A stretch of 64,000 bases of DNA from Fibrobacter sp. UWB11 (GTDB taxonomy: Bacteria > Fibrobacterota > Fibrobacteria > Fibrobacterales > Fibrobacteraceae). Position 1 is the first letter of the stretch. Each line of letters opens with the position of its first letter. A program made the position numbers and the translations under genes. The notes under the pieces were generated by a model that saw only the letters and a list, made by a program, of their open reading frames with translations, was not told the origin of the DNA and did no database searches. The stretch spans positions 248,001 through 312,000 of the forward strand of contig NZ_FSRT01000002.1 of the NCBI RefSeq assembly GCF_900143015.1, in the 5' to 3' direction. Below, one piece after another: positions 1 through 64,000 of this stretch.

Positions 1-54
1 TTGATAATACCAAATCAAATATACCCTTTTTATGAACAACAAAAATAGGATAAA

Positions 55-1470
55 CTAAGAGTTCTTAATCAACTCTGCAAGTTCATCCTGTGCGGCGGGG
101 TTGTTTGCATAATTCCGCATAACCGATTTCATGTCGAGAAGGATGCAGTGGATTTTGTGGTAAGGCTTTGAACGGTCTTTCCAATCGCCGTAAATGTAGC
201 CCGCACGTTTCATTGCATAAACGTCATTGCGAGGGAGCTCCGCGACCGCGGCAATCTCATCCCATTTTTCCGCATCCGCACAATACGGCATAATGAAAGC
301 ATTGTAGATAGGTTTTGGCAGAGCGTCATTCTGAGAATGCGTAGCATTCGAAGAATCTCCATTCGCTCCTAAAATTTCTTTCCAGTGCGTTTCCACATAT
401 TCCGCATAAGCCATCTGCTTGCAAACAGACTCAGCACCAGGCAAATGCGAATTGAAACCAGTCAAGCCGTATTTGTAGTACTTGGAATCAAGGATATACA
501 CACCCTCCCCCATAACCATTATCGTATCTGGTCGGAGCGTAGAACGATGATTTTCATCCTTATTATCTTCATCCTGATAATTGAAGCCATCACCATTCCT
601 TGAACCTTCAACGACAAACTTAAGGTGCGGATTAAATTTATCCTTGGTGACCCCCTGCGGCAACTTCCCGAAAATCTTATCCACCATCGCTTCCCACACG
701 GGGGCGAACTTGTTGACTCCGAAATAGAATTCGTTTGCAGTCTTTCCGTCTTCGGTTTTATGCCCAGCAAGATACTCCACAATTCGCGCCAAGTCGGCGA
801 GCAAGCGTAAATCACGGTCGTTAAACGTTTTCGCAAGCTTGGAATGAATTGCGTTGCAGAACAGGTCATAATCAAAATCCAACTGCGGCTCTTCGGACGG
901 ATCTATGCCGAATAAAAATCCGAGTTTCACAAGAGCGTCATGAACGCAGAACTTGTGGACTTGCGTAATGAGCGTATCTTCGTTATAACTGACTTTACGG
1001 GCGACAAAATCCAGGTACACAAGATTCTGTTCATTTTCAGTAATGACGGGTCGCACGGCCTTGATTGTCCGTCCCCAACTGATTTTCCCGTTCGCGCCCT
1101 TTTTGTACAGAATTTCCTTTTCATCAAGGTAACCGAAATCGAGAAAATTTCGGATAACATTCAAGTACGAAACCATCGGAAATTCAGATTCGCCATGTTC
1201 CTCCGCGAATGTGGAAATAGAGGAATTCTGATGAATCTGTTCCTGCAGCGAAGGGTCAGAAAGCACCGTAAAAAGATTGACAACACATTCCCGTAATTCA
1301 TCTTCGGGGAGCTCGCGCAAGGCCGAGTCGTCTTTGAAATATCCCAAGGGAAAGATGATACTTGTTTCTAGCGCTCCATCTTCCTTTGATTTTTCACAGC
1401 GAATGCCGACGAACTCGGTCTCCGAATTCGCCTTGGATTCGCAGGAACATATTTCGTTCAGTTTTTGCAT
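55..1470 (-). CDS. LlaJI-type restriction endonuclease subunit (PD-(D/E)XK nuclease)
   Basis: Predicted 471-aa nuclease subunit of a GTP-dependent restriction system, related to the R2 protein of LlaJI and functionally to McrC. A PD-(D/E)XK core is visible: RPDTI at about residues 313-317, then YILDSKYY at about 325-332, so the Asp and Lys of D-x-K are present. It starts 6 nt after the stop of the upstream McrB-like gene, so the two are probably translated together. I chose ATG at 1470 over TTG at 1473; neither has a strong ribosome binding site. A 34-bp palindromic repeat (325-358) is read in frame as residues near 371-382, between the nuclease core and the C-terminus. The family is assigned from motif and gene order; target site and activity are inferred. 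Confidence 0.8.
   Translation of the reverse strand: MQKLNEICSCESKANSETEFVGIRCEKSKEDGALETSIIFPLGYFKDDSALRELPEDELRECVVNLFTVLSDPSLQEQIHQNSSISTFAEEHGESEFPMVSYLNVIRNFLDFGYLDEKEILYKKGANGKISWGRTIKAVRPVITENEQNLVYLDFVARKVSYNEDTLITQVHKFCVHDALVKLGFLFGIDPSEEPQLDFDYDLFCNAIHSKLAKTFNDRDLRLLADLARIVEYLAGHKTEDGKTANEFYFGVNKFAPVWEAMVDKIFGKLPQGVTKDKFNPHLKFVVEGSRNGDGFNYQDEDNKDENHRSTLRPDTIMVMGEGVYILDSKYYKYGLTGFNSHLPGAESVCKQMAYAEYVETHWKEILGANGDSSNATHSQNDALPKPIYNAFIMPYCADAEKWDEIAAVAELPRNDVYAMKRAGYIYGDWKDRSKPYHKIHCILLDMKSVMRNYANNPAAQDELAELIKNS
325..358. repeat. Type A palindromic repeat inside the nuclease gene
   Basis: Matches the dispersed GTCATTCTGAG...CGAAGAATC family. The core GAATGC-gta-GCATTC is self-complementary. 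It is read in frame by the restriction nuclease gene as D-S-S-N-A-T-H-S-Q-N-D. Related copies lie at 7804-7840, 10738-10758, 24448-24484, 29199-29219 and 56757-56798. Confidence 0.8.
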
Positions 1471-1476
1471 CAAGGA

Positions 1477-3183
1477 TTACAGCGTTGGCGATGCTACAAA
1501 TGCGACAAGATTCGCCTTGTCCTTGAAAACGTCAAAGCGTTCTTTCCCTTCAGACGGTTTTTCAAAGAAGTTAATCAGTTTTTCCAACGTGTCGATACCA
1601 TCTGCAAAAATCTGCGGACGCTTGAACTTGAAAACGTCATCCCACAGGAACTTCAAAACCTTTTCGGCAAAGACCTTGTCGTCGATAATGCCGCCCACGT
1701 TGCTCACAAACCAGACTCCAAGCCGCTTGTCTTCGGTGCTAGAAAGACCCTTGAGGGTGGCCGTAATTTTGGCGTTGATCCATCCCCAGAATTGTCCCCA
1801 TTTAATACCGGTATCGTCAATTTCCGCTTCGTATTGTGTTTTGACAGCGGGCTTAGTGAGGTCAAATTCGTTGCGAACCAGTTCCATGTCGAAACGGCGC
1901 TGGAATGCGTTATCCAACGTGAACACATTCTGGTCGCTAGTATTCATCGTCGCCAAGATGGAAAGGTTAGGCGGTAGGCGGATAGCCGTATTCGCATTGA
2001 AGTGAATTTCTTTTATTTTAATTTCTTCAATAGGTTCACCGTCGTTCCGTTCTTGGTAAGAACCATCATCCAGTTCTGTTGTTTTGCGGATATACGCATT
2101 AACATCATCGTTCTGGACAAAATACTGGCTCCAGCCTTCTGTAAACGTGTTTACCGCCGCATTTGCAGGGTCGTTGCCGAGAGAGTCCGTTTCACCAGCC
2201 TTGAGCCTATCCAACAACTGGAAGGTGTCGCCGAAAATGGCGGCCGCATTACCGCGGTTGATTTCTTCGATAACCAGGTAAAATTGTTCATTGGGATTGA
2301 GATAAGCCCGCTTGATAATTTGCGTAAACGGCCCGGGCGTAAATTCGTAGGTGACGTGACCGTTGACTTTCGGCAAGATTTGCCCGATGAACTCGGCGTT
2401 GGTGTATTCCGGATGGAACACGACACGAACCTTGTTCTTCTCAGGAACGTCCTTCAGTTGCTCCCTGATTTTATTGCTCTTTCCGCAACCCGGAACACCG
2501 TAATAGATGATTTGGGAAGGAGTATGGGAGGAAGAAAAATTAAAGAAGAAAAAATTTTGCCCACCGGAAGATACCTGCATTGACGCTGGTAACAGGCTCA
2601 TCCACGTTTTCTTTCTCGTTTCAGGATTTGCATATGATTCATGAATATCGGAAACTTTAATAACAGAAACAATCAATTTACTTTGCTCAACAACGTCAAT
2701 CGCATATGCAAACCAGCATGCGTTCGGTCCACCCAACTTAACTTGAACAGCATCATAAAAATCTTTGTTATTAAATTCACCTATAGATGTTGAATCGGAA
2801 TATTTCAGCGTCCTTCTTCCTTTATGCGTATTTTCGTTTTCACGAGTAACAAGAAGAATAAATGGTTTGTCAATAGAAATCAATTTTTCATCAAGTTTTA
2901 TATAAACGTTATTAAAGATTGCGGCTTTAGTGATTTCATATTTACTTTCAGCGCTTTGCGATTCAATCGCTTTATACTCCTTGCCTCCCTTTCCCAATTT
3001 ACAGGATATAGAATTTGAAAGCGGGCAATAACAATAATCCATACCAATCAAAATTTCCGCAGCACCGGGATATGTTAGTTTGTAATCTGGAGCAGATTGT
3101 CCGAGAGCTGTACCCCAAGAAGGTGTTCCTCCTCCAGTTTCAATGGAGGCGTTAAAGAAAAGAGAGCCTAAATCAATATTCAT
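1477..3183 (-). CDS. McrB-like AAA+ GTPase, restriction motor subunit
   Basis: Predicted 568-aa GTP-hydrolysing motor of the restriction complex. The N-terminal 220 residues form a specificity region I cannot assign. The C-terminal half is a McrB-type AAA+ domain with Walker A GVPGCGKS near residue 230, Walker B LVIEEINRG near 300, and the McrB signature ATMNTSD near 410 followed by an RRF segment. The start is ATG at 3183, with GGAGG just upstream. It overlaps the methyltransferase stop by one base (TAATG), which implies translational coupling; a longer reading to 3297 would only overlap the methyltransferase. This is the family of R1.LlaJI and McrB. GTP preference is inferred from the signature. 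Confidence 0.88.
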   Translation of the reverse strand: MNIDLGSLFFNASIETGGGTPSWGTALGQSAPDYKLTYPGAAEILIGMDYCYCPLSNSISCKLGKGGKEYKAIESQSAESKYEITKAAIFNNVYIKLDEKLISIDKPFILLVTRENENTHKGRRTLKYSDSTSIGEFNNKDFYDAVQVKLGGPNACWFAYAIDVVEQSKLIVSVIKVSDIHESYANPETRKKTWMSLLPASMQVSSGGQNFFFFNFSSSHTPSQIIYYGVPGCGKSNKIREQLKDVPEKNKVRVVFHPEYTNAEFIGQILPKVNGHVTYEFTPGPFTQIIKRAYLNPNEQFYLVIEEINRGNAAAIFGDTFQLLDRLKAGETDSLGNDPANAAVNTFTEGWSQYFVQNDDVNAYIRKTTELDDGSYQERNDGEPIEEIKIKEIHFNANTAIRLPPNLSILATMNTSDQNVFTLDNAFQRRFDMELVRNEFDLTKPAVKTQYEAEIDDTGIKWGQFWGWINAKITATLKGLSSTEDKRLGVWFVSNVGGIIDDKVFAEKVLKFLWDDVFKFKRPQIFADGIDTLEKLINFFEKPSEGKERFDVFKDKANLVAFVASPTL

Positions 3184-4241
3184 TATAGTTGCCTCCATAT
3201 ATGGGTCAAAAGAATTCCGACGACATTCACATCCCAGCCATTTCCGGCTCTTTTGGATAATTGTGAATAAGACTGATTGTCGAAGTTGATTTCGCAATTC
3301 TTTTTATCACGAGATATGTCAAAACCCATCAGACGAAATTGCTCATGAACAGACATCTTTCGAACAATTTCTTTGCCCTTATCTTTACCAGATTTCTTAG
3401 GCGGCTCAATAACACGAAGACTATTATGTTCCGGCTGGGTGATTGTTATGCTGTAGCCATCTTTTTTGATTTTCTTGTTATACACGTCAAAACACAACGG
3501 CGTTTTTACGACAAAAGAATCAATATGATGTTTCTCCTTCAAATGAGCAATTTGTTCATCTGACAGATAAAGAAATTTTTCAGGGGAATTGTCCAAGAAA
3601 TCTGCCATTTTCAAATCACTTTGGATTTCTGGGGGCTTTATTTCAAAGTTTTCCGGTAATCCACCTAATCGAGCGAACATCCAAAGGCGCTCTCTATTTT
3701 GCGGAACCCCATAATCCTTCGAGTTCAGAACAACCTTTGCCAATGTGTTTTCTTCCGTCGTGCCATATCCCATTTCAATCAAGTCTTTTACAAGTTGATC
3801 GTGGATGGGCTTAAACTTTCCAGAAGTAAAGCCTTTAACATTTTCCAAAAGGATATACTTCGGCTTTTTTACTCGACATATTCGAATGATATGTCCAAGC
3901 ATTGCCCCTCGACCATAGGGATCTTCGGTTCCCAATTGCATTCCTGCGGAAGAGAATGGTTGGCAAGGAAAACCGCCTGTAAACAAATCAAAATCAGGCA
4001 ATTCATTAGGGTCAATCTGTGTGATGTCGCCCCAATTCTTTATAGGGTTTCCTTTCGCATCACGATGATTCGCGTCAAATAACTTCGAAGCGTATTTATC
4101 GAACTCTGAATAACCAACAACAGTGTAATCAAAATTCGTCAAAGCTTTTTTTGCTCTTTTCAATCCAAAGGATGCTCCGCCATAACCAGCAAAGCCTTCA
4201 AAAACCCTGATTACATTCTTCTTCTGTCGAGTCTGGGCCAT
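3183..4241 (-). CDS. DNA (cytosine-5-)-methyltransferase
   Basis: 352-aa C5 methyltransferase that should protect host DNA from the adjacent restriction subunits. Visible motifs in order: motif I FEGFAGYGG (about 14-22), motif IV GGFPCQPFS with catalytic Cys93, motif VI LLENVKGF, motif VIII QNRERLW and motif X RAGNGW near the C-terminus. The start ATG at 4241 has GGAG 6 nt upstream. It is the first gene of a three-gene minus-strand operon. LlaJI itself carries two C5 methyltransferases because its site is asymmetric; only one is present here, so the site may be symmetric, or one enzyme may serve both strands. The recognition sequence cannot be read from the protein. Confidence 0.95.
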   Translation of the reverse strand: MAQTRQKKNVIRVFEGFAGYGGASFGLKRAKKALTNFDYTVVGYSEFDKYASKLFDANHRDAKGNPIKNWGDITQIDPNELPDFDLFTGGFPCQPFSSAGMQLGTEDPYGRGAMLGHIIRICRVKKPKYILLENVKGFTSGKFKPIHDQLVKDLIEMGYGTTEENTLAKVVLNSKDYGVPQNRERLWMFARLGGLPENFEIKPPEIQSDLKMADFLDNSPEKFLYLSDEQIAHLKEKHHIDSFVVKTPLCFDVYNKKIKKDGYSITITQPEHNSLRVIEPPKKSGKDKGKEIVRKMSVHEQFRLMGFDISRDKKNCEINFDNQSYSQLSKRAGNGWDVNVVGILLTHIWRQL

Positions 4242-4405
4242 ATCGCTCCGTTTTGAAAGTGAACGAGTTCACTCTCGCGGGAGCGGTTCTGGCCGATTCG
4301 CTTGGCCGGGGTGCGGACAAAAAGAACGGCGGGGAGCCGACTCACTCCTCGCCTAAAAGCGCGACATTTTCAAAAGAATACAATACACCCGCACAATCTT
4401 GCAAT

Positions 4406-4439
4406 GGATTGCTTCACCCTTTCAGGGTTCGCAATGACG
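4406..4439. repeat. Type B palindromic repeat
   Basis: GATTGCTTC...GCAATGACG ends with an inverted core ACCCT-ttc-AGGGT. It belongs to the family at 7865-7893, 8391-8423, 10703-10735 and 13447-13480. Confidence 0.75.
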
Positions 4440-4499
4440 TTGCAAAACATCCCGGGCGGATACAGTACGCCCAGGGTACACTACGCCCATGCAATCCAC

Positions 4500-4575
4500 G
4501 GGCGATGGCGAGTCATTGTCTTATTCTCGTTGTTGAAATTGTCGAAGTTCCAGATAGAGGACAAGAGCAAAACTC
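4500..4575 (+). repeat. Unassigned dispersed repeat, copy 1
   Basis: Shares the core GTTGTTGAAATTGTCGAAGT and the tail CAAGAGCAAAACTC with 4793-4848 at high identity, and with 58161-58239 in diverged form. It may be DNA- or RNA-structured; no known family recognised. Confidence 0.6.
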
Positions 4576-4680
4576 AGCGAGTCTACCCCTGTTCGGCACT
4601 AGTCCAATCTTTTTCGGAAACAAAAAAGGCGTGGAGTTGAATGCATTTACCTACCTGAGGCCTTCGACTGCCCACAACGA

Positions 4681-4848
4681 ATAAACGCAAACAACTCACG
4701 CCCCAAAAGGTCGTGCGGCATAAACAAATACAAATTTGCTATGTAACCAAACGATGCGGCAGGCGGAGACCTGTCGCAGACGTGAGCGTCCGTCTTGTTC
4801 CCGTTGTTGAAATTGTCGAAGTTTCAGATAGAGAACAAGAGAAAACTC
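4681..4848 (+). repeat. Unassigned dispersed repeat, copy 2 (long form)
   Basis: Begins with ATAAACGCAAACAACTCACG, matching 58131-58152, and ends with the same core as copy 1. The terminal arms TCTTGTTC and GAACAAGA are perfectly complementary. An inner TGAAA-N9-TTTCA hairpin is visible. Confidence 0.6.
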
Positions 4849-4976
4849 TATTTTACGGGTGAAATATAGATTATTCCGGTGTCAAAAGGTGACGCCACGC
4901 TTGGAAGGCAAGAAAAAAGCAAAAAAACGCAGAATTCAACCGCCTGCAGGGGTCGATTTTCCTCGAAATTATCAAA

Positions 4977-5012
4977 ATTTTCGCGAAAATCGCCAATTGT
5001 CATAATGTGACA
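4977..5012. promoter_or_regulatory. Two palindromes upstream of the ORF6N gene
   Basis: Perfect palindrome ATTTTCGCGAAAAT (4977-4990) and dyad TGTCATAATGTGACA (4998-5012), 74-109 nt before the ORF6N start. They look like operator sites; the regulator is unknown. Confidence 0.45.
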
Positions 5013-5049
5013 TCCGAAGAATGTATATTTGTATCAAGAACACTTTACC

Positions 5050-5079
5050 CCGCCTTTTTTTGCTTGTAGGCGGAAGGAG
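5050..5079 (+). promoter_or_regulatory. Hairpin abutting the ORF6N ribosome binding site
   Basis: CCGCCT (5050-5055) pairs with AGGCGG (5068-5073), directly next to AAGGAG (5074-5079). The stem could limit access to the ribosome binding site of the gene at 5086. Confidence 0.4.
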
Positions 5080-5085
5080 TAGAAG

Positions 5086-6084
5086 ATGGCTAGAAAGACC
5101 GAAAAAACGGATGATATCGCACTTAACCCGCTTATGGAGTCGGGCATCGGAAAGATGATTCAAGTCATTCGAGGCAAGCAAGTGTTGCTAGACCGCGATT
5201 TGGCAACGCTTTACGGGGTGGAAACGAAGCGTATAAATGAGCAGGTAAAGCGCAACATTGAGCGCTTTCCTAAAGATTTCTGCTTTCAACTGGATGCCAC
5301 GGAGCATAAATTTTTGAGATCGCAAATTGCGACCACAAAAACCGAAACCAGAGGAGGCCGACAATATTTTCCATATGTTTTTACCGAACAAGGCGTTGCG
5401 ATGCTGTCTTCGGTTCTAAAAAGCGAGACAGCAATCAAAGTCAACATAGCCATCATGCGGGCTTTCGTGCAATTGCGTCACCTTATGATGGGTAACGGCG
5501 GTCTTATCAACCGTCTTTCAAATGTAGAAGCAAAGGATTTGGAACAGGACAGCCGCTTGACTGGTCATGACGAGCATCTGCTTGACCATGACCGAAAATT
5601 TGACGAACTTTTCGAGGCGATGGACCGTGGCGAGCTCAAAACCAAGGGTTTATTTTACAACAACCAGGAGTTCGATGCCTATGTATTTGTCTGCGACCTG
5701 ATTCGTCAGGCAAAGAAAAGAATCGTACTTGTCGACAGGTACGTGACTGAAAAAACGTTGACCATGATGCTCAAACGGGAAAAGGGCGTTTCTGTGACAA
5801 TCTACACCTACGACAAAAGCAAAGTCCTTGAAATGGACCTAGCCACTTACAACGAACAATATCCTGACAGCCCGATGCAAGTCTTGCCAAGTTACGGAAT
5901 GCACGACCGATTCTTGTTCATAGACGATACGGCCTACCACTTCGGGGCTTCGCTCAAGGACCTTGGCAAGAATACGTTCTTCTTTACGCAGGAAGATTTC
6001 ACATTGGACGAAGTGCTGAAGGAATCGCAGAAGATTCAGGCAGAAAAAGAAAGCCAGGCATTACAAGGTGACAATGCGGATTAG
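5086..6084 (+). CDS. ORF6N domain-containing protein
   Basis: 332-aa protein. Residues about 20-140 match the ORF6N domain (PF10543, a KilA-N-associated putative DNA-binding domain): VIRGKQVLLDRDLATLYGV, FPKDFCFQL, and YVFTEQGVAML followed by an arm predicting helices. The C-terminal 130 residues resemble a degenerate phospholipase-D-like fold (RIVLVDRYVT..., then HDRFLFID). ORF6N proteins occur in phages but also as single chromosomal genes; no other phage gene is nearby. The start has AAGGAG 6 nt upstream, flanked by a small hairpin. Its position beside a restriction system hints at defence or regulation, but no function can be proved. Confidence 0.85.
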   Translation: MARKTEKTDDIALNPLMESGIGKMIQVIRGKQVLLDRDLATLYGVETKRINEQVKRNIERFPKDFCFQLDATEHKFLRSQIATTKTETRGGRQYFPYVFTEQGVAMLSSVLKSETAIKVNIAIMRAFVQLRHLMMGNGGLINRLSNVEAKDLEQDSRLTGHDEHLLDHDRKFDELFEAMDRGELKTKGLFYNNQEFDAYVFVCDLIRQAKKRIVLVDRYVTEKTLTMMLKREKGVSVTIYTYDKSKVLEMDLATYNEQYPDSPMQVLPSYGMHDRFLFIDDTAYHFGASLKDLGKNTFFFTQEDFTLDEVLKESQKIQAEKESQALQGDNAD

Positions 6085-6112
6085 AGTTCTGCGGGGGGTT
6101 ATTTTCCTCATT

Positions 6113-7138
6113 TCACTTCTCGGATTGCAATTCCAGCAAATCGGCTTGCAAGGAACCATCGTTCGGGTAATATTTAAGCGCGACATTCAGCAGGCGCACA
6201 GCCTCATCGTCGCGTTTTTGCGCGTGGGCATCGTAGGCCATATTCTTGAAGCCAAAGACTGCTTCGGAGTTTCCGTTCTTGGCGGCAAGTTCGTAAGCTG
6301 ATTCCGCACGATCATAGAACTTGGCATCGTACGCGAGATTGCCCATAAAGATTGCAGCATCAGAAAAATCGGGTTTGATTTGCAGAATGTTATTCAAGAT
6401 TTCCATTGCAATGTAGGGCTTTTTGTCTTCGGCGAGGACATCGGCAAGTTTATACATAATCTGCACATCATCGTTTTTGATGCTGAGCGCTTCGCGGTAG
6501 GCATTTGCACTTTCGTCATAATTTTTGTTCAAACGATGAACATCACCAAGATAAACCAAGAAATCCGTTTCTTCGGGATGGAGCGTGTAGCCTTCGCGGA
6601 TTACGGTGACGGCTCGGTCAAAATCGTTCAAAGCTATGTTTGCCTCGGAGAGCTGATAAACTATGCTAATGTCATTTTTGTCGAGACCGTAAGCATTTTC
6701 GATGGCACGGAGGGCACCAACTTTGTCGCCAGTTTTGGAATAGGCTTCGCCTAGATAGAGCCAGCCAGAAATGTTGTTCGGGTCAAGTTTTAACGCCCTG
6801 TGATAAACGGCAATACATTCGGGATATTGTCTGAGGCGGAAATAGACGCTCGCCATGTTGAAAAGCGCAGGAGCAAAATTGCCTTCAGAAAAGTCTACGG
6901 CCTTGCGGTAAGCAGCAGCTGCTTCCGGAAATTTTCCCATTTGATAATAGCTGTTTGCGACATTGAAACTCACGGCAACGGGATCGGCGCCGCGGTCTTG
7001 TGCTTTATGGTACAGCATAATAGCTTGCTTGAACTTTCCATCACGATAAAGGGCGTTTGCGCGTTCCATCAAGTCAAAGGAAGACTGGGCCGCAAACGAC
7101 GACATTACAAAAAGCAAAACAAGAAAAAATGGTTTCAT
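6113..7138 (-). CDS. Secreted TPR-repeat protein of the TonB2-type operon
   Basis: 341-aa protein with a signal peptide (about residues 1-17, ending SFAAQ) and roughly eight tetratricopeptide repeats filling the mature part, such as ALYRDGKFKQAIMLYHKA and VANSYYQMGKFPEAAAAYRKA. It probably works in the periplasm as a protein-interaction scaffold. It is the last gene of a six-gene minus-strand operon, starting 1 nt after the tonB stop. A TPR protein occupies the same end position in the TonB2/TtpC clusters of Vibrio and Shewanella, which supports a role in TonB-dependent energy transfer there. Its exact partner is not visible. Confidence 0.88.
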   Translation of the reverse strand: MKPFFLVLLFVMSSFAAQSSFDLMERANALYRDGKFKQAIMLYHKAQDRGADPVAVSFNVANSYYQMGKFPEAAAAYRKAVDFSEGNFAPALFNMASVYFRLRQYPECIAVYHRALKLDPNNISGWLYLGEAYSKTGDKVGALRAIENAYGLDKNDISIVYQLSEANIALNDFDRAVTVIREGYTLHPEETDFLVYLGDVHRLNKNYDESANAYREALSIKNDDVQIMYKLADVLAEDKKPYIAMEILNNILQIKPDFSDAAIFMGNLAYDAKFYDRAESAYELAAKNGNSEAVFGFKNMAYDAHAQKRDDEAVRLLNVALKYYPNDGSLQADLLELQSEK

Positions 7139-7139
7139 A

Positions 7140-7787
7140 CTAGTCTCTAAATTTCACTTCGAAGGGTTGTTCCATTCCGCAGAAGGCAACTGCCTTGCCG
7201 TCTTTTTCGGCAGGTGCAAAAGTCATACGAGCGATAGCATCCTTCCCCGCTTGCGCAAGTCCCGAGCCTACCGGAGATTCTTCAATCACCTTGATATCGT
7301 AAGCGCGGCCGCCAACGTCAACACAAAAGCTCAAGCGCAGCATCGCATCGATTTCACGGTCACGAATTTGCGGCGGCACCTGGAAATTTGCAATAGAGCG
7401 GCTTTCCGGTTTTTTATCGACATCACCCTTTCCGGTAGACATGGCGCCGCCACGGAAATCAGCTACAAGTTCTTCGCTAATTGCGGCTCCTGTCGTTCCC
7501 GAAACAGCACCGAGATTCATCGCAAAACGTGGGCCCGCCTTGGGGGAGCGCGAGTTCGATTTTTGACGGTTCGGTTTGCGCGCGGTATGCTTTTTCTCGA
7601 CTTTCTTTTCGACTTCTTCGATTTTTTTCACGGAGACTTCGGTCTTGACAAATTTTCTTTCATGGAATACTTTGCCGTTCAAGAACAAGTTCGCCATCGT
7701 CACAGAAAATACGAGAACCAGACTCGCGAGAATCGCTGCGAGAAGGATTGTAAAACGCTTTAAAAACTTTTTTATAAACTTTTGCAT
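7140..7787 (-). CDS. tonB: TonB family energy transducer
   Basis: 215-aa inner-membrane protein that passes proton-motive energy to outer-membrane receptors. It has a short cytoplasmic N-terminus rich in Lys/Arg, one membrane segment (about residues 12-32), a charged linker (KKIEEVEKKVEKK), and a C-terminal TonB domain (about 135-215) with VGGRAYDIKVIEESPVGSG and ARMTFAPAEKDGKAV. The linker is charged rather than Pro-rich. I prefer ATG at 7787; GTG at 7802 lies next to a palindromic repeat. It sits between exbD and the TPR gene. The short periplasmic spacer resembles TonB2-type proteins that need a TtpC partner. Confidence 0.9.
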   Translation of the reverse strand: MQKFIKKFLKRFTILLAAILASLVLVFSVTMANLFLNGKVFHERKFVKTEVSVKKIEEVEKKVEKKHTARKPNRQKSNSRSPKAGPRFAMNLGAVSGTTGAAISEELVADFRGGAMSTGKGDVDKKPESRSIANFQVPPQIRDREIDAMLRLSFCVDVGGRAYDIKVIEESPVGSGLAQAGKDAIARMTFAPAEKDGKAVAFCGMEQPFEVKFRD

Positions 7788-7803
7788 AATTAAAAACTTC
7801 ACT

Positions 7804-7966
7804 GGATTCTTCGACTACACTTCGTTTCGCTCAGGATGACAAGATGCAATTTCAAGATTTTTACTGGATTGCTTCGCTACGCTCGCAATGACGTATTTTT
7901 GAACCCTATGGTCCTCAGGACGATTTTCCGCGAATGGCGCCCCCGGAACGGAGTCCGGGGTGACAC
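7804..7966. repeat. Cluster of three different palindromic repeats between exbD and tonB
   Basis: A type A element (7804-7840, GGATTCTTCG...CAGGATGAC), a type B element (7865-7893, TGGATTGCTTCG...GCAATGACG) and a type C element (7938-7964, CCCCGGA-acggag-TCCGGGG then TGAC) follow one another. They fill the only long gap inside the TonB operon. Confidence 0.8.
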
Positions 7967-7972
7967 AAACCG

Positions 7973-8377
7973 TCACTCGGCTTGGGCGGCGATGGAGACT
8001 TTCTTGACTCCGGCCAAATTGCACATATCAATGACCTGAACGAGCACGCCGGTTTCGGCTTCTTTATCCGCAATTACAACGGCTTCACGATCGGGCGCTT
8101 TCGCAAGCGACTGCTTCAAGATATCTTGCAGGCTCGCCAAATCCACCTGGCGTTCATTCATGTGGATTGTTCCTTCGCGCGTGATGGCAATGAGCAAGTT
8201 TTCTTTTTCAAGTTGGCTTGCAGATTGCGCCTGCGGTTTTGTCACATCCACGCCCGTTTCGCGAGTGAATGACGACGTCACCACAAAAAAGATGAGGAGG
8301 ATGAACACTATGTCCATGAGCGGGCCCATTTCGATGCCCACGTCTTTCTGTTTTCTTCTCGGTAAATTAAAGTCCAT
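7973..8377 (-). CDS. exbD: ExbD/TolR-type biopolymer transport protein
   Basis: 134-aa ExbD family protein: one N-terminal membrane segment (MGPLMDIVFILLIFFVVTSS) containing the conserved proton-pathway Asp, then a periplasmic domain with VVIADKEAETGVLVQVIDMC. It forms the H+-driven motor with ExbB. The start is ATG at 8377 with AGAGG 7 nt upstream; a longer frame would read through a palindromic repeat (giving VIASREAAKQS) and is rejected. It lies 10 nt after the exbB stop, and is followed by the repeat-filled gap before tonB. Confidence 0.93.
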   Translation of the reverse strand: MDFNLPRRKQKDVGIEMGPLMDIVFILLIFFVVTSSFTRETGVDVTKPQAQSASQLEKENLLIAITREGTIHMNERQVDLASLQDILKQSLAKAPDREAVVIADKEAETGVLVQVIDMCNLAGVKKVSIAAQAE

Positions 8378-8387
8378 AATAAACCTC

Positions 8388-9152
8388 TTAGATTGCTTCG
8401 CCGCTTCGCGGCTCGCAATGACGTAAAATGCAAGAGTCGTCTGCATAAGTTTCATTAATGCGAGAGTCATCAGCACGGGTTGCAAAATAGTTGTCAATCA
8501 CAGTTGCGCCAAGTTCCATTTCCTGTTTCAAGATTTCAATGCGTTCGTCCAAACGTTGTTTCAAGAGCGTCAGCGGGAACGCAATTAAAAGTCCACTCTG
8601 CGTCGAAATCAGCGCTTCCGAAATTCCATCCGCCATCAGCACGGGATTCTGGTTACCGTATAGCGTGATCACTTCGAAAGTAGAAACCATCCCCGTGACT
8701 GTTCCAAGCAAGCCCAAGAGCGGAGCGGCAGCCGCCATCACAGAAACAATGTGATTTCCCTGTTCCATGTAACGCACGCTTTTCATCATACGCACTTGCA
8801 TATAGTCGCGGAACTCATCATAATTTTTCCGAGCGACTTCAATTGCGTACGAAAGTTCTCGCGAGAGGAATCCACCACGTTTGCGAAGTTTTGTCAAAGT
8901 CACCTGAACACGCTGTTCATCAGTGCTAGACTCTGTTCCGTCACCAGCTTTTTCGCCAGTCAAGCTGCGTTGCATGCGCCTTACGACTTTATGAATATCA
9001 TTCTTGAAAAAGTCGCTACCAATGCGCAGCCAGCTCGCAAACAGGAAGTAGAACCCGACAACACCCGCCAAGAGAATGGGGAGCATCACCACCCCACCCG
9101 CCTCATACGTATTCCGCAGGGATTCTATGAATATGTAATGAAAATCAGTCAA
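8388..9152 (-). CDS. exbB: ExbB/TolQ-type proton channel protein
   Basis: 254-aa MotA/TolQ/ExbB family protein with three expected membrane segments (about residues 20-42, 145-170 and 185-210) and the family core AAAAPLLGLLGTVTGMVSTF followed by ISEALISTQSGLL. It pairs with the ExbD downstream. The start appears to be TTG at 9152 with GGAAGGA 6-8 nt upstream, overlapping the previous gene by 8 nt. The last 14 residues (CILRHCEPRSGEAI) are encoded by a type B repeat, so the native C-terminus was replaced or extended by a repeat insertion. The second ExbB-like protein in the operon is larger and carries a periplasmic domain. Confidence 0.92.
   Translation of the reverse strand: MTDFHYIFIESLRNTYEAGGVVMLPILLAGVVGFYFLFASWLRIGSDFFKNDIHKVVRRMQRSLTGEKAGDGTESSTDEQRVQVTLTKLRKRGGFLSRELSYAIEVARKNYDEFRDYMQVRMMKSVRYMEQGNHIVSVMAAAAPLLGLLGTVTGMVSTFEVITLYGNQNPVLMADGISEALISTQSGLLIAFPLTLLKQRLDERIEILKQEMELGATVIDNYFATRADDSRINETYADDSCILRHCEPRSGEAI
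8391..8423. repeat. Type B palindromic repeat forming the 3' end of exbB
   Basis: GATTGCTTCGCCGC-ttc-GCGGCTCGCAATGACG. The core GCCGC/GCGGC is complementary. It encodes the last codons of exbB and ends just before the exbD ribosome binding site. Confidence 0.85.
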
Positions 9153-10770
9153 CTTTTTCCTTCCCGAAGACTTTATTCATAAGCGAGGTGCTTTGTACAT
9201 AGAGTTCGCTGGTAATCTTTTCAATTTTTTCGCTCAACAGGCCATGCAAAATCATCACGGGGATAGCGATGATTAAGCCGGTTTCAGTCGTGACAAGCGC
9301 TTCGGAAATGCCACCAGCGAGCACACGAGCATCATTTGTTCCAACTTCGGTAATCACGGTAAAGAGCGTGATGATACCAGTCACCGTACCCAACAGGCCC
9401 AAAAGCGGAGCGATAGTTCCCATCGCAGCCAAAAGGCCCATGCGACGTTCGAGTTTCGGCTGTTCACGGAGCAAAGCTTCTTGCAAGGCGCGTTCCGCAT
9501 TTTCGCGTGTATCGTTCACCTTGTTGAGCACGGCAAACAGCACCATTGCAAGGCTCGTCTCTTTTTTAAGGCAAAGGTTTGCAGCTTCATTGTACTTTTT
9601 CTCAGCAACAAGTTCATTCATCGTCTTGGTAAAGCGACGACCGAGATGACCGCGATAAGAAAGCATCACGAAACGTTCAAGGAACAGGAGGAGCGCAATA
9701 ATCGCCACAAGCATCAGCGGATACATCACGATACCGCCCTTCTTGAAGAACGCATGGAACTGTTCCGTCCAGGTGAGTTCCTTAACATCAGAAATAGAAT
9801 TCTTGATAGCCTTATTTTGCAGCACATCCAGAGGAATTGCGATAGTCGCAGACTGATTGCCCGTTGCAGAACTCGTCACTGTTTCTGCCTGTTTCACAGC
9901 AGCCTTGATGTTCGTCGCCATTTCAGTCGGCAAACCTGCATTCCATTCAAAAATTTTTCCTTGCAATGCACCAGAACGCATCAGTGCCTGCACATCGCCA
10001 TTGTCGTTTGCAACTTCACCGAGGAACACAGTTCCCAAGCGCATGCGAGTCACATTCACATCCGGGCGAGAGCCCACCTGCGAAACTTCATTGCCATAGA
10101 ATTGCGTATAAGTGACTTCGTGACGTTTCAGCAAATCATCCATAAAGCCTTGTACCGCAGCAATCGTATTCGGCACCTTCTTTTCGGCTTCAATGTTCGC
10201 CTGCTTCAAGCGCAACAAGCGAGCGTTCATTCCGACCGGATAATCGCCAGCGACATCGCCAAGCGTCTTTTCAATCGAAAGTTTCACCTGCGTATTGAGG
10301 GCATCAAAGGCGATTTCTTCACTCTTAGATTTTTCTTCGGCTTCTTCGGTGATGTTCTTGCTCGACATCGCTTCTTCGGTGATGCGGCCAAGATCTGTCG
10401 AAAGTTTCGAATAGCGACCGTCAAGCTCACGCGTTTTGTTCTGGTGTTCTTCCGTCATTTGCGATTCCGCATAGCGATTGCTCCAATGCTTGGCATCGAG
10501 CTTTTCGAGGGAATCTGCTTTTTGCATACGGATGCGAGTGAGCGTTTCGACTTCGCGCTGCAAGTTGCGCACTTCGACTTGCAACAAAGAATCCTTGATG
10601 CGAGCTTCGTCTTCGGCGCTTTTCTTACCGTCATTAGACCACGGCCAAGCAAAGGCGGAGGAGGCGAGCAATAAGACAAATGCAAAAATGATTTGACGCA
10701 TAGATTGCTTCGCCGTTTCGCGGCTCGCAATGACGTTTTTTTCTTCGCTCAGAATGACGCTTGTTTTCAT
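9145..10770 (-). CDS. TtpC-like ExbB protein with N-terminal periplasmic coiled coil
   Basis: 541-aa protein. A signal peptide begins at internal Met24 (RQIIFAFVLLLASSAFA). It is followed by a long coiled-coil periplasmic region (about 45-330), then a MotA/TolQ/ExbB domain with membrane segments near 345, 455 and 490 and the core IAPLLGLLGTVTGIITLF. This is the architecture of TtpC, needed for TonB2 function in Vibrio. ATG at 10770 has an ideal GGGAGG and overlaps the DUF3450 stop (ATGA). Codons 4-23 are two palindromic repeats read in frame, placed between the start and the signal sequence. Translation could also begin at ATG 10701, which lacks a clear ribosome binding site. Confidence 0.9.
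   Translation of the reverse strand: MKTSVILSEEKNVIASRETAKQSMRQIIFAFVLLLASSAFAWPWSNDGKKSAEDEARIKDSLLQVEVRNLQREVETLTRIRMQKADSLEKLDAKHWSNRYAESQMTEEHQNKTRELDGRYSKLSTDLGRITEEAMSSKNITEEAEEKSKSEEIAFDALNTQVKLSIEKTLGDVAGDYPVGMNARLLRLKQANIEAEKKVPNTIAAVQGFMDDLLKRHEVTYTQFYGNEVSQVGSRPDVNVTRMRLGTVFLGEVANDNGDVQALMRSGALQGKIFEWNAGLPTEMATNIKAAVKQAETVTSSATGNQSATIAIPLDVLQNKAIKNSISDVKELTWTEQFHAFFKKGGIVMYPLMLVAIIALLLFLERFVMLSYRGHLGRRFTKTMNELVAEKKYNEAANLCLKKETSLAMVLFAVLNKVNDTRENAERALQEALLREQPKLERRMGLLAAMGTIAPLLGLLGTVTGIITLFTVITEVGTNDARVLAGGISEALVTTETGLIIAIPVMILHGLLSEKIEKITSELYVQSTSLMNKVFGKEKVD
10703..10758. repeat. Type B plus short type A repeat between the start codon and signal peptide
   Basis: The type B element (10703-10735) and a short type A element (10738-10758) lie back to back. 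Read in the gene direction they begin GTCATTCTGAGCG and GTCATTGCGAGCC. Together they add about 20 in-frame codons to the TtpC-like gene. Confidence 0.85.
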
Positions 10771-11597
10771 TTTGCACCTCCCACAACAGACAAACTTACC
10801 GGCAAGTTCACAATCTGAGGAGGCTTTTTCGCCTGTTTCACATCAATTGCAAGTTTCACCGCTGCGCGTTCCTCTAGATTCAGGTTTTCATTCCATTCGT
10901 ACACAACATTACCATTTTCAATCTTGCGTTCGAGGCGACCATACTGTGCGCCGTTTTCGTCCACATAAACCATCCACTGGTTACCAATGCGGAGGATCGA
11001 AGCGTTCACGATTTCGCCATCCTTGCGAGTCAATGGGCTATTGACAATCGCAACTTCGTCACCGAACTTGATTTCTTCATTCAGCAAGGACTTGAGGCGA
11101 GAAAAAGCTTCTTCTTCGGAAGCATTGCCGCTTTCGATTTCACGAGTGAGCGACTTGGCGCGATCCAGCCTGCTTTCGCGTTCCCACGGAAGAGTCTGTG
11201 CAATTTGCGATTCCAGCTTTTTGCTGATTTTTGCAAGTTCCAGGCGCAAGGCGCGGCGCTTCGCAGCCACATTTTCACTGCGATTCTTTGCACGGGCTTG
11301 TTTGTTGCGCTCTTGCTGGAGGCTTGCGGCCACCTTACGGATTTTCGCATTCAGGCTGTCGATTTCTGCAACGCGACGATCCGAATCCGCTTTGTAGCGC
11401 TGTTCAAGCACCTTATGGCGCGAAACATCCGCACGGAGCATCGAATCTGTCGATGCGATTTTCACATTCAGCTTTTGAATCTCGGAATTCAACTTTTCCT
11501 TTTGCATCTTCAAGTCACGAATCTCGGACTCGTAATCCGCAAAAGCATTCACCGCCAAAAAGGCTGACATCAAAATAATAACAAGTTTCTTTTTCAT
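10767..11597 (-). CDS. DUF3450 family periplasmic coiled-coil protein
   Basis: 276-aa protein with a cleavable signal (MKKKLVIILMSAFLAVNAFA) and a long coiled coil (about residues 22-125, rich in Glu/Lys/Leu heptads such as RDLKMQKEKLNSEIQKLNVK). A globular C-terminal part contains RIGNQWMVYVDENGAQYGRL. DUF3450 genes head TonB2/TtpC operons in gamma-proteobacteria, exactly the position seen here. It is the first gene of the six-gene operon and overlaps the TtpC-like gene by 4 nt. A two-block regulatory motif lies only 8 nt before ATG 11597; GTG at 11603 is an alternative start. Confidence 0.85.
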   Translation of the reverse strand: MKKKLVIILMSAFLAVNAFADYESEIRDLKMQKEKLNSEIQKLNVKIASTDSMLRADVSRHKVLEQRYKADSDRRVAEIDSLNAKIRKVAASLQQERNKQARAKNRSENVAAKRRALRLELAKISKKLESQIAQTLPWERESRLDRAKSLTREIESGNASEEEAFSRLKSLLNEEIKFGDEVAIVNSPLTRKDGEIVNASILRIGNQWMVYVDENGAQYGRLERKIENGNVVYEWNENLNLEERAAVKLAIDVKQAKKPPQIVNLPVSLSVVGGAK

Positions 11598-11604
11598 ATT
11601 CACC

Positions 11605-11637
11605 TATGTAACACCTAAGCTACTTAAATCTGTCACC
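11605..11637 (-). promoter_or_regulatory. Two-block motif upstream of the TonB2-type operon
   Basis: On the minus strand: GGTGACA, 15 nt, GGTGTTACATA. The same blocks and 15-nt spacing precede the sigma operon, the TonB receptor and the gene at 47752. An AT-rich stretch lies upstream. It could be an ECF -35/-10 pair or a dyad operator. Confidence 0.6.
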
Positions 11638-11676
11638 AGAAAAATGAAAATTTAATTTTCTTAAAAACAAACCTCT

Positions 11677-13512
11677 TTAATATACAGCACGAGTTCCTCC
11701 TGTCGAATATGTTATAGGCTCAACACAAACCTTAGTACCTTCATGCTTGTAGCCTAAATCTTTGCAAACAGCATATTCTTCATTGCAGGGGTCTTCACAC
11801 CATTTTTTGACTTCTTTTTCCCATATAGTCGATTTCAAACCGTCCACAACATAGCGGCTTACCATGGCAGGGCCACATTGCGGATACTTCTTGTAATTCC
11901 AATTGCGATCAGAGCACCAGAGCCACAAATAAGAATTACATTCATTTTTAGACAAGCTATCGTTACACATTGTCTTTAAATTCGTACAATTTGCGATATC
12001 GTTATTTTTAAAATTACTAGCCACGCAATATCGTTTTAATCCATCGGCATAAGCCATTGACTTTTTCTCAGCAGTAATGGTATCAGGCAGATACTTGCTC
12101 CACTTGTCAACATCCCAATCTTCTTCGTTTGCTTGCATCATAGCCGCTTTTACACGAGATGGATAGCAAACGTCTTCGTTTTCGACATATTCGAGGTCGC
12201 TATTGCTATAATACAAATAAGCATTTTCATTCGCCGATTCCAAGTCGCTAGAGGGGCCACGTCCAGCACAATAAACATCCAAATAAAGTCTACAACCTTT
12301 TGAATCCCAACCTTTTGAATTATCTCCATCTTCATTTTTACAATGTCGATTCGCAATGCGTTTCATACTCACCCATTTTTCAGAGTTCACTTTCATAAAC
12401 ACTGTTGTACGCGCCATTCCTGTAAACACGCCCATTCCATTTTCGATATTGGATTCAGGAACAACACGTGAATCCGAAACAGACTGTTTTACCTTATTCA
12501 CATAATCAATATAGGACTCATCCGTTGAATAAAGATCTACAGAAAATTGGCCCACCGGAAGCATCATATTCGTCAGGTGAAGAGTATCCAAATTTTTGAT
12601 ACCACCAATTATATAGTTTGCGGCATACCCGAGATTCTGCTGCGTTTCCAAAGGATCGTGCATTGCAATGCCGCGGTAGCCATCTTCATCTTCAGAGGTA
12701 AAGCCTTCAAACATTTTATTGACGGTCGTGTTCGTGGCCTCACCGTTCTTGGAACCGTAATTCATTATGGATAAAACGCCACGGACAGAATGGTCATAGT
12801 CTAATGCAGCTCTTACAAATTCCATATCCATCGGGTATTCCAAGAAATCCATTTCAACTACATCGCCATCATTATACTCCACCCATTCAAAACTTCCGTC
12901 TTGCTTGGGGATATTGAAACCCTTGACCTTCACAGGGTTTGGAATTGTCGCTTTAGCCTTATACGTCGATTCTACATAATGGCCTGCACTATCCCATTCA
13001 AATGTCGCTTCAAGCGTGTATGTTTCGCCTTCGATACCTGTATAATTGGGTCCGCATGTAACATATCCAGCCGCAGGAATGCATTTCGAAACCATCAAGT
13101 AAGACGATGGATAAAAGCAATTTGGAGTGCTACCGGATGCCGTAAGTTGAATCGTCTCTTCTTCACCTTTACCAAATTCACCTCCAAAGCGACCTTTCAT
13201 AGTCACCTTGGCGTTTTTGTAAAATGCAAAGTTTTCTGCCGTTGTTTCATCAAGTTCATAGACTTTCGAGAAGCAAACCTCCGGTCTTTCACCCGCGACA
13301 ATGTAACCGTACGTATAAATGCCGGTATAGATATCACGTTCCTCAGGATAGTATTCCCACGGGCCATGGAAATCGCAAGCCGTAAGGATAAAAGACGAGA
13401 GAATCCAGACGAGAGACGAGAGGAATCGCCTACAAAAAACATTATAGATTGCTTCGCCACTACCGTGACTCGCAATGACGCCTACATTCTTACATTCAAA
13501 AAAAACATTCAT
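11677..13512 (-). CDS. Large outer-membrane-type lipoprotein of unknown function
   Basis: 611-aa protein with a lipobox (ILSSFILTAC, acylated Cys at about 46) and no family I recognise with confidence. It has many Cys and aromatic residues, and a C-terminal third with paired Cys (CNDSLSKNEC, CSDRNWNYKKYPQC). It lies between the TonB2-type operon and a TonB-dependent receptor in the same direction, so it may be a surface lipoprotein partner, as DUF4249 lipoproteins are for Bacteroidota receptors; that parallel is inference. ATG at 13512 has AAGAAGG upstream and no alternative Met precedes the lipobox. A type B repeat is translated within the signal sequence (VGVIASHGSGEAI), giving an unusually long n-region. 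Confidence 0.7.
   Translation of the reverse strand: MNVFFECKNVGVIASHGSGEAIYNVFCRRFLSSLVWILSSFILTACDFHGPWEYYPEERDIYTGIYTYGYIVAGERPEVCFSKVYELDETTAENFAFYKNAKVTMKGRFGGEFGKGEEETIQLTASGSTPNCFYPSSYLMVSKCIPAAGYVTCGPNYTGIEGETYTLEATFEWDSAGHYVESTYKAKATIPNPVKVKGFNIPKQDGSFEWVEYNDGDVVEMDFLEYPMDMEFVRAALDYDHSVRGVLSIMNYGSKNGEATNTTVNKMFEGFTSEDEDGYRGIAMHDPLETQQNLGYAANYIIGGIKNLDTLHLTNMMLPVGQFSVDLYSTDESYIDYVNKVKQSVSDSRVVPESNIENGMGVFTGMARTTVFMKVNSEKWVSMKRIANRHCKNEDGDNSKGWDSKGCRLYLDVYCAGRGPSSDLESANENAYLYYSNSDLEYVENEDVCYPSRVKAAMMQANEEDWDVDKWSKYLPDTITAEKKSMAYADGLKRYCVASNFKNNDIANCTNLKTMCNDSLSKNECNSYLWLWCSDRNWNYKKYPQCGPAMVSRYVVDGLKSTIWEKEVKKWCEDPCNEEYAVCKDLGYKHEGTKVCVEPITYSTGGTRAVY
13447..13480. repeat. Type B palindromic repeat inside a signal-peptide coding region
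   Basis: GATTGCTTCGCCAC-tacc-GTGACTCGCAATGACG. It is read in frame as V-I-A-S-H-G-S-G-E-A-I by the lipoprotein gene. The stem bases differ from other copies but still pair. Confidence 0.85.
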
Positions 13513-13523
13513 AACAAACCTTC

Positions 13524-13559
13524 TTGACTATTAACTACAAACTATTAACCAGCAACTAA
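13524..13559. repeat. TTA-rich leader repeat upstream of the lipoprotein gene
   Basis: Degenerate units of the CTATTAAC type directly before the ribosome binding site of the gene starting at 13512. Similar short tracts lie upstream of 36407, 43360 and 50863. Confidence 0.4.
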
Positions 13560-16036
13560 AAGTAGTATTCATAATTCAGCATAATCGGTAAAAAGGGGAA
13601 CTGAGTAATTTCTGTTTTCTTCGGAGGAGTCTTTTTCGTATCGTAATAGGTAAAGAACATGTTTTCGTGATTTGTCAAGTTGATAATCGTCCAACTAAAG
13701 TTCCACTTGCCTTCGCGACCAATATCAATCGCCTTCAAGTCCACGCGGAAGTAGTCTGTTTGGCGGCCCGCATTGCGGCTTCCCGGAAGCACGACAATTT
13801 CATCTGAATATCTTTGGTGCCCCAAATCCTGGGAAACATAATATCCTTTGTATTCACTGATCGGCATACCCGACGAATACTTTAGCGCCAGCGACGAGCG
13901 GAAATAACGACCTTTTTTCTTGTGTTTCCAAAGGGCATCTTCACCGCCCTTCCAATTAATCCCCAAATCCAACTTTAATGCATACGGCTGATGCCAACTC
14001 GGGAAATAAGCCTTGGTCCCATCATTTGTTCGTGCAACGCTAAGACTTTGGCTCCAGTTGATTCCGCCAAACCACCAACCTTTATCTTTACGGAGCGATA
14101 GCTCGTAACCAAGGGAATAGCCTTCTGCCGTACCAAAGCCATCCGCAATCACAAAATCATCCGATGAAGTTTCTTCATTACTGTCAAGAACAGCCTTAAA
14201 CGTATTCAAATCGTTTTGCGTCTTGTAATAAACGCCTGCCGTAAAATCGTAGCCTTCAAAGAGGTCGCGTTGGCTATATTCCGCAGCAAACAACCATGAC
14301 GATGACGGTTTCGTCCGTTTGCCCTTGGATGTTGTCGTTGCCGGGTAATAAAATTCGTTCAATGTTTCTTGGTCCGTATAAACAATGGAATTCAAGTATT
14401 GCAAGTAATAACCGCCATACAGTTCCAGCGACTTTGTATCATCGAGATTGATGTTCAACGATGCGCGCGGTTCCACACCAAAATGTTTCGCAGCCGTTTG
14501 ATAATTGAAACGCAAACCATATTGCAACAAGTAATCGGGATTTATTTTCCATGCATCTTGCACATAAGCGACATGATGGAAAGTTTTTTGAATGTCCTTA
14601 ATTGTCATCGAAGCCATCGCTTCTTGATAGCGTTCATAATCATATTCTAGTTCGTAGCCCATCGTAACTGTATGATTGTCGATACCACGATAATTCAACC
14701 ACTGCTTACCGGCAAATGTATAGAGGAACATTTCAATGGACATGAGGTCGCCCACCTTCATCGTCTGGTAGAATTTACTGTAAGCGAGTGTCGCATTGTA
14801 ATCCAGGTCGCCATTAATCCGGTGATAGATTCCAAGCGGTATCGCAACATTACCCCAGTCCATGTAAAGCGGGTCAAATTCCAAGCGGTCCTTGCCAATG
14901 TAATAGCTGAACTTGAGTCGGGTATCTTTAGAAAAGTCGTACATAAATGTACCCTGCAAGTCCGTAAATTCATAATCGAGATCAAGGTCCAAAAGCCCAA
15001 TGGCATTGCACAAATCAAGAATGTAGCCGATGTAAGTCGTACGCCCCGCAAGAACCCAACGAGCCGGGCCCTTATGACCTTCAGTATGGAGCTGTGCCGC
15101 AAACGTACTGATTTTAATGCTCGACTTGCTGAACCATTCTTCCACAGAATCCTGACCGCCGGCACGGCCATCCATCTTGAGCACGGAACTCAGGCGGTTA
15201 CCGTACTGCGCCGGGAAACCACTCTTGTAGAACTGCACATCGTCAATACCTTCGACAAGGAACGTGCTGAAAAGTCCAAAGAAATGCACCGGAGAATAGA
15301 CAACCGCATTGTCGAACAAGAACAAGTTCTGGTCGGCAGCACCACCGCGCACGTAAATCTTGGAGCTAAAATCGGAACTTGCGACAACGCCCGGGAGCGC
15401 CTGGATACTCTTAATCACGTCTGCTTCGGCAAGGCCCGGCATGCGCTTGATGGACTTTGCGCTCACCACGGATTCACCCGGTTTACGCTTAGGACGGCGA
15501 CGCAACTGCACCACGACTTTTTTGAGTTCGGTAATTTTTGAATTTGCGCCACCTGCAGCCAGGAGCGCATCGACGTCGACACTTTTCGCGCTATCCTGTG
15601 CAGATTCTACATCGGGGCGTTGCGGGGTGTCCCCGCTAGAAGGGGTAGCGGGAGCCGCCTGCGCGGCGGACGCGAGGGGAGAGCCCTCCCCACCATTGTT
15701 TTCACTTGAGACAACGCTTTCTGGACCAAGCGTCATGCTGAACGTGCTGTCGTTTCCAAGATAAATCAACTCATAGCATTTTTCTTTTTCAGCCCCCGCT
15801 GTATCGGAATTCGTGACGCACACGTTCCAAAGCGTATCTTCCGGGAGCACCACGCTAAAAGGCGTCCCTACAGTCGTCTGCAGCGCTTCACCGGTTTCAA
15901 GAATTTCGACATTCAGCTTTTCGTGAGCTCCAAAAGACACATCTTGGACAATTCCATTAAAGACAATGCTATCGCGAGCCGCCGCAAAAGACGCCACGAT
16001 TAGAACAAGTGCAAAAATTCTCAACATAAAATTCAT
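13556..16036 (-). CDS. TonB-dependent outer-membrane receptor
   Basis: 826-aa receptor. Signal peptide (FMLRIFALVLIVASFAAA), a small beta-sandwich like a carboxypeptidase regulatory domain (about 25-110), a Ser/Ala-rich linker, then a plug domain (about 195-310) with IKRMPGLAEADVIKSIQALPG and KIYVRGGAADQNLFLFDNA. The rest is a beta-barrel ending in an aromatic residue (NYEYYF), as expected for outer-membrane insertion. The substrate is unknown. ATG at 16036 is chosen because GGGAAAGGA and a two-block regulatory motif precede it. With the adjacent ExbB/ExbD/TonB operon and the lipoprotein it suggests one uptake or signalling unit. Confidence 0.93.
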   Translation of the reverse strand: MNFMLRIFALVLIVASFAAARDSIVFNGIVQDVSFGAHEKLNVEILETGEALQTTVGTPFSVVLPEDTLWNVCVTNSDTAGAEKEKCYELIYLGNDSTFSMTLGPESVVSSENNGGEGSPLASAAQAAPATPSSGDTPQRPDVESAQDSAKSVDVDALLAAGGANSKITELKKVVVQLRRRPKRKPGESVVSAKSIKRMPGLAEADVIKSIQALPGVVASSDFSSKIYVRGGAADQNLFLFDNAVVYSPVHFFGLFSTFLVEGIDDVQFYKSGFPAQYGNRLSSVLKMDGRAGGQDSVEEWFSKSSIKISTFAAQLHTEGHKGPARWVLAGRTTYIGYILDLCNAIGLLDLDLDYEFTDLQGTFMYDFSKDTRLKFSYYIGKDRLEFDPLYMDWGNVAIPLGIYHRINGDLDYNATLAYSKFYQTMKVGDLMSIEMFLYTFAGKQWLNYRGIDNHTVTMGYELEYDYERYQEAMASMTIKDIQKTFHHVAYVQDAWKINPDYLLQYGLRFNYQTAAKHFGVEPRASLNINLDDTKSLELYGGYYLQYLNSIVYTDQETLNEFYYPATTTSKGKRTKPSSSWLFAAEYSQRDLFEGYDFTAGVYYKTQNDLNTFKAVLDSNEETSSDDFVIADGFGTAEGYSLGYELSLRKDKGWWFGGINWSQSLSVARTNDGTKAYFPSWHQPYALKLDLGINWKGGEDALWKHKKKGRYFRSSLALKYSSGMPISEYKGYYVSQDLGHQRYSDEIVVLPGSRNAGRQTDYFRVDLKAIDIGREGKWNFSWTIINLTNHENMFFTYYDTKKTPPKKTEITQFPFLPIMLNYEYYF

Positions 16037-16060
16037 TACAATTTCAATTCCTTTCCCCAA

Positions 16061-16091
16061 TGGAACACTTCAAGATGCAAAAAGTGTTACC
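16061..16091 (-). promoter_or_regulatory. Two-block motif upstream of the TonB receptor
   Basis: On the minus strand: GGTAACA, 15 nt (CTTTTTGCATCTTGA), AGTGTTCCA, ending 25 nt before the start codon. The first block and the following CTTTT are identical to those before the sigma gene. Confidence 0.6.
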
Positions 16092-16133
16092 ACATAATTT
16101 TAAAATTTAAATTTTTTTGTTTATAAAAAAGGA

Positions 16134-16159
16134 GATCCCCGAACAGGTCGGGGATGACA
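16134..16159. repeat. Type C palindromic repeat
   Basis: GATCCCCG-aacaggt-CGGGGATGAC. Perfect inverted core, ending in the ATGAC shared by the three repeat types. Confidence 0.75.
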
Positions 16160-16180
16160 ACTCAGCCTCAAGATGGCTCA

Positions 16181-18460
16181 CTAGAATCGTCCGAAGGTAA
16201 GTCCTGCGTAGAATCCCGGCCACCAGCGGCCCTTATGACTTCCGCTGCTTACATTGACATGGTAATCGCCCAGCGGCTTGAGCAACAACTTGTTTATATA
16301 GCCTTCACTCGTCAAGTTCAGCGTACCGCCCACTGAGAGGCCAAAGCCCGGAACAACCTGATAAACATAGCCTACGCGACCGCGATGGTGGTATCCAAAC
16401 TTACAATCGCCTTCATCCACGCCAAATTTATCGTAAACGTTGAAGAAGGTGTATTCCAATTCCCAATGGCTACCATACTTTCCGAACTGGGTGCCAACAC
16501 CCACACCGTGTTCATAGAACTTTTCGAACTCCTTAAAGATGTGGCTTTTTTTGAAGAATGCCGCCCATTCAATGTTGGTATAGAAGTAGGCAGTACCCAA
16601 ATGAAGGGATCCTCCAAGTGCACCCATTTCGTTCAAGTAAGGGGTTGCGCTCCATACGCCGTTTCCGACAACGTTGATGATGCCAACCGGAGACTTTTCG
16701 CAATGCGCACAGATATTGATAATACCCCACTGGCGACCCTTTTCATTCGTGGCATAGTTGACAACGCCTACCTGCAAATGTTCGTTGACGTGAGTCGCGT
16801 TCACACCGGCAGCCACCTGAACACCAGATTTGGTCGCATAGTTAACGCCAGCAACCACCTGCGTTTTTGTTGCTTGAGCAACATTCACGCCAGCCGTCAC
16901 TTGTAAATCCGTAGTTTTCGCATAGTTGACACCCGCAGAGACCTGCAAACCATTCAGCGAATCAACGGCCACGTTCACGATACCAATCTGCGCACCCGAG
17001 GACTTGTCCTTCGCAATGTTCACAACCGAGCTCACCTGCGCACCATCAAAAGACCCTGCGTAGTTTGCCACAGAAGAAAGCTGAGCGCCTTCAAAATGAT
17101 CTTTTGCCACGTTCACAATCGTTGTCGCCTGCAAGCCGTGCATTTCCTTTTGAGCAATATTTGCAAACAAGCTCACCTGCGTACCCAACATGTAATCCTT
17201 CGTACGAGCGACGAACAAGCCCAACTGCAAGCCCTTACGCGGATCGCTATCCGTATTCACGAAGTTAAACGTCGTACGGAACTTACCGTTATGATCCAGG
17301 GAATCAAGCGAGCAAGCAATCGTATCGCCACCTGGACAACTTCTATTGCCGCCAATTTCGCCACGGAACACCGTCTGTTCGGCCATAACACTCTTGAAAT
17401 TGCCAATGGAAAGCTTTTCGCGTTTGCCGTTCGAAAGCACAACCGTAGCTCCCATGTAATCCAGATTCTGCTGCAGGTTTACCGTGTAATTCCCTGCAGG
17501 GAGCCCAAGGCTCATGGCGTGTCCCTGTTTTTTGTTGAGTTCCGCCACGAGTTCACCAGCATTATCGCGAATGTACAGGCGTCCATATACACTTTCATCC
17601 AAATCCAGACCTGCACTTGTTGCACGCAAATCGGTCATCACCACGTCACCCGTACCGGCAAGGTTCATGTCGCGGCTTGGGTGTTGTGCGCCACCCAGCG
17701 TTGTTTCCGTTTTCTGGAGCGTTTCGTTAAATGCAAACTGGTATGCTTCCGAGAGCGTCACGCGGCCATCGCTGCTCAAGTCGCCTGCGCCACGGAGACC
17801 GCTCACAAGCGAGTGCGTAAAGAACGAACCCTTGAGTTTATCGCTTTCCTGACTAGATTCATCTTGCGTGCTGCTCGTGATGAACGCATAGCCCTTCATA
17901 TCACTGCTCTGATCGACCATGAATGCAGGCACTGCCTTACCGCCTTTCACGCGGGTAATCGCACCAGAACCACATGCATCAATCACAGCAATTTTCACGT
18001 CGGCACTGAGTGCGTCAATGCGGTTGCGCAAGTCTTTCCAGGCATAGGTTTCTTCGCCCAAGCGAAGGCCCTTTTCGTCGGCATGGCCGCTGTAATAAAC
18101 GAGCACTTCATTGCGGCCACTCACGCTCTTGTCCTGCAAAATCTTTGCATCCAACTTAGAAAGTTCCTTCTGCAAAGCATTGACAGACGGTTCCTTCACC
18201 AAGATTACATTCTGCGGCAACACGCCACCCATTTCCTTGAGCACTTTGGCAAAGGAACGGGCATCGCTTTCCGCATAGCGCAACATTGGACGGCCAGCCC
18301 CGCCGTTATTGGCACTGACGGCAACCACATAGCGATTGATACGGCCCTCTGTCGTAGCATTTGCGGCATTCGCATTAGATGCAAAAACCAACAAAATGAG
18401 CATAAACGCAAAAGACAAACCAGACAAAACACCAAAAGCCTTATTCGAAATCATAAACAT
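16181..18460 (-). CDS. Secreted caspase-family (C14) protein with surface repeats and outer-membrane-type C-terminus
   Basis: 759-aa protein. Signal peptide (1-32). A caspase-fold domain (about 40-260) has YYSGHA with catalytic His126 and VIDACGSG with catalytic Cys163. A small beta domain (about 290-350: GRLYIRDNAGELVAEL, LPAGNYTVNL) follows. Then come about ten repeats of 18-20 residues built on GxQxxxxVNxA (about 430-610), like the LA_2272 surface repeat, and a C-terminal barrel-like region ending in FGRF. Its stop/start overlap with the anti-sigma-like gene (TAATG) shows translational coupling; GGTGGG lies 6 nt before ATG 18460. The domain order suggests a protease exported beyond the inner membrane and anchored at the outer membrane. 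Its substrate is unknown; the anti-sigma protein is one candidate. Confidence 0.85.
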   Translation of the reverse strand: MFMISNKAFGVLSGLSFAFMLILLVFASNANAANATTEGRINRYVVAVSANNGGAGRPMLRYAESDARSFAKVLKEMGGVLPQNVILVKEPSVNALQKELSKLDAKILQDKSVSGRNEVLVYYSGHADEKGLRLGEETYAWKDLRNRIDALSADVKIAVIDACGSGAITRVKGGKAVPAFMVDQSSDMKGYAFITSSTQDESSQESDKLKGSFFTHSLVSGLRGAGDLSSDGRVTLSEAYQFAFNETLQKTETTLGGAQHPSRDMNLAGTGDVVMTDLRATSAGLDLDESVYGRLYIRDNAGELVAELNKKQGHAMSLGLPAGNYTVNLQQNLDYMGATVVLSNGKREKLSIGNFKSVMAEQTVFRGEIGGNRSCPGGDTIACSLDSLDHNGKFRTTFNFVNTDSDPRKGLQLGLFVARTKDYMLGTQVSLFANIAQKEMHGLQATTIVNVAKDHFEGAQLSSVANYAGSFDGAQVSSVVNIAKDKSSGAQIGIVNVAVDSLNGLQVSAGVNYAKTTDLQVTAGVNVAQATKTQVVAGVNYATKSGVQVAAGVNATHVNEHLQVGVVNYATNEKGRQWGIINICAHCEKSPVGIINVVGNGVWSATPYLNEMGALGGSLHLGTAYFYTNIEWAAFFKKSHIFKEFEKFYEHGVGVGTQFGKYGSHWELEYTFFNVYDKFGVDEGDCKFGYHHRGRVGYVYQVVPGFGLSVGGTLNLTSEGYINKLLLKPLGDYHVNVSSGSHKGRWWPGFYAGLTFGRF

Positions 18461-19275
18461 TATTTACCCACCTTTTTGAGAGTAAAACCAATCACCTTCA
18501 CGTCGCTTCTTTTGAGCAACTTATCGACATCATTTTCTTCGACAGCAAATTCCTTGGAAGACGTCACAAAGAAGAACTTTTCAAAGTAAGGAGCGTTGTC
18601 CAATTTGTACGCAAACGGGAGCGAATTCATTTTGCCCGGAGCAAGTTCAACAGCCTTTTCTCCATCGCCCATGTGGAGAGTCAATGCGCCATTGCCGTCC
18701 ATGCTAAAAAGGAGACCAAAGCATTTTTCAGGCACGGCATAGCGCAATTGAATTTCATCACCTTCGCCGACAGAATCAAGATCGTTCAGTTGGACAATCC
18801 CGGCAAGCGTCTTCTTCCAGACTTCCATGCGGGCGTCCAACCCCTTGATTCGCGTATCGGACTGAGTTTCGGCAAACGCGACCTGCGTGTTTTGCGGGCC
18901 ACCGACAGCAGCAACATCGTTATCCACGCGTTCGTTCATCACGGAAGTTTCACGCTGGGCAAAGAACGCCACCAAAGCGACCGCAAATACGAACACAGCT
19001 GCAGCCGCAAATTTCACAAGCGTAAAGCGCGGTGCAGTTTCCGTAACCGTTCCAAGATTCGCGCGACCTTCCCCGGCTACATCCGTCGCATCCGCGATTC
19101 TTTCGGCAAGTTTTTCAAACGGCAACTTGTTCAAAATCGCCTTATTGTCTTCGCGAAGCATCTTTACGCGATTTGCAAATACGGCATCATTCGCTTCGAG
19201 TTCGCGAAGCTTATTCATTTCTTCTTCCGGCAAATCGCCAGTCAGGAATCGTTCTAATTTCCAATCGGGAATCAT
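18460..19275 (-). CDS. Membrane anti-sigma-factor-like protein
   Basis: 271-aa single-pass protein. The N-terminal cytoplasmic part (about 1-85) starts WKLERFLTGDLPEEEMNKL, typical of anti-sigma domains. One membrane segment (about 87-108, VKFAAAAVFVFAVALVAFFA) leads to a periplasmic domain of about 160 residues containing IQLRYAVPEKCFGLLFSMDG, similar in layout to DUF4384-type domains linked with caspase proteins. It overlaps the sigma stop by 1 nt (TGATG), with GGAGG 7 nt upstream of ATG 19275; GTG at 19278 is possible. The role as anti-sigma is inferred from topology and gene order; no Cys/His zinc motif is seen. Confidence 0.78.
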   Translation of the reverse strand: MIPDWKLERFLTGDLPEEEMNKLRELEANDAVFANRVKMLREDNKAILNKLPFEKLAERIADATDVAGEGRANLGTVTETAPRFTLVKFAAAAVFVFAVALVAFFAQRETSVMNERVDNDVAAVGGPQNTQVAFAETQSDTRIKGLDARMEVWKKTLAGIVQLNDLDSVGEGDEIQLRYAVPEKCFGLLFSMDGNGALTLHMGDGEKAVELAPGKMNSLPFAYKLDNAPYFEKFFFVTSSKEFAVEENDVDKLLKRSDVKVIGFTLKKVGK

Positions 19276-19778
19276 CACTGAACCTCCAGAGTTTTAACTT
19301 TGGCCTGTAACCCGCGCAAACGCTTGCGCACACCGCTTACCGAGAGTCCGACTTCACGGGCAGTCTCTTCGAGAGTCATACCATCGACAAAATGAAGAAC
19401 TGCCATGGTTCGGCTAGATTCGGGTTCCTTCGAAAAGAGCTTCGCCAGCACATTTTTCGTTTCGTAATCGTCATGCTCGTCTTCGGCACAAGCGATGCTC
19501 AAAAGCAGGCTAGAAGAATCCACATCCAATCCACGACGACGCTTATCGCGAATGCGGTTGAGGCAAAGTCTCGTTGCCGTATTCCACAAAAGGCTACTGG
19601 GCGATTCCATGTCCAGGCGTTCTACCGCAGAATAAATCCGCAAAAAAACGTCTTGCATGAGGTCGCTAGCCTCAGCGTCATCGCGAAGGAGTTGCAGGCA
19701 ACGCCTATAGACCATAGGCGCGTACTTCTCGTAAATCTTTGCAAATCCTGCTTTTTTTAAGGTTTCTAGGCTTTTCAC
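19275..19778 (-). CDS. ECF-family RNA polymerase sigma factor
   Basis: 167-aa sigma-70 family member with region 2 (about 12-75: YEKYAPMVYRRCLQLLRD, ASDLMQDVFLRIY) and region 4 (about 110-160: VLHFVDGMTLEETAREVGLSVSGVRKRL). Length and layout fit an extracytoplasmic-function sigma factor. The only plausible start is GTG 19778, which lies just 3 nt after the two-block motif; if the motif is the promoter, the message is nearly leaderless. It is first in the operon with the anti-sigma-like and caspase genes, so autoregulation is likely. Confidence 0.93.
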   Translation of the reverse strand: MKSLETLKKAGFAKIYEKYAPMVYRRCLQLLRDDAEASDLMQDVFLRIYSAVERLDMESPSSLLWNTATRLCLNRIRDKRRRGLDVDSSSLLLSIACAEDEHDDYETKNVLAKLFSKEPESSRTMAVLHFVDGMTLEETAREVGLSVSGVRKRLRGLQAKVKTLEVQ

Positions 19779-19781
19779 GTT

Positions 19782-19814
19782 TATGTAACACCGGAGGTAT
19801 TCAAAAGTGTTACC
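19782..19814 (-). promoter_or_regulatory. Two-block motif upstream of the ECF sigma operon
   Basis: On the minus strand: GGTAACA, 15 nt (CTTTTGAATACCTCC), GGTGTTACATA. The blocks are also mutually inverted (GTAACAC/GTGTTAC), so either an ECF promoter or a dyad operator fits. Confidence 0.62.
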
Positions 19815-19858
19815 ATAAAATTTAAAAAAATTGAATTATTCTCTATCGACTAGAAGGC

Positions 19859-19882
19859 GATCCCGGCACAAGGCCGGGATAA
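19859..19882. repeat. Type C palindromic repeat
   Basis: GATCCCGGC-acaag-GCCGGGATAAC, with a perfect 7-bp core that differs in sequence from the other type C copies. Confidence 0.7.
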
Positions 19883-19887
19883 CAGCG

Positions 19888-20598
19888 CTAAATCGAATCA
19901 GAACTGCGCAAAGTTTGCATGGAACGGCGGAAAATTTCCTTCCCGGCCCCAAGTTCAAAGAAATACTTGAAAATTCCCAAATCGACCTTGGAAAAGTAAG
20001 CCAGACGGTGCTTTGCAAAAACACGCCCGCTTTCATCTATAGTAAACTTAGCCTTAAACTGGTTCAAAGCCGAAGGCGCAAGCATAACGTAGTCAATTCC
20101 CTTCTTGAACCAATCCGGAGCCTTATCGTAATCCGGCGCAATACGCGTCACAGGCTTCATCGGGTGTTGTACCCCTTGCGTTTCACCGTAGCCAATCGCA
20201 ATCACAAGTTCCAGCTTTTCGCCATCGTCAATTTCAATGGTAGGCGTTTTCTTGAATGTAAGGCCCACAACGCAAGTATTCAGGCCCAAAGTTTGCGCCA
20301 AAAGCACGAGTTCCGCCGCCGCGTAGCCCGCACGTTCATCAAGCGTAGCCTCGCAACCAGCCGTCGATTTTTGCCCAGCCACGGCGATATAATTCTTTAC
20401 ATTCCTAAAAGACCCATAATGAGCCAAGCGGCCACTAAAAGCCACATCATCATTCACAATAAGTTGCATGTGGAGCGCAAAAGTTTCATTCAACCTTCTA
20501 ATATGCGCTTGTAGTTCCTCCACTTGCTCCTTTGTAAGCGGATCAGGGCGATACCGACGTACAGAATGTCGTGCAAAAACAGCTTCGTCCAAAGTCAT
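19888..20598 (-). CDS. Nitroreductase-family oxidoreductase
   Basis: 236-aa flavoprotein of the nitroreductase-like superfamily. The N-terminal VFARHSVRRYRPDPLTKEQV is the classical FMN-phosphate-binding start, and GYAAAELVLLAQTLGLNTCVVG is the conserved central helix. Substrate unknown. ATG 20598 has AAAGGAG 5 nt upstream. A shorter-spaced version of the two-block motif lies just before the ribosome binding site, which would link this redox gene to the same regulon; that link is tentative. Confidence 0.88.
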   Translation of the reverse strand: MTLDEAVFARHSVRRYRPDPLTKEQVEELQAHIRRLNETFALHMQLIVNDDVAFSGRLAHYGSFRNVKNYIAVAGQKSTAGCEATLDERAGYAAAELVLLAQTLGLNTCVVGLTFKKTPTIEIDDGEKLELVIAIGYGETQGVQHPMKPVTRIAPDYDKAPDWFKKGIDYVMLAPSALNQFKAKFTIDESGRVFAKHRLAYFSKVDLGIFKYFFELGAGKEIFRRSMQTLRSSDSI

Positions 20599-20610
20599 TT
20601 TTTCTCCTTT

Positions 20611-20639
20611 ATATAACACCCGATGTGTCCGCTATCACC
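20611..20639 (-). promoter_or_regulatory. Degenerate two-block motif upstream of the nitroreductase
   Basis: On the minus strand: GGTGATA, 12 nt, GGTGTTATATA. The blocks match the other sites but the spacer is 3 nt shorter, so this site is weaker evidence. Confidence 0.35.
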
Positions 20640-20715
20640 AAAAAAAAGATAAATTATATATGAACAAAGTGAATCAATTATTTTGTCATTTTTAATTTTT
20701 GGGGGATAGGATCAT

Positions 20716-21963
20716 ATGAAAGTTCAAGATCGTTTTCTCAAGTACGTTAGCTTTACTACCACCTCAGACGAATCAAGCGAAAGTTGTCCGAGCACCAAAC
20801 AGCAACTGGAACTTGCCAAATTTCTAGCCGATGAGCTAGAAAGCATCGGCCTTTCGCAAGTAAAAATGGACGAAAACGGCTACGTTTACGGGCTCCTACC
20901 AGCCACCGCAGGCCGCGAAAACGATACCCCCATCGGCTTCATCAGCCACATGGACACTTCGCCGGACTTTTCGGGAATTAACCCCAAGCCACAAATCATC
21001 GAAGACTACGATGGTGGCGACGTGCTCCTCAAGGGCTCTGGCGCAACGCTAAAAGTCGAAGATTTCCCAACGCTCAAATGGCTAAAAGGCCGTACGCTCA
21101 TCACGACCGACGGCACAACGCTCCTCGGTGCAGACGATAAGGCAGGCATTGCCGAAATCGTGACTGCCATGGAAGAACTCGCCGACACCGACAGGCACGC
21201 CGAAAGCCGCGGCTACGAAAACCTTTCCGGCCATGGAGACATCTGGGTCTGCTTTACGCCTGACGAAGAAATCGGACGCGGAGCCGACCACCTGGACTTG
21301 AGCTACTTCAAGGCAAAATACGCCTACACCGTCGATGGCGGTTACGAAGGCGATATCGCCTACGAAAACTTTAACGCCGCAAGCGCTACATTCAAGATTC
21401 ACGGCAAGGGAGTGCACCCCGGCGAAGCCAAGGGCATCATGAAAAATGCAAGCCTTATGGCCGCTGAAATTGCAATGTCTCTCCCCGAAAACGAGACGCC
21501 AGCCACCACCGAAGGCCGCGAAGGGTTCTATCACCTGACCGACATCCAAGGAGACGTGACCGAAGCGACTCTCAGCTACATCGTCCGCGACCACGACCAG
21601 ACAAGATTCGAGGAACGTCAGGAATTCCTGCGCGAAATTGCCGAAAAGTTCAACGAAAAATTTGGCGAGGGCGTAGTTGAACTCGAAATCAAACATTCCT
21701 ACAGCAACATGCTGCAAATTATCGAAAAAACGCCCGAAGTCCTTGAGCGCGCCCGCACCGCCATCGAATCCGAGGGCGTCACAGCCGTGAGCGACCCCGT
21801 CCGCGGCGGTACCGACGGCGCCAAGCTCAGCTTTATGGGCCTCCCCTGCCCGAACCTCGGCACAGGGGGGTACGGCTACCACGGCCCCTTCGAGCACGTT
21901 ACCGTCGAAGGCATGCAAACGGTCGTCAAAATCATCAAGAAAATTGCCGAAACAAGAGGATAA
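20716..21963 (+). CDS. pepT: Peptidase T (tripeptide aminopeptidase)
   Basis: 415-aa M20B metallopeptidase that removes N-terminal residues from tripeptides in the cytoplasm. Metal-site motifs are visible: GFISHMDTSPD (His/Asp), LLGADDKAGIAEI with the bridging Asp, CFTPDEEIGRGAD with the catalytic Glu pair, YTVDGG, and a C-terminal GTGGYGYHGPFE supplying the last His. The start has GGGGGATAGG upstream. It is transcribed alone, divergently from the nitroreductase. Length matches PepT (about 410 aa). Confidence 0.97.
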   Translation: MKVQDRFLKYVSFTTTSDESSESCPSTKQQLELAKFLADELESIGLSQVKMDENGYVYGLLPATAGRENDTPIGFISHMDTSPDFSGINPKPQIIEDYDGGDVLLKGSGATLKVEDFPTLKWLKGRTLITTDGTTLLGADDKAGIAEIVTAMEELADTDRHAESRGYENLSGHGDIWVCFTPDEEIGRGADHLDLSYFKAKYAYTVDGGYEGDIAYENFNAASATFKIHGKGVHPGEAKGIMKNASLMAAEIAMSLPENETPATTEGREGFYHLTDIQGDVTEATLSYIVRDHDQTRFEERQEFLREIAEKFNEKFGEGVVELEIKHSYSNMLQIIEKTPEVLERARTAIESEGVTAVSDPVRGGTDGAKLSFMGLPCPNLGTGGYGYHGPFEHVTVEGMQTVVKIIKKIAETRG

Positions 21964-22065
21964 AAAGAGCTAAATCAGCCAGCGCCCGATTCATTCCAAA
22001 TTGAAATAAAAATTCCCGTAACATTGCCGTAATTTTATTATACATTTTCACCTAAGAAGGAAAAA

Positions 22066-23619
22066 ATGTTACAGGGAATACTTGCTTTCAATTTTTTAGG
22101 TCTTTCGGGGAATGCCTGGTTTACCATCCTCGTCATCATTGCGCTTTTTGCCGCAATGATTTTTTCAAAATTGCGCACCGATCTCATCTTCGTCGCCGCC
22201 ATGTCCATCTTATTTATAAGCGGAGTCCTTGATGTCAAAGGTGCTTTTGGTGGTTTCTGCGCGCCATCAGTCCTCGTCATCGGAGTCCTTTTCGCAGTCA
22301 TTGCAGGCCTCAACCAGACAGGCGTTTTAAACTGGATTGTCAAGCACCTTATGGGCACTCCCAAAACACTCACGGGAGCCATCACGCGCCTCATGCTCCC
22401 CGTTGCCCTTTTGAGTTCCCTCCTCACCAACACAACCATCGTCGCCTTATTCATCAACATCGTGAAGATTTGGTCCAAAAAGCTTGGCATTTCGCCGTCC
22501 AAGCTTTTGATTCCGTTAAGTTACGCTTCGGGAATGGGCGGCATCTGCACCTTGATCGGAACCCCGCCGAACCTCATTATTTCAGGGCTCTACACCGATG
22601 CGACCGGCATCCACCTCGGGATTTTTACGACAACGATTTGCGGGCTATTCTGCCTCGCCGTTGGCATTTTGTCCATTATCGCTTTGCAAAAACTCTTACC
22701 CGAACGCAAGTCCCCGTTAAGCGGCGTTGGCGATGACGAAATGACATTGGAACTTTGTGTGCCCTCAAAGCACAACTTTATCGGCATGACTTTGCAAGAA
22801 ATCTACGACAGCAATCCGCGCGGTTTCGAGAAAGACAAAAAATCAATTCTTGCCATCCGCCGATTCGATAACGAAGTGGAAGTTGCGACTCCAGACTCCA
22901 TCATCATGGGCGCAGACCACATCATTGTTTCTGGAAGGCCCGATCAACTCCAATGGATTTGCAATAATCTTCATTTAAAGAACGAGCACTTGGAAGGCGT
23001 TATCGAAAACGCCACAGTTGGCAAAAAATTCGGGAAGAAAACGGCTATTTCTGCAGCCATCATGATTGCCATGGTGCTCCTTTCGGCATTCAATATTTTG
23101 CCGTTGCTCTCATCTTGTTTACTGGCGGCTGCCGCCATGATTGTTTTCCGTTGTTGTTCAAGCAACCAAGCGATGAACGCCATCAACTGGGAAATTATCA
23201 TCGTTTTTGCAGGCAGCATTTGCCTCGGTAAAGCGCTTGAAACCACAGGAGTCGCCTCAAAAATTGCAAGCAGCATTTTGAGCATTAGCGGGAGTAACCC
23301 CTATATCACGCTTGCCATCATGTGCGTTGTCGCGACATTCATCACCGAATTCATCAGCAACACTGCAGCCGCAGCCTTGTTCTGCCCCATCGCATTGAGC
23401 GCAGCAAATGCCCTTGGAGTAAATCAACTCACATTCTGCATTGCATTGATGATTGCCGCAAGCAGCAGCTTTGCCACCCCAATTGGTTCCCCCACCCACA
23501 TGCTCGTTTACGGGCCGGGAGGTTATCGTTTTACAGATTTTGTTAAAATCGGTCTTCCGATGAATTTTATCATCCTAGCCGCAAACATATTTATAACAAC
23601 ATTGATTTTTCCATTTTAA
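22066..23619 (+). CDS. SLC13/DASS-family anion permease with RCK_C domain
   Basis: 517-aa membrane transporter with about eleven predicted membrane segments. Two signature elements are seen, LLTNTTIVALFINIV and GTPPNLIISG in the N-terminal half, repeated as EFISNTAAAALFCPIA and ATPIGSPTHMLVYGPG in the C-terminal half. A TrkA-C/RCK_C domain sits between them (about 215-310: FIGMTLQEIYDSNPRGFEKDKKS). Likely a Na+- or H+-coupled carrier of di/tricarboxylates or sulfate; the substrate cannot be told. AAGAAGG precedes the start. Confidence 0.92.
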   Translation: MLQGILAFNFLGLSGNAWFTILVIIALFAAMIFSKLRTDLIFVAAMSILFISGVLDVKGAFGGFCAPSVLVIGVLFAVIAGLNQTGVLNWIVKHLMGTPKTLTGAITRLMLPVALLSSLLTNTTIVALFINIVKIWSKKLGISPSKLLIPLSYASGMGGICTLIGTPPNLIISGLYTDATGIHLGIFTTTICGLFCLAVGILSIIALQKLLPERKSPLSGVGDDEMTLELCVPSKHNFIGMTLQEIYDSNPRGFEKDKKSILAIRRFDNEVEVATPDSIIMGADHIIVSGRPDQLQWICNNLHLKNEHLEGVIENATVGKKFGKKTAISAAIMIAMVLLSAFNILPLLSSCLLAAAAMIVFRCCSSNQAMNAINWEIIIVFAGSICLGKALETTGVASKIASSILSISGSNPYITLAIMCVVATFITEFISNTAAAALFCPIALSAANALGVNQLTFCIALMIAASSSFATPIGSPTHMLVYGPGGYRFTDFVKIGLPMNFIILAANIFITTLIFPF

Positions 23620-23685
23620 TAATATAAGTTAAACTTATCAGATTCATCAAAAGCAATTATACATTTAAACATACGGAGGTCAAAT

Positions 23686-24441
23686 ATGCATATATCTTTC
23701 GTTATATTCGTTCTAATTGTTATCGTCATCGTCGCCGTTGCTGCATACGCCCTTGGGCGTAGAGTCCGCAAGGAAACCAAGCAGAACGCGCCCGAAGCTT
23801 TGAACAACACTCCTTACGAAGACTGCATCAAGGAAAACGAGACTAAGTTCAAATACGGAACATTCACGGACGCCCGCGATGGTGAAACGTACCGCACCAT
23901 TCAAATCGGGAACCAAGTCTGGATGGCCGAAAATTTGCGTTTTAAGACCGATGGCAGTTTCGCTCCAAACAACGAAGAATCGAACGTCGAAAAGTTCGGT
24001 CGTTTGTACACATGGACAAAGGCTCTTGACATCCCTGATGAATACGCCGAACAATCCCCGGCAAAGGACATCGAGATGTACAACCGCATCAAGGACAAGA
24101 ACTACAAAGGCATTGCGCCGGAAGGCTGGCACATTCCAAGCAACAAGGAATGGGAACAACTTCTCAGCAATCTCGAACCTAAATCCGATGGTGGTGAGTT
24201 GCGCGGCAAATTCATGTGGAAGAACAAGGGCAAGGATTCGTTCGGATTCTTCGCACTCCCCGCGGGTTACCGCTTTGACAACGGCAACTTCTGCCACTTC
24301 AGCAGACGCGCCCGTTTCTGGAGCAAGGATGAATACGGCAAGGCAAATGCATTCCGCCTGAGCATTACCAACAATTCCGTAGACATCGAAGGGGTGTACA
24401 GATCCGACGCCCTTTCTATCCGCTGCGTGAAAAATGTGTAG
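23686..24441 (+). CDS. FISUMP-domain membrane-anchored protein
   Basis: 251-aa protein with an N-terminal membrane anchor (residues 2-25, VIFVLIVIVIVAVAAYALG) and a Fibrobacter major paralogous domain (TIGR02145) from about 60 to the end: YRTIQIGNQVWMAENL, GRLYTWTKALD, GWHIPSNKEWEQLL, and C-terminal SIRCVKNV. Function unknown; the domain is repeated many times in Fibrobacter surface proteins. AGGAGG-like GGAGG lies 9 nt before ATG. A second family member is at 56859-58037. Confidence 0.92.
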   Translation: MHISFVIFVLIVIVIVAVAAYALGRRVRKETKQNAPEALNNTPYEDCIKENETKFKYGTFTDARDGETYRTIQIGNQVWMAENLRFKTDGSFAPNNEESNVEKFGRLYTWTKALDIPDEYAEQSPAKDIEMYNRIKDKNYKGIAPEGWHIPSNKEWEQLLSNLEPKSDGGELRGKFMWKNKGKDSFGFFALPAGYRFDNGNFCHFSRRARFWSKDEYGKANAFRLSITNNSVDIEGVYRSDALSIRCVKNV

Positions 24442-24445
24442 CAGC

Positions 24446-24569
24446 CTTCATCCTGAGCGTAGTGCGTAGCACAAAGTCGAAGACAACCTCGAAAGGCGAG
24501 AGTCGCATCCATACTCCTATGGATATGACCGAGCCAAAGAGGTTGGGGCTTGCCCCATCCAGTCAAGTC
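24446..24569 (-). repeat. 120-bp structured repeat, left copy
   Basis: Read on the minus strand it matches 29107-29221: ACTGGAT, GGGGC-aa-GCCCC hairpin, CTTTGGCTCGGT, a variable hairpin (ATCCATA/TATGGAT), CCTTTCGAGGTTGT, then a type A end. The two copies are in opposite orientation. Confidence 0.75.
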
Positions 24570-24593
24570 TCGACAAAACAATTCATTTAACGC

Positions 24594-24635
24594 AAAAGTC
24601 CCTCGCGAAAATTCGCGAGGGCTTTTGTTTTAACG
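24594..24635. terminator. Bidirectional intrinsic terminator
   Basis: CCCTCGCG-aaaatt-CGCGAGGG followed by CTTTTGTTTT and preceded by CGCAAAAGT. Lies between the convergent FISUMP and Gfo/Idh-TolB genes. Confidence 0.85.
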
Positions 24636-24655
24636 CTTATGTAAGAGCTCCATTA

Positions 24656-26662
24656 TTATCGGGGAGTTTGGTTGGATGGGTTATCGCCGTGAATGTAGCT
24701 TACAAAAGCGAAACGTCTGCTATCGGGAGCCCAAGAATTGACATTAATCGTTCCTTGCCCACCAAATAGTTTAAATATGGTTTGTGGAGTGCTCCAATTT
24801 TCAACAGCATTTTCACGAGCATCCTCATTTTCATGCGCCACTCGACGCATCAAGCGCAATTCCACAAATTTATTCGGAACATGTTCTCCAGGACGAACAT
24901 CCGTTTCCGTGTATGCCACCATCACGACCTTTTGACGATCAGGCGAAACATGCGGGAACCACGTATTCCAATGCGAATCGAACGTCATCTGCATTTGTTC
25001 AGAACCATCCGCCTTCATGCAGAAAGCCTGCATACGCCCAGAACGCTCAGAATTAAACCAAATATATTCGCCATTGCAATTGTATTCAGGACCATCGTTC
25101 AACCCGAAAGCAGTCGTGAGGCGAGTTTCATTGCCACCCGTCGCCGGGATCGTGTAAATATCATACGAACCATTGCGTTCCGCACAGTACGCAAGCGTTT
25201 TTCCGTCCGGCGTAACGCCGTGGAGATAGCTTGGAGCAAGCGGAGTAACCAATCGCGGCAAGCGACCGTCAAAGTAAATCTTGTAAATACGCGAAAGCCC
25301 GTCTTCTTTCGTATGATGGCTAACATAAACGCCACTACCATCCGGATCAAGAACATGGTCGTTATTGCAGTTATCTACAAAATAACTTTCAATTTCGCTC
25401 ACTTCGCCTGACGCTATCGTGTACTTAAAAATACGACCATTGCTGTTGTACGTGAGGAATGTTCCATCAGCGCTCCAGTTGGGCGCTTCAATCACGCAAT
25501 CAAATTCCTTGAGAACCTTAGTTTCGCCAGTTTCGACATCAAAGACTTGCAAAATAGATTTGTCGCCATTACGGTTCCAAGTTTCACCCGGAGAAATTTC
25601 AAACGGGAAACTCACGCCAAACTGTTCGCGAATTTTATCCATCAGCGTCATGAATTCCATCGTCTTCGCATGGGGCATTTCTGGACGTTCCCAAACAATG
25701 GCGCGCATCAGGCCGTCGCAAAGTTCATGCCGGAACTGCGCAGGGTTTTCAATAGCGTCCTTACATGCAAGAACTTCGTATTCGTAACAATTGCAAAGAC
25801 GCGGAGGTTCAACCGTTTCGACGACATTCCCCGCAACATCAAGCAGTTCCAACTTTACCATGTCATTCAAGTTTTGCACACGGATTTGGCCTGCGGTTCC
25901 ATAAATAAAGCCTTCGTTATGCGTTGGCGAAACCATCGAAGTCTTGAGATAAGCGCGCTGACCATTTTCGTACGTGATGTTGACCCAATCACTCGCATCT
26001 ACGCCCGTCTTGAACTTAACGCACTTGCAATCCATCGATGTCATTTCATTGCGCACGAGTTTGCCATTAGGCGTTTCGCGCGTGCCAAGAAATAAATCTG
26101 CAAACGTAAGGCTATAAATACCGATATCTAAAAGCGCACCGCCCGCCAAAGCAGGATTATGCAAACGTTCATTATGGCTAAGCTTCATCGAAAAATCAGC
26201 CTCGACCGTTTCAACATTTCCAATGCGCCCATCGCGAATCCACCCCCGAATTGTTTCCAACGCAGGCAAGAATCGTGTCCACATCGCCTCGCACAAGAAA
26301 ACGCCCTTATCATGCGCAAGCGAAATTACTTCTGCAGCAAGCTTTGCATTCGCCGTAAAAGCCTTTTCGACAAGGATATTTCGGCCATGTTCAATACAAA
26401 GTTTTGCAAATTCATGATGGTGCGAATGTGGCGTCGCAATATAAATCAAATCTATTGCAGAATCCGCCGCAAGTTCCTCGTAACTGCCATACGCTTTTTC
26501 AAAACCATATTCTTTAGCAAAGGCCGTAGCCTTTTCCAAATTGCGGGAAGCCACGGCGTAACACTCCACGCCTTTCCCCTGTTTCTCCAAAGTCTTTACG
26601 GCAGCCGCCATCTTTGTAGCGATATGGCCACACCCGAGAATCGCAAACCTCAAAATTTTCAT
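24656..26662 (-). CDS. Gfo/Idh/MocA oxidoreductase fused to a TolB-like beta-propeller
   Basis: 668-aa two-domain protein. Residues 1 to about 335 are a Gfo/Idh/MocA dehydrogenase: FAILGCGHIATKMA NAD-binding loop, LIYIATPHSHHHE, NILVEKAFT with the conserved EK, and GGALLDIGIYSL. Residues about 340-668 form a TolB/WD40-like propeller with repeated blades (SILQVFDVETGETKVL, APNWSADGTFLTYNS, GPEYNCNGEYIWFNSE, FPHVSPDRQKVVMV). The frame is continuous through the junction. Start ATG 26662 has only weak GAGGG upstream. The reaction is unknown; the propeller type is usually a separate about 300-aa protein, so the fusion is unusual. Confidence 0.85.
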   Translation of the reverse strand: MKILRFAILGCGHIATKMAAAVKTLEKQGKGVECYAVASRNLEKATAFAKEYGFEKAYGSYEELAADSAIDLIYIATPHSHHHEFAKLCIEHGRNILVEKAFTANAKLAAEVISLAHDKGVFLCEAMWTRFLPALETIRGWIRDGRIGNVETVEADFSMKLSHNERLHNPALAGGALLDIGIYSLTFADLFLGTRETPNGKLVRNEMTSMDCKCVKFKTGVDASDWVNITYENGQRAYLKTSMVSPTHNEGFIYGTAGQIRVQNLNDMVKLELLDVAGNVVETVEPPRLCNCYEYEVLACKDAIENPAQFRHELCDGLMRAIVWERPEMPHAKTMEFMTLMDKIREQFGVSFPFEISPGETWNRNGDKSILQVFDVETGETKVLKEFDCVIEAPNWSADGTFLTYNSNGRIFKYTIASGEVSEIESYFVDNCNNDHVLDPDGSGVYVSHHTKEDGLSRIYKIYFDGRLPRLVTPLAPSYLHGVTPDGKTLAYCAERNGSYDIYTIPATGGNETRLTTAFGLNDGPEYNCNGEYIWFNSERSGRMQAFCMKADGSEQMQMTFDSHWNTWFPHVSPDRQKVVMVAYTETDVRPGEHVPNKFVELRLMRRVAHENEDARENAVENWSTPQTIFKLFGGQGTINVNSWAPDSRRFAFVSYIHGDNPSNQTPR

Positions 26663-26828
26663 ATCATTAATATAAATCGCCCTCAACAGAAACTGCCAAA
26701 AAATTTTGCACAACCTGTTTACCGCTGTAGCCGAGTTAAAATGGAGCCTTATTACATTTGTCCTGCCCGTCACCGAACAAGCATCTCCCACTCCGTCAAA
26801 CACTCTAGAATTTGATATATTTCACAGC

Positions 26829-28151
26829 ATGAAACACCTAAGATCCATATTTATTTTTCTGTTTATTACATCAATTACAATCTATGCAGGGGGAACTGCA
26901 TCTCTCGTCGCAAAGAAAAGCAGTACAAAGGGATACACTTATTCCAAATCAACACGTTCAACATTCATCCAAGAATGTTCTGAGAACGCCAACCAAGATA
27001 TTTGTTACTGCGTCCTAGACATAATTCAGCAACAGTATAGCGAAAAACAATATCTTAAATTTGACGCCGATTTAAGAAAGAACATCAAGCATAATGATTT
27101 CATTTCTTTCATATCATTCGCTGCAGAAATTTGCGATGCAGAATACACAGTAAACAATATTGACGAACAAGCATTGAAAGATTATCTAAACGAGAACCAA
27201 TCATCAAAATTAACAGAAGAAGAAGCCAACGAATATGTAAACATATTTTTAAAAGATGTATCTAAAAAGAATTTTGTATCAAATTGTGCACCAGCAGCAA
27301 AAGATTTCTACGGAGAAAAGACTGCATCTCAAGTGTGCGGTTGTGCATATGACCATATAGTCTCAGACGTCCCTCGATTTACACAATTTATCATGAACAA
27401 CGGATATCCTGACGGAACAGATACTAGCACTTGGGGAAAAGAATACATGTATGAATGCGCCCCTGAAAAATTCACCCCCGAAATGAAGAAAAATTTAATA
27501 AACCTAATGAACCAAAAAGGAGTTCCACAATCTGTAGGAACATGTTTTGTAAAAGTCATAGAAAAAGAATATTCTGTACAAGCTTTTATCACAGCAGCAA
27601 AAGACTACTTTGAAAAAGATCCCGTTTTCATGAAATATCTAAACGAAAGAATTTCAACGTGTTTAATAGAAATGGAAATAGATAGCTACAGCAACGAGCC
27701 GATTAACAATAATTTCAATAATGGTTACGCAGAAGGCGGCTCTGAGGGCATCGGAGATGGACTCGCAGGTCTCCTAGGAGGAGGCGGTGGTGGAATAGCA
27801 ACAAAAGCAAAAGGTTCCATCAAGACTCCGTCAACGCGTGATGTTATCATTTCACACAACGACGGGAATCGCGGTGAAAACGATATAATGAAAGTTGTCC
27901 GCCAGCGTACTCCAGGTCTTCGCCACATCTATAACAAAAGCCTGAAGAAGAAACCAGGATTCCAGGGTAAGGTCACCTTGAAGTTCACAATTGCCCCGGG
28001 CGGCGAAATCATCAGCATATCCATAGTGTCTTCCACGACCGGTTTCAGCGAATTCGACAGAGAAATCAAGGACGCAGTCGGCCGCTGGAAATTCAACAAA
28101 ATTCAATCAGGAAACACAACCGTCTCTATTCCGTTTACATTCTCTGAATAA
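26829..28151 (+). CDS. Cys-repeat protein with AgmX/PglI (TonB-like) C-terminal domain
   Basis: 440-aa secreted protein. Signal peptide (MKHLRSIFIFLFITSITIYA). Three N-terminal modules each carry a Cys then CYC, CGC or a single Cys followed by helix (CSENANQDICYC, CAPAAKDFYGEKTASQVCGC, CAPEKFTPEMKK...GTCF). A Gly-rich hinge (LLGGGGGGI) leads to a C-terminal AgmX/PglI-type domain (about 340-440: VRQRTPGLRHIYNKSL, GKVTLKFTIAPGGEIISISI), related to TonB C-termini and seen in myxobacterial motility proteins. Start ATG 26829 has no clear ribosome binding site; the upstream gene is divergent. Function unknown, probably periplasmic or cell-surface. Confidence 0.8.
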   Translation: MKHLRSIFIFLFITSITIYAGGTASLVAKKSSTKGYTYSKSTRSTFIQECSENANQDICYCVLDIIQQQYSEKQYLKFDADLRKNIKHNDFISFISFAAEICDAEYTVNNIDEQALKDYLNENQSSKLTEEEANEYVNIFLKDVSKKNFVSNCAPAAKDFYGEKTASQVCGCAYDHIVSDVPRFTQFIMNNGYPDGTDTSTWGKEYMYECAPEKFTPEMKKNLINLMNQKGVPQSVGTCFVKVIEKEYSVQAFITAAKDYFEKDPVFMKYLNERISTCLIEMEIDSYSNEPINNNFNNGYAEGGSEGIGDGLAGLLGGGGGGIATKAKGSIKTPSTRDVIISHNDGNRGENDIMKVVRQRTPGLRHIYNKSLKKKPGFQGKVTLKFTIAPGGEIISISIVSSTTGFSEFDREIKDAVGRWKFNKIQSGNTTVSIPFTFSE

Positions 28152-28173
28152 AATTTAGCCTATATTTCATCCT

Positions 28174-29103
28174 ATGAATCAAATCAAAAGTGTTGCAGTT
28201 GTGGGTCTCGGGGCTGTCGGTGCCGTTGTAGCAGAACAGCTTTTGAGCGTTCTTGGAAACAAGCTTTATTGCGTGATGGACGCCAAACGCAAAGCGCGAT
28301 ACCAAGCAAGCGGAATCATCATCAACGGGAAAAAGGCCGACTTCAATTTTGTCACGCCGGACGAAGTCCCGGTCGTTGACCTTGTGATTTTTGCGACCAA
28401 GAATTTGCAGTTCAACGAGGCTCTTGAAGAAGCAAAAAATGCAGTCGGCCCGAACACGGCTTTGCTTTCGCTTTTGAATGGCGTGCATTCCGAAACAGAA
28501 ATCGAGCGTGTTTACGGTGCAGAAAAGACGTTGTACGGATTCATCGTCAATTTGCAGTCTATCAACAAGCACGGAAATATCGACTGTGCAGGCCGAGGCA
28601 TCATCCTCTTTGGCGAGAAAGACAACCGCCATTCTGAACGCGTCGAAAGCATCCACCAGCTTTTTGAAGCAGCGCACATTGTACACAAGATTCCAGAAAA
28701 CATCCGCCTAGAAATGTGGAAAAAGCTCCTGATGAACACCGTATTCAATTCGATTGGAGCCATTTGCCGTTCCACATTTGCGGGTTTCAATTTTCCAGTG
28801 ATGCAATCGCTTGTGCGTAAAATCGGAAACGAAGTGATCCAAGTAGCAAACGCCGAAGGTTTTGCCCTCACAAACGAAGACCTTGAAGAGAACCTGCGTC
28901 TCACATGCAACTACACGCCACTCGGTAAGTGCTCCATGTTGCAAGACATCGAGGCCGGTCGCAAAACGGAGAATGCATATTTCTGCGGAACCATCAGTAA
29001 GCTCGGCAAAACGCACGGGATTCCGACGCCCTACTGCGAATTTTTAGGCGAACTTATCGAAGGGACCGAACTCGCACGAGAATTGCAAAAGAAGCTGTCA
29101 TAA
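28174..29103 (+). CDS. panE: 2-dehydropantoate 2-reductase (ketopantoate reductase family)
   Basis: 309-aa NADPH-dependent reductase: VAVVGLGAVGAVVAEQLL dinucleotide loop at residues 7-24, FATKNLQ, LSLLNGVHSE, and the catalytic-region WKKLLMNTVFNSIGAICRSTFAG with the conserved Lys/Asn. In pantothenate synthesis it makes pantoate from ketopantoate. Paralogues with other substrates exist, so the symbol is provisional. It begins 22 nt after the AgmX-type gene and may be co-transcribed. Confidence 0.85.
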   Translation: MNQIKSVAVVGLGAVGAVVAEQLLSVLGNKLYCVMDAKRKARYQASGIIINGKKADFNFVTPDEVPVVDLVIFATKNLQFNEALEEAKNAVGPNTALLSLLNGVHSETEIERVYGAEKTLYGFIVNLQSINKHGNIDCAGRGIILFGEKDNRHSERVESIHQLFEAAHIVHKIPENIRLEMWKKLLMNTVFNSIGAICRSTFAGFNFPVMQSLVRKIGNEVIQVANAEGFALTNEDLEENLRLTCNYTPLGKCSMLQDIEAGRKTENAYFCGTISKLGKTHGIPTPYCEFLGELIEGTELARELQKKLS

Positions 29104-29106
29104 CAA

Positions 29107-29221
29107 GATTTCACTGGATTGGGCTAAAGCCCCAACTCTTTGGCTCGGTTATAAAAATGAGCAAGCTCATTTTTGCAACGCTCACCTTCTGAGTTGTTTT
29201 CGCTTCGCTCAGAATGACGAA
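29107..29221 (+). repeat. 120-bp structured repeat, right copy (inverted)
   Basis: ACTGGATTGGGC, GGGCTAAAGCCC hairpin, CTTTGGCTCGGTTATA, a variable hairpin AAAATGAGC-aa-GCTCATTTT, CACCTTCTGAGTTGTTTTCG and a type A end GCTCAGAATGACG. Counterpart of 24446-24569 in the opposite orientation. Confidence 0.75.
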
Positions 29222-29256
29222 GAAGCAGGATGCATTACGCGCAAATGACGATGATA

Positions 29257-29634
29257 CTAAAGGTATTTCACGACTTCCACGTCGGCGGGGAGCCAGTTGA
29301 CCGTATTCAGGTTTTCACGGTCAAGCCATTTGGCATCTTCGTGTTCCAAAAGTTTCGGTTTGCAGCCTGTGGCGAGTGTGCAATAAAAGCAATGCATGGT
29401 CAGGTGGAATTTCGGGTAATCGTATTCCACCGTGCAAATTTTTTCGTCAACATTTACCTTAACCGCAAGCTCTTCCTGAAGCTCGCGAACGAGCGCCTGT
29501 TCCGGAGTTTCACCCGGTTCCATCTTGCCGCCCGGAAATTCCCAGCCATCTTTTTGGTCGCCATACCCGCGTTGCGTGGCAAAAATGCGCCCGCCATCTA
29601 CGATAACACCTGCGACAACTTCTATCGATTTCAT
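29257..29634 (-). CDS. mutT: NUDIX hydrolase, MutT-type 8-oxo-dGTP pyrophosphatase
   Basis: 125-aa NUDIX protein with a complete Nudix box GGKMEPGETPEQALVRELQEEL, read here in two parts: G-x5-E then REL-x-EEL. It starts VVAGVIVDGGRIFATQRGY, and FPGGKMEP-like FPGG places it with MutT proteins that clean the nucleotide pool. ATG 29634 is chosen over an upstream start because it begins the family N-terminus (KSIEVVAGVI). Divergent from the peroxidase operon. Confidence 0.9.
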   Translation of the reverse strand: MKSIEVVAGVIVDGGRIFATQRGYGDQKDGWEFPGGKMEPGETPEQALVRELQEELAVKVNVDEKICTVEYDYPKFHLTMHCFYCTLATGCKPKLLEHEDAKWLDRENLNTVNWLPADVEVVKYL

Positions 29635-29727
29635 GGTGTAAAATGTAGAAATAACAAGATTTAACGTCAAAATTTGCCTAAAATCAAAAAAAATTACGCT
29701 TATAAGAATTTTATATAGCCAAATCTC

Positions 29728-29776
29728 TTGACTTTTTAAATTAAATTTTATAAAATTTAATTGTATAAAATTTAAC
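29728..29776 (+). promoter_or_regulatory. Promoter with overlapping perfect palindrome for the peroxidase operon
   Basis: TTGACT (29728-29733), 17 nt, TAAAAT (29751-29756). A perfect 22-nt palindrome (29740-29761, arms ATTAAATTTTA) covers the -10, and a further half-site ATAAAATTTAA follows. This is a good operator for the MarR-type repressor encoded in the same operon. Confidence 0.7.
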
Positions 29777-29796
29777 AGTGTATATGGAGAAAAAAT

Positions 29797-30339
29797 ATGA
29801 CAATCTACAACTTCACACTTACCGACGGTAAAGGCAACGAAGTTCCGCTCTCAAAATTCAAGGGCGAAGTCATGCTCATCGTGAACACGGCAACCGGTTG
29901 CGGATTCACCCCGCACTACAAGCCGATCGAACAGATGTACACGGACTTCCACGACAAGGGCTTCGAAGTCATCGACATTCCATGCAACCAGTTCATGGGC
30001 CAGACCCCCGGCACAGACGACGAAATTCATGAATTCTGCACGCTCAAGTACGGCACCACGTTCCCGCAGATGAAAAAATCCGACGTGAACGGCCCGAACG
30101 AACTCCCGCTCTACACCTACCTGAAATCCCAAATGGGTTTTCAAGGTTTCGGGTTAGGAATCAAGGCCGCCGCAATGGCCATGCTTCTGAAGAAGATAGA
30201 CAAGGATTACAAGAACAATCCTGATATCAAGTGGAACTTCACAAAGTTCATCATCGACCGCGCAGGCAATGTTGTCGCCCGTTTTGAACCCACAGCCAAA
30301 ATGGAGGACGTGCGTTCTTGCGTTGAAAAGCTACTTTAG
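29797..30339 (+). CDS. Glutathione-peroxidase-family thiol peroxidase
   Basis: 180-aa peroxidase. NTATGCGFTPHY carries the peroxidatic Cys (Cys, not selenocysteine), IPCNQFMGQTPG the conserved Gln, and IKWNFTKFIIDRAGNVV the conserved Trp. Reduces H2O2 or organic peroxides, probably using thioredoxin, as bacterial members do. TATGGAG precedes the start. First gene of an operon with a MarR/OhrR repressor and a low-molecular-weight phosphatase; the palindromic promoter suggests peroxide-controlled expression. Confidence 0.93.
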   Translation: MTIYNFTLTDGKGNEVPLSKFKGEVMLIVNTATGCGFTPHYKPIEQMYTDFHDKGFEVIDIPCNQFMGQTPGTDDEIHEFCTLKYGTTFPQMKKSDVNGPNELPLYTYLKSQMGFQGFGLGIKAAAMAMLLKKIDKDYKNNPDIKWNFTKFIIDRAGNVVARFEPTAKMEDVRSCVEKLL

Positions 30340-30347
30340 GGGGTGCA

Positions 30348-30785
30348 ATGACATGTCCTCAACTAAAACTTGAAAATCAACTATGCTTTCCGTTGTATGC
30401 GGTATCCAAGGAAATCACACGTCGCTACGTGCCTTTCTTGGAACCGCTCGACCTCACCTACACGCAGTACATCGTGATGCTCGTGTTGTGGGAAGAAAAA
30501 AAATGCAATGTAACGGAACTCGGGAAAAAGCTATTCCTCGATTCAGGAACGCTCACCCCGCTCCTGAAAAAACTCGAGAGCAAAGGCTACATCAAGCGCA
30601 CCCGCGAGTCAAGCGACGAGCGTTGCCTTTCTGTAAGCCTTACCGATGAAGGTGAAAAGCTGCAACTTAAAGCAGCGAACGTTCCTAAGTCCATGGCAAG
30701 TTGCGTAAATTTGCCGGAAGACGAAGCCAAACAGCTATACATCACGCTATACAAAATCTTGGAAGGCTTCAAGGACAACGTATGA
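30348..30785 (+). CDS. MarR-family repressor, OhrR-like
   Basis: 145-aa winged-helix protein beginning LENQLCFPLYAVSKEI, where the Cys near residue 13 matches the peroxide-sensing Cys of OhrR. The DNA-binding part is NVTELGKKLFLDSGTLTPLLKKLESKGYI with RESSDERCLSVSLT as wing. It starts 8 nt after the peroxidase stop (AGGGGGTG as ribosome binding site) and overlaps the phosphatase start by 4 nt. It probably represses its own operon through the 29740-29761 palindrome and is released by organic peroxide. Confidence 0.92.
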   Translation: MTCPQLKLENQLCFPLYAVSKEITRRYVPFLEPLDLTYTQYIVMLVLWEEKKCNVTELGKKLFLDSGTLTPLLKKLESKGYIKRTRESSDERCLSVSLTDEGEKLQLKAANVPKSMASCVNLPEDEAKQLYITLYKILEGFKDNV

Positions 30786-31306
30786 TTAAAATTTTGTTTG
30801 TATGTCACGGGAATATATGCCGTAGCCCCATGGCTGAATTTGTAATGAAAAAGATGGTACGTGATTTGCGGGCTGTTATTCAATCAAACACATCGCTAAC
30901 TGCTGCAGATTTTGAAATCGCCTCCGCTGCCACAAGCACCGAAGAAATCGGAAATCCGGTGTACCCACCTGCAAGGCGCATGCTCGCCAGTCACGGAATC
31001 GATTGCAGCGGAAAGACAGCACGTCAAATGACCGTCGCCGACTACAACCATTACGATTACATCGTACTCATGGACCAGAACAACCTCCGTAATCTTCGTT
31101 GGATTTTGCCCCGCGACATTTACGAACGAGAACTTGACCAGGCTCGGGATGTGCGTGACACCCACGACGGCAAAGTTTCACTCCTTATGGATTGGGCGGG
31201 CAAAAGCCGCGATGTGGCAGATCCTTGGTATACCGGCGATTTCGAAGCAACATGGCGCGATGTCAACGAAGGTTGCAAGGCCATGCTCCAATCTATTTGC
31301 AAATAA
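30782..31306 (+). CDS. Low-molecular-weight protein-tyrosine phosphatase
   Basis: 174-aa phosphatase with the P-loop VCHGNICRSPMAEF (C-x5-R-S) at residues 8-21 and the general-acid DPWYTGDFEATW near the C-terminus. The start ATG overlaps the MarR stop (ATGA). Hydrolyses protein phosphotyrosine or arginine-phosphate; the substrate is unknown. Genetic linkage to a peroxide sensor may mean its active-site Cys is part of a redox response, which is inference. Confidence 0.93.
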   Translation: MIKILFVCHGNICRSPMAEFVMKKMVRDLRAVIQSNTSLTAADFEIASAATSTEEIGNPVYPPARRMLASHGIDCSGKTARQMTVADYNHYDYIVLMDQNNLRNLRWILPRDIYERELDQARDVRDTHDGKVSLLMDWAGKSRDVADPWYTGDFEATWRDVNEGCKAMLQSICK

Positions 31307-31394
31307 AAAGACCGATTATTCCAACTTGGACTATTTAATACTGGTCTACGGATTTTCAATTTTGTAATTTGCGCAGCAACTCATACTTCAACCT

Positions 31395-31426
31395 AGCGCT
31401 ACCCTTTTGGGGTAGCGCTTTTCATT
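31395..31426 (+). terminator. Intrinsic terminator after the peroxidase operon
   Basis: AGCGCTACCC-ttttg-GGGTAGCGCT followed by TTTCATT. A near-identical hairpin recurs at 32043-32071 as part of a duplicated unit. Confidence 0.8.
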
Positions 31427-31543
31427 ACAAACTAATTGTAAATATTCCAATTTAAATCAAAAATCACTACTCTGGAGAAATGTTGCTTTGTAGTTTACAT
31501 AGTGGGCGGTCATCCGTCTAACAATAAAAAACAGGAGGCAATC

Positions 31544-31990
31544 ATGAAAACGGTAAAATTAATGACGGCTGTCGCGCTCACGTTTCTGGTCACAGCGTCG
31601 TTCGCGTCAAACAAAGTCGTCAAATCAAAACTCGGTGACCTCGAACTCACCAACCAAAAAGACGGTGGTTCCGTAGTCTGCACCGCAGGTTTCAATGACG
31701 AACTGAAGATTCTTAAAGAATCAGAAACGGCAGTCCTTGTCAAAGGAAAGTGCGGTAATGGTTGGGTCGAAAAATCGAAAATCGAAACAGTCGCAGCCAA
31801 AGTTGGTGATAAATCTATTTCATTGGACTCCATCACCATCGGCGGTTACACTGACGATCCGACCCTTTGGAACATCCTCGTGGATAACGTCAATGATTTC
31901 GAAGGCGTCGAAATCAATCGCGACTTCAAGGAATACCTGACGTACACGATGGATAGAGAACAAACTGAAATTCGAAATGGAGAGAACTAG
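31544..31990 (+). CDS. Small secreted SH3-like protein, copy 1
   Basis: 148-aa protein with signal peptide (MTAVALTFLVTASFAS) and a compact domain containing DGGSVVCTAGFNDELKIL and GKCGNGWVEKSKIE; the GWVEKSKI pattern resembles the end of bacterial SH3-like domains, a weak match. Two Cys could form a disulfide. AGGAGG lies 6 nt before ATG. Paralogue of the next gene (about 60% identical by eye), including the C-terminal TYTMDREQTE. Function unknown. Confidence 0.8.
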   Translation: MKTVKLMTAVALTFLVTASFASNKVVKSKLGDLELTNQKDGGSVVCTAGFNDELKILKESETAVLVKGKCGNGWVEKSKIETVAAKVGDKSISLDSITIGGYTDDPTLWNILVDNVNDFEGVEINRDFKEYLTYTMDREQTEIRNGEN

Positions 31991-32040
31991 TAACCAAAAA
32001 CAACATCATACAAATTATTTAAACTCATCAACCTTAACCT

Positions 32041-32071
32041 TGCGCTACCCTCTAGGGTAGCGTTTTTTTTT
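32041..32071 (+). terminator. Intrinsic terminator between the duplicated genes
   Basis: CGCTACCC-tcta-GGGTAGCG followed by nine T. Confidence 0.9.
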
Positions 32072-32187
32072 ACAAGCTAACTATAAATATTCCAATTTGA
32101 ATCAAAGATAACTACTCTAGAGAAATGTTACTTTGTAATTTACAATCGAGGCAATTAAGCGCCTCACAATAAAACAAGGAGGCAATC

Positions 32188-32628
32188 ATGAAAACGGTAA
32201 AATTTATCACAGCAATCATGCTCGCGTTCATGGTCACATCATCGTTCGCGGCAAAAAATGTGAAGTCCAAATTGGGTGACATAGAACTCACCAATCACAA
32301 AGACGGAGGTTCCGTAGTCTGCACTGCAAGTTTCAATGACGAGCTCAAACTTGTGAAAGAAACCGAAACAGCCGTTCTCGTCAAAGGAACATGTGGAATG
32401 GGTTGGGTCGACAAGTCCAAAGTCGAATACGTAGCAAAAGCAGAAAACAAGACTATCATTTTCGACGAATTACCTTTATACGGTTGGTCAGACCTCCCTA
32501 CAGTTGCAGGAATCATTATCGATGACGTAGAGGATTTCGATGTCGCTCAAATCGATCGCAATTTCATGGAATACTTGACATACACAATGGATAGAGAACA
32601 AACTGAGATGCGAAATGGAGAGAATTAA
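32188..32628 (+). CDS. Small secreted SH3-like protein, copy 2
   Basis: 146-aa paralogue of the preceding gene: signal peptide (MLAFMVTSSFAA), the same DGGSVVCTASFNDELKLV and GTCGMGWVDKSKVE blocks, and identical TYTMDREQTE near the C-terminus. Divergence is concentrated between residues 85 and 120. AGGAGG precedes ATG at the same distance as in copy 1. A hairpin GAGGC-aattaa-GCGCCTC lies in its leader only. Function unknown. Confidence 0.8.
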   Translation: MKTVKFITAIMLAFMVTSSFAAKNVKSKLGDIELTNHKDGGSVVCTASFNDELKLVKETETAVLVKGTCGMGWVDKSKVEYVAKAENKTIIFDELPLYGWSDLPTVAGIIIDDVEDFDVAQIDRNFMEYLTYTMDREQTEMRNGEN

Positions 32629-32647
32629 TCTCACACATAAAACACAA

Positions 32648-32676
32648 ACGCGGTCCCCAAAGGACCGCGTTTTCCG
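32648..32676. terminator. Intrinsic terminator
   Basis: ACGCGGTCC-ccaaa-GGACCGCGT then TTTCC; sits between convergent genes. Confidence 0.8.
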
Positions 32677-32680
32677 TCAT

Positions 32681-33907
32681 CTATTTTCTAATAAATTTTA
32701 GACCTTTTTGTTCACCGGACTTCACCGTAACTACAATGCCATAAATTCCCGGTGGCAACGCCGATAAATCCAACTGTTTTTGGACTACCCCGCTGGATGC
32801 AAACGAGCCATCAACAGAAAAAACTTTATAGCGGCATACGTCCGTTCCATACACACGCAATTTATTTCCGTCTAGTTTTACGTTAAAATCAGGAACATTC
32901 TTACTTGCGATAAGACGTGTCGTTCCATTTGATGAAGAATCTGCTTTTTCGGCCTTGGCTTTTCGGACTTCATCAAAGAACGAAGTCATCTTGCCCAAGT
33001 TTTCACTCGAATACATCTCGTTTCCACCGTGAGTTCCGCCCGACACAGAAACGAGTTCACTTTTCACATTGTACTTTTGCAGAGAATCGTAAAGTTCCTT
33101 ACTTTGCTCTGGATTCACAATCTGATCGGATGTTCCATGGAACAAAATTGTCGGAGCATCATCTTCGCTGGCATAATAAGGTGAACTTGCCACCATCCAT
33201 TTATCCTTATTACCTTCGCGTTCGGCTCCAATAAAGGCGCCCTCGTAGGTACCCGATCCCATAAAATTATTGATGGGATTCATGGTGTAAATATCCGTCG
33301 GAGGAGACCAAAGCGTAGCGGCATCAATACAACTGCTAAACGAAGTAAAACTTCCAAGGTCACCTTCCAAATCTACAGTCACAGAACCCGACTTACCTTC
33401 TTTTAAGCCGCACGTAGTCGCAACAAGACTCGAAAGGTGACCTCCTGAAGAGAATCCCGACATGGCAATAAACGACGTATCTATTTTGTACTTACTTGAG
33501 TTTCCGCGCAAATACCGCACCACAGCCTTGAGGTCATGCAGTTGCGCAGGGTAAATAGCATCACTTGCCGAGCGATGGTTTGGCGTAACAACCGCATAGC
33601 CCGCCTTAAGAAGCGCCGCACAGATTGTATTTAAATCCGCCGAGCCTTTAGAATTATTCATGCTCCAGGCGCTACCATAAGTATGGACAACAACCGGATA
33701 TGAATCCTTCGTCTCTTTGGGCAAGTAAATATCCATTGTGTGATAGGTTTTTCCGTCACCGACGTAATTCACATCAGCAAATTTTTCGGAATACTCTAGT
33801 TTGTTTTGGCCAGATTGTGGTCCACCAAAGCCACCATCCATGTTACCGCCCCACTGGGCGAATGCAGAAACAACGGTAAAGCATACCGTCATAGCGATTT
33901 TTTTCAT
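32681..33907 (-). CDS. Secreted alpha/beta-hydrolase esterase with type IX-like C-terminal tail
   Basis: 408-aa enzyme. Signal peptide (MKKIAMTVCFTVVSAFA), alpha/beta-hydrolase core with oxyanion-region VVVHTYGSAWS, nucleophile motif SGFSSGGHLS, acid-region LFHGTSDQIVNP and His in SGGTHGGNE. A Ser-rich linker leads to a short C-terminal beta domain ending GIYGIVVTVKSGEQKGLKFIRK-like, read as GLKFIRK at the end, as in type IX secretion tails. Likely an esterase acting on plant-wall esters or similar; substrate not provable. ATG 33907 has GGAGTGG upstream. Confidence 0.85.
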   Translation of the reverse strand: MKKIAMTVCFTVVSAFAQWGGNMDGGFGGPQSGQNKLEYSEKFADVNYVGDGKTYHTMDIYLPKETKDSYPVVVHTYGSAWSMNNSKGSADLNTICAALLKAGYAVVTPNHRSASDAIYPAQLHDLKAVVRYLRGNSSKYKIDTSFIAMSGFSSGGHLSSLVATTCGLKEGKSGSVTVDLEGDLGSFTSFSSCIDAATLWSPPTDIYTMNPINNFMGSGTYEGAFIGAEREGNKDKWMVASSPYYASEDDAPTILFHGTSDQIVNPEQSKELYDSLQKYNVKSELVSVSGGTHGGNEMYSSENLGKMTSFFDEVRKAKAEKADSSSNGTTRLIASKNVPDFNVKLDGNKLRVYGTDVCRYKVFSVDGSFASSGVVQKQLDLSALPPGIYGIVVTVKSGEQKGLKFIRK

Positions 33908-33968
33908 TTCCACTCCAATCAACTACAGTCCTAACACAGAACCGCATCCACCTAAATATATACACAAA

Positions 33969-33998
33969 AAAGTTCCGCAATAAAGCGGAACTTTTAGT
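33969..33998. terminator. Bidirectional intrinsic terminator
   Basis: AAAGTTCCGC-aataaa-GCGGAACTTTT, flanked by T and A runs, between the esterase promoter and the end of the GDYXXLXY gene. Confidence 0.8.
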
Positions 33999-34043
33999 TT
34001 CGTTGTTCTAAATTACAACCGGAATCACTTTATAGGATTTCTT

Positions 34044-34520
34044 CTACTTAATCAGTTGCCCATCTTCACTGCACAATCCTACGAGGATGCCATTGCCATC
34101 AGCATCTACTTTTAGCAAGCCGTATTTGGCATTTTCGAATTTTTTAGCAGAACCTTCCTGAAAAAAGTAGTTGTCCGCCCCGACACTCAACCGTCCCGAT
34201 TGTCTTTTAAAACGGATTAAATGTTCCCCGTCGTTCACGTTCTTATCGCTCTGCACACGCACAAACTCTGCAACCCTGTCGCTACCCACCTTCACCACCA
34301 AGTAACCAGATTCAGAACGATAGTCAATCTCGAGAAACATTTCATAATTCAACGCCATATAGTCACCCTGCATCAGCGAGCGCGGGTCTACAGGCGCAAG
34401 GCGTAACAAAATTTCAGTACCCTTGTCAATCAGCGTTTCTTTTTGTATCACGGAAAAGGCGAAGAATGCGAGTACCAATATCAAATTGGCGGCCAATACG
34501 ATTTTATATTTTTTACTCAT
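34044..34520 (-). CDS. GDYXXLXY-domain protein
   Basis: 158-aa protein with one N-terminal membrane segment (IVLAANLILVLAFFAFSVI) and the name-giving motif GDYMALNYEM (about residues 52-61). Family members are found after DUF2157 and DUF4401 membrane proteins, exactly as here. ATG overlaps the DUF4401 stop (ATGA). Biochemical role unknown; an inner-membrane complex of the three is likely. Confidence 0.88.
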   Translation of the reverse strand: MSKKYKIVLAANLILVLAFFAFSVIQKETLIDKGTEILLRLAPVDPRSLMQGDYMALNYEMFLEIDYRSESGYLVVKVGSDRVAEFVRVQSDKNVNDGEHLIRFKRQSGRLSVGADNYFFQEGSAKKFENAKYGLLKVDADGNGILVGLCSEDGQLIK

Positions 34521-35494
34521 TTGGAGACTCGTTTAATAAAGTAAAACATCAGCAAGAACAACGCACCCGACGCCAACAACAGGTACGACTTGTTAATCAG
34601 CAACATATCTAAATCGTAGTAGAATTTTGCAATTCCACAAACAAATGCTACAGAAAAGATAACCAAGCATGCATAGTCGAGAATCAAAAACGACAAGAGC
34701 ATCCCCACAATCGGCAATGCCATAGCAGGATACATCGCCGTAGATGCACAGCACAGCAAGGCAAGGGCACTACTCTCAATCAACCTTTTGCCTGTAACAT
34801 ATTTACGCAGCAGGGTAAAAGCAATAGCAAAACTGATTACAGCAAAGACAACCGCAAAAACAGTATTATCACATTGAATAAACTTCAAAAGCGCGACTGA
34901 TATCAAAGCGGCAGCAATCCTAATTGTGTTCAAATAGTCTTTAAGCACTGTTGATGCAAACCATTTATATTTAATGGTGGCAGCAAATGCACCCATATAG
35001 GCAACGATAATTGCAAAACAGGATATTTCGATTGCAGGAGGTATTTTGCTATAATGAGAGTACAGAGTGGACAATCCATCAAAATACGAGAAGAAAATAA
35101 GCGGCAGCACCACCAATGCATAGCAGAGCAGCATTTGACGGCACATACGAATTTTGCTAAAAGCAAATGATAAAACGGCAGCCACAAATTGCAACACATA
35201 AGTCAATGTCAAATATTCAAATCCAGCGATATACCCATATGTAAATCCGGAGAAAAACAGCGGATATGTCACCAGCAGCAACGGCACTTCATCGTCATCA
35301 AGCTTTCCATCTCGCGAAAGCATTATTGCACCAATAATTGAAATTACAGACAACACGGCGTACACAATCTTGTTGTCCCGCGCAATAAGCGCCACAAAGC
35401 CAACCGTCAGTGCGGCAATGATGATTCCCCCAAAAGCCATCACTATCATCAAAGGTGCAGGCAATTGTTTAGATTTACGGCTGTTGTTTTCCAT
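34517..35494 (-). CDS. DUF4401-type polytopic membrane protein
   Basis: 325-aa hydrophobic protein with about ten membrane segments from residue 15 to the end. Family assignment rests on its position between DUF2157 and GDYXXLXY genes and its size. It overlaps DUF2157 by 20 nt and GDYXXLXY by 4 nt, so the three are translated together. Function unknown. Confidence 0.75.
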   Translation of the reverse strand: MENNSRKSKQLPAPLMIVMAFGGIIIAALTVGFVALIARDNKIVYAVLSVISIIGAIMLSRDGKLDDDEVPLLLVTYPLFFSGFTYGYIAGFEYLTLTYVLQFVAAVLSFAFSKIRMCRQMLLCYALVVLPLIFFSYFDGLSTLYSHYSKIPPAIEISCFAIIVAYMGAFAATIKYKWFASTVLKDYLNTIRIAAALISVALLKFIQCDNTVFAVVFAVISFAIAFTLLRKYVTGKRLIESSALALLCCASTAMYPAMALPIVGMLLSFLILDYACLVIFSVAFVCGIAKFYYDLDMLLINKSYLLLASGALFLLMFYFIKRVSK

Positions 35495-36407
35495 TGTCCA
35501 TTACCGATTGATTTGTTGATGTTCCAGATTCTTCTTGCTTCCACTTTTCGTTTTGTCTTACAATAGCGAATGATGCTCCTCCCAAGGCGGCGGCACTCAT
35601 CATTATTTGATAAAATAGTCCAAATGTAGGTAAGAGACATCTAAAATACACACATTCCAGCACACTCAACGCACCTATGAACAACATTGAATAAAGCCAT
35701 ATATCCTTTTGTTTCAACGCGTACCATATTGTTGCTGCAGCTACGGCAAAAGCCATCAATAAATTTTGAGCCTCAGAACCTTTAACAGTCACATAGCACA
35801 CGGTGAAGACAGCAACACCAAATTCAACAGTAAACAAGGCACTCGTAAACCAAGACGGCGGAGCGGATAAACGCGGCAGATATTTTGGAGCAAAAACAAA
35901 AAACAAAATCCACGCAGCACCGTACAACATAAGCAGAGTCGAGTGCCAATCACAAGAAGGAATGAGTGGAATCACTCCCATCGATGCAAGAACAATAAAA
36001 ACCGCCCAAAGCGGATAGAAGTCAGCAAAAAACACCCACGCCAAAATGCAGAGCGCCCACGTGAGAAAAAATACGTAAGAGTCGGCCTTGGTCTGATACA
36101 CCTGCCCGAATATAGCCCAGAACACGCCCACAAGTCCACACAGGACAGACAACGTGATTTTGTGGGTAAAATCGCTCATTTTTACTTTTATAGCCACAGC
36201 AAAAACGGCAAGGATCAACGCAACAGCGATGCCCATTTTTACAAAACGGTGCATCTGCTCCCAATTGTAGGCGAAGAAAAAAATGATGCCCGCCAACATC
36301 AACCCCGAGCCTAACGTTAGCGTAAGCACCTGCACGAATCGAATCCAAGCCTTGGCATCGGCAGTTTTGGCTTGGTCGCTCCCTGATAATGTAATTGAAT
36401 CGTCCAT
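35475..36407 (-). CDS. DUF2157-type membrane protein
   Basis: 310-aa protein with a short cytoplasmic N-terminus and about nine membrane segments; FVQVLTLTLGSGLMLAGIIFFFAYNW and the WEQMHRFVKMG loop are typical of DUF2157. First gene of the trio. ATG 36407 gives the family N-terminus; the longer frame to 36485 lacks support. No ribosome binding site is obvious. A TTA-rich leader repeat lies 70 nt upstream. Confidence 0.8.
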   Translation of the reverse strand: MDDSITLSGSDQAKTADAKAWIRFVQVLTLTLGSGLMLAGIIFFFAYNWEQMHRFVKMGIAVALILAVFAVAIKVKMSDFTHKITLSVLCGLVGVFWAIFGQVYQTKADSYVFFLTWALCILAWVFFADFYPLWAVFIVLASMGVIPLIPSCDWHSTLLMLYGAAWILFFVFAPKYLPRLSAPPSWFTSALFTVEFGVAVFTVCYVTVKGSEAQNLLMAFAVAAATIWYALKQKDIWLYSMLFIGALSVLECVYFRCLLPTFGLFYQIMMSAAALGGASFAIVRQNEKWKQEESGTSTNQSVMDNGKQQP

Positions 36408-36474
36408 ATTTGATAACGGTTTAAAGTACCGTTGAAATTTTGAAGTTATTTCTAAAATATATCTTTTCACGTGG

Positions 36475-36520
36475 TCATTAGTCAATAGTTATTAGTCATT
36501 GGTTATTAGTTATTGGTTAT
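36475..36520. repeat. TTAGTCATTAGTTATT-type tandem leader repeat
   Basis: Degenerate 7- to 8-nt units (TTAGTCA, TTAGTTA, TTGGTTA). Similar tracts occur at 43371-43409, 50867-50900 and 13524-13559, each 5' of a minus-strand gene. Confidence 0.55.
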
Positions 36521-36528
36521 AAAAAAAT

Positions 36529-36553
36529 GTCATCCCATAGCGATGGGATGACA
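36529..36553. repeat. Type C palindromic repeat
   Basis: GTCATCCCAT-agcg-ATGGGATGAC: fully palindromic, including both GTCAT ends. Confidence 0.8.
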
Positions 36554-36579
36554 AAGCAAGCAACAATATTTTCTACAAC

Positions 36580-37728
36580 TTATTTCAAGAAACCTTCCGT
36601 CATGAGGCGGGCTTCCTTGTCAGCTTCGAGAACTTGTTCAAGCGAAAGGTGACCGGTGACATTCGGGGCCTTGTCCATCACCATTTCCACGTACTTCGGA
36701 ATATCGGTGAACTTGAGATTACCCTTGAGGAAACGATCCACGAGAACTTCGTTTGCAGCATTCATCATCGCAGGAACAATACCGCCACGGCGACCAGCAT
36801 CAAATGCAAGGGCCAAACAACGGAACTTGTTGAAGTCCGGTTCAAAGAACGTGAGCTTTGCAAGAGTCGGCAAGTCGAGGCGCTTGGTTTCGAGCTTGAG
36901 ACGTTCCGGCCATGTGAGCGCCACCTGAATCGGAATGCGCATGTCGGGAGCGCCGAGCTGAGCCATCAAGGAACCATCGCGGAACTGCACGAGCGAATGT
37001 ACCATGGACTGCGGGTGAACCACAACCTTGATTTGGTCATACGGAATGTGGAACAAGAAGTGCGCTTCGAGCACTTCGAGACCCTTGTTCATCATGGAAG
37101 CTGAGTCTATGGTAATCTTCTTGCCCATGCTCCACACTGGGTGATTCAAAGCATCTGCAACGGTGATATTTTCAAACTTTTCGATAGGCCATTCGCGGAA
37201 CGGGCCACCCGAAGCCGTGATTTCGAGGAATTCGACTTCGGATTCGCGCTTGCCGCCTTCGAGGCACTGGAAAATGGCGCTATGTTCGGAGTCAATCGGC
37301 GTGATGAAGGACTTCGGATTTTCGGCAAGTTTGTCCCAAATGACCGGGCCAGCCATGACCATCGTTTCTTTGTTGGCAAGAGCCACATGCTTGCCGTGTT
37401 CGATGGCGGTAATCGTCGGGAGGCAGCCCACAGCGCCCATCAAGGCGTTGATGATGATGTCGGCCTTCGGGTCGGCTGCAAGTTCGCAAAGACCATCCAT
37501 GCCGGCGAGCACCTTCATGCCGAGTTCTTTTTCAAGTTCCTTAGCGGCAGCTTCGTTAAACATGCAAACACGTTTGACGTTGTACTTGCGCACGATTTCA
37601 GCGACTTTTTCGACGCTACTATTCGCCGCAACAGCATATAAACTAAAAATATCCGAATGTTGATGAATGACATCAACGCTAGAAGTGCCGATAGAACCAG
37701 TGGCACCGAGAAGAACGACGTTTTTCAT
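36580..37728 (-). CDS. dxr: 1-deoxy-D-xylulose 5-phosphate reductoisomerase
   Basis: 382-aa second enzyme of the MEP isoprenoid pathway, converting DXP to MEP with NADPH. NADPH loop LLGATGSIGTSS at 6-17; substrate and metal motifs ALANKETMVMAG, PIDSEHSAIFQC and ITASGGPFREW; MNKGLEVLEAHFLF; C-terminal NAANEVLVDRFL. Length is normal. AGAGG precedes ATG 37728. Transcribed alone; the isoprenoid user uppS lies about 5 kb away. Confidence 0.97.
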   Translation of the reverse strand: MKNVVLLGATGSIGTSSVDVIHQHSDIFSLYAVAANSSVEKVAEIVRKYNVKRVCMFNEAAAKELEKELGMKVLAGMDGLCELAADPKADIIINALMGAVGCLPTITAIEHGKHVALANKETMVMAGPVIWDKLAENPKSFITPIDSEHSAIFQCLEGGKRESEVEFLEITASGGPFREWPIEKFENITVADALNHPVWSMGKKITIDSASMMNKGLEVLEAHFLFHIPYDQIKVVVHPQSMVHSLVQFRDGSLMAQLGAPDMRIPIQVALTWPERLKLETKRLDLPTLAKLTFFEPDFNKFRCLALAFDAGRRGGIVPAMMNAANEVLVDRFLKGNLKFTDIPKYVEMVMDKAPNVTGHLSLEQVLEADKEARLMTEGFLK

Positions 37729-37972
37729 TTTAAAGCCTCTTTTTTTTATTCAGTTAAAAGATAAAAAAAGAGACGGATGTACCCGAAGTAGTCATCCCCG
37801 CGCAGGCAGGTATCTCCCCCATTTTGGGGATTAGTTTTTAACATTTAAATAAAACAGGCATCCTACTCAGACCGCACAATCTGTCCACACGTTTGCAAAA
37901 ATTTACAAACGGAACCTTCTTTTTTAGGTTATTTTGAAATTGGGTTAGGTTTGTTGCTCGAAGGAGGTGCTT

Positions 37973-39952
37973 ATGCGCATACTTTCCTCGGGTGTATATG
38001 CTGCGTGTTGTTGCGCAGTTGGGGTGCTTTGGAGCTGTTCGGATTCGTCAAGCAATGACATTTCCGGGTCGGATATCAATATTTCATCGTCCACCGATTA
38101 TTTGTGGTCTTCCGAGTCTGGCAATTCGCCAGACAAGAATTATTCTGCCGAAAATGGCGGAACAAATTCATCATCATCCATTACAAGCGTATCTGAAAGC
38201 TCGTCGGGAACATCGCCGGGAATGTCCACAGATTCGCGCAAAAGTTCTTCGAGCAATCATACCCATCGGAGTTCATCTTCGGGTTCCGAGCTGGGCAAAT
38301 CGTCTGGAATCCAGGCAAAGTCGAGTTCCAGTGAAGGACCTTTTGTCTACACCTCGCCTGCAAATTTCGCCGATACGGTAAACGGTGTCGCCTTCAACAT
38401 GGTGTACGTTGCAGGCGGCTCTTATACACGAGGCTGCGACAATTGCGCCGAACAAGACAAAATTTACGAGAGTCCATCGCACAAAGTAACAGTCAGCGAA
38501 TACTTCATAGCCAATACCGAAGTAACTATTGCGCAATGGAACGCTGTAATGGGCGGCAAAAAGAGCGCCTGGGAATCAGACAAGGCGCCTAAAATTGGTG
38601 TCAGCTGGTTTGACGCCAACAATTACGCCTGCAAACTCGGACAAAAAACAGGGCGGCAATACCGCTTGCTCACAGACGCCGAATGGGAATTTGCAGCCCG
38701 CGGCGGCAAGGACGGAATTGCAGACAAGTTTAAATTCTCGGGTAGCAATAACGTCGATGACGTAGCTTGGTATTCCGAAAACAGTAGCGGGAAATCCCAC
38801 GATGTCGCCACCAAGAAGCCAAACAAACTTGGTCTTTACGACATGAGCGGGAATTCCTGGGAATGGGTCTACGACTGGCTTGTCGCCTACACGGATGCAG
38901 ACAAGGTAAATCCCGTACAGCTCACGGGAAGCGGCAACAAGACGCGAAGAGGCGGGAGCTACGGCGAACCCGCGGAATTTGCGCGCGTGAGCCGTCGCGC
39001 CATCCGCAGCCGCGATGGCGCCGCAGACATGGGCTTTAGACTCGGCATGTCTGCGGAACTCCCGCCGGGAATGGTCTCGCCATGCGAAGCGGCAAATCCG
39101 TCAGCAGCCACCTGCCAAGGCGATAAAAATCGCGACTGCCGTTTGATTACCGCCGCAGACGAAGCCTGGATTAGCGATGATTACACGGTCGTTATCGGCG
39201 AAAACGGAGTGGCAGCAGTCTCAGGTTTCCCGAACGTTTCGGGACAATGGTACACGCTCAACAACCGCAGTTTTAACGTTGTCACCAAGAGCGGCACAAA
39301 GACTTACGCTTACTACGTTTTCAGCGAAGACGAACTTACAATGATTAGCGATGACGGCATCCCCTACCGTTTGTATCGCCGCGCCGCAAGCGAAGCCAAA
39401 AATAAGGTAAGCCTCCCGACAGTAAGCAGCCCCAAAACCTTGCAGCAGTTGCTTGCTGCCGTGGAGCCCGAGCGTATTGTCACCGACGAGCAACTCGCCC
39501 ATCCCGACACGAGCGTCCGCGATCCGCGAATCGCCGCCGCCAGCGGATACACCTGGTTCTTTGACGGCCGTTGCTGCGGCGGAAACCACAAATACCGATT
39601 CCACCTCGACAAAAACGGCGATGCCGAATTTGTCGTGATGGACTACGACGACACCCACCACGAGAACATCCTCGCGAAGGGGCGTTGGTTCACCGTCGGA
39701 AATATCGGGTTACACATCGTTTTGAACGGCAAGTACTTCAACTACCTCTACACCGCAGGCGAACGCACCATGAGCTACAGCGAATACATGCCCGCGGGCC
39801 CAATCTTCTGCCACATTTCATTCCAGAGCTACGAACGCGGCGACTTCCGCATTTTCAACAAGACTTTATTCGACGACAAGATCAAGCGCCCCCGCGGCTT
39901 CAACGGAGAAAATCCAGTTTACGAAGCAGGCGATTACCAGTGGGGATCGTAA
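37973..39952 (+). CDS. Serine-linker lipoprotein with FGE/SUMF1-like domain lacking the catalytic cysteines
   Basis: 659-aa lipoprotein. Lipobox GVLWSC; a Ser-rich linker (about 22-120); then a formylglycine-generating-enzyme-like domain (about 125-355: FNMVYVAGGSYTRG, YRLLTDAEWEFAARGG, GLYDMSGNSWEWVYDW, RRGGSYGEPAEFARV, DMGFRLGM). Genuine FGEs have two Cys just after GGS; here they are replaced (YGEPAEF), so sulfatase activation is unlikely. A C-terminal domain (about 400-659) of unknown type follows. ATG 37973 has AAGGAGG 5 nt upstream. The next gene starts immediately after its stop. Confidence 0.85.
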   Translation: MRILSSGVYAACCCAVGVLWSCSDSSSNDISGSDINISSSTDYLWSSESGNSPDKNYSAENGGTNSSSSITSVSESSSGTSPGMSTDSRKSSSSNHTHRSSSSGSELGKSSGIQAKSSSSEGPFVYTSPANFADTVNGVAFNMVYVAGGSYTRGCDNCAEQDKIYESPSHKVTVSEYFIANTEVTIAQWNAVMGGKKSAWESDKAPKIGVSWFDANNYACKLGQKTGRQYRLLTDAEWEFAARGGKDGIADKFKFSGSNNVDDVAWYSENSSGKSHDVATKKPNKLGLYDMSGNSWEWVYDWLVAYTDADKVNPVQLTGSGNKTRRGGSYGEPAEFARVSRRAIRSRDGAADMGFRLGMSAELPPGMVSPCEAANPSAATCQGDKNRDCRLITAADEAWISDDYTVVIGENGVAAVSGFPNVSGQWYTLNNRSFNVVTKSGTKTYAYYVFSEDELTMISDDGIPYRLYRRAASEAKNKVSLPTVSSPKTLQQLLAAVEPERIVTDEQLAHPDTSVRDPRIAAASGYTWFFDGRCCGGNHKYRFHLDKNGDAEFVVMDYDDTHHENILAKGRWFTVGNIGLHIVLNGKYFNYLYTAGERTMSYSEYMPAGPIFCHISFQSYERGDFRIFNKTLFDDKIKRPRGFNGENPVYEAGDYQWGS

Positions 39953-41143
39953 ATGCAGAAACTCAACCATAGTGTGCTCCTCGCAATTGCGGCAAAGCCC
40001 CTATTTGTCGCAATTGCATACACAGCGATGCTTTCAGCCTGTAGCGACACCACATCCTCTACAGCTCCTGAGAGCATCGCTTCATCCTCAACAACAACAA
40101 TCGAGTACCTATCATCATCGGAGACTACAACCATCGAGTCTTCGAGTTCAGCATTATTTGATTCAACGGGTTCCGCACCATCTACGGGTTCCAACAGTTC
40201 AGCAATTCAACAAAGCTCATCGTCAAGCGGACAAAAAGAATTTTCCAGTTCATCACGAAATAGTCATCGGCGGTCTTCGTCTTCTGTAGCGCAAACAAGT
40301 TCATCCGCAATTTCATCATCGCAAGCCACGCCCGTTTCATCGGCAAAAGAGGCTTCATCATCTTCAACGACGCCCTCGCCCGTTAAAATCACGCTCGACG
40401 AAAACGGCTTTGCAACAGTCGCCGATGTTTACCGCAGCCTTCAAGACAACGAAAAAGCCGTATTCATCATTCGACATTCCGAACGCGAAGACAATGTCGC
40501 CATCGAAACAGAACTAACCGCAAACGGCGTCAAAATGGCACAAGATCTAGGCGCCACGCTAAAAAGTGACGAGGAGTTCAGCTACATCACATCAGGATTT
40601 GTGCGCACAAACGAAACGGCAAACAACATTTCAAAAGGCCGCGGAGAAGCAAGCCTCCCGAAACTCATCACCAACTACGATATCACCGGGAACTGGTTCC
40701 TGAAAATTTCAGCGGATTCGCTCGCCCAGTACGCCACAAAGCTTAACATGAAAGGTAGTTCCGTCGAGCTTATGGCGCATTGGGCATACGATGGCGGCTA
40801 CCCCGATGCCCTTTATGAACTCTCGCCCCGCTCCGAAGAATTCATGCAAAAAGTTATCCTCAAAAATCTATCCAAATGGAAACGCGTGAGTATAATGGTT
40901 TCGCACGACATTCTCGTGATGCCGCTCGCCGTTTTCGGTTCCGATAAAAAAGTAGCCCTCAAATACCATGAAGACTACCATTGGATAAATTACATTGCCG
41001 GGCTCGCCATCATCATCGGAAAAGAGAACAACCTGCGCTATGTCCCTGTAAAAGGCGCCGATTCCGGCGTCATCGACTATCTTGCCATTTACATGGAAGA
41101 ACACGGCACGGGAAGCAAGAAGCCCTCTACCCCCAAAAAGTGA
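39953..41143 (+). CDS. Serine-linker lipoprotein with histidine-phosphatase domain
   Basis: 396-aa protein. Signal and lipobox (AYTAMLSAC), Ser/Thr-rich linker (about 30-140), then a histidine-phosphatase-superfamily domain (about 150-385) with FIIRHSERED as the RHG-type motif and VSHDIL carrying the second His. Start codon directly follows the previous stop (TAAATG), so the pair is one operon. The substrate is unknown; a cell-surface phosphatase is the simple reading. Confidence 0.85.
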   Translation: MQKLNHSVLLAIAAKPLFVAIAYTAMLSACSDTTSSTAPESIASSSTTTIEYLSSSETTTIESSSSALFDSTGSAPSTGSNSSAIQQSSSSSGQKEFSSSSRNSHRRSSSSVAQTSSSAISSSQATPVSSAKEASSSSTTPSPVKITLDENGFATVADVYRSLQDNEKAVFIIRHSEREDNVAIETELTANGVKMAQDLGATLKSDEEFSYITSGFVRTNETANNISKGRGEASLPKLITNYDITGNWFLKISADSLAQYATKLNMKGSSVELMAHWAYDGGYPDALYELSPRSEEFMQKVILKNLSKWKRVSIMVSHDILVMPLAVFGSDKKVALKYHEDYHWINYIAGLAIIIGKENNLRYVPVKGADSGVIDYLAIYMEEHGTGSKKPSTPKK

Positions 41144-41167
41144 ACCAAGAACTTGAACCTTGCAAAA

Positions 41168-41204
41168 AAAGACCGTAGCTGAAATTATCAGTTACGGTCT
41201 TTTC
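41168..41204. terminator. Bidirectional intrinsic terminator
   Basis: AAAGACCGTA-gCTGA-aatta-TCAGt-TACGGTCTTTT: long stem with A and T runs on both sides, between convergent genes. Confidence 0.9.
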
Positions 41205-41229
41205 AATGCTTTTTCGTAGCTTTTTAATT

Positions 41230-42111
41230 CTATACGACGTTCTTCAAGAAGTCCATGAAGATGTACAAAGCCGGGGCAGCGAGCAAGAAGGAATCGCAGC
41301 GGTCAAGCACACCACCGTGTCCCACGAACAGATTGCCAGAATCCTTGGTGCCGCTCCAACGCTTGAGTGCAGACATCAAGAGGTCGCCCACCTGACCAGC
41401 CACCGTAATCAAAAGACCAATGACGATAGCCGATGTCCAAGTGTAGTTCATTTCGAACGAGCTAAGAGCAGCACTGCACTTGACCCAGTATGCCACCCAT
41501 GCAACCGTTGCAATGGAGCCTGCAATAGAGCCTTCCCAAGTTTTCTTGGGGCTAATACTCGGCGCAAACGGATGGCGACCAAACGGGCCCTTGCCTGCAG
41601 CGAACTTTCCGAAGAAGTAAGCGACAGTATCGCAAAGCCACACCGCGGTCATCACCAAAATAAACGGATAGCAATGTTCAAAGCCCTGACCGTTACCCAT
41701 CATGAGCACGTTCATGCCACCCCAAAGTCCTACGTACAGCGGAGCGCCGAATTGCATCACAAGCCACGGGAACAAGTGATCAATCTCCACCTTCGCAAAG
41801 GCAACGCCGATGTAAATTGCAAAGACCGCAAGGAACGTCATGCCTAGCACGTAAGGCACTGCCGGGAGCCCAAAGTAGCCACCCTTCGAAAGCGCCCATG
41901 CAAGCGTCAATGCTAGCGACGATGCAAAAGAGAGATAGCGCATATCGGGACCCTTGAACATCTTAGATGCCATGCGAGCCCATTCCCAGGAACCCACAGC
42001 ACTCAAAAAGCTCATAAGGCCAATGCGACTAAAATCGTTAAACCACAAGCAAACAAAAACAATCGGAATCGCGATAAATGCTGTGATTAATCGCTGCGCA
42101 AGATTACTCAT
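41230..42111 (-). CDS. cdsA: Phosphatidate cytidylyltransferase
   Basis: 293-aa integral membrane enzyme making CDP-diacylglycerol from phosphatidate and CTP. About eight membrane segments; family signature SPKKTWEGSIAGSIA and GHGGVLDRCDSFLLAAP near the C-terminus. ATG 42111 overlaps the end of uppS by 8 nt. Order frr-uppS-cdsA is a common bacterial arrangement; rseP, often next, is about 20 kb away here. Confidence 0.96.
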   Translation of the reverse strand: MSNLAQRLITAFIAIPIVFVCLWFNDFSRIGLMSFLSAVGSWEWARMASKMFKGPDMRYLSFASSLALTLAWALSKGGYFGLPAVPYVLGMTFLAVFAIYIGVAFAKVEIDHLFPWLVMQFGAPLYVGLWGGMNVLMMGNGQGFEHCYPFILVMTAVWLCDTVAYFFGKFAAGKGPFGRHPFAPSISPKKTWEGSIAGSIATVAWVAYWVKCSAALSSFEMNYTWTSAIVIGLLITVAGQVGDLLMSALKRWSGTKDSGNLFVGHGGVLDRCDSFLLAAPALYIFMDFLKNVV

Positions 42112-42814
42112 GCAACACCTTCCCAAAACGTCTTTCTCGGGTATTGAAAAATTCAACAGCCTTCATGAATTCTTCTTTGGTAAAATCGGGCCATAGCGTG
42201 TCCGTCACATAGAACTCGCTGTACGCGGCCTGCCAAAGCAAGTAGTTCGAAAGGCGGAATTCTCCACCGGTGCGGATAACAAGATCCGGATCGGGAGCAC
42301 CCTTCAAATAAAGATTCTTTGCAAATAAAGTTTCGTCAATATCATCAACTTGGAGCGTGCCCGCTGCAACTTGTGCGGCGATAGACTTCGTTGCTTCCAC
42401 AATTTCTTGCCTGCCGCCATAAGAAATGGCGAGGTTCAACTGCATGCCCGTATTGTTCGCCGTAATATCAATTGCGGACTGGAGACTTGCACGCGGCTTT
42501 TCGGGAATGCGGTTCATATTACCGATAACCGTAAGTTTCACGTTCTTCGCCATAAGGTCGGGGATTTCCTTCACTACCATTTCGATGAGAAGGTTCATCA
42601 AGTAATCCACTTCCTTGGAAGGTCTGCCCCAGTTTTCGGAACTGAAAACATACAAGGTCATGTGTTCGAGCTTGAGGTTTACGCCCACTTCGACTGCATC
42701 AATAGTGGACTCGGTCCCCTTACGGTGACCGAGGAAACGTTCCAAGCCACGGCTACGAGCCCAACGCCCATTGCCGTCCATGATGATAGCGACATGTCTA
42801 AGCTGATTTGCCAC
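42104..42814 (-). CDS. uppS: Isoprenyl transferase (undecaprenyl diphosphate synthase)
   Basis: 236-aa cis-prenyltransferase making the C55 carrier for wall synthesis. IIMDGNGRWARSRG at 10-23 carries the catalytic Asp and pyrophosphate-binding Arg; GHRKG, YVFSSENWGRP, LAISYGGRQEI and DLVIRTGGEFRLSNYLLWQ complete the family motifs. Starts 12 nt after frr. Confidence 0.97.
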   Translation of the reverse strand: MANQLRHVAIIMDGNGRWARSRGLERFLGHRKGTESTIDAVEVGVNLKLEHMTLYVFSSENWGRPSKEVDYLMNLLIEMVVKEIPDLMAKNVKLTVIGNMNRIPEKPRASLQSAIDITANNTGMQLNLAISYGGRQEIVEATKSIAAQVAAGTLQVDDIDETLFAKNLYLKGAPDPDLVIRTGGEFRLSNYLLWQAAYSEFYVTDTLWPDFTKEEFMKAVEFFNTRERRFGKVLHE

Positions 42815-42826
42815 GCAAACCCCGGA

Positions 42827-43360
42827 CTACACCTTGAGGATGTCTGCTTCCTTTTCGGCGAGCAAACGGTCAATTTCGGCGATAGCCTTGTCGGTAGCCT
42901 TCTGGATTTCGTCCTGTTGCTTCTTGACTTCGTCCTCGGAGATTTCCTTGTTCTTCTTGAGAGCGTCGTTAGCATCGCGACGGATGTTGCGGATAGCCAC
43001 GCGGCCATCTTCAGCATGCTTGCGAGCAATCTTGGCAAGTTCCTTGCGGCGTTCTGTCGTGAGAATCGGAAGCGTTACGCGAATGCAGTTGCCGTCCTTC
43101 ATCGGAGTAAGACCGATGTTTGCAGCGAGGATTGCCTTGTCGATTGTATCGACGAGTTGCTTTTCCCACGGAGTCACGAGGAGCATACGCGGTTCCGGCA
43201 CGGAAATCTTTGCCACCTGGGAAATCGGAGTCGGAGTGCCGTAGTAGTCAATGCGTACGCCATTGAGGATAGCCGGGCTAGCCTGGCCAGCGCGGATCTT
43301 GGAAAATTCACGTTCAGTGGCCTCAATGGCCTTGTCCATCTTTTCAGAATATTCAGACAT
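42827..43360 (-). CDS. frr: Ribosome recycling factor
   Basis: 177-aa protein that splits ribosomes after termination, with EF-G. EREFSKIRAGQASPAILNGVRIDYYG, TPISQVAKISVPEPRMLLVTPW and ERRKELAKIARKHAEDGRVAIRNIRRDA are family blocks. AGGAAC lies before ATG. First gene of frr-uppS-cdsA; pyrH, its usual neighbour, is 7 kb away on the same strand. Confidence 0.98.
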   Translation of the reverse strand: MSEYSEKMDKAIEATEREFSKIRAGQASPAILNGVRIDYYGTPTPISQVAKISVPEPRMLLVTPWEKQLVDTIDKAILAANIGLTPMKDGNCIRVTLPILTTERRKELAKIARKHAEDGRVAIRNIRRDANDALKKNKEISEDEVKKQQDEIQKATDKAIAEIDRLLAEKEADILKV

Positions 43361-43370
43361 CTTTTTTGTT

Positions 43371-43409
43371 CCTAGTTCTTAGTTACTAGTTAATAGTTTT
43401 AAAACTAGA
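43371..43409. repeat. TTAGTTACTAGTTAATAG-type leader repeat upstream of frr
   Basis: Short degenerate units with CTAGTT/TTAGTTA directly before the frr ribosome binding site. Confidence 0.45.
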
Positions 43410-43552
43410 AAGACCTGCGGCGTAACCGAAGGACTCCTAGCGTTAGTTATACGTTCGAAATATAGGTAAAAATTATGAAGCGGGGTTATGGACAGAGGCT
43501 AGTTTTTACATTTCTTGGCATAAATAAGGATTTCTGAACGTCATAGAAGGCT

Positions 43553-45277
43553 CTATTTCACGCTTACCCTTTTCAGAAAACGGCCATACCGCACCAAGTA
43601 CACACCCGGAGCTTTAAACTTTGTACGCAATATATCGGCTATGGATTTTTTACGACACAAATCCGCCGGCAAACGTCCCAAGTAACGGCCTTGCAAATCA
43701 AATACTGCAGCCATGCCAAAAACTTTCGCAAAATAGCCTGGACGCATTACGATAGAAGTCGAGACTGAACTACTAGACGAAACATTTGCAGAACTGCTCG
43801 ACGCCGCAACAGCACTGCTCGAAAGTCCGTATTCAAATGCGCCCAGATCAGGGGCTTTCCCCACAAACGGGAATCCAACATTTTCGCCCTTATCAATAGC
43901 GCGGCTCCCCTTCTTGAGTCTTAAAAAGTCCACGTCGGGCAAGCTTCCATCAGCCTTACGCGGGCCAAGAATTCCCGGAATCGTCGAGAGGTCCTTGCCA
44001 GTCACGGTCATGCTCGGGTCGTCAAGACTCACAAAGTCATCTTCCGTCAAATCGAGATTCAAATTCCAAGAGTTATTTTCGCCAGCCGGGCAATCCACAT
44101 AATGGTCGATGTTCTGACTCGATATTTTCTCCCAACAAGTTCCGATTTGCGATAGTTTGTTCGGAAAGGCAATGTTATTCTTGAGCACGTGGGCGTTGTC
44201 GCCGGTGAGGGGCGCCACCTCGGCAATGCGGTTCCCTTCGGAATCGAAGAGCGTCGATGCCATGGCAAATTCGCGGTCCTTGTTCATGTACGACGTGTTG
44301 TTGAGCCACTTGCTGCCCACGCCGGTGTAGTTCGCGTAAAAGCCCGTCGCCTTATTTTTCCAGGCGGCGCAAAACCTGATGGTATGCCGCCCACCACCGA
44401 GGGTGCTTTCGCCCATCTTAATGCCGTGACCGTTGCCGTTCTTCGGGTTTCCAAGTCCATAGTCGCTGTAGCCGTTCCCCATCGCATAGCAGTTCTCCAG
44501 CACCACGGGGAATTCCTGGTTGATGAAGTCGAAACCGTCGTCGCTGTTCCACCAGGCGCGGCACCCGATGAACTTCGTGGTATCGCCCTCGCCGGGATTC
44601 TGGTAGTGCGCACCAAAGCCGTCGGCATTTTCGCCGTCGCCCTGCCAGCCCAAGGGGTCGTAGTTGTCGTGGGCATCGCAGTTCAAGAAGATGTGTCCGC
44701 CGCCATCCGGTGCGCCGTCGTTCGCGAAGAATCCGGGGCCCGCATTATGGTGGCTGTCAATCTGCTCCAAGAAGATGTGCTTGCTCGCGTAAAGGAAAAC
44801 GCCAGAATTCGAATTGTGCTTCATGGGCGTGTTCCGCACCTCAAAACCCTTCAGGTGCAAATACTTTGCCGAAATCACAATCGGCGAGGTATACATCGCT
44901 CCCTCGGGCGTGCCGTCGCTATGGTCCGTGCCTGCGGCCACGGGGAGGTTCGCGCCGTCAAAAATCGGACGCTCGCCCGGATAGGCTAGATAATGGATGC
45001 GTTTGTCATCGCTCTCGCCGCTTGCAGTCAAGAGAATGCCCGCGGTCATTTTATACCGCGCATAAAAAACCGTATCGTTCAAGTCGTATATGCCGCCACG
45101 CACCCACACGGTATCGCCCGCGTGCACCACCTTGTTCGCCTTGTTGAGCGAGGCAAAGGGTTTTGCTTTTGTACCGGCGTTGTTGTCGCTGCCATCGGTG
45201 GCCACGTAGTAAACGGCACCGAACGCTTGAACAGCGGCCAAGACTATCCCCAATGCATATACAAACTTTTTACTCAT
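43553..45277 (-). CDS. Secreted right-handed beta-helix enzyme, pectate-lyase-like (PL9-like)
   Basis: 574-aa secreted protein. Signal peptide (MSKKFVYALGIVLAAVQAFGA); N-terminal cap VYYVATDGSDNNAGTKAKPFASL; then a parallel beta-helix with Asp/Asn-rich turns (CDAHDNYDPLG, GENADGFGAHYQNPGEG, AWWNSDDGFDF, KNGNGHGIKMG) like the Ca-binding turns of PL9 pectate lyases. A Ser-rich linker leads to a C-terminal type IX-like tail (VFDLQGRYLGRLP, PGVYLVRYG). Likely degrades pectin or a related polysaccharide. ATG 45277 begins the signal peptide. Confidence 0.85.
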   Translation of the reverse strand: MSKKFVYALGIVLAAVQAFGAVYYVATDGSDNNAGTKAKPFASLNKANKVVHAGDTVWVRGGIYDLNDTVFYARYKMTAGILLTASGESDDKRIHYLAYPGERPIFDGANLPVAAGTDHSDGTPEGAMYTSPIVISAKYLHLKGFEVRNTPMKHNSNSGVFLYASKHIFLEQIDSHHNAGPGFFANDGAPDGGGHIFLNCDAHDNYDPLGWQGDGENADGFGAHYQNPGEGDTTKFIGCRAWWNSDDGFDFINQEFPVVLENCYAMGNGYSDYGLGNPKNGNGHGIKMGESTLGGGRHTIRFCAAWKNKATGFYANYTGVGSKWLNNTSYMNKDREFAMASTLFDSEGNRIAEVAPLTGDNAHVLKNNIAFPNKLSQIGTCWEKISSQNIDHYVDCPAGENNSWNLNLDLTEDDFVSLDDPSMTVTGKDLSTIPGILGPRKADGSLPDVDFLRLKKGSRAIDKGENVGFPFVGKAPDLGAFEYGLSSSAVAASSSSANVSSSSSVSTSIVMRPGYFAKVFGMAAVFDLQGRYLGRLPADLCRKKSIADILRTKFKAPGVYLVRYGRFLKRVSVK

Positions 45278-45357
45278 ATAACCTATTATATAAAAAAAAT
45301 GACTCATGTGAATAAGACAGATAGTCCAAATTGAGCAATAACTCTTCAAATGTGAAA

Positions 45358-45405
45358 TTGACAGGCTAATATTTATTAGCTATTTTAGCTAACATTCATT
45401 AGCTA
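45358..45405 (+). promoter_or_regulatory. tetR promoter with two operator palindromes
   Basis: TTGACA (45358-45363), 17 nt, TATTTT (45381-45386). GCTAATA-tt-TATTAGC (45365-45380) fills the spacer, and TAGCTAA-cattca-TTAGCTA (45386-45405) follows the -10. Strong case for autorepression by the TetR protein. Confidence 0.8.
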
Positions 45406-45417
45406 AATTTTGGAATC

Positions 45418-46002
45418 ATGTCTACAAAAGAAAAAATTTTAGAAACGGCGCTCACCATGTTTGCCAAGAACGGCTACAACGGAACGAGCATGGAACAGAT
45501 TGCCCAAGACGTGGGCATCAAGGCGCCGTCACTTTATAAGCATTTCAAAGGGAAAGAAGACATTCTGAACTCGCTGATTGACATCGCCGAAGCTCGTTAC
45601 GAAGAAAACTTCGGTTCTGATAAAAAAATCGGCAAGTTGCCCGAAAGCATCGATGAATTTTTACGCTCAACCACAGAAAGAATACGTTTTACAATAAACG
45701 ACCCCATCATCCGAAAAATGCGCATTTTTTTAGTGCAGGAGCAGTTCCGCAGTGAGCGTCTCGCCAAAATTACAACACGTCACCAAATGGACGGCATTCA
45801 AAAAATGTACCAGAAGATTATAGGAAATCTGATGAACAAGGGGCTATTCCAAAAAGATAACCCCGCCTTGCTAGCCATGGAACTCATCGCCCCCGTAACA
45901 GTTCTCGTTTCAAAAGTCGACCGCCAGCCCAACAGCAAAAAAGATGCATTAAAACTCATTGAAAAGCACGTTAAACACTTTGTCGAAATTTACAAGAAAT
46001 GA
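45418..46002 (+). CDS. TetR/AcrR-family transcriptional repressor
   Basis: 194-aa regulator. N-terminal helix-turn-helix (about 4-50: KILETALTMFAKNGYNGTSMEQIAQDVGIKAPSLYKHFKGKEDIL) and a helical ligand domain of unknown specificity. Its own promoter carries two inverted repeats that share TAGCTAA. Overlaps the next gene by 4 nt and leads a cluster with GNAT, CAT-like and HXXEE genes, which it probably controls. Confidence 0.93.
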   Translation: MSTKEKILETALTMFAKNGYNGTSMEQIAQDVGIKAPSLYKHFKGKEDILNSLIDIAEARYEENFGSDKKIGKLPESIDEFLRSTTERIRFTINDPIIRKMRIFLVQEQFRSERLAKITTRHQMDGIQKMYQKIIGNLMNKGLFQKDNPALLAMELIAPVTVLVSKVDRQPNSKKDALKLIEKHVKHFVEIYKK

Positions 46003-46523
46003 TGGAAACTAATAGAATTTTACTGCGCCCTTGGAACGAAGGCGATGCCGAAGCTTTGTTCAAATACGCAAGCGACCCCGAGGTAGGGCCTCGTGCAGGA
46101 TGGCCACCGCACAAAAGTTATGCAGAAAGTTTGCAAATCATCCGCATGGTTTTTAGCGGCGAAGGGATGTGGGCTGTCATCTGGAAAGAGACGGGAGAGC
46201 CCATCGGTTGCGTCGGCTATTTACCAGCGTTCGCGTCGAACTTGAAAATTGCTGAAACCGAATGCGAAGTGGGTTACTGGATAGCCCGCCCCTATTGGGG
46301 AAAGGGAATTTGTACTGAAGCGATGAAGTTGGTTATTGACTATTGTATTAACGTGAAAGGCTTTACCACTCTGTGGGGCGACTATTTTCTCGACAATCCG
46401 TCATCGGGCCGCGTGATGGAAAAATGCGGATTCATTGATACCGGAAAAGAAACGTTATGCACAAGCCTTGCGGTAGGTTCCGACCGCCCCGTGAAAGTGA
46501 TGAAACTCTGTCGAAACGGATAA
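45999..46523 (+). CDS. GNAT-family N-acetyltransferase (RimJ/RimL-like)
   Basis: 174-aa acetyltransferase: NRILLRPWNEGDAEALFKYASDPEVG at the start, acetyl-CoA region YWIARPYWGKGICTEAM (about 95-111) and DNPSSGRVMEKCGFIDTG. Probably acetylates an amine on a protein or small molecule. ATGATG overlaps the tetR stop. Confidence 0.9.
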   Translation: MMETNRILLRPWNEGDAEALFKYASDPEVGPRAGWPPHKSYAESLQIIRMVFSGEGMWAVIWKETGEPIGCVGYLPAFASNLKIAETECEVGYWIARPYWGKGICTEAMKLVIDYCINVKGFTTLWGDYFLDNPSSGRVMEKCGFIDTGKETLCTSLAVGSDRPVKVMKLCRNG

Positions 46524-46554
46524 AGTCATCGGTGAACATATTTAAGGCAAAAAA

Positions 46555-47178
46555 ATGGCAAAAGAAATCAATCCTAAAAGCACAACCAGAGCAAAAGCGT
46601 TTGAATTTTGGATGCAAGCTCCGAATCCGATGGTAACATTTTTCAAATCGTTGAACGTCACAAGACTCGTGAAGGTGAGCAAGAAACGCGGTTTGAAATT
46701 CAACATGCTTATGGATTACTGCATCGGCAAGGCTGCGGCAAGCGTTAAAGAATTTTACATGCTCCCGGTCAACGGCAAACTCATGCAATACGATTCGATT
46801 GCGGTGAATACAATCGTGAAAAACGACGAAGGCGAAGTCAGCTCTTGCGACATCCCGTATTCCGAAGATTTAGCGACATTCAACCGCGACTACCTCAAAT
46901 ACACAAAAATCGTGGCAGAAAGTAGCCAGGATTGGGACTTGTCCGAAAACAGCATGGTCATTGGCACTTCGGCTATTATCGATACAGAAATCGACGGTGC
47001 AGTCGGAATGAATTCCGGCATTTTCAACAATCCCTTCATGATTTGGGGACGTTACAAAAAGCGTCTTTTCCGCTATGAATTGCCGGTTTCGTTCCAATTC
47101 CACCACACGCAAATGGACGGAGCTCACGCCGGGAAGTTCCTCGCGAACTTGCAAAAAGCAATCGACGAATTGCGATAA
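46555..47178 (+). CDS. CatA-like chloramphenicol O-acetyltransferase family protein
   Basis: 207-aa acyltransferase of the CAT fold, with the catalytic motif FQFHHTQMDGAHAGKFL (H-H-x3-D-G) near the C-terminus and the conserved VIGTSAIIDTEIDG-type strand before it. Classical CAT is about 215 aa. Actual antibiotic resistance is not provable from sequence; many chromosomal members have other substrates. Starts 31 nt after the GNAT gene. Confidence 0.85.
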   Translation: MAKEINPKSTTRAKAFEFWMQAPNPMVTFFKSLNVTRLVKVSKKRGLKFNMLMDYCIGKAAASVKEFYMLPVNGKLMQYDSIAVNTIVKNDEGEVSSCDIPYSEDLATFNRDYLKYTKIVAESSQDWDLSENSMVIGTSAIIDTEIDGAVGMNSGIFNNPFMIWGRYKKRLFRYELPVSFQFHHTQMDGAHAGKFLANLQKAIDELR

Positions 47179-47195
47179 AAACAACAGCTATCATT

Positions 47196-47699
47196 ATGGA
47201 TTTAATTTGGATTATATCGTTCCCTCTAGCGTTCATCGTTCACGATGGCGAAGAGATTATCGTTCAACACAAATGGATGCTGACGCATAAAGATCTTTTA
47301 ATCCAAAAATTTCCAAGAGCGAAGCGTGTCATCACTCACTTGTCCAGCCTTTCAACAAAAGCTTTCACAATGGCTGTACTGGAGGAATTGATTCTTTTGC
47401 TTTTTGCGACAGCGTACATTCTTATCGGTGGCGCGTATGCAACAGAATTATGGATTGCGTTATTTATGGCCTTCTCGGTACACTTTGTTATTCATATTGC
47501 GCAGGGCGTTATAGTAAGGGGGTACGTTCCCGGACTCGTGACATCTATTTTGATGTTGCCTTATGCGTATTTCGGAATAAGTAGAATTTGCGAAGAAGTT
47601 AGTGGAGATAAATTATTGCATTTAAGCATTTTAGGAATCGTCGCAATGATGATAAACCTGAGATTAGCTCACTGGATAGGAAAAAAATTTTCGCACTAG
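47196..47699 (+). CDS. HXXEE-domain membrane protein
   Basis: 167-aa membrane protein with about four membrane segments and the HDGEE (H-x2-E-E) motif at residues 16-20, plus VHFVIHIAQG further on with conserved His. The Glu/His set inside the membrane suggests a metal site. Function unknown. Begins 17 nt after the CAT-like gene, ending the TetR-led cluster. Confidence 0.82.
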   Translation: MDLIWIISFPLAFIVHDGEEIIVQHKWMLTHKDLLIQKFPRAKRVITHLSSLSTKAFTMAVLEELILLLFATAYILIGGAYATELWIALFMAFSVHFVIHIAQGVIVRGYVPGLVTSILMLPYAYFGISRICEEVSGDKLLHLSILGIVAMMINLRLAHWIGKKFSH

Positions 47700-47700
47700 A

Positions 47701-47733
47701 AGTAACACTTTTCAAGACCTTAGGTGTTACAGA
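47701..47733 (+). promoter_or_regulatory. Two-block motif upstream of the flavoprotein gene
   Basis: AGTAACA, 15 nt (CTTTTCAAGACCTTA), GGTGTTACAGA, 18 nt before ATG 47752. Spacing and the CTTTT after block 1 match the sigma and receptor sites 28-32 kb away. Confidence 0.6.
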
Positions 47734-47751
47734 TAAAAAGGATTATCAAAA

Positions 47752-48978
47752 ATGACTTTAGTTTTGAATACATTGGAATCGTGCGATTGTTCGGAACAGA
47801 TTAAAGCATTGTTTGCGGACAAAAACGAAGAAATAGAAATCATCAACACCGCAGATTTAAAAATTATGCATTGCATGGGCTGCAACAACTGCTGGCTGAA
47901 AACACCAGGCGTTTGCGCCATCAAGGACGATTACGAAATCATCCTCAAAAAATTGGTCACAGCAGAAAACTTCTGGGTTGTAGCAGATACAAAATTTGGT
48001 TTTGTTGACTACCGCGGCAAGCGAGTCTTAGACCGTGTTGTCCCGATGCTAAATATGTACATTGAATTTCGCGATGGTTGGGAGCGTCACCAGCTGCGTT
48101 ATCACCCGCTAAATTTCGGTGTCATTTACAAGGGCTATGGTAACCGAGAATTACTTGAAGAATGGAGCATGCGAGTCGCCAGAAATATGGCAGGGCGCTC
48201 GCTCGGTGTAATTAGTTTAGACAAGAATGGGATGGAAATGCCGTCCAAAACCGCCGCGACTCCAGTCGAAAATGTCGCTTTGGAAACTGCCACGACTCCC
48301 GAACACGTCATCATAATTAACGGAAGCCCGCGCGTCAAAAAGAACAGCAACACGAATAAGATCATCCAAGCTTTTGCAGAAGGGCTCGAAGAAGCAGGAA
48401 TCACGCACAAGCTTTATTCGCTATCAAACCATGCTGAATGGGATGAAGCCCGCGAAGCGTTCATGACGAACGACAACATCATCATTGCCTTGCCGCTCTT
48501 TGTAGAATGTCTGCCGAGTCTGTTGCTTGAATTTTTAAACACACTCCCCACGGAACGCAAGCAACCTGCAAAGCTCTCGTTCATTCTTCACAGCGGATTT
48601 GACGAAGGGCATCAGTTGCGACTTGGCGAAAAATTCTTGAAAACGCTCCCCGCTCAGCTCGGTTGCTCTTGCGGCGGCGTTCTCGTGAAAGGCGGCAGTT
48701 TTTTGCTCCGAAACCGCGAAAACAGCTACATCAAAAAGATGACCGACAAAATGCTCGCCTCTTACACAGCCATGGGACTGTCGTTTGCCCGCAACGGGAG
48801 TTTCTCAACTCCAGAAGCACAGAAGTTCACAGGCCCCGAAAAGAATCCAAAAATAGGAGTCCTACTTTTCAACCTCATTTTCAAGCGCATCGTCAAAAAG
48901 AATTTCGACCGAATGGCGCAGGAATGGGGCTGTACCCGACCGCTTAATGATAAACCGTATTTAGCACAACAAAGGTGA
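47752..48978 (+). CDS. Tandem flavodoxin-fold NAD(P)H/FMN oxidoreductase
   Basis: 408-aa protein of two related halves. The first (1 to about 160) has HCMGCNNCWLKTPGVC, the Cys cluster of iron-sulfur flavoprotein-type FMN reductases, but lacks a normal phosphate loop. The second (about 180-330) has VIIINGSPRVKKNSNTNKII as a full FMN phosphate loop but no Cys cluster. A C-terminal extension ends the protein. The halves thus look complementary. Redox function is likely, partner unknown. The two-block motif lies upstream. Confidence 0.8.
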   Translation: MTLVLNTLESCDCSEQIKALFADKNEEIEIINTADLKIMHCMGCNNCWLKTPGVCAIKDDYEIILKKLVTAENFWVVADTKFGFVDYRGKRVLDRVVPMLNMYIEFRDGWERHQLRYHPLNFGVIYKGYGNRELLEEWSMRVARNMAGRSLGVISLDKNGMEMPSKTAATPVENVALETATTPEHVIIINGSPRVKKNSNTNKIIQAFAEGLEEAGITHKLYSLSNHAEWDEAREAFMTNDNIIIALPLFVECLPSLLLEFLNTLPTERKQPAKLSFILHSGFDEGHQLRLGEKFLKTLPAQLGCSCGGVLVKGGSFLLRNRENSYIKKMTDKMLASYTAMGLSFARNGSFSTPEAQKFTGPEKNPKIGVLLFNLIFKRIVKKNFDRMAQEWGCTRPLNDKPYLAQQR

Positions 48979-49002
48979 TCCCGGAATAAATCCGGGATGA
49001 CA
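48977..49002. repeat. Type C palindromic repeat
   Basis: GATCCCGGA-ataaa-TCCGGGATGAC, immediately overlapping the 3' end of the flavoprotein gene's stop codon region. Confidence 0.75.
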
Positions 49003-49035
49003 ACTCAAGATGAGAACTCAAAAGAGAAATTTACT

Positions 49036-49371
49036 ATGAATAACTTTATCGCTTGCTGCGGACTCGACTGCGAAAAGTGCGAAGCCCGCCTTGCCACCAT
49101 CAACAACGACAATACGCTTCGCGCAAAAGTCGCAAAGGAATGGTCGGAACTCAACAAAGTGGAAATCACTCCGCAAATGACCAACTGCACCGGTTGCCGC
49201 ATCGAAGGGCCCAAAACGCCGTTCTGTCAATCACTCTGCCCTATCCGCAAATGCGCACAAAACAAAGGCTTTGCCACCTGCGGTGAATGCAACGAAGTAG
49301 AGCACTGCGAAACGCTCAGCATGATTACGAGCCACAACGATTACGCTCTCAGCAACTTAAAATCAAAATAA
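49036..49371 (+). CDS. DUF3795 protein
   Basis: 111-aa Cys-rich protein: CCGLDCEKCEAR at the N-terminus, NCTGCR, SLCPIRKCA and CGECNEVEHCE, the pattern of DUF3795, probably metal-binding. ATG 49036 gives the family start. Ends 12 nt before the racemase gene, so likely co-transcribed. Function unknown. Confidence 0.88.
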   Translation: MNNFIACCGLDCEKCEARLATINNDNTLRAKVAKEWSELNKVEITPQMTNCTGCRIEGPKTPFCQSLCPIRKCAQNKGFATCGECNEVEHCETLSMITSHNDYALSNLKSK

Positions 49372-49383
49372 CTGGAAAGTAAA

Positions 49384-50073
49384 ATGAAGACTATCGGACT
49401 TATCGGTGGAATGAGTTGGGAAAGCACCATCACCTATTACGAAATTTTGAACAAAGAAATCGCAAAAGCACTCGGCGGATTCCATAGTGCAAAAATCATG
49501 ATGTACAATGTGGACTTTGCCGAACTCGAAGCAAACATGTCGAGCGGAAACTGGGACGGAAACGCCAAGATTATTTCGGATGCAGCAAAACGCCTCGAAG
49601 GCGCCGGTGCCGACTTTATCGTCATCGCCACCAACACCATGCACAAGCTCGTCCCGCAAATTGAAAAAGAAATCCGCATCCCGATTCTACACATTGCCGA
49701 TGCAACCGCCAACAGCATCAAGCGCGGCAATATCAAGAAAGTTGCCCTCCTCGGCACAAAATTCACGATGACACAAGACTTTATCAAGAACCGCCTCATA
49801 GAAGCAGGTCTCGAAGTCATGACGCCTGATGCCCAAGACATCGAACTCGTAAATGATGTCATTTTTAACGAACTCTGCCTCGGCAAAATTCTTGATGCAT
49901 CCCGCAAGGAATACCAGAGAATCATTGCGGAAATGAAAAAACGCGGCGCCGAAGGCGTGATTCTTGGTTGTACCGAAATCGGCATGCTCATCAGCGCAAA
50001 AGATAGCGTCCTCCCCACTTACGACACAACAATCATCCACGCGACCGAAGCCGCGAAGATGGCTCTAGAATAA
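49384..50073 (+). CDS. Aspartate/glutamate racemase family protein
   Basis: 229-aa cofactor-independent racemase: IGLIGGMSWESTITYY at the start, FIVIATNTMHKL with Thr at the first catalytic position, and ILGCTEIGMLI with the second catalytic Cys. The Thr/Cys pair, rather than Cys/Cys, is as in E. coli YgeA, which racemises L-aspartate/glutamate. Exact substrate unknown. GGAAAG lies before ATG. Confidence 0.9.
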   Translation: MKTIGLIGGMSWESTITYYEILNKEIAKALGGFHSAKIMMYNVDFAELEANMSSGNWDGNAKIISDAAKRLEGAGADFIVIATNTMHKLVPQIEKEIRIPILHIADATANSIKRGNIKKVALLGTKFTMTQDFIKNRLIEAGLEVMTPDAQDIELVNDVIFNELCLGKILDASRKEYQRIIAEMKKRGAEGVILGCTEIGMLISAKDSVLPTYDTTIIHATEAAKMALE

Positions 50074-50087
50074 CGCCATATAAAAAG

Positions 50088-50112
50088 GTCCTCGCTTTTG
50101 CGAGGACTTATT
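50088..50112 (+). terminator. Intrinsic terminator after the racemase
   Basis: GTCCTCGC-tttt-GCGAGGAC, then TTATTGCTTT. Confidence 0.75.
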
Positions 50113-50128
50113 GCTTTATAAAAGGCCA

Positions 50129-50157
50129 CCTCGCGATTATTATTCGCGAGGGTTTTA
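50129..50157. terminator. Second terminator, serving pyrH on the minus strand
   Basis: CCTCGCG-attattatt-CGCGAGG with GTTTTAATT on the plus side and TGGCCTTTT on the minus side. Confidence 0.75.
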
Positions 50158-50158
50158 A

Positions 50159-50863
50159 TTAGCAATGCACGAGCGTGCCGAGGTCACCTTCGATAGCAGC
50201 GCGCGTGAGGTTGCCCTTTTCCATCTTGAAAACGAAGATAGGCATGTTATTTTCCATGCAGAGAGCGACTGCTGCGGTATCCATAACCTTGAGGCCGCGA
50301 GAAATAACTTCCTTGTAGGAAATGTCATCGAAGCGAGTAGCCGTCGGATCCTTGACCGGGTCTGCGGTGTAGATGCCATCGACCTTGGTAGCCTTCATAA
50401 TCACATCACATTCGCTTTCGATAGCGCGGAGAGCAGCGCAGCTGTCCGTCGTGAAGAACGGATTGCCCGTACCGGCAGAGAAGATGACCACAGAGCCAGC
50501 GGACAAAAGCTTGAGAGCCTTGCGGCGGTCGAAGAATTCGCAAACCGGTTCCATGCGGATAGCGGACATCACCACAGAGTCGATACCCTGCTTGTCAAGA
50601 GCGTCCTGCATAGCAAGGCCGTTCATCACAGTGCCGAGCATACCCATGGCATCGCCCTGAGCGCGGTTCATGCCGCCGGCAGAGGCAGAAATGCCGCGAA
50701 CGAGGTTGCCGCCGCCAATCACGAGAGCGACTTGCACGCCCTGCTTGACGATAGATGCAATTTCCGAAGCCATGTCGGAAAGGATAACGTTATCGATGCC
50801 GTGGCCCTTTTCGCCAGCAAGGGCTTCGCCACTGAGCTTGAGAAGAATGCGTTTGAATTTCAT
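50159..50863 (-). CDS. pyrH: UMP kinase
   Basis: 234-aa amino-acid-kinase-fold enzyme phosphorylating UMP to [18 protein letters not shown] at the start, [35 protein letters not shown] and [19 protein letters not shown] are the family motifs. Length is normal. ATG has no clear ribosome binding site; a leader repeat ends 3 nt before it. Transcribed alone. Confidence 0.98.
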
Positions 50864-50866
50864 AAT

Positions 50867-50900
50867 CTAGTCACTAGTTATTAGTCATTAGTTATTAGTG
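50867..50900. repeat. CTAGTTATTAGTCATTAG-type leader repeat upstream of pyrH
   Basis: Almost perfect alternation of TTAGTCA and TTAGTTA, starting just upstream of the pyrH start codon. Confidence 0.6.
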
Positions 50901-51029
50901 TTTCGGAGGAAATGTAATAAAAATAGGCTATGGGTAAAATGAATAGTCCTTGCTTTTTTCATACGAAACGCCTTCTTGCCGCAAATTAATGTATTTCTAA
51001 AAATGGATTAAAGGGAAAGGGATGTTTTT

Positions 51030-52928
51030 ATGAAAACCAAATTTGCTTTTGGCCTGTTATTATTGCTCCCAACGATGCTTTTTGCAGACATCGTGTATCA
51101 AGGAAAACGCGTCCAGGAATGGCCCGAAGAAGCAAGGCCTAGATTCGCTACGCCCAGTTTTCTCCTAAATCGTTCAACAACAACACAAGCGAAGAGCCAT
51201 TACGCAGCCCCAAAGGGCAAAATTTACAGCCTAACGCTGCTCGTCGATTTTTCAGACCAGAAGGCGCCCGTCTCGGTAGCCGACGTTGAAGAATGGCTGA
51301 ACAAGGAAGGGTTCAACAGGGACGGCTGTAACGGATCCGTGCGCGACTACTATCTAGACGTTTCGAACGGGCAGCTAGACCTCACCAATGAAGTTTACGG
51401 CTGGTACCGCGCCAAACATCCCAAGTCCTGGTACGAAAACCTGCAAGGGTACACGGGTTCGGACTCGCTCATGAAAGAAGTGTTCAATTACTTCGATCCA
51501 CTAGTCGATTTTTCACGTTATGATAATGACAAGGACGGCACCACCGAAGCCATCAACATCGTCTACGCAGGCCCCGGACAAACATGGGGACAAGGCCTTT
51601 GGCCGCACTCGGGATGGTCCAACGAAAGAAGGGACGGCGTCAAGTTGACGCATCATCAGATGACGGACATGCCCGGCAAATTTTCCATTTACGTCTTTGT
51701 ACATGAATCGGGACACATGATTTTTGGCTGGCCGGACCTTTACTGGTACGGCGATTACTGCACCATGGGTAACCGTGCGCATGATTTGAACCCAGTCGCC
51801 ATCAACGACTTTTACCGCGCGGACCAAGGCTGGATTCCCTTTGTGGACGTAACCAGCAATGACGTGAGCCTCGAAACCACAAAGCCCGGCGAAGTCTGCT
51901 ACCGCTACAAGAACCCCGCAAGGCCCGACAAAGAAGGTTTAGTATGGTCCTACGTACAAAACAAGGGCCGCAACCAAGTGCTAAAAGGAAGCGGACTCTT
52001 GATGCAGCACTACGATTTTTCGATCGAAGGCAATTCCGCTGCAGACAAGCTCGGACTCCGAATCGTGCATGCCAGCGCGGCGGGAAAATCAAGCGACAAT
52101 CCCGGCGACCAGTGGCCAAGCCCGGGCAGCACTGCCAACACGTTCTTCAAAAGCGGGACATACTCAGAATTTTCAGATGATGCCTACCCCGCCATCCGCT
52201 GGTACAACGGTTCCAAAACAGGACTCAAGATTACGGACATCGGAACGCCGGGCGAAACGCTAACGTTCTGCATCGGCGGAAACTGCCCCGCTCAAGAATC
52301 ATCGAGTTCTCAGGGGATTGCATCAAGTTCGTCAAGTGCGCCGAAGCCCGAAAGCAGCAGCGCCGTCGAAATAAAAATCGAGAAAATCGCTTTTGACGTA
52401 ACGCTTCCGATAGACGACAATTATGCTTACGTCACACTAGACTTGAAAGGTGACGACGTTGCAAAAGTATTGGGCCTCCAGAAAAGTGAAATTGCAGACA
52501 AGATTAAGTTTTATGGTGTAGAGCCCGACGGAACACTCAACAGTCGCACCACCGGTGAAGGCACCGGACACTGGTTTGACGCCGACGGCAAAATCGTTGC
52601 CTGGGACCCGAACGGCACCAGCATCGTATTCTCCAACATGGACCTCACGACCATGACCACAAAAATCGGCCACATGCCGAACAAAGTCAAAGCCGGAGAT
52701 TCATTCGTCGTGCGACAGGCAGTCGTTTACGAAAGCAAGCAGGTCACTTTCGAAATCACGATCACGATACCGCAGAAGACAACTCGAATTTCAAGCATCC
52801 GCAGTTCAAGATGCGGCAAGCCCGGGAACATGATTTTCAATGCGCTCGGAAAACCCGTCGGTAAAAGAACAGAGTCGGGCGAATTGCCCGACCTGCCTAA
52901 AGGCGTTTACGTGGAAATAGCTAAGTAA
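51030..52928 (+). CDS. Secreted M6-family metalloprotease with serine linker
   Basis: 632-aa protein. Signal peptide (FAFGLLLLLPTMLFA), M6 (immune-inhibitor-A-like) peptidase domain (about 50-415) with zinc motif FVHESGHMIFGWPDLY. A Ser-rich linker (about 425-450) leads to a domain of about 130 residues (VTLPIDDNYAYVTLDLKGDD) and a C-terminal tail ending LPKGVYVEIAK, like type IX sorting tails. Probably an exported protease. AAAGGGA precedes ATG. Confidence 0.92.
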   Translation: MKTKFAFGLLLLLPTMLFADIVYQGKRVQEWPEEARPRFATPSFLLNRSTTTQAKSHYAAPKGKIYSLTLLVDFSDQKAPVSVADVEEWLNKEGFNRDGCNGSVRDYYLDVSNGQLDLTNEVYGWYRAKHPKSWYENLQGYTGSDSLMKEVFNYFDPLVDFSRYDNDKDGTTEAINIVYAGPGQTWGQGLWPHSGWSNERRDGVKLTHHQMTDMPGKFSIYVFVHESGHMIFGWPDLYWYGDYCTMGNRAHDLNPVAINDFYRADQGWIPFVDVTSNDVSLETTKPGEVCYRYKNPARPDKEGLVWSYVQNKGRNQVLKGSGLLMQHYDFSIEGNSAADKLGLRIVHASAAGKSSDNPGDQWPSPGSTANTFFKSGTYSEFSDDAYPAIRWYNGSKTGLKITDIGTPGETLTFCIGGNCPAQESSSSQGIASSSSSAPKPESSSAVEIKIEKIAFDVTLPIDDNYAYVTLDLKGDDVAKVLGLQKSEIADKIKFYGVEPDGTLNSRTTGEGTGHWFDADGKIVAWDPNGTSIVFSNMDLTTMTTKIGHMPNKVKAGDSFVVRQAVVYESKQVTFEITITIPQKTTRISSIRSSRCGKPGNMIFNALGKPVGKRTESGELPDLPKGVYVEIAK

Positions 52929-53098
52929 AAATCATTTATTACAGAAATATTACACAAATCTTAAAATGGAGTTATTTTCAGCCCGTTCGGAGCATATTCA
53001 GAAATCCGGCGGGCTTAATAATTTTATCTTGTAGCTTGTAAAATTTTGCAGAGTAGCAGGATTTTCAATTAACCGTTAAATTAAAACACTATAGTAAT

Positions 53099-53980
53099 AT
53101 GAGTCTTAAAATCGTTGTGCTTGCAAAGCAAGTACCTGATACACGAAACGTAGGCCCGGACGCCATGACGCCGCAGGGTACTATCAATCGTGCCGCATTG
53201 CCCGCGGTCTTCAACCCCGAAGACCTGAACGCCCTGGAGCAAGCCCTTCGTTTGAAGGACCAGTTCCCTGGTTCCACCATCTCCGTGTTGACCATGGGTC
53301 TCCCGAAGTCTGCCGAAGTCGTCCGCGAAGCTTTGTACCGCGGCGCTGACTGCGGTTACGTCGTGACGGACCGCCCGCTCGGTGGTGCTGACACACTCGC
53401 TACGAGCTACACGCTCGCCCAGGCAGTGAAGAAGATTGGTGACTACGACATTATTCTCGGTGGCCGCCAGGCTATCGACGGCGATACCGCACAGGTCGGT
53501 CCGCAGATTGCAGAAAAGCTCGGACTCACGCAGGTGACTTACGCCGAAGAAATTTTGAAGCTCGACGAACAGGCACGCAAGGTCGTGATCCGCCGCCACA
53601 TCGACGGTGGTGTCGAAACTGTGGAAGCACCGCTCCCGCTGGTTGTGACCGTGAACGGCAGTGCTGCTCCGTGCCGTCCGCGCAATGCAAAGCGCATCAT
53701 GAAGTTCAAGAATGCGACTGCAGTTGCCGAACGCAAACCGGAAGATGCAGACAAGTACGCAGCTCTCATCGCTAAGAAGCCCTACCTCGACATCCCGCAG
53801 TGGGGTGCAGCCGATATCGACGCCGACCCGGCCCAGATCGGTAAGGCAGGCTCGCCGACGAACGTGAAGGCCGTCAAGAACATCGTGTTCAAGGCCAAGG
53901 AAAGCCGCACGCTCTCCGCAAGCGACGCCGACATTGAAGGACTTATCAAGGAACTTTTAGACGGGAAGATTATTGGCTAA
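53099..53980 (+). CDS. etfB: Electron transfer flavoprotein, beta subunit
   Basis: 293-aa EtfB, slightly longer than the usual 250-265. KIVVLAKQVPDTRNV at the start, FNPEDLNALEQALRLKD and the AMP-binding-region ILGGRQAIDGDTAQVGPQIAEKLG. Forms an FAD heterodimer with the next gene and passes electrons from or to the acyl-CoA dehydrogenase downstream. Strong codon bias, as also seen in the two partners, suggests high expression. No clear ribosome binding site. Confidence 0.97.
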   Translation: MSLKIVVLAKQVPDTRNVGPDAMTPQGTINRAALPAVFNPEDLNALEQALRLKDQFPGSTISVLTMGLPKSAEVVREALYRGADCGYVVTDRPLGGADTLATSYTLAQAVKKIGDYDIILGGRQAIDGDTAQVGPQIAEKLGLTQVTYAEEILKLDEQARKVVIRRHIDGGVETVEAPLPLVVTVNGSAAPCRPRNAKRIMKFKNATAVAERKPEDADKYAALIAKKPYLDIPQWGAADIDADPAQIGKAGSPTNVKAVKNIVFKAKESRTLSASDADIEGLIKELLDGKIIG

Positions 53981-53983
53981 CCT

Positions 53984-55009
53984 ATGAATAACGTATTTGT
54001 ATATTGCGAAATTGAGGGAACCACCGTCGTTGACGTTTCCCTTGAACTGCTTTCTAAGGGTCGCAAGTTGGCCAACACTCTCGGCGTTCAGCTCGAGTGC
54101 ATTTGCGCTGGCAAGGGCCTTGATGGCATTGAAAAACAGGTTTTCCCTTACGGTGTGGACAAGGTTCATGTGTTCGACGCCGAAGGCCTGTTCCCCTACA
54201 CCACCAATCCGCACGCCTCTCTCGTGGTGAACCTCTTCAAGGAAGAACAGCCGCAAATTTGCTTGCTCGGTGCAACGGTTATCGGCCGTGACCTCGGCCC
54301 GCGCATCTCCAGCGCCATGCACAGCGGCCTTACCGCTGACTGTACCGAACTCGAAATCGACAGCTTCGAAATGAGCATCGGTGGCGTGAAGAAGTTCTAC
54401 GAAAACCAGCTCTGCCAGATCCGTCCGGCATTCGGCGGTAACATCGTCGCAACGATTGTGAACCCGGAACACCGCCCGCAGATGGCAACCGTCCGCGAAG
54501 GCGTGATGAAGAAGGAAATCGTGGACCCGAACTACAAGGGCGAAGTCATCAAGCACGACGTGGCCAAGTACGTTCCGGAAACGGAATACGTGGTCAAGGT
54601 GCTTGAACGCCATGTGGAAAAGGCCAAGCACAACCTCAAGGGCGCTCCGATTGTGGTCGCCGGTGGTTACGGCATGGGCTCCAAGGAAAACTTCGACATG
54701 CTGTTCGAACTTGCCAAGGAACTCCACGCTGAAGTCGGTGCTAGCCGCGCCGCTGTGGATGCAGGTTTCGTCGATCATGACCGTCAGATCGGTCAGACTG
54801 GCGTGACGGTCCGCCCGAAGGTCTATATCGCTTTCGGTATTTCCGGCCAAATCCAGCACCTCGCTGGTATGCAGGATTCAGGTATCATCATCTCCGTGAA
54901 CTCCGACCCCGAAGCTCCGATCAACGCTATCGCTGATTACGTGATCAACGGCACCGTCGAAGAAGTTCTCCCGAAGATGATCAAGTATTACAAGGCAAAC
55001 AACAAGTAA
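53984..55009 (+). CDS. etfA: Electron transfer flavoprotein, alpha subunit
   Basis: 341-aa EtfA. The C-terminal FAD-binding signature is complete: GASRAAVDAGFVDHDRQIGQTG then PKVYIAFGISGQIQH and SVNSDPEAPI. Three nt separate it from etfB. Whether the complex is a simple or bifurcating type cannot be decided here. Confidence 0.97.
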   Translation: MNNVFVYCEIEGTTVVDVSLELLSKGRKLANTLGVQLECICAGKGLDGIEKQVFPYGVDKVHVFDAEGLFPYTTNPHASLVVNLFKEEQPQICLLGATVIGRDLGPRISSAMHSGLTADCTELEIDSFEMSIGGVKKFYENQLCQIRPAFGGNIVATIVNPEHRPQMATVREGVMKKEIVDPNYKGEVIKHDVAKYVPETEYVVKVLERHVEKAKHNLKGAPIVVAGGYGMGSKENFDMLFELAKELHAEVGASRAAVDAGFVDHDRQIGQTGVTVRPKVYIAFGISGQIQHLAGMQDSGIIISVNSDPEAPINAIADYVINGTVEEVLPKMIKYYKANNK

Positions 55010-55014
55010 GCGCT

Positions 55015-56727
55015 ATGGCAAATTTCTACACAGATCACCCCGAGATTAAATTCAACCTCGAAAGCAGCCCCTTGATGCAGCGCATTGTCGAACTCAAGGA
55101 AAACGGCTTTGCTGACAAGGACAATTTCGACTATGCGCCGGAAGATTTTGCCGACGCTATGGACAACTACAACCGCGTGCTCGAAGTCGCAGGCGACATC
55201 ACCGCAAACACGGTCTTCCCGAACTCCGAAGACGTGGATGCCGAAGGCCCGCACTGCGAAAACGGCCGCGTCCGCTACGCATCCAAGACCTACGAAAACC
55301 TTGAAGCCACCCGCAAGGCTGGCCTCAACGGTGTCACGATGCCGCGCCGCTTTGGCGGCCTCAACTTCCCGATTACCGCCTACACGGCCATCAACGAAAT
55401 GATTGCCTCTGCAGACGCCGGTTTCGAGAACATCTGGTCCCTCCAGGACTGCATTGAAACGCTCTATGAATTCGGCGACGAAGACCAGCGTTCCCGTTTC
55501 ATCCCGCGCATCTGCGCCGGCGAAACGATGTCCATGGACTTGACCGAGCCCGATGCAGGTTCTGACTTGCAGCGCGTGATGCTCAAGGCCACCTACAGCG
55601 AAGCTGACAAGTGCTGGTACTTGAACGGCGTGAAGCGCTTCATCACGAACGGCGACTCCGACATTCACCTGGTGCTCGCCCGCTCCGAAGAAGGCACGCA
55701 CGATGGTCGTGGTCTTTCCATGTTCATTTACGACAAGCGTGACGGTGGCGTTGATGTTCGCCGCATCGAAAACAAGCTCGGTATTCACGGAAGCCCGACT
55801 TGCGAACTTGTCTACAAGAACGCCAAGGCTGAACTCTGCGGCCGCCGCAAGTTCGGTCTCATCAAGTACGTGATGGCCCTCATGAACGGCGCACGCCTCG
55901 GCATTGCCGCTCAGTCTGTGGGTATCAGCCAGATGGCTTACAACGAAGCTCTCGCCTACGCCAAGGACCGTAAGCAGTTCGGTCAGGCTATCGTGAACTT
56001 TCCGGCCGTCTACGAAATGATCTCGAACATCAAGGCTCGCCTCGATGCAGGTCGCGCCCTCTTGTACCAGACAGCTCGTTACGTCGACATTTACAAGTGC
56101 CTCGAAGACATCGAACGCACGCGCAAGCTCACCGACGACGAAAAGAAGGAACTCAAGCTTTACCAGAAGCTCGCTTCCGCTTGCACGCCGCTCGCCAAGG
56201 GCATGAACTCCGAATACGCAAACCAGAACAGCTACGACTGTATCCAGGTTCACGGCGGTTCGGGCTACATGCTTGAATACGCTTGCCAGCGCCTCTACCG
56301 CGACGCTCGTATCACCTCCATTTACGAAGGTACGACGCAGCTCCAGACGGTTGCAGCACTCCCGCACATCACCACCGGCAGCTACGGTCTCATGCTCGAA
56401 GAACTCGAAGCTATGGACGTTCGCCCGGAATACGAAAGCCTCAAGGCCCGCGCCAAGGCAATGGACGAAAAGTACAACGAAGCTATTGAGTACGTGAAGT
56501 CCGTTGAAAACAACGAATTCACCGACCTCTGCAGCCGTCACTTGTACGAACTCGCCGCCAACTGCGTGATGACCCAGTTGCTCCTCCGCGACGCCACCAA
56601 GGCACCGGAACTGTTCGACAAGAGCATGAAGGTGTATTTGAACCTCGCCGAAGCCGAAGTCGCAAAGCACTACAACTTTGTGAAGAGCCTCCGCGTGGAA
56701 TCGCTCGAAAGCTACAAGCAGGCTTAA
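55015..56727 (+). CDS. Acyl-CoA dehydrogenase, long form
   Basis: 570-aa flavoenzyme. Acyl-CoA dehydrogenase core (about 40-445): MSMDLTEPDAGSDLQ with FAD contact, CWYLNGVKRFITNGD, KLGIHGSPTCELVY, GIAAQSVGISQMAYNEALAYAKDRKQFG, and YDCIQVHGGSGYMLEYACQRLYRD followed by SIYEGTTQLQ, the catalytic-base region. The extra about 120 C-terminal residues are helical, as in long-form (VLCAD/AcdA-like) members. Five nt after etfA, so electrons probably pass to or from this Etf pair. The acyl chain is unknown. Confidence 0.95.
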   Translation: MANFYTDHPEIKFNLESSPLMQRIVELKENGFADKDNFDYAPEDFADAMDNYNRVLEVAGDITANTVFPNSEDVDAEGPHCENGRVRYASKTYENLEATRKAGLNGVTMPRRFGGLNFPITAYTAINEMIASADAGFENIWSLQDCIETLYEFGDEDQRSRFIPRICAGETMSMDLTEPDAGSDLQRVMLKATYSEADKCWYLNGVKRFITNGDSDIHLVLARSEEGTHDGRGLSMFIYDKRDGGVDVRRIENKLGIHGSPTCELVYKNAKAELCGRRKFGLIKYVMALMNGARLGIAAQSVGISQMAYNEALAYAKDRKQFGQAIVNFPAVYEMISNIKARLDAGRALLYQTARYVDIYKCLEDIERTRKLTDDEKKELKLYQKLASACTPLAKGMNSEYANQNSYDCIQVHGGSGYMLEYACQRLYRDARITSIYEGTTQLQTVAALPHITTGSYGLMLEELEAMDVRPEYESLKARAKAMDEKYNEAIEYVKSVENNEFTDLCSRHLYELAANCVMTQLLLRDATKAPELFDKSMKVYLNLAEAEVAKHYNFVKSLRVESLESYKQA

Positions 56728-56756
56728 CTGATAGCGGGGCGTGTAAACACCCCGGT

Positions 56757-56798
56757 GTCATCCTGAGCGGAGTGCCGTGAGGCACGAAGTCGAAGGAT
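56757..56798. repeat. Type A palindromic repeat
   Basis: TGTCATCCTGAGCGGA-GTGCC-gtga-GGCAC-GAAGTCGAAGGAT. Core GTGCC/GGCAC pairs; the analogous core at 24448 is GTGC/GCAC. Confidence 0.8.
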
Positions 56799-56810
56799 TT
56801 AAACGCTAAA

Positions 56811-56842
56811 AGAACCTCGGTGATGAACCGAGGTTCTTTGTT
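56811..56842. terminator. Bidirectional intrinsic terminator
   Basis: AGAACCTCGG-tgatgaa-CCGAGGTTCT then TTGTTT, between convergent genes. Confidence 0.9.
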
Positions 56843-56858
56843 TGCAATTTCCTTTTAC

Positions 56859-58037
56859 TCAATCTTTATTTTTTAAGCAACGCAACGACACTCCATTATC
56901 ATCAGTCATTGTAACGGAAAAAGTAAAATACGAATTCGATGTTTGCGAAACATCTTTGGCATTAAAACTCGCAGTTTCTGTATTCCACTTTGTTTGACGA
57001 TAGGTCGTCCAAAACTCAGCCCGTTCACCATAATAATCAAATGGTTCAAAAGTACCCCAGTCATTAAAGCTGTATTTAAAGCCCGATGGTTTGACATTAA
57101 ATCCAAATTTATCACTTCCATTTCCATTATCAATCCAACCATTTTTCGATTTCAAAGCAATAGATCCAGCGGCATAGCTTTCCACACCACCATCTGCCGC
57201 CCCACCTCCCGCAACTTTTACAAGTGTAGACCATTCGTTTAAGCTAGGAACATGCCATCCTTTGGGGCATATTCCACGTATTTCTATTGTATCAACAATC
57301 AATGTTGATACACATTTAGCAACCCCACTTCCACACCCCGCAGTCTGAGAACTAAATATACCCGCACTATCAATAGCAGCCGAATATGTATATAGATGTC
57401 CTAATGATTCACAACTATCAGATATGTAATTAAAACAAAAACTCTTAGCAGTGCCATAATCATAATCCAATTTCAAGTTTTCCGCCATCCAAATTTGGCT
57501 GCCAATTGTTACAGTCTTGTACACCTGATTATCCCTTAAATCCTTGAGGGTATTACTTTTTCTATCATAAACACTCTCTCCATTTTTATTTACCACTTTA
57601 GAAAAAATAGTTGAAACAGGAATGCAATCATGATTTTTCGTTAGATAGTAGCAATATGAAGATTCGAATGCACTACTCATTACAGTACTACTAGAAATTT
57701 GATTAGAAATAATTGATGATGATGAATAGGAAGTAGCAATTGAACTGTAACTAAAAGAAAAAGGATCCATCAACTGCCAATTTCCATTTTGACAGGTATA
57801 AGCATTCCCCTGTGGATCTTGCATAACACTTCCCACAGAACAAGTAGGCAAATTATTTTGCAATGGAACGAATACGTCATTACGACATATATATCTGGTT
57901 CCATCAATATCTGTCTGAGAGCCTTCAATGCATACTGAATTATTTGTTTGCGAAGCAGTTACATTAGCGTTGGAATCATTGCCGCACGCAACGAAACAGA
58001 AAACTCCAACCAACCAAAAGACACACGCTATCTTCAT
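56859..58037 (-). CDS. FISUMP-domain lipoprotein
   Basis: 392-aa lipoprotein. Signal and lipobox (GVFCFVAC); two short repeats (CIEGSQTDIDGTRYIC, CSVGSVMQDPQGNAYTC) each with Cys pairs; a Ser-rich linker; then a FISUMP domain (about 170-392) with QVYKTVTIGSQIWMAENL, GHLYTYSAAID, GWHVPSLNEWSTLV and GVSLRCLKNKD. GGGAGG lies 7 nt before ATG 58037. Function unknown, surface-exposed by inference. Confidence 0.93.
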   Translation of the reverse strand: MKIACVFWLVGVFCFVACGNDSNANVTASQTNNSVCIEGSQTDIDGTRYICRNDVFVPLQNNLPTCSVGSVMQDPQGNAYTCQNGNWQLMDPFSFSYSSIATSYSSSSIISNQISSSTVMSSAFESSYCYYLTKNHDCIPVSTIFSKVVNKNGESVYDRKSNTLKDLRDNQVYKTVTIGSQIWMAENLKLDYDYGTAKSFCFNYISDSCESLGHLYTYSAAIDSAGIFSSQTAGCGSGVAKCVSTLIVDTIEIRGICPKGWHVPSLNEWSTLVKVAGGGAADGGVESYAAGSIALKSKNGWIDNGNGSDKFGFNVKPSGFKYSFNDWGTFEPFDYYGERAEFWTTYRQTKWNTETASFNAKDVSQTSNSYFTFSVTMTDDNGVSLRCLKNKD

Positions 58038-58447
58038 AACATACCTCCCTACAAAATGGATAAATTCAAAAAAAAGACGTGGGAAACGTTCATGTTTATC
58101 CGAATCGAGGTTCAGCAAAACCTGCACTTGATAAACACAAACGACCCACGCCCATTACTGGACGTGAGCGTTCGCATCCCTTTTCTCAAGTGCTTGAAAT
58201 TTGCTGATTTCGATTCAGAGAGCCAGGAGCAAAGCTCAAGAAATGTCAAAAACAAAATTACCTTATAAAAACACCTCTAAAAAGTTTACAATCCTAATAT
58301 AACTCTTTTTTCACGATAAAAAGCCTTTTTTCAAACGAGAATGCTCTAAAATTAAGAAAAACATATCATATAGAGCTACCAGATAATATTCCTAATTAGA
58401 CTAGTTTGGGTTTACTACGGCTTAATTAGCAATTAAGTCACCCACAT
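58038..58447. other. 410-bp intergenic region with a diverged repeat
   Basis: Holds the third copy of the unassigned repeat (58131-58239). A frame of 69 codons from 58056 runs across it but has no ribosome binding site and I do not call it a gene. The AT-rich part 58260-58447 shows no clear element beyond probable transcript ends. Confidence 0.5.
58131..58239 (+). repeat. Unassigned dispersed repeat, copy 3 (diverged)
   Basis: ATAAACACAAACGACCCACG matches 4681-4700, GACGTGAGCG matches 4780-4789, and TTGAAATTTGCTGATTTCGA with GAGCAAAGCTC matches the core. The inner hairpin GAAAT-N6-ATTTC differs in sequence but still pairs. Confidence 0.55.
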
Positions 58448-59914
58448 CTATCTCTTTTTTGTAGGCTCAACCTGCTTGTAATACTTTTTTAAAAAAGTCT
58501 TATTGTCAATACGATCCTTATACGCATGAGCCCATAATTCGTTAAAATCATATGTTGGGTAATTAACGGCCTTGTTTTTTAGAATTTCAATGAAATCTTG
58601 GTTTTGATTTTGCAAATCAAGAAAAGATTCTAATTCAGAAATGTTTATGATACTTACATCATCTAGTTTTCCATATTCAGATTTCAGCAAATCCTTACAT
58701 ATACTATTTGCGTTATACAAATGATCATATAGAACAACCAGACTGTGAACTACATTGCAATTCTTGTATGCAGACAATTCTAGCAAGCCATTTGCCATCA
58801 AATTCTTGGTCACTCTAATTTGCTCGATGGCTTTACCAACACTATTTTTTAAGTTATTCGAAGCACAACGATGATCACCTAGAAACTTCGCGTTTGAAAA
58901 AATACCAGATTGTTTAACCTCAACAAGAACCAATTCATTATCTTTTTTCAAAAAAAAGTCTACCGTTTTATTTTGCCGCTTTCCATAAACAATTTCTCTA
59001 GATATTTCAAACGATGTTAGATAATAATCTAATAGCATCCCTACATAATTTTCGAAAGCATAACCAAATTCCTCTCGAAATAGATTCCTTTTAGCACCAT
59101 TATTATAGTGATTGGATAAATCGTGGTATATTCCTGTAGTTACCCGAGCATACAAATAATTTACGGCAGGGACAAAGTAAACCACCCTATTTTTTCCCAC
59201 AGGAATTTCTTCAGAATTCAAAATAGGCTTACTTATATAAGCTGGAGGAACGGTTCTATTTATCCATTCAGCCTTCTTTGAGGAAAAATAATCCAAGAAC
59301 TTTAAATGTGAATCTTCCTGTAAATTTTCTCCGAAAAAAGACGATAATTCAGAAGGATTTTCGTACGGAAACAAGTATCCATTTTTTAGCGCAGCCATAG
59401 CAAAAAACAGAATTGACCTATAAGATATTCCTACAATAGACTCAATTTCTGTTAAAGGCTGAATGGTATTTCTTGACGGCCATGCATCTGTAAACAAGCA
59501 CCAAGCTCTAGAGACCATATGCATAGGAGAGCCTCGAAACTGTTCATAAGAAACTAGGGTCATCATTTCAAGGGCATCCGAATGCTTTAGAAGATTCTTT
59601 TCTTCTTCTCCCGATGCAATACGAAGAACCAATCGTAAGCCATCATCCGTAGGAGTTGTCAACTTTTCATTTCTTGCGTATTTTGCAGCAAGAATAACAG
59701 CCTCGCACAAAGTTCTATCTGTATACGGGACGTCTTTAAACTGTTCCACCTTCTCAGATAGAAACAAATTTGAAGACAAACTACAAATTTTTCTTACTAA
59801 CTCCAAAAAATTAAACTGAGAGAAAAAACTTTGGCATTCGCTTTCGGAAAGTTTAATTGTATCTGTTACCAATATATTCTTCCCACAAAAGGAACCTGGA
59901 TTATAAATTTCCAT
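58448..59914 (-). CDS. Putative PD-(D/E)XK nuclease protein beside an Abi gene
   Basis: 488-aa protein. The C-terminal half carries a likely PD-(D/E)XK site: KTVDFFLKKDNELVLVEVKQSG (about 320-341), read as D...E-V-K. The N-terminal 250 residues are helical and unassigned. Base composition is more AT-rich than flanking housekeeping genes. ATG 59914 has GGGAGGGG upstream and lies 35 nt after the Abi_2 gene in the same direction. I infer a two-gene defence module; no family name is recognised. Confidence 0.65.
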   Translation of the reverse strand: MEIYNPGSFCGKNILVTDTIKLSESECQSFFSQFNFLELVRKICSLSSNLFLSEKVEQFKDVPYTDRTLCEAVILAAKYARNEKLTTPTDDGLRLVLRIASGEEEKNLLKHSDALEMMTLVSYEQFRGSPMHMVSRAWCLFTDAWPSRNTIQPLTEIESIVGISYRSILFFAMAALKNGYLFPYENPSELSSFFGENLQEDSHLKFLDYFSSKKAEWINRTVPPAYISKPILNSEEIPVGKNRVVYFVPAVNYLYARVTTGIYHDLSNHYNNGAKRNLFREEFGYAFENYVGMLLDYYLTSFEISREIVYGKRQNKTVDFFLKKDNELVLVEVKQSGIFSNAKFLGDHRCASNNLKNSVGKAIEQIRVTKNLMANGLLELSAYKNCNVVHSLVVLYDHLYNANSICKDLLKSEYGKLDDVSIINISELESFLDLQNQNQDFIEILKNKAVNYPTYDFNELWAHAYKDRIDNKTFLKKYYKQVEPTKKR

Positions 59915-59949
59915 TCCACCCCTCCCATTTATCACGATAAAACCAAGGA

Positions 59950-60819
59950 TTATTCTTCCTTAGCAATCGCTTTTTCTGCCCAATCTTCCGGGAACGAAAT
60001 GTGTTCCAACTGAATTGCAGACGAATACTTTTCAAACAATTCTTTAATTGACGGAAGAAATTCTTCGTTCCACTTTTGGGGATTCGGATACAAATTTCGC
60101 ACAGCAAGGAACGCCGCCCAAAGAGAGCGTTCATCTTTTTCCTCGACTTCCTCAATATTTGCAGGAATAGCAGAGAAAATCCTATAGTAGAGTCGTCCGT
60201 AATGGGCACAGATATTACGCAAGTCAGTCGTACACCTTAGCCAGCTTTTTAGATTCTTCGGAATCGTCTTATAATACTGACATGCAAAGAGCTTTTGATC
60301 TGCAAGAACAAGGTCTGCATAAAAATAGGACAACATGCCAAACGAGAACAACTCCACAGCCACCCAAATGGGGAACACACCATCATAGCAATCCTGATGA
60401 TGCTTCACAAAAAGAACATTAGAACTATGTTCAACTTCTCTATTGAACGTTTCTAAGAATCTTTGGTGTTTATGCGACGGAGAAAAATTCGATTCAATCA
60501 AATAACCCGTCGGACCATATTTATGCGCATGGAAATACGCAAGTCTCGCCCTCATAGAAATTTCAATCTCTTCAAGAGCCGAGAAAAGCGACCGTCTCAA
60601 CAATCGGTCGAATTCGTATATCTGCACAATTCTTGAAAAACTCGTCCCTGCATTATAGGAACCATCTTGTTTTCTAAACGGTAGGAAATATGCAGACAAC
60701 CTATAATAATTTATGGACTCAAGGCATCGAACAGCATCATCCACACTTTCGATACAACATCCACGTTGTTCGATCTTTTCAGCCTGCTCCCTATACGTTG
60801 TCGCCTTTTTGATTTCCAT
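59950..60819 (-). CDS. Abi_2 family (AbiD/AbiF-like) abortive-infection protein
   Basis: 289-aa protein of the Abi_2 family (PF07751): INYYRLSAYFLPFR near residue 38, RIVQIYEFDRLLRRSLFSALEEIEISMRARLAY, and LRNICAHYGRLYYR, the HEPN R-N-x3-H-type RNase motif. Such proteins trigger growth arrest on phage infection. ATG 60819 begins the family N-terminus (EIKKATTYREQAEKI); TTG 60849 is less likely. First of a pair with the nuclease-like gene. Confidence 0.88.
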   Translation of the reverse strand: MEIKKATTYREQAEKIEQRGCCIESVDDAVRCLESINYYRLSAYFLPFRKQDGSYNAGTSFSRIVQIYEFDRLLRRSLFSALEEIEISMRARLAYFHAHKYGPTGYLIESNFSPSHKHQRFLETFNREVEHSSNVLFVKHHQDCYDGVFPIWVAVELFSFGMLSYFYADLVLADQKLFACQYYKTIPKNLKSWLRCTTDLRNICAHYGRLYYRIFSAIPANIEEVEEKDERSLWAAFLAVRNLYPNPQKWNEEFLPSIKELFEKYSSAIQLEHISFPEDWAEKAIAKEE

Positions 60820-61169
60820 AAAAAAAATGTCCCCCCTGGGACACGTCAATGAGAGGTGCGGGGGGTCCTGTTATTTATAAATATACAATCTTTTTCAAAA
60901 AACAGCAAGTAGCCGTTTATTGAATCAGACAGAAGTAGCCTCACTTTTAAGATGCTTATTGATTGCGGTAAGCCGAGCGTTGCGAGTGCGGCATTTGCAA
61001 AAACCCCTGCGGCTCGACCATAGCCATGCAAGCATGGCTGCGACACACACCTTTCAACCTAATTCGGTAGGCCGATTCCGCCCCCACCTACCCAAAATCT
61101 CCCAAAACAGCGAAAAATACAGGCACACCACATTCACGAGTTCAATAAAGAGCTATCTTTGCATACGAA
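60820..61169. other. 350-bp intergenic region with hairpins
   Basis: No gene seen. Contains a perfect hairpin AGCCATG-caag-CATGGCT (61022-61039), a stem GGTAGG/CCTACC (61066-61071 with 61087-61092) and GC-rich partly complementary stretches at 60966-61015. The AT-rich part 60870-60900 is the likely Abi promoter. No tRNA or known RNA recognised. Confidence 0.5.
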
Positions 61170-61535
61170 ATGGAACTGATCAAAAACTACGACATTAGAG
61201 TCTTGTGCAATCCCGGTGTGGAATCGGCACAGTTGCTCACGCCCGACAACAGCAGGTCAGAAAAGGTTTCGGTCACGAAAGTTTCTGTGATGCCAGGTGC
61301 AGAGCAGCCTCGTCACAAGCACTACACGTCGGAACAGATCTGGGTAGCTATTGCTGGTCGCGGAGTTCTCTTGTTGGCAGACGACAAGGAAGTGCCGTTT
61401 GAAGCAGGCGATGTAGTCCGTTTTTCGGAAAAGGAAATTCACGGACTCAAGAACATGGGTGCCGATATTTTCGAATACATTTGCATCAGTACGCCACCGA
61501 TGAATTTCGCATACGCGTACATGCACGAGAGATAA
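61170..61535 (+). CDS. Cupin-domain protein
   Basis: 121-aa single-domain cupin: PRHKHYTSEQIWVAIAGRG gives the first metal-binding set (H-x-H...E) and FEAGDVVRFSEKEIHGLKN the second (final His). Small-molecule binding or isomerase function cannot be told. Ribosome binding site weak. Transcribed alone between hairpin-rich DNA and a terminator. Confidence 0.9.
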   Translation: MELIKNYDIRVLCNPGVESAQLLTPDNSRSEKVSVTKVSVMPGAEQPRHKHYTSEQIWVAIAGRGVLLLADDKEVPFEAGDVVRFSEKEIHGLKNMGADIFEYICISTPPMNFAYAYMHER

Positions 61536-61540
61536 AAGAA

Positions 61541-61566
61541 GGCGGCCGAGGCCGCCATTTTTCTTA
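61541..61566. terminator. Intrinsic terminator
   Basis: GGCGGC-cgag-GCCGCC followed by ATTTTTCTT; between the convergent cupin and rseP genes. Confidence 0.85.
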
Positions 61567-62943
61567 TTTCAAGAAGAGCGAGATTTTGCCGAAGTCCAGA
61601 ATCGTGATGAACACGAAGAAACTGATGAAGAATGCTGCGGCAACATTTTGAATAACTGATTGAGTTTTTAAACTCAGCGGTTTTCCGCGTACTTTTTCAA
61701 TTCCAAGGAACATGAGCAGGCCACCGTCCGTAATTGCAAGCGGAAGCAAGTTCATTACACCCAAGTTAATGCTGATTAATGCGAGGAGCATCAAGAAATC
61801 CTGGAAACCACTCATCCACACGTTTCCCATTACGGCGACAATGGAGACCGGGCCCGAGAACGCATCGACTTTAACTTGTCCTTGGAACAAGCGTTTGAAG
61901 TATCGGAAAATGCTCGTGGTCATTTTCCAGCTTGTAGCGCAAGTCTTTTCAAACGCTTCAATCGGTCCACGGCGCACAAGGTGCGTTTCGCTGAACATCA
62001 CGTAACCCATCTGGATTCCGACAATGTAGCGTTTGAATTCTTCGTTGTAGGCAGGAGTCATTTTCACGTTGACTTTTTCGCCACCGCGCATGAGCGTCAC
62101 ACTGACTTCGGCTCCTTTGGAGCCATCTATCAAGCGGACAACATCTTCGTAGCGAGAAATGTGTTCGCCGTTGATTTCGAAAATAGTATCACCGCGCAAA
62201 ATTCCAGCTTTTTCAGCAGCAGAGCCTTCCTTGGGCGGCAAGCGCACGATAACGCGATTGCGAGGATAGACTCCGATATCGCCAATGCCCATTTTGATAG
62301 GATCGGATGTCGAATCCATAGCCGGGATTACAAGTTCTTGCGGAACAACCTTGATTGCAAGCGGTTCACCACCGCGATGCACTTCGAGCATGACATTTGC
62401 GCCAAGGCTTACACCAATTTGTTCGCGAAAGTCATCCCATCCTTGCGTTTCCTTGCCATTGATTGCAGTGATTGTATCACCCGGCTGGATGCCCGCCATT
62501 TCGGCAGAAGAATTCTTCGCCACAAATCCAATGATAAGGCTCTTGTTGTCGGGTTCCTGAACACCGACCATATAAAGGATAATCAATAGAACAAACGCAA
62601 AAGCGATATTCACAAACGGTCCCGCAAATGCAATTGCGGCACGCGCCCCTACGGACTTGCCCAAAAAATCATCTTGCGAGGGTTGATTGCCTTCGATGCT
62701 ATCGGGATTTTCACCGGCCATCGCCACATAACCGCCAAAGGGAATTGCAGAGATGCAGTATTCCGTTTCGCCTTTTTTGTAGCGGAAAAGCTTTTTGCCA
62801 AAGCCAACCGAGAAGGTGTTCACCCTAACCTTGTTCCACTTGGCAACAATAAAATGGCCCAGTTCATGAATGGTCACAAGGAAGCTCAGGGCCAACAGCC
62901 CCAAGACAAACATCAACAAATTGTTCAAAATACTCGACATCAT
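61564..62943 (-). CDS. rseP: Site-2 intramembrane zinc protease RseP
   Basis: 459-aa membrane protease that cuts anti-sigma factors inside the membrane. TIHELGHFIVAKW (zinc HExxH), two PDZ domains (about 115-200 and 210-290: AEMAGIQPGDTITAINGKETQG, AAEKAGILRGDTIFEINGEHIS), and NLLPLAITDGG as the second active-site segment. Start is ATGATG (62943 or 62940), no strong ribosome binding site. It could act on the anti-sigma-like protein at 18460-19275; that is inference. Confidence 0.95.
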   Translation of the reverse strand: MMSSILNNLLMFVLGLLALSFLVTIHELGHFIVAKWNKVRVNTFSVGFGKKLFRYKKGETEYCISAIPFGGYVAMAGENPDSIEGNQPSQDDFLGKSVGARAAIAFAGPFVNIAFAFVLLIILYMVGVQEPDNKSLIIGFVAKNSSAEMAGIQPGDTITAINGKETQGWDDFREQIGVSLGANVMLEVHRGGEPLAIKVVPQELVIPAMDSTSDPIKMGIGDIGVYPRNRVIVRLPPKEGSAAEKAGILRGDTIFEINGEHISRYEDVVRLIDGSKGAEVSVTLMRGGEKVNVKMTPAYNEEFKRYIVGIQMGYVMFSETHLVRRGPIEAFEKTCATSWKMTTSIFRYFKRLFQGQVKVDAFSGPVSIVAVMGNVWMSGFQDFLMLLALISINLGVMNLLPLAITDGGLLMFLGIEKVRGKPLSLKTQSVIQNVAAAFFISFFVFITILDFGKISLFLK

Positions 62944-62975
62944 GTTGACAATTTAGAAATTTTGCTTTTAATAGA

Positions 62976-63012
62976 AAAACGGCGCCCCGACAAATAGGGG
63001 CGTCGTTTTGCA
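62976..63012. terminator. Intrinsic terminator for the cellulase gene
   Basis: AACGGCGCCCC-gacaaata-GGGGCGTCGTT with A and T runs on both sides. Confidence 0.85.
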
Positions 63013-63034
63013 TTCTATGAATATGAGAATTTGT

Positions 63035-64000
63035 TTACTTGATGTGTTGTCCCTTCAAGTCAAAGCGTTTGCCGTTCTTTTCGACGAAGAGAGAGTGACC
63101 ATCGAAACGGAAACGCGGTTGCTGAGAGCGAACGACATTAGATTCAACAGGCACGCGGATTGCAATCGTCCCCTGCGAGCTGGAGGATTCTACGTTTGCA
63201 GAAGAGCTTAAGGAAACGCTCGGAACAGAAGAAGAGCTCACGGCGGTTTCGGAAGAACTAGACACAACTGCCGAAGACGAACTCTGCGGAGCACTCGAAG
63301 AAGAAGAAACCGTAGAAGAGCTAGAAGCCGGTACATCCTGTTTTGCAACGCCTGCGGCAGCAAATTCCGGAGCATAGCCAGCATTGATGGCTTCGATTGC
63401 ACCAGCGAGATACGCAAGCGGAGCGTTCCAGTTAATGGCAACTTCATTTGTGGCATAGCTGCAACGCTGATCGGTGTAAGCGGTAGCGGCCTGACCTGTA
63501 CGGTAATCTGCACACTTCCATTCGGCAGCAGAGCCAACGTCTTCGCCGCCCGGCTGTGGGCCACCCACGAGCATTCCCGGAATCGGGTCTTCTACATTAT
63601 CAGAAGTACTCGGACGGTGGTGCGGCATTTTCGGAGACTTGGTGCCGTAACCTGTCACAAAAGACATGTCGAGAGGATTCTTGCCGAGCAAGTAATCGAG
63701 AGCCTTGACGGCAGCCTTGTAATACTTTTGATTGCCCGTGAGGTAATAGGCATGCAACAGCCAAACACCCTGATTGGAAGCAACGGCATTGGATCCCCAT
63801 ACAAAGTCATCCTTGTCCATCACGACGCCAAAACCCGATTCGGCGCGGTTGACAAACTTATCGGCAGTACCCAAAATTTTCTGTTTTGCTTCGCTGGCAT
63901 CGCCACCAAACTGAGTTTGATGAGTTGCTTTTTCGTAAGTGGCAAGGCCCATGACATCACCCCAATACGAAACGTATTCCGAGGAGCCCGACTGCTTGTA
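63035..64000 (-). CDS. GH9 endoglucanase, C-terminal part (cut by window edge)
   Basis: At least 321 aa; the frame is open to position 64000 and the N-terminus lies outside. Glycoside hydrolase family 9 catalytic core: QGVWLLHAYYLTGNQKYYKAA, LLGKNPLDMSFVTGYG, MPHHRPS with active-site His/Arg, and ATNEVAINWNAPLAYLAGA, where the Glu is the expected catalytic acid. A Ser-rich linker and a short C-terminal tail (NGKRFDLKGQHIK) follow, as in Fibrobacter secreted cellulases. Acts outside the cell on cellulose. Confidence 0.95.
   Translation of the reverse strand, partial: YKQSGSSEYVSYWGDVMGLATYEKATHQTQFGGDASEAKQKILGTADKFVNRAESGFGVVMDKDDFVWGSNAVASNQGVWLLHAYYLTGNQKYYKAAVKALDYLLGKNPLDMSFVTGYGTKSPKMPHHRPSTSDNVEDPIPGMLVGGPQPGGEDVGSAAEWKCADYRTGQAATAYTDQRCSYATNEVAINWNAPLAYLAGAIEAINAGYAPEFAAAGVAKQDVPASSSSTVSSSSSAPQSSSSAVVSSSSETAVSSSSVPSVSLSSSANVESSSSQGTIAIRVPVESNVVRSQQPRFRFDGHSLFVEKNGKRFDLKGQHIK

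Follow-up and report, generated by a model that had tools for sequence, protein, structure and literature searches.

The window, i.e., the whole stretch of 64,000 nucleotides analyzed from the gut bacterium Fibrobacter sp. UWB11 (G000), encodes on its reverse strand an operon with the Pfam gene order DUF3450, ttpC, exbB, exbD, tonB and TPR (Table 1). For the MotA/TolQ/ExbB-family gene (10770..9145) the name TtpC is used, which we take to apply by way of the Vibrio operons; the signal peptide, the coiled region, the C-terminal MotA/TolQ/ExbB domain and the gene order are those of a TonB2-type TtpC. The Shine-Dalgarno (SD) motif GGGAGG and the ATG at 10770, overlapping the preceding stop codon, are present in the sequence as described in the original prediction. 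The first codons, ATG AAA ACA (MKT), are followed by a type A and a complete type B repeat, which are read in frame to Met24. The predicted arrangement of both repeats in frame after three codons and ahead of a signal peptide starting at Met24 was thereby confirmed, with the single correction that the type A copy is truncated, lacking its 3′ half.

Table 1. Positions of the ttpC start region and of further repeat copies in the 64,000-nucleotide window.
Feature	Position	Strand	Basis or remark
Shine-Dalgarno GGGAGG of the TtpC-like gene	10777..10782	-	sequence; anti-SD pairing -13.8 kcal/mol
SD-proximal ATG, the start codon, which forms ATGA with the TGA stop of the DUF3450 gene	10768..10770	-	overlap kept across the genus
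Type A repeat CGTCATTCTGAGCGAAG, 3′-truncated, read as (S)VILSE	10743..10759	-	sequence and family census
Type B CGTC-tagged palindrome CGTCATTGCGAGCCGCGAAACGGCGAAGCAATCTA, read as VIASRETAKQS	10701..10735	-	sequence, shuffles, genome census
Met24 codon, only internal start candidate ahead of the signal core, without SD	10699..10701	-	pairing -2.1 kcal/mol
Signal peptide proper MRQIIFAFVLLLASSAFA, then WPW after the cleavage site	10648..10701	-	alignment with repeat-free orthologues
TtpC-like MotA/TolQ/ExbB family gene, 541 codons	9145..10770	-	PF01618, E 1e-31
DUF3450 gene upstream of ttpC, its stop codon overlapping the start of ttpC	10767..11603	-	PF11932
Type B repeat of the exbB/exbD junction, differing from the ttpC copy at one position	8389..8423	-	exbB frame appears to enter it (DDSCILRHCEPRSGEAI)
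Type B core in the n-region of the DUF4249-like lipoprotein gene (11677..13512), second case in the window	13469..13479	-	
Heptamer (GACGAGA) array, complement coding part of the hydrophobic core of the DUF4249-like lipoprotein (LSSLVWILSS)	13408..13422	+	

Both repeats belong to families with high copy number, dispersed over five contigs of the 3.76-Mb genome. The type B core GTCATTGCGAG occurs in 66 and the type A/C core GTCATYCTGAGCG in 62 genomic copies, with 0 copies for either reversed control, and the 34-nt type B unit has two matches in the window at ≤3 mismatches vs. 0 expected from shuffles. As shuffles and reversed controls both yield zero, the ttpC repeats are not explained by chance. 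Copy number and tag correspond to the CGTC-tagged REPs, short palindromes scattered over the genome that carry CGTC at the 5′ end, a stem starting with AT and a tail that is often CCA, which include RPE-4 and RPE-6 of Rickettsia conorii (PMC3733652). The tag CGTC is found in 63 of the 66 type B copies and TGTC in two; CGTC-tagged REPs were defined by an unpaired tag CGTC (or TGTC/CCTC) at one end, a stem of 8–9 bp with AT as its first two positions, a loop of 4–5 and a short unpaired tail that is mostly CCA (Di Nocera et al., 2013; PMC3733652). Type B differs from this family in its stem, which starts with AT and pairs ATTGC/GCAAT and GCCG/CGGC around an asymmetric internal loop, resulting in an interrupted stem of about 5+4 bp instead of a continuous one of 8–9 bp, and in its tail, which is CTA or CCA (CTA in 22, CCA in 19 and CTC in 10 of 60 scored copies). 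The Y1 transposase, characteristic for genomes with RAYT-mobilized REPs of the GTAG type, gave no match in G000 with the Y1_Tnp/RAYT profile (PF01797), which was positive in 5 of 14 control genomes. Moreover, the orientation of GTCATYCTGAGCG flips near 1.33 Mb on contig C1 (18+/2- on the left side vs. 5+/11- on the right side; Fisher p 4e-4 with a split point picked by eye); this might reflect a replication- or gene-strand bias. A further heptamer-type array, TAGTTAT/TAGTCAT, is found between genes at positions 36465-36524, 43366-43397 and 50868-50913 of the window.

Based on stretches of approximately 3 kb around each repeat, 57 of 128 repeat cores in this genome fall into coding-like open frames. 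As is typical for RPE-like elements, copies lie in frame inside conserved protein-coding genes, with Pfam confirmation for UvrA, UvrB, an A/G-specific glycosylase (MutY-like), LigA, HrpA-/HrpB-type helicases, MnmE, YidC, CoaBC, an epimerase, an aminotransferase and an ABC ATPase; heptamers are present within TruB and FeoB. Loci L101, L108, L075, L155, L099, L126 and L104 cover UvrA, UvrB, the MutY-like enzyme, LigA, HrpB (several), an HrpA-like helicase and MnmE. A bias toward DNA repair and RNA modification genes, as for REPs elsewhere, is possible. Furthermore, at least seven genes of G000 carry N-terminal repeat copies directly ahead of a signal peptide or lipobox. All seven clear N-terminal insertions are of this kind, compared to a crude baseline for the window of 22 of 56 with a signal or membrane helix, which hints weakly at an enrichment of N-terminal insertions at signal peptides.

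Across the genus, the slot between the ATG and the signal core is hypervariable. The comparison comprised 50 orthologous ttpC copies from 48 Fibrobacter genomes, partly MAGs, complemented by gene starts from more distant genomes. In G027, the closest genome in the set (96% identical), the slot is empty and ATG AAA TTT TTG CAA leads straight into the core; it is also empty in G006, G046, G029, G023, G026 and others, as well as in the outgroups read (G050, G049, G053 and G063). These repeat-free orthologues, in which the SD-proximal ATG lies next to the signal core, support the predicted insertion into an ancestral start region with preserved frame, and the N-terminus is accordingly not the same in all orthologues. 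Elsewhere the slot is filled by heptamer arrays such as (GACGARA)n, (GGAATTC)n and AACAATG-like units, by further units, and by palindromes of the GTCATTGCGAG and GTCATCCTGAGCG type, which are used in more than one reading frame, and the n-region ranges from 13 to 70 codons. Sister genomes with and without an insert are found in the pairs G000/G027 and G010/G003; the latter two are identical in their tree rows, composed of DUF3450 and the early mature part of ttpC, and have n-regions of 45 vs. 18 codons. As the n-regions differ despite identical tree rows and the insert types differ by species, the alignments establish, at the level of sequence, that repeat insertion behind the ttpC start codon is recurrent. 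Parsimony yields at least 34 changes in n-region length, a count and not a calibrated statistic, since the inner branches of the quick tree are weak, and the events are partly non-independent. The reading that we consider very likely is that non-autonomous repeats were inserted repeatedly behind the ttpC ATG and are translated as the n-region of a cleavable signal peptide.

In a paralogue, TtpC2, at 979.3 kb on contig C1 (37% identity; TAATG stop-start overlap), the hydrophobic core is directly preceded by a heptamer array together with a palindrome of the GTCATCCTGAGCG type. The TtpC2 n-region is equally variable among 30 species, an open frame leads from the SD-proximal ATG to the core in 30 of 30, and 24 of 30 share one phase; in the other six the ATG directly follows the stop codon. 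Judged by this arrangement, TtpC2 represents a second, independent instance of the ttpC pattern. This parallel and the recurrence with different repeats per species go beyond the original prediction. The heptamer, in reversed orientation, contributes the residues LVSRLSS(L/F)V or a close variant to TtpC2 of five genomes (G003, G010, G004, G027 and G037), and these residues adjoin the hydrophobic core or lie within it. Tentatively, and with rather low probability, the starts of ttpC and its paralogue might form a genus-wide landing pad, where target choice or selection favors the recruitment of dispersed repeats into signal-peptide n-regions; export signals would thereby be rewritten continually, and in some cases a repeat would form part of the hydrophobic core (LVSRLSSLV from the reversed heptamer). 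That the inserts are adaptive, with the repeats kept because TtpC translation or export is tuned by the n-region sequence or by an mRNA hairpin after the ATG, would agree with the many refillings of the slot in two paralogues, but appears unlikely given that neither length (13–70 codons) nor sequence of the inserts is conserved and that many species have an empty slot. A function in mRNA structure was rejected, as the ttpC leader of the window genome folds no better than shuffles (z 0.52).

As the slot behind the ttpC ATG lies 3′ of the stop codon of the upstream gene, its phase can be forced only by translation from the SD-proximal ATG. Counted from the upstream stop codon, the signal core lies at a distance of 2 mod 3 in 49 of 50 ttpC copies; the one copy that deviates has a shifted ATG, which leaves the reading frame intact. 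None of the 50 copies has a stop codon in the frame set by the SD-proximal ATG. Of the 33 copies whose n-region comprises 24 or more codons, all 33 are open in frame 0, none in frame +1 and 12 in frame +2. The alignments hence establish the position of the inserts between the SD-proximal ATG and the core and the retention of the frame across the genus. The ttpC-exbB junction of the same operon serves as a negative control: many species carry the same palindromes there, the distances fall into phases 0, 2 and 1 in 11, 8 and 5 cases, and in insert-bearing species the exbB frame has a stop codon shortly upstream of the exbB ATG, so that the repeats are non-coding. The random phase at this junction indicates that the phase constraint at the ttpC start is not a property of the repeats. 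In some species (L012, L017, L035 and L036) the junction exceeds 400 nt and contains an apparent new small ORF starting with MSSYMYI. The avoidance of TGA in (GAAATGT)n arrays was dropped as a sign of translation because A and G also alternate in non-coding arrays.

These data also bear on the question raised originally, whether export works from the longer n-region or internal initiation is used. The repeats might be a non-coding 5′ leader with translation starting at Met24 or at GTG/TTG codons at the same place in relatives. Met24 indeed has the ancestral spacing to the core, non-coding repeats occur at the ttpC-exbB junction, and untranslated N-terminal REPs were argued for in P. putida, C. 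koseri and S. maltophilia (PMC3733652). However, a leader predicts random phase and stop codons, contrary to the single phase and the open frames observed, and Met24 lacks an SD: the anti-SD pairing amounts to -13.8 kcal/mol for the ATG at 10770 vs. -2.1 kcal/mol for Met24, and the genus-wide medians are -13.6 for the first and -3.9 for the best internal start. Moreover, in five of 25 insert-bearing relatives (G039, G020, G033, G008 and G011) no start codon lies within 22 codons of the signal end, and for G039 and G020 this holds for up to 26 codons. An untranslated leader is thus quite improbable. The combination of frame conservation, SD strength and relatives without an internal start argues for initiation at the first ATG and translation of the repeats, and thereby for the longer n-region, in which at least one K/R precedes the hydrophobic core in 25 of 25 insert-bearing relatives. 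In G001, G047 and G014, a GTG at the old start position is preceded by a weak SD, AAGGA, contributed by the repeat, making dual or secondary initiation possible in these species. Finally, an ancestral long N-terminus lost in repeat-free species, which would fit the presence of some insert in most Fibrobacter of the G000 clade, can be practically dismissed, as the outgroups read have no extension, family and order of the inserts differ among sisters and the ttpC repeats belong to dispersed genomic families.

For the recurrent insertion of translated repeats the following mechanism is proposed. Non-autonomous CGTC-tagged palindromes and 7-bp tandem arrays would insert repeatedly right after the ttpC start codon, and inserts that are out of frame or bear stop codons would be purged by selection. 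The ribosome would initiate at the ATG next to the SD, with coupling to the DUF3450 stop codon that overlaps it, and translate the repeats into a longer n-region of the signal peptide. Sec export would still proceed via the conserved basic residue and the hydrophobic core, and signal peptidase would cut between AFA and W, by which the repeat residues leave with the signal. The most economical reason for the tolerance of this site is that the mature protein stays unchanged. The repeats may originate as selfish or neutral coding insertions, similar to those in Rickettsia.

Rickettsia palindromic elements, RPE-1 and others, were reportedly described by Ogata and colleagues in 2000 (as cited in PMC2653234 and PMC3733652). 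Like the Fibrobacter repeats, for which translation is deduced, these RPEs are palindromes inserted in frame in protein-coding genes and translated (PMC3733652). The Fibrobacter elements differ in being much shorter, mixed with heptamer arrays and partly concentrated in the n-regions of cleaved signal peptides. With the CGTC-tagged REPs they share the tag, the AT at the stem start, in-frame genic copies that often lie in replication/repair genes, and that no dedicated transposase is known. Intragenic REPs were reported, many of them in repair genes and in TruB, and the N-terminal ones may often be untranslated (PMC3733652). In contrast, the N-terminal copies in Fibrobacter are apparently translated and one site was struck recurrently across the genus, so that the ttpC family points to the opposite of this view, for one gene family. 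In Beggiatoaceae, heptamers such as TAACTGA form direct repeats that are mostly located upstream of the start codon and were proposed as regulator binding sites (PMC4679880). The Fibrobacter arrays are likewise 7-bp tandem repeats near start codons; however, (GACGARA)n, (GGAATTC)n and (GAAATGT)n follow the start codon and are part of the reading frame. In the part of the literature covered by the search no report of repeats in Fibrobacter was found, and the word Fibrobacter is absent from PMC3733652.

As a summary, palindromic repeats at the N-terminus of bacterial genes are, as a rule, written off as mis-called starts. The conservation of phase together with the negative control from the same operon indicates that one such set of repeats very probably undergoes translation. 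Selfish coding DNA would find a safe harbor in signal-peptide n-regions, since its product is removed by signal peptidase. In the genus Fibrobacter, RPE-like coding insertions emerge as numerous, some of them in repair genes, and for annotation, start sites in Fibrobacter should not be shifted downstream past repeats by default.
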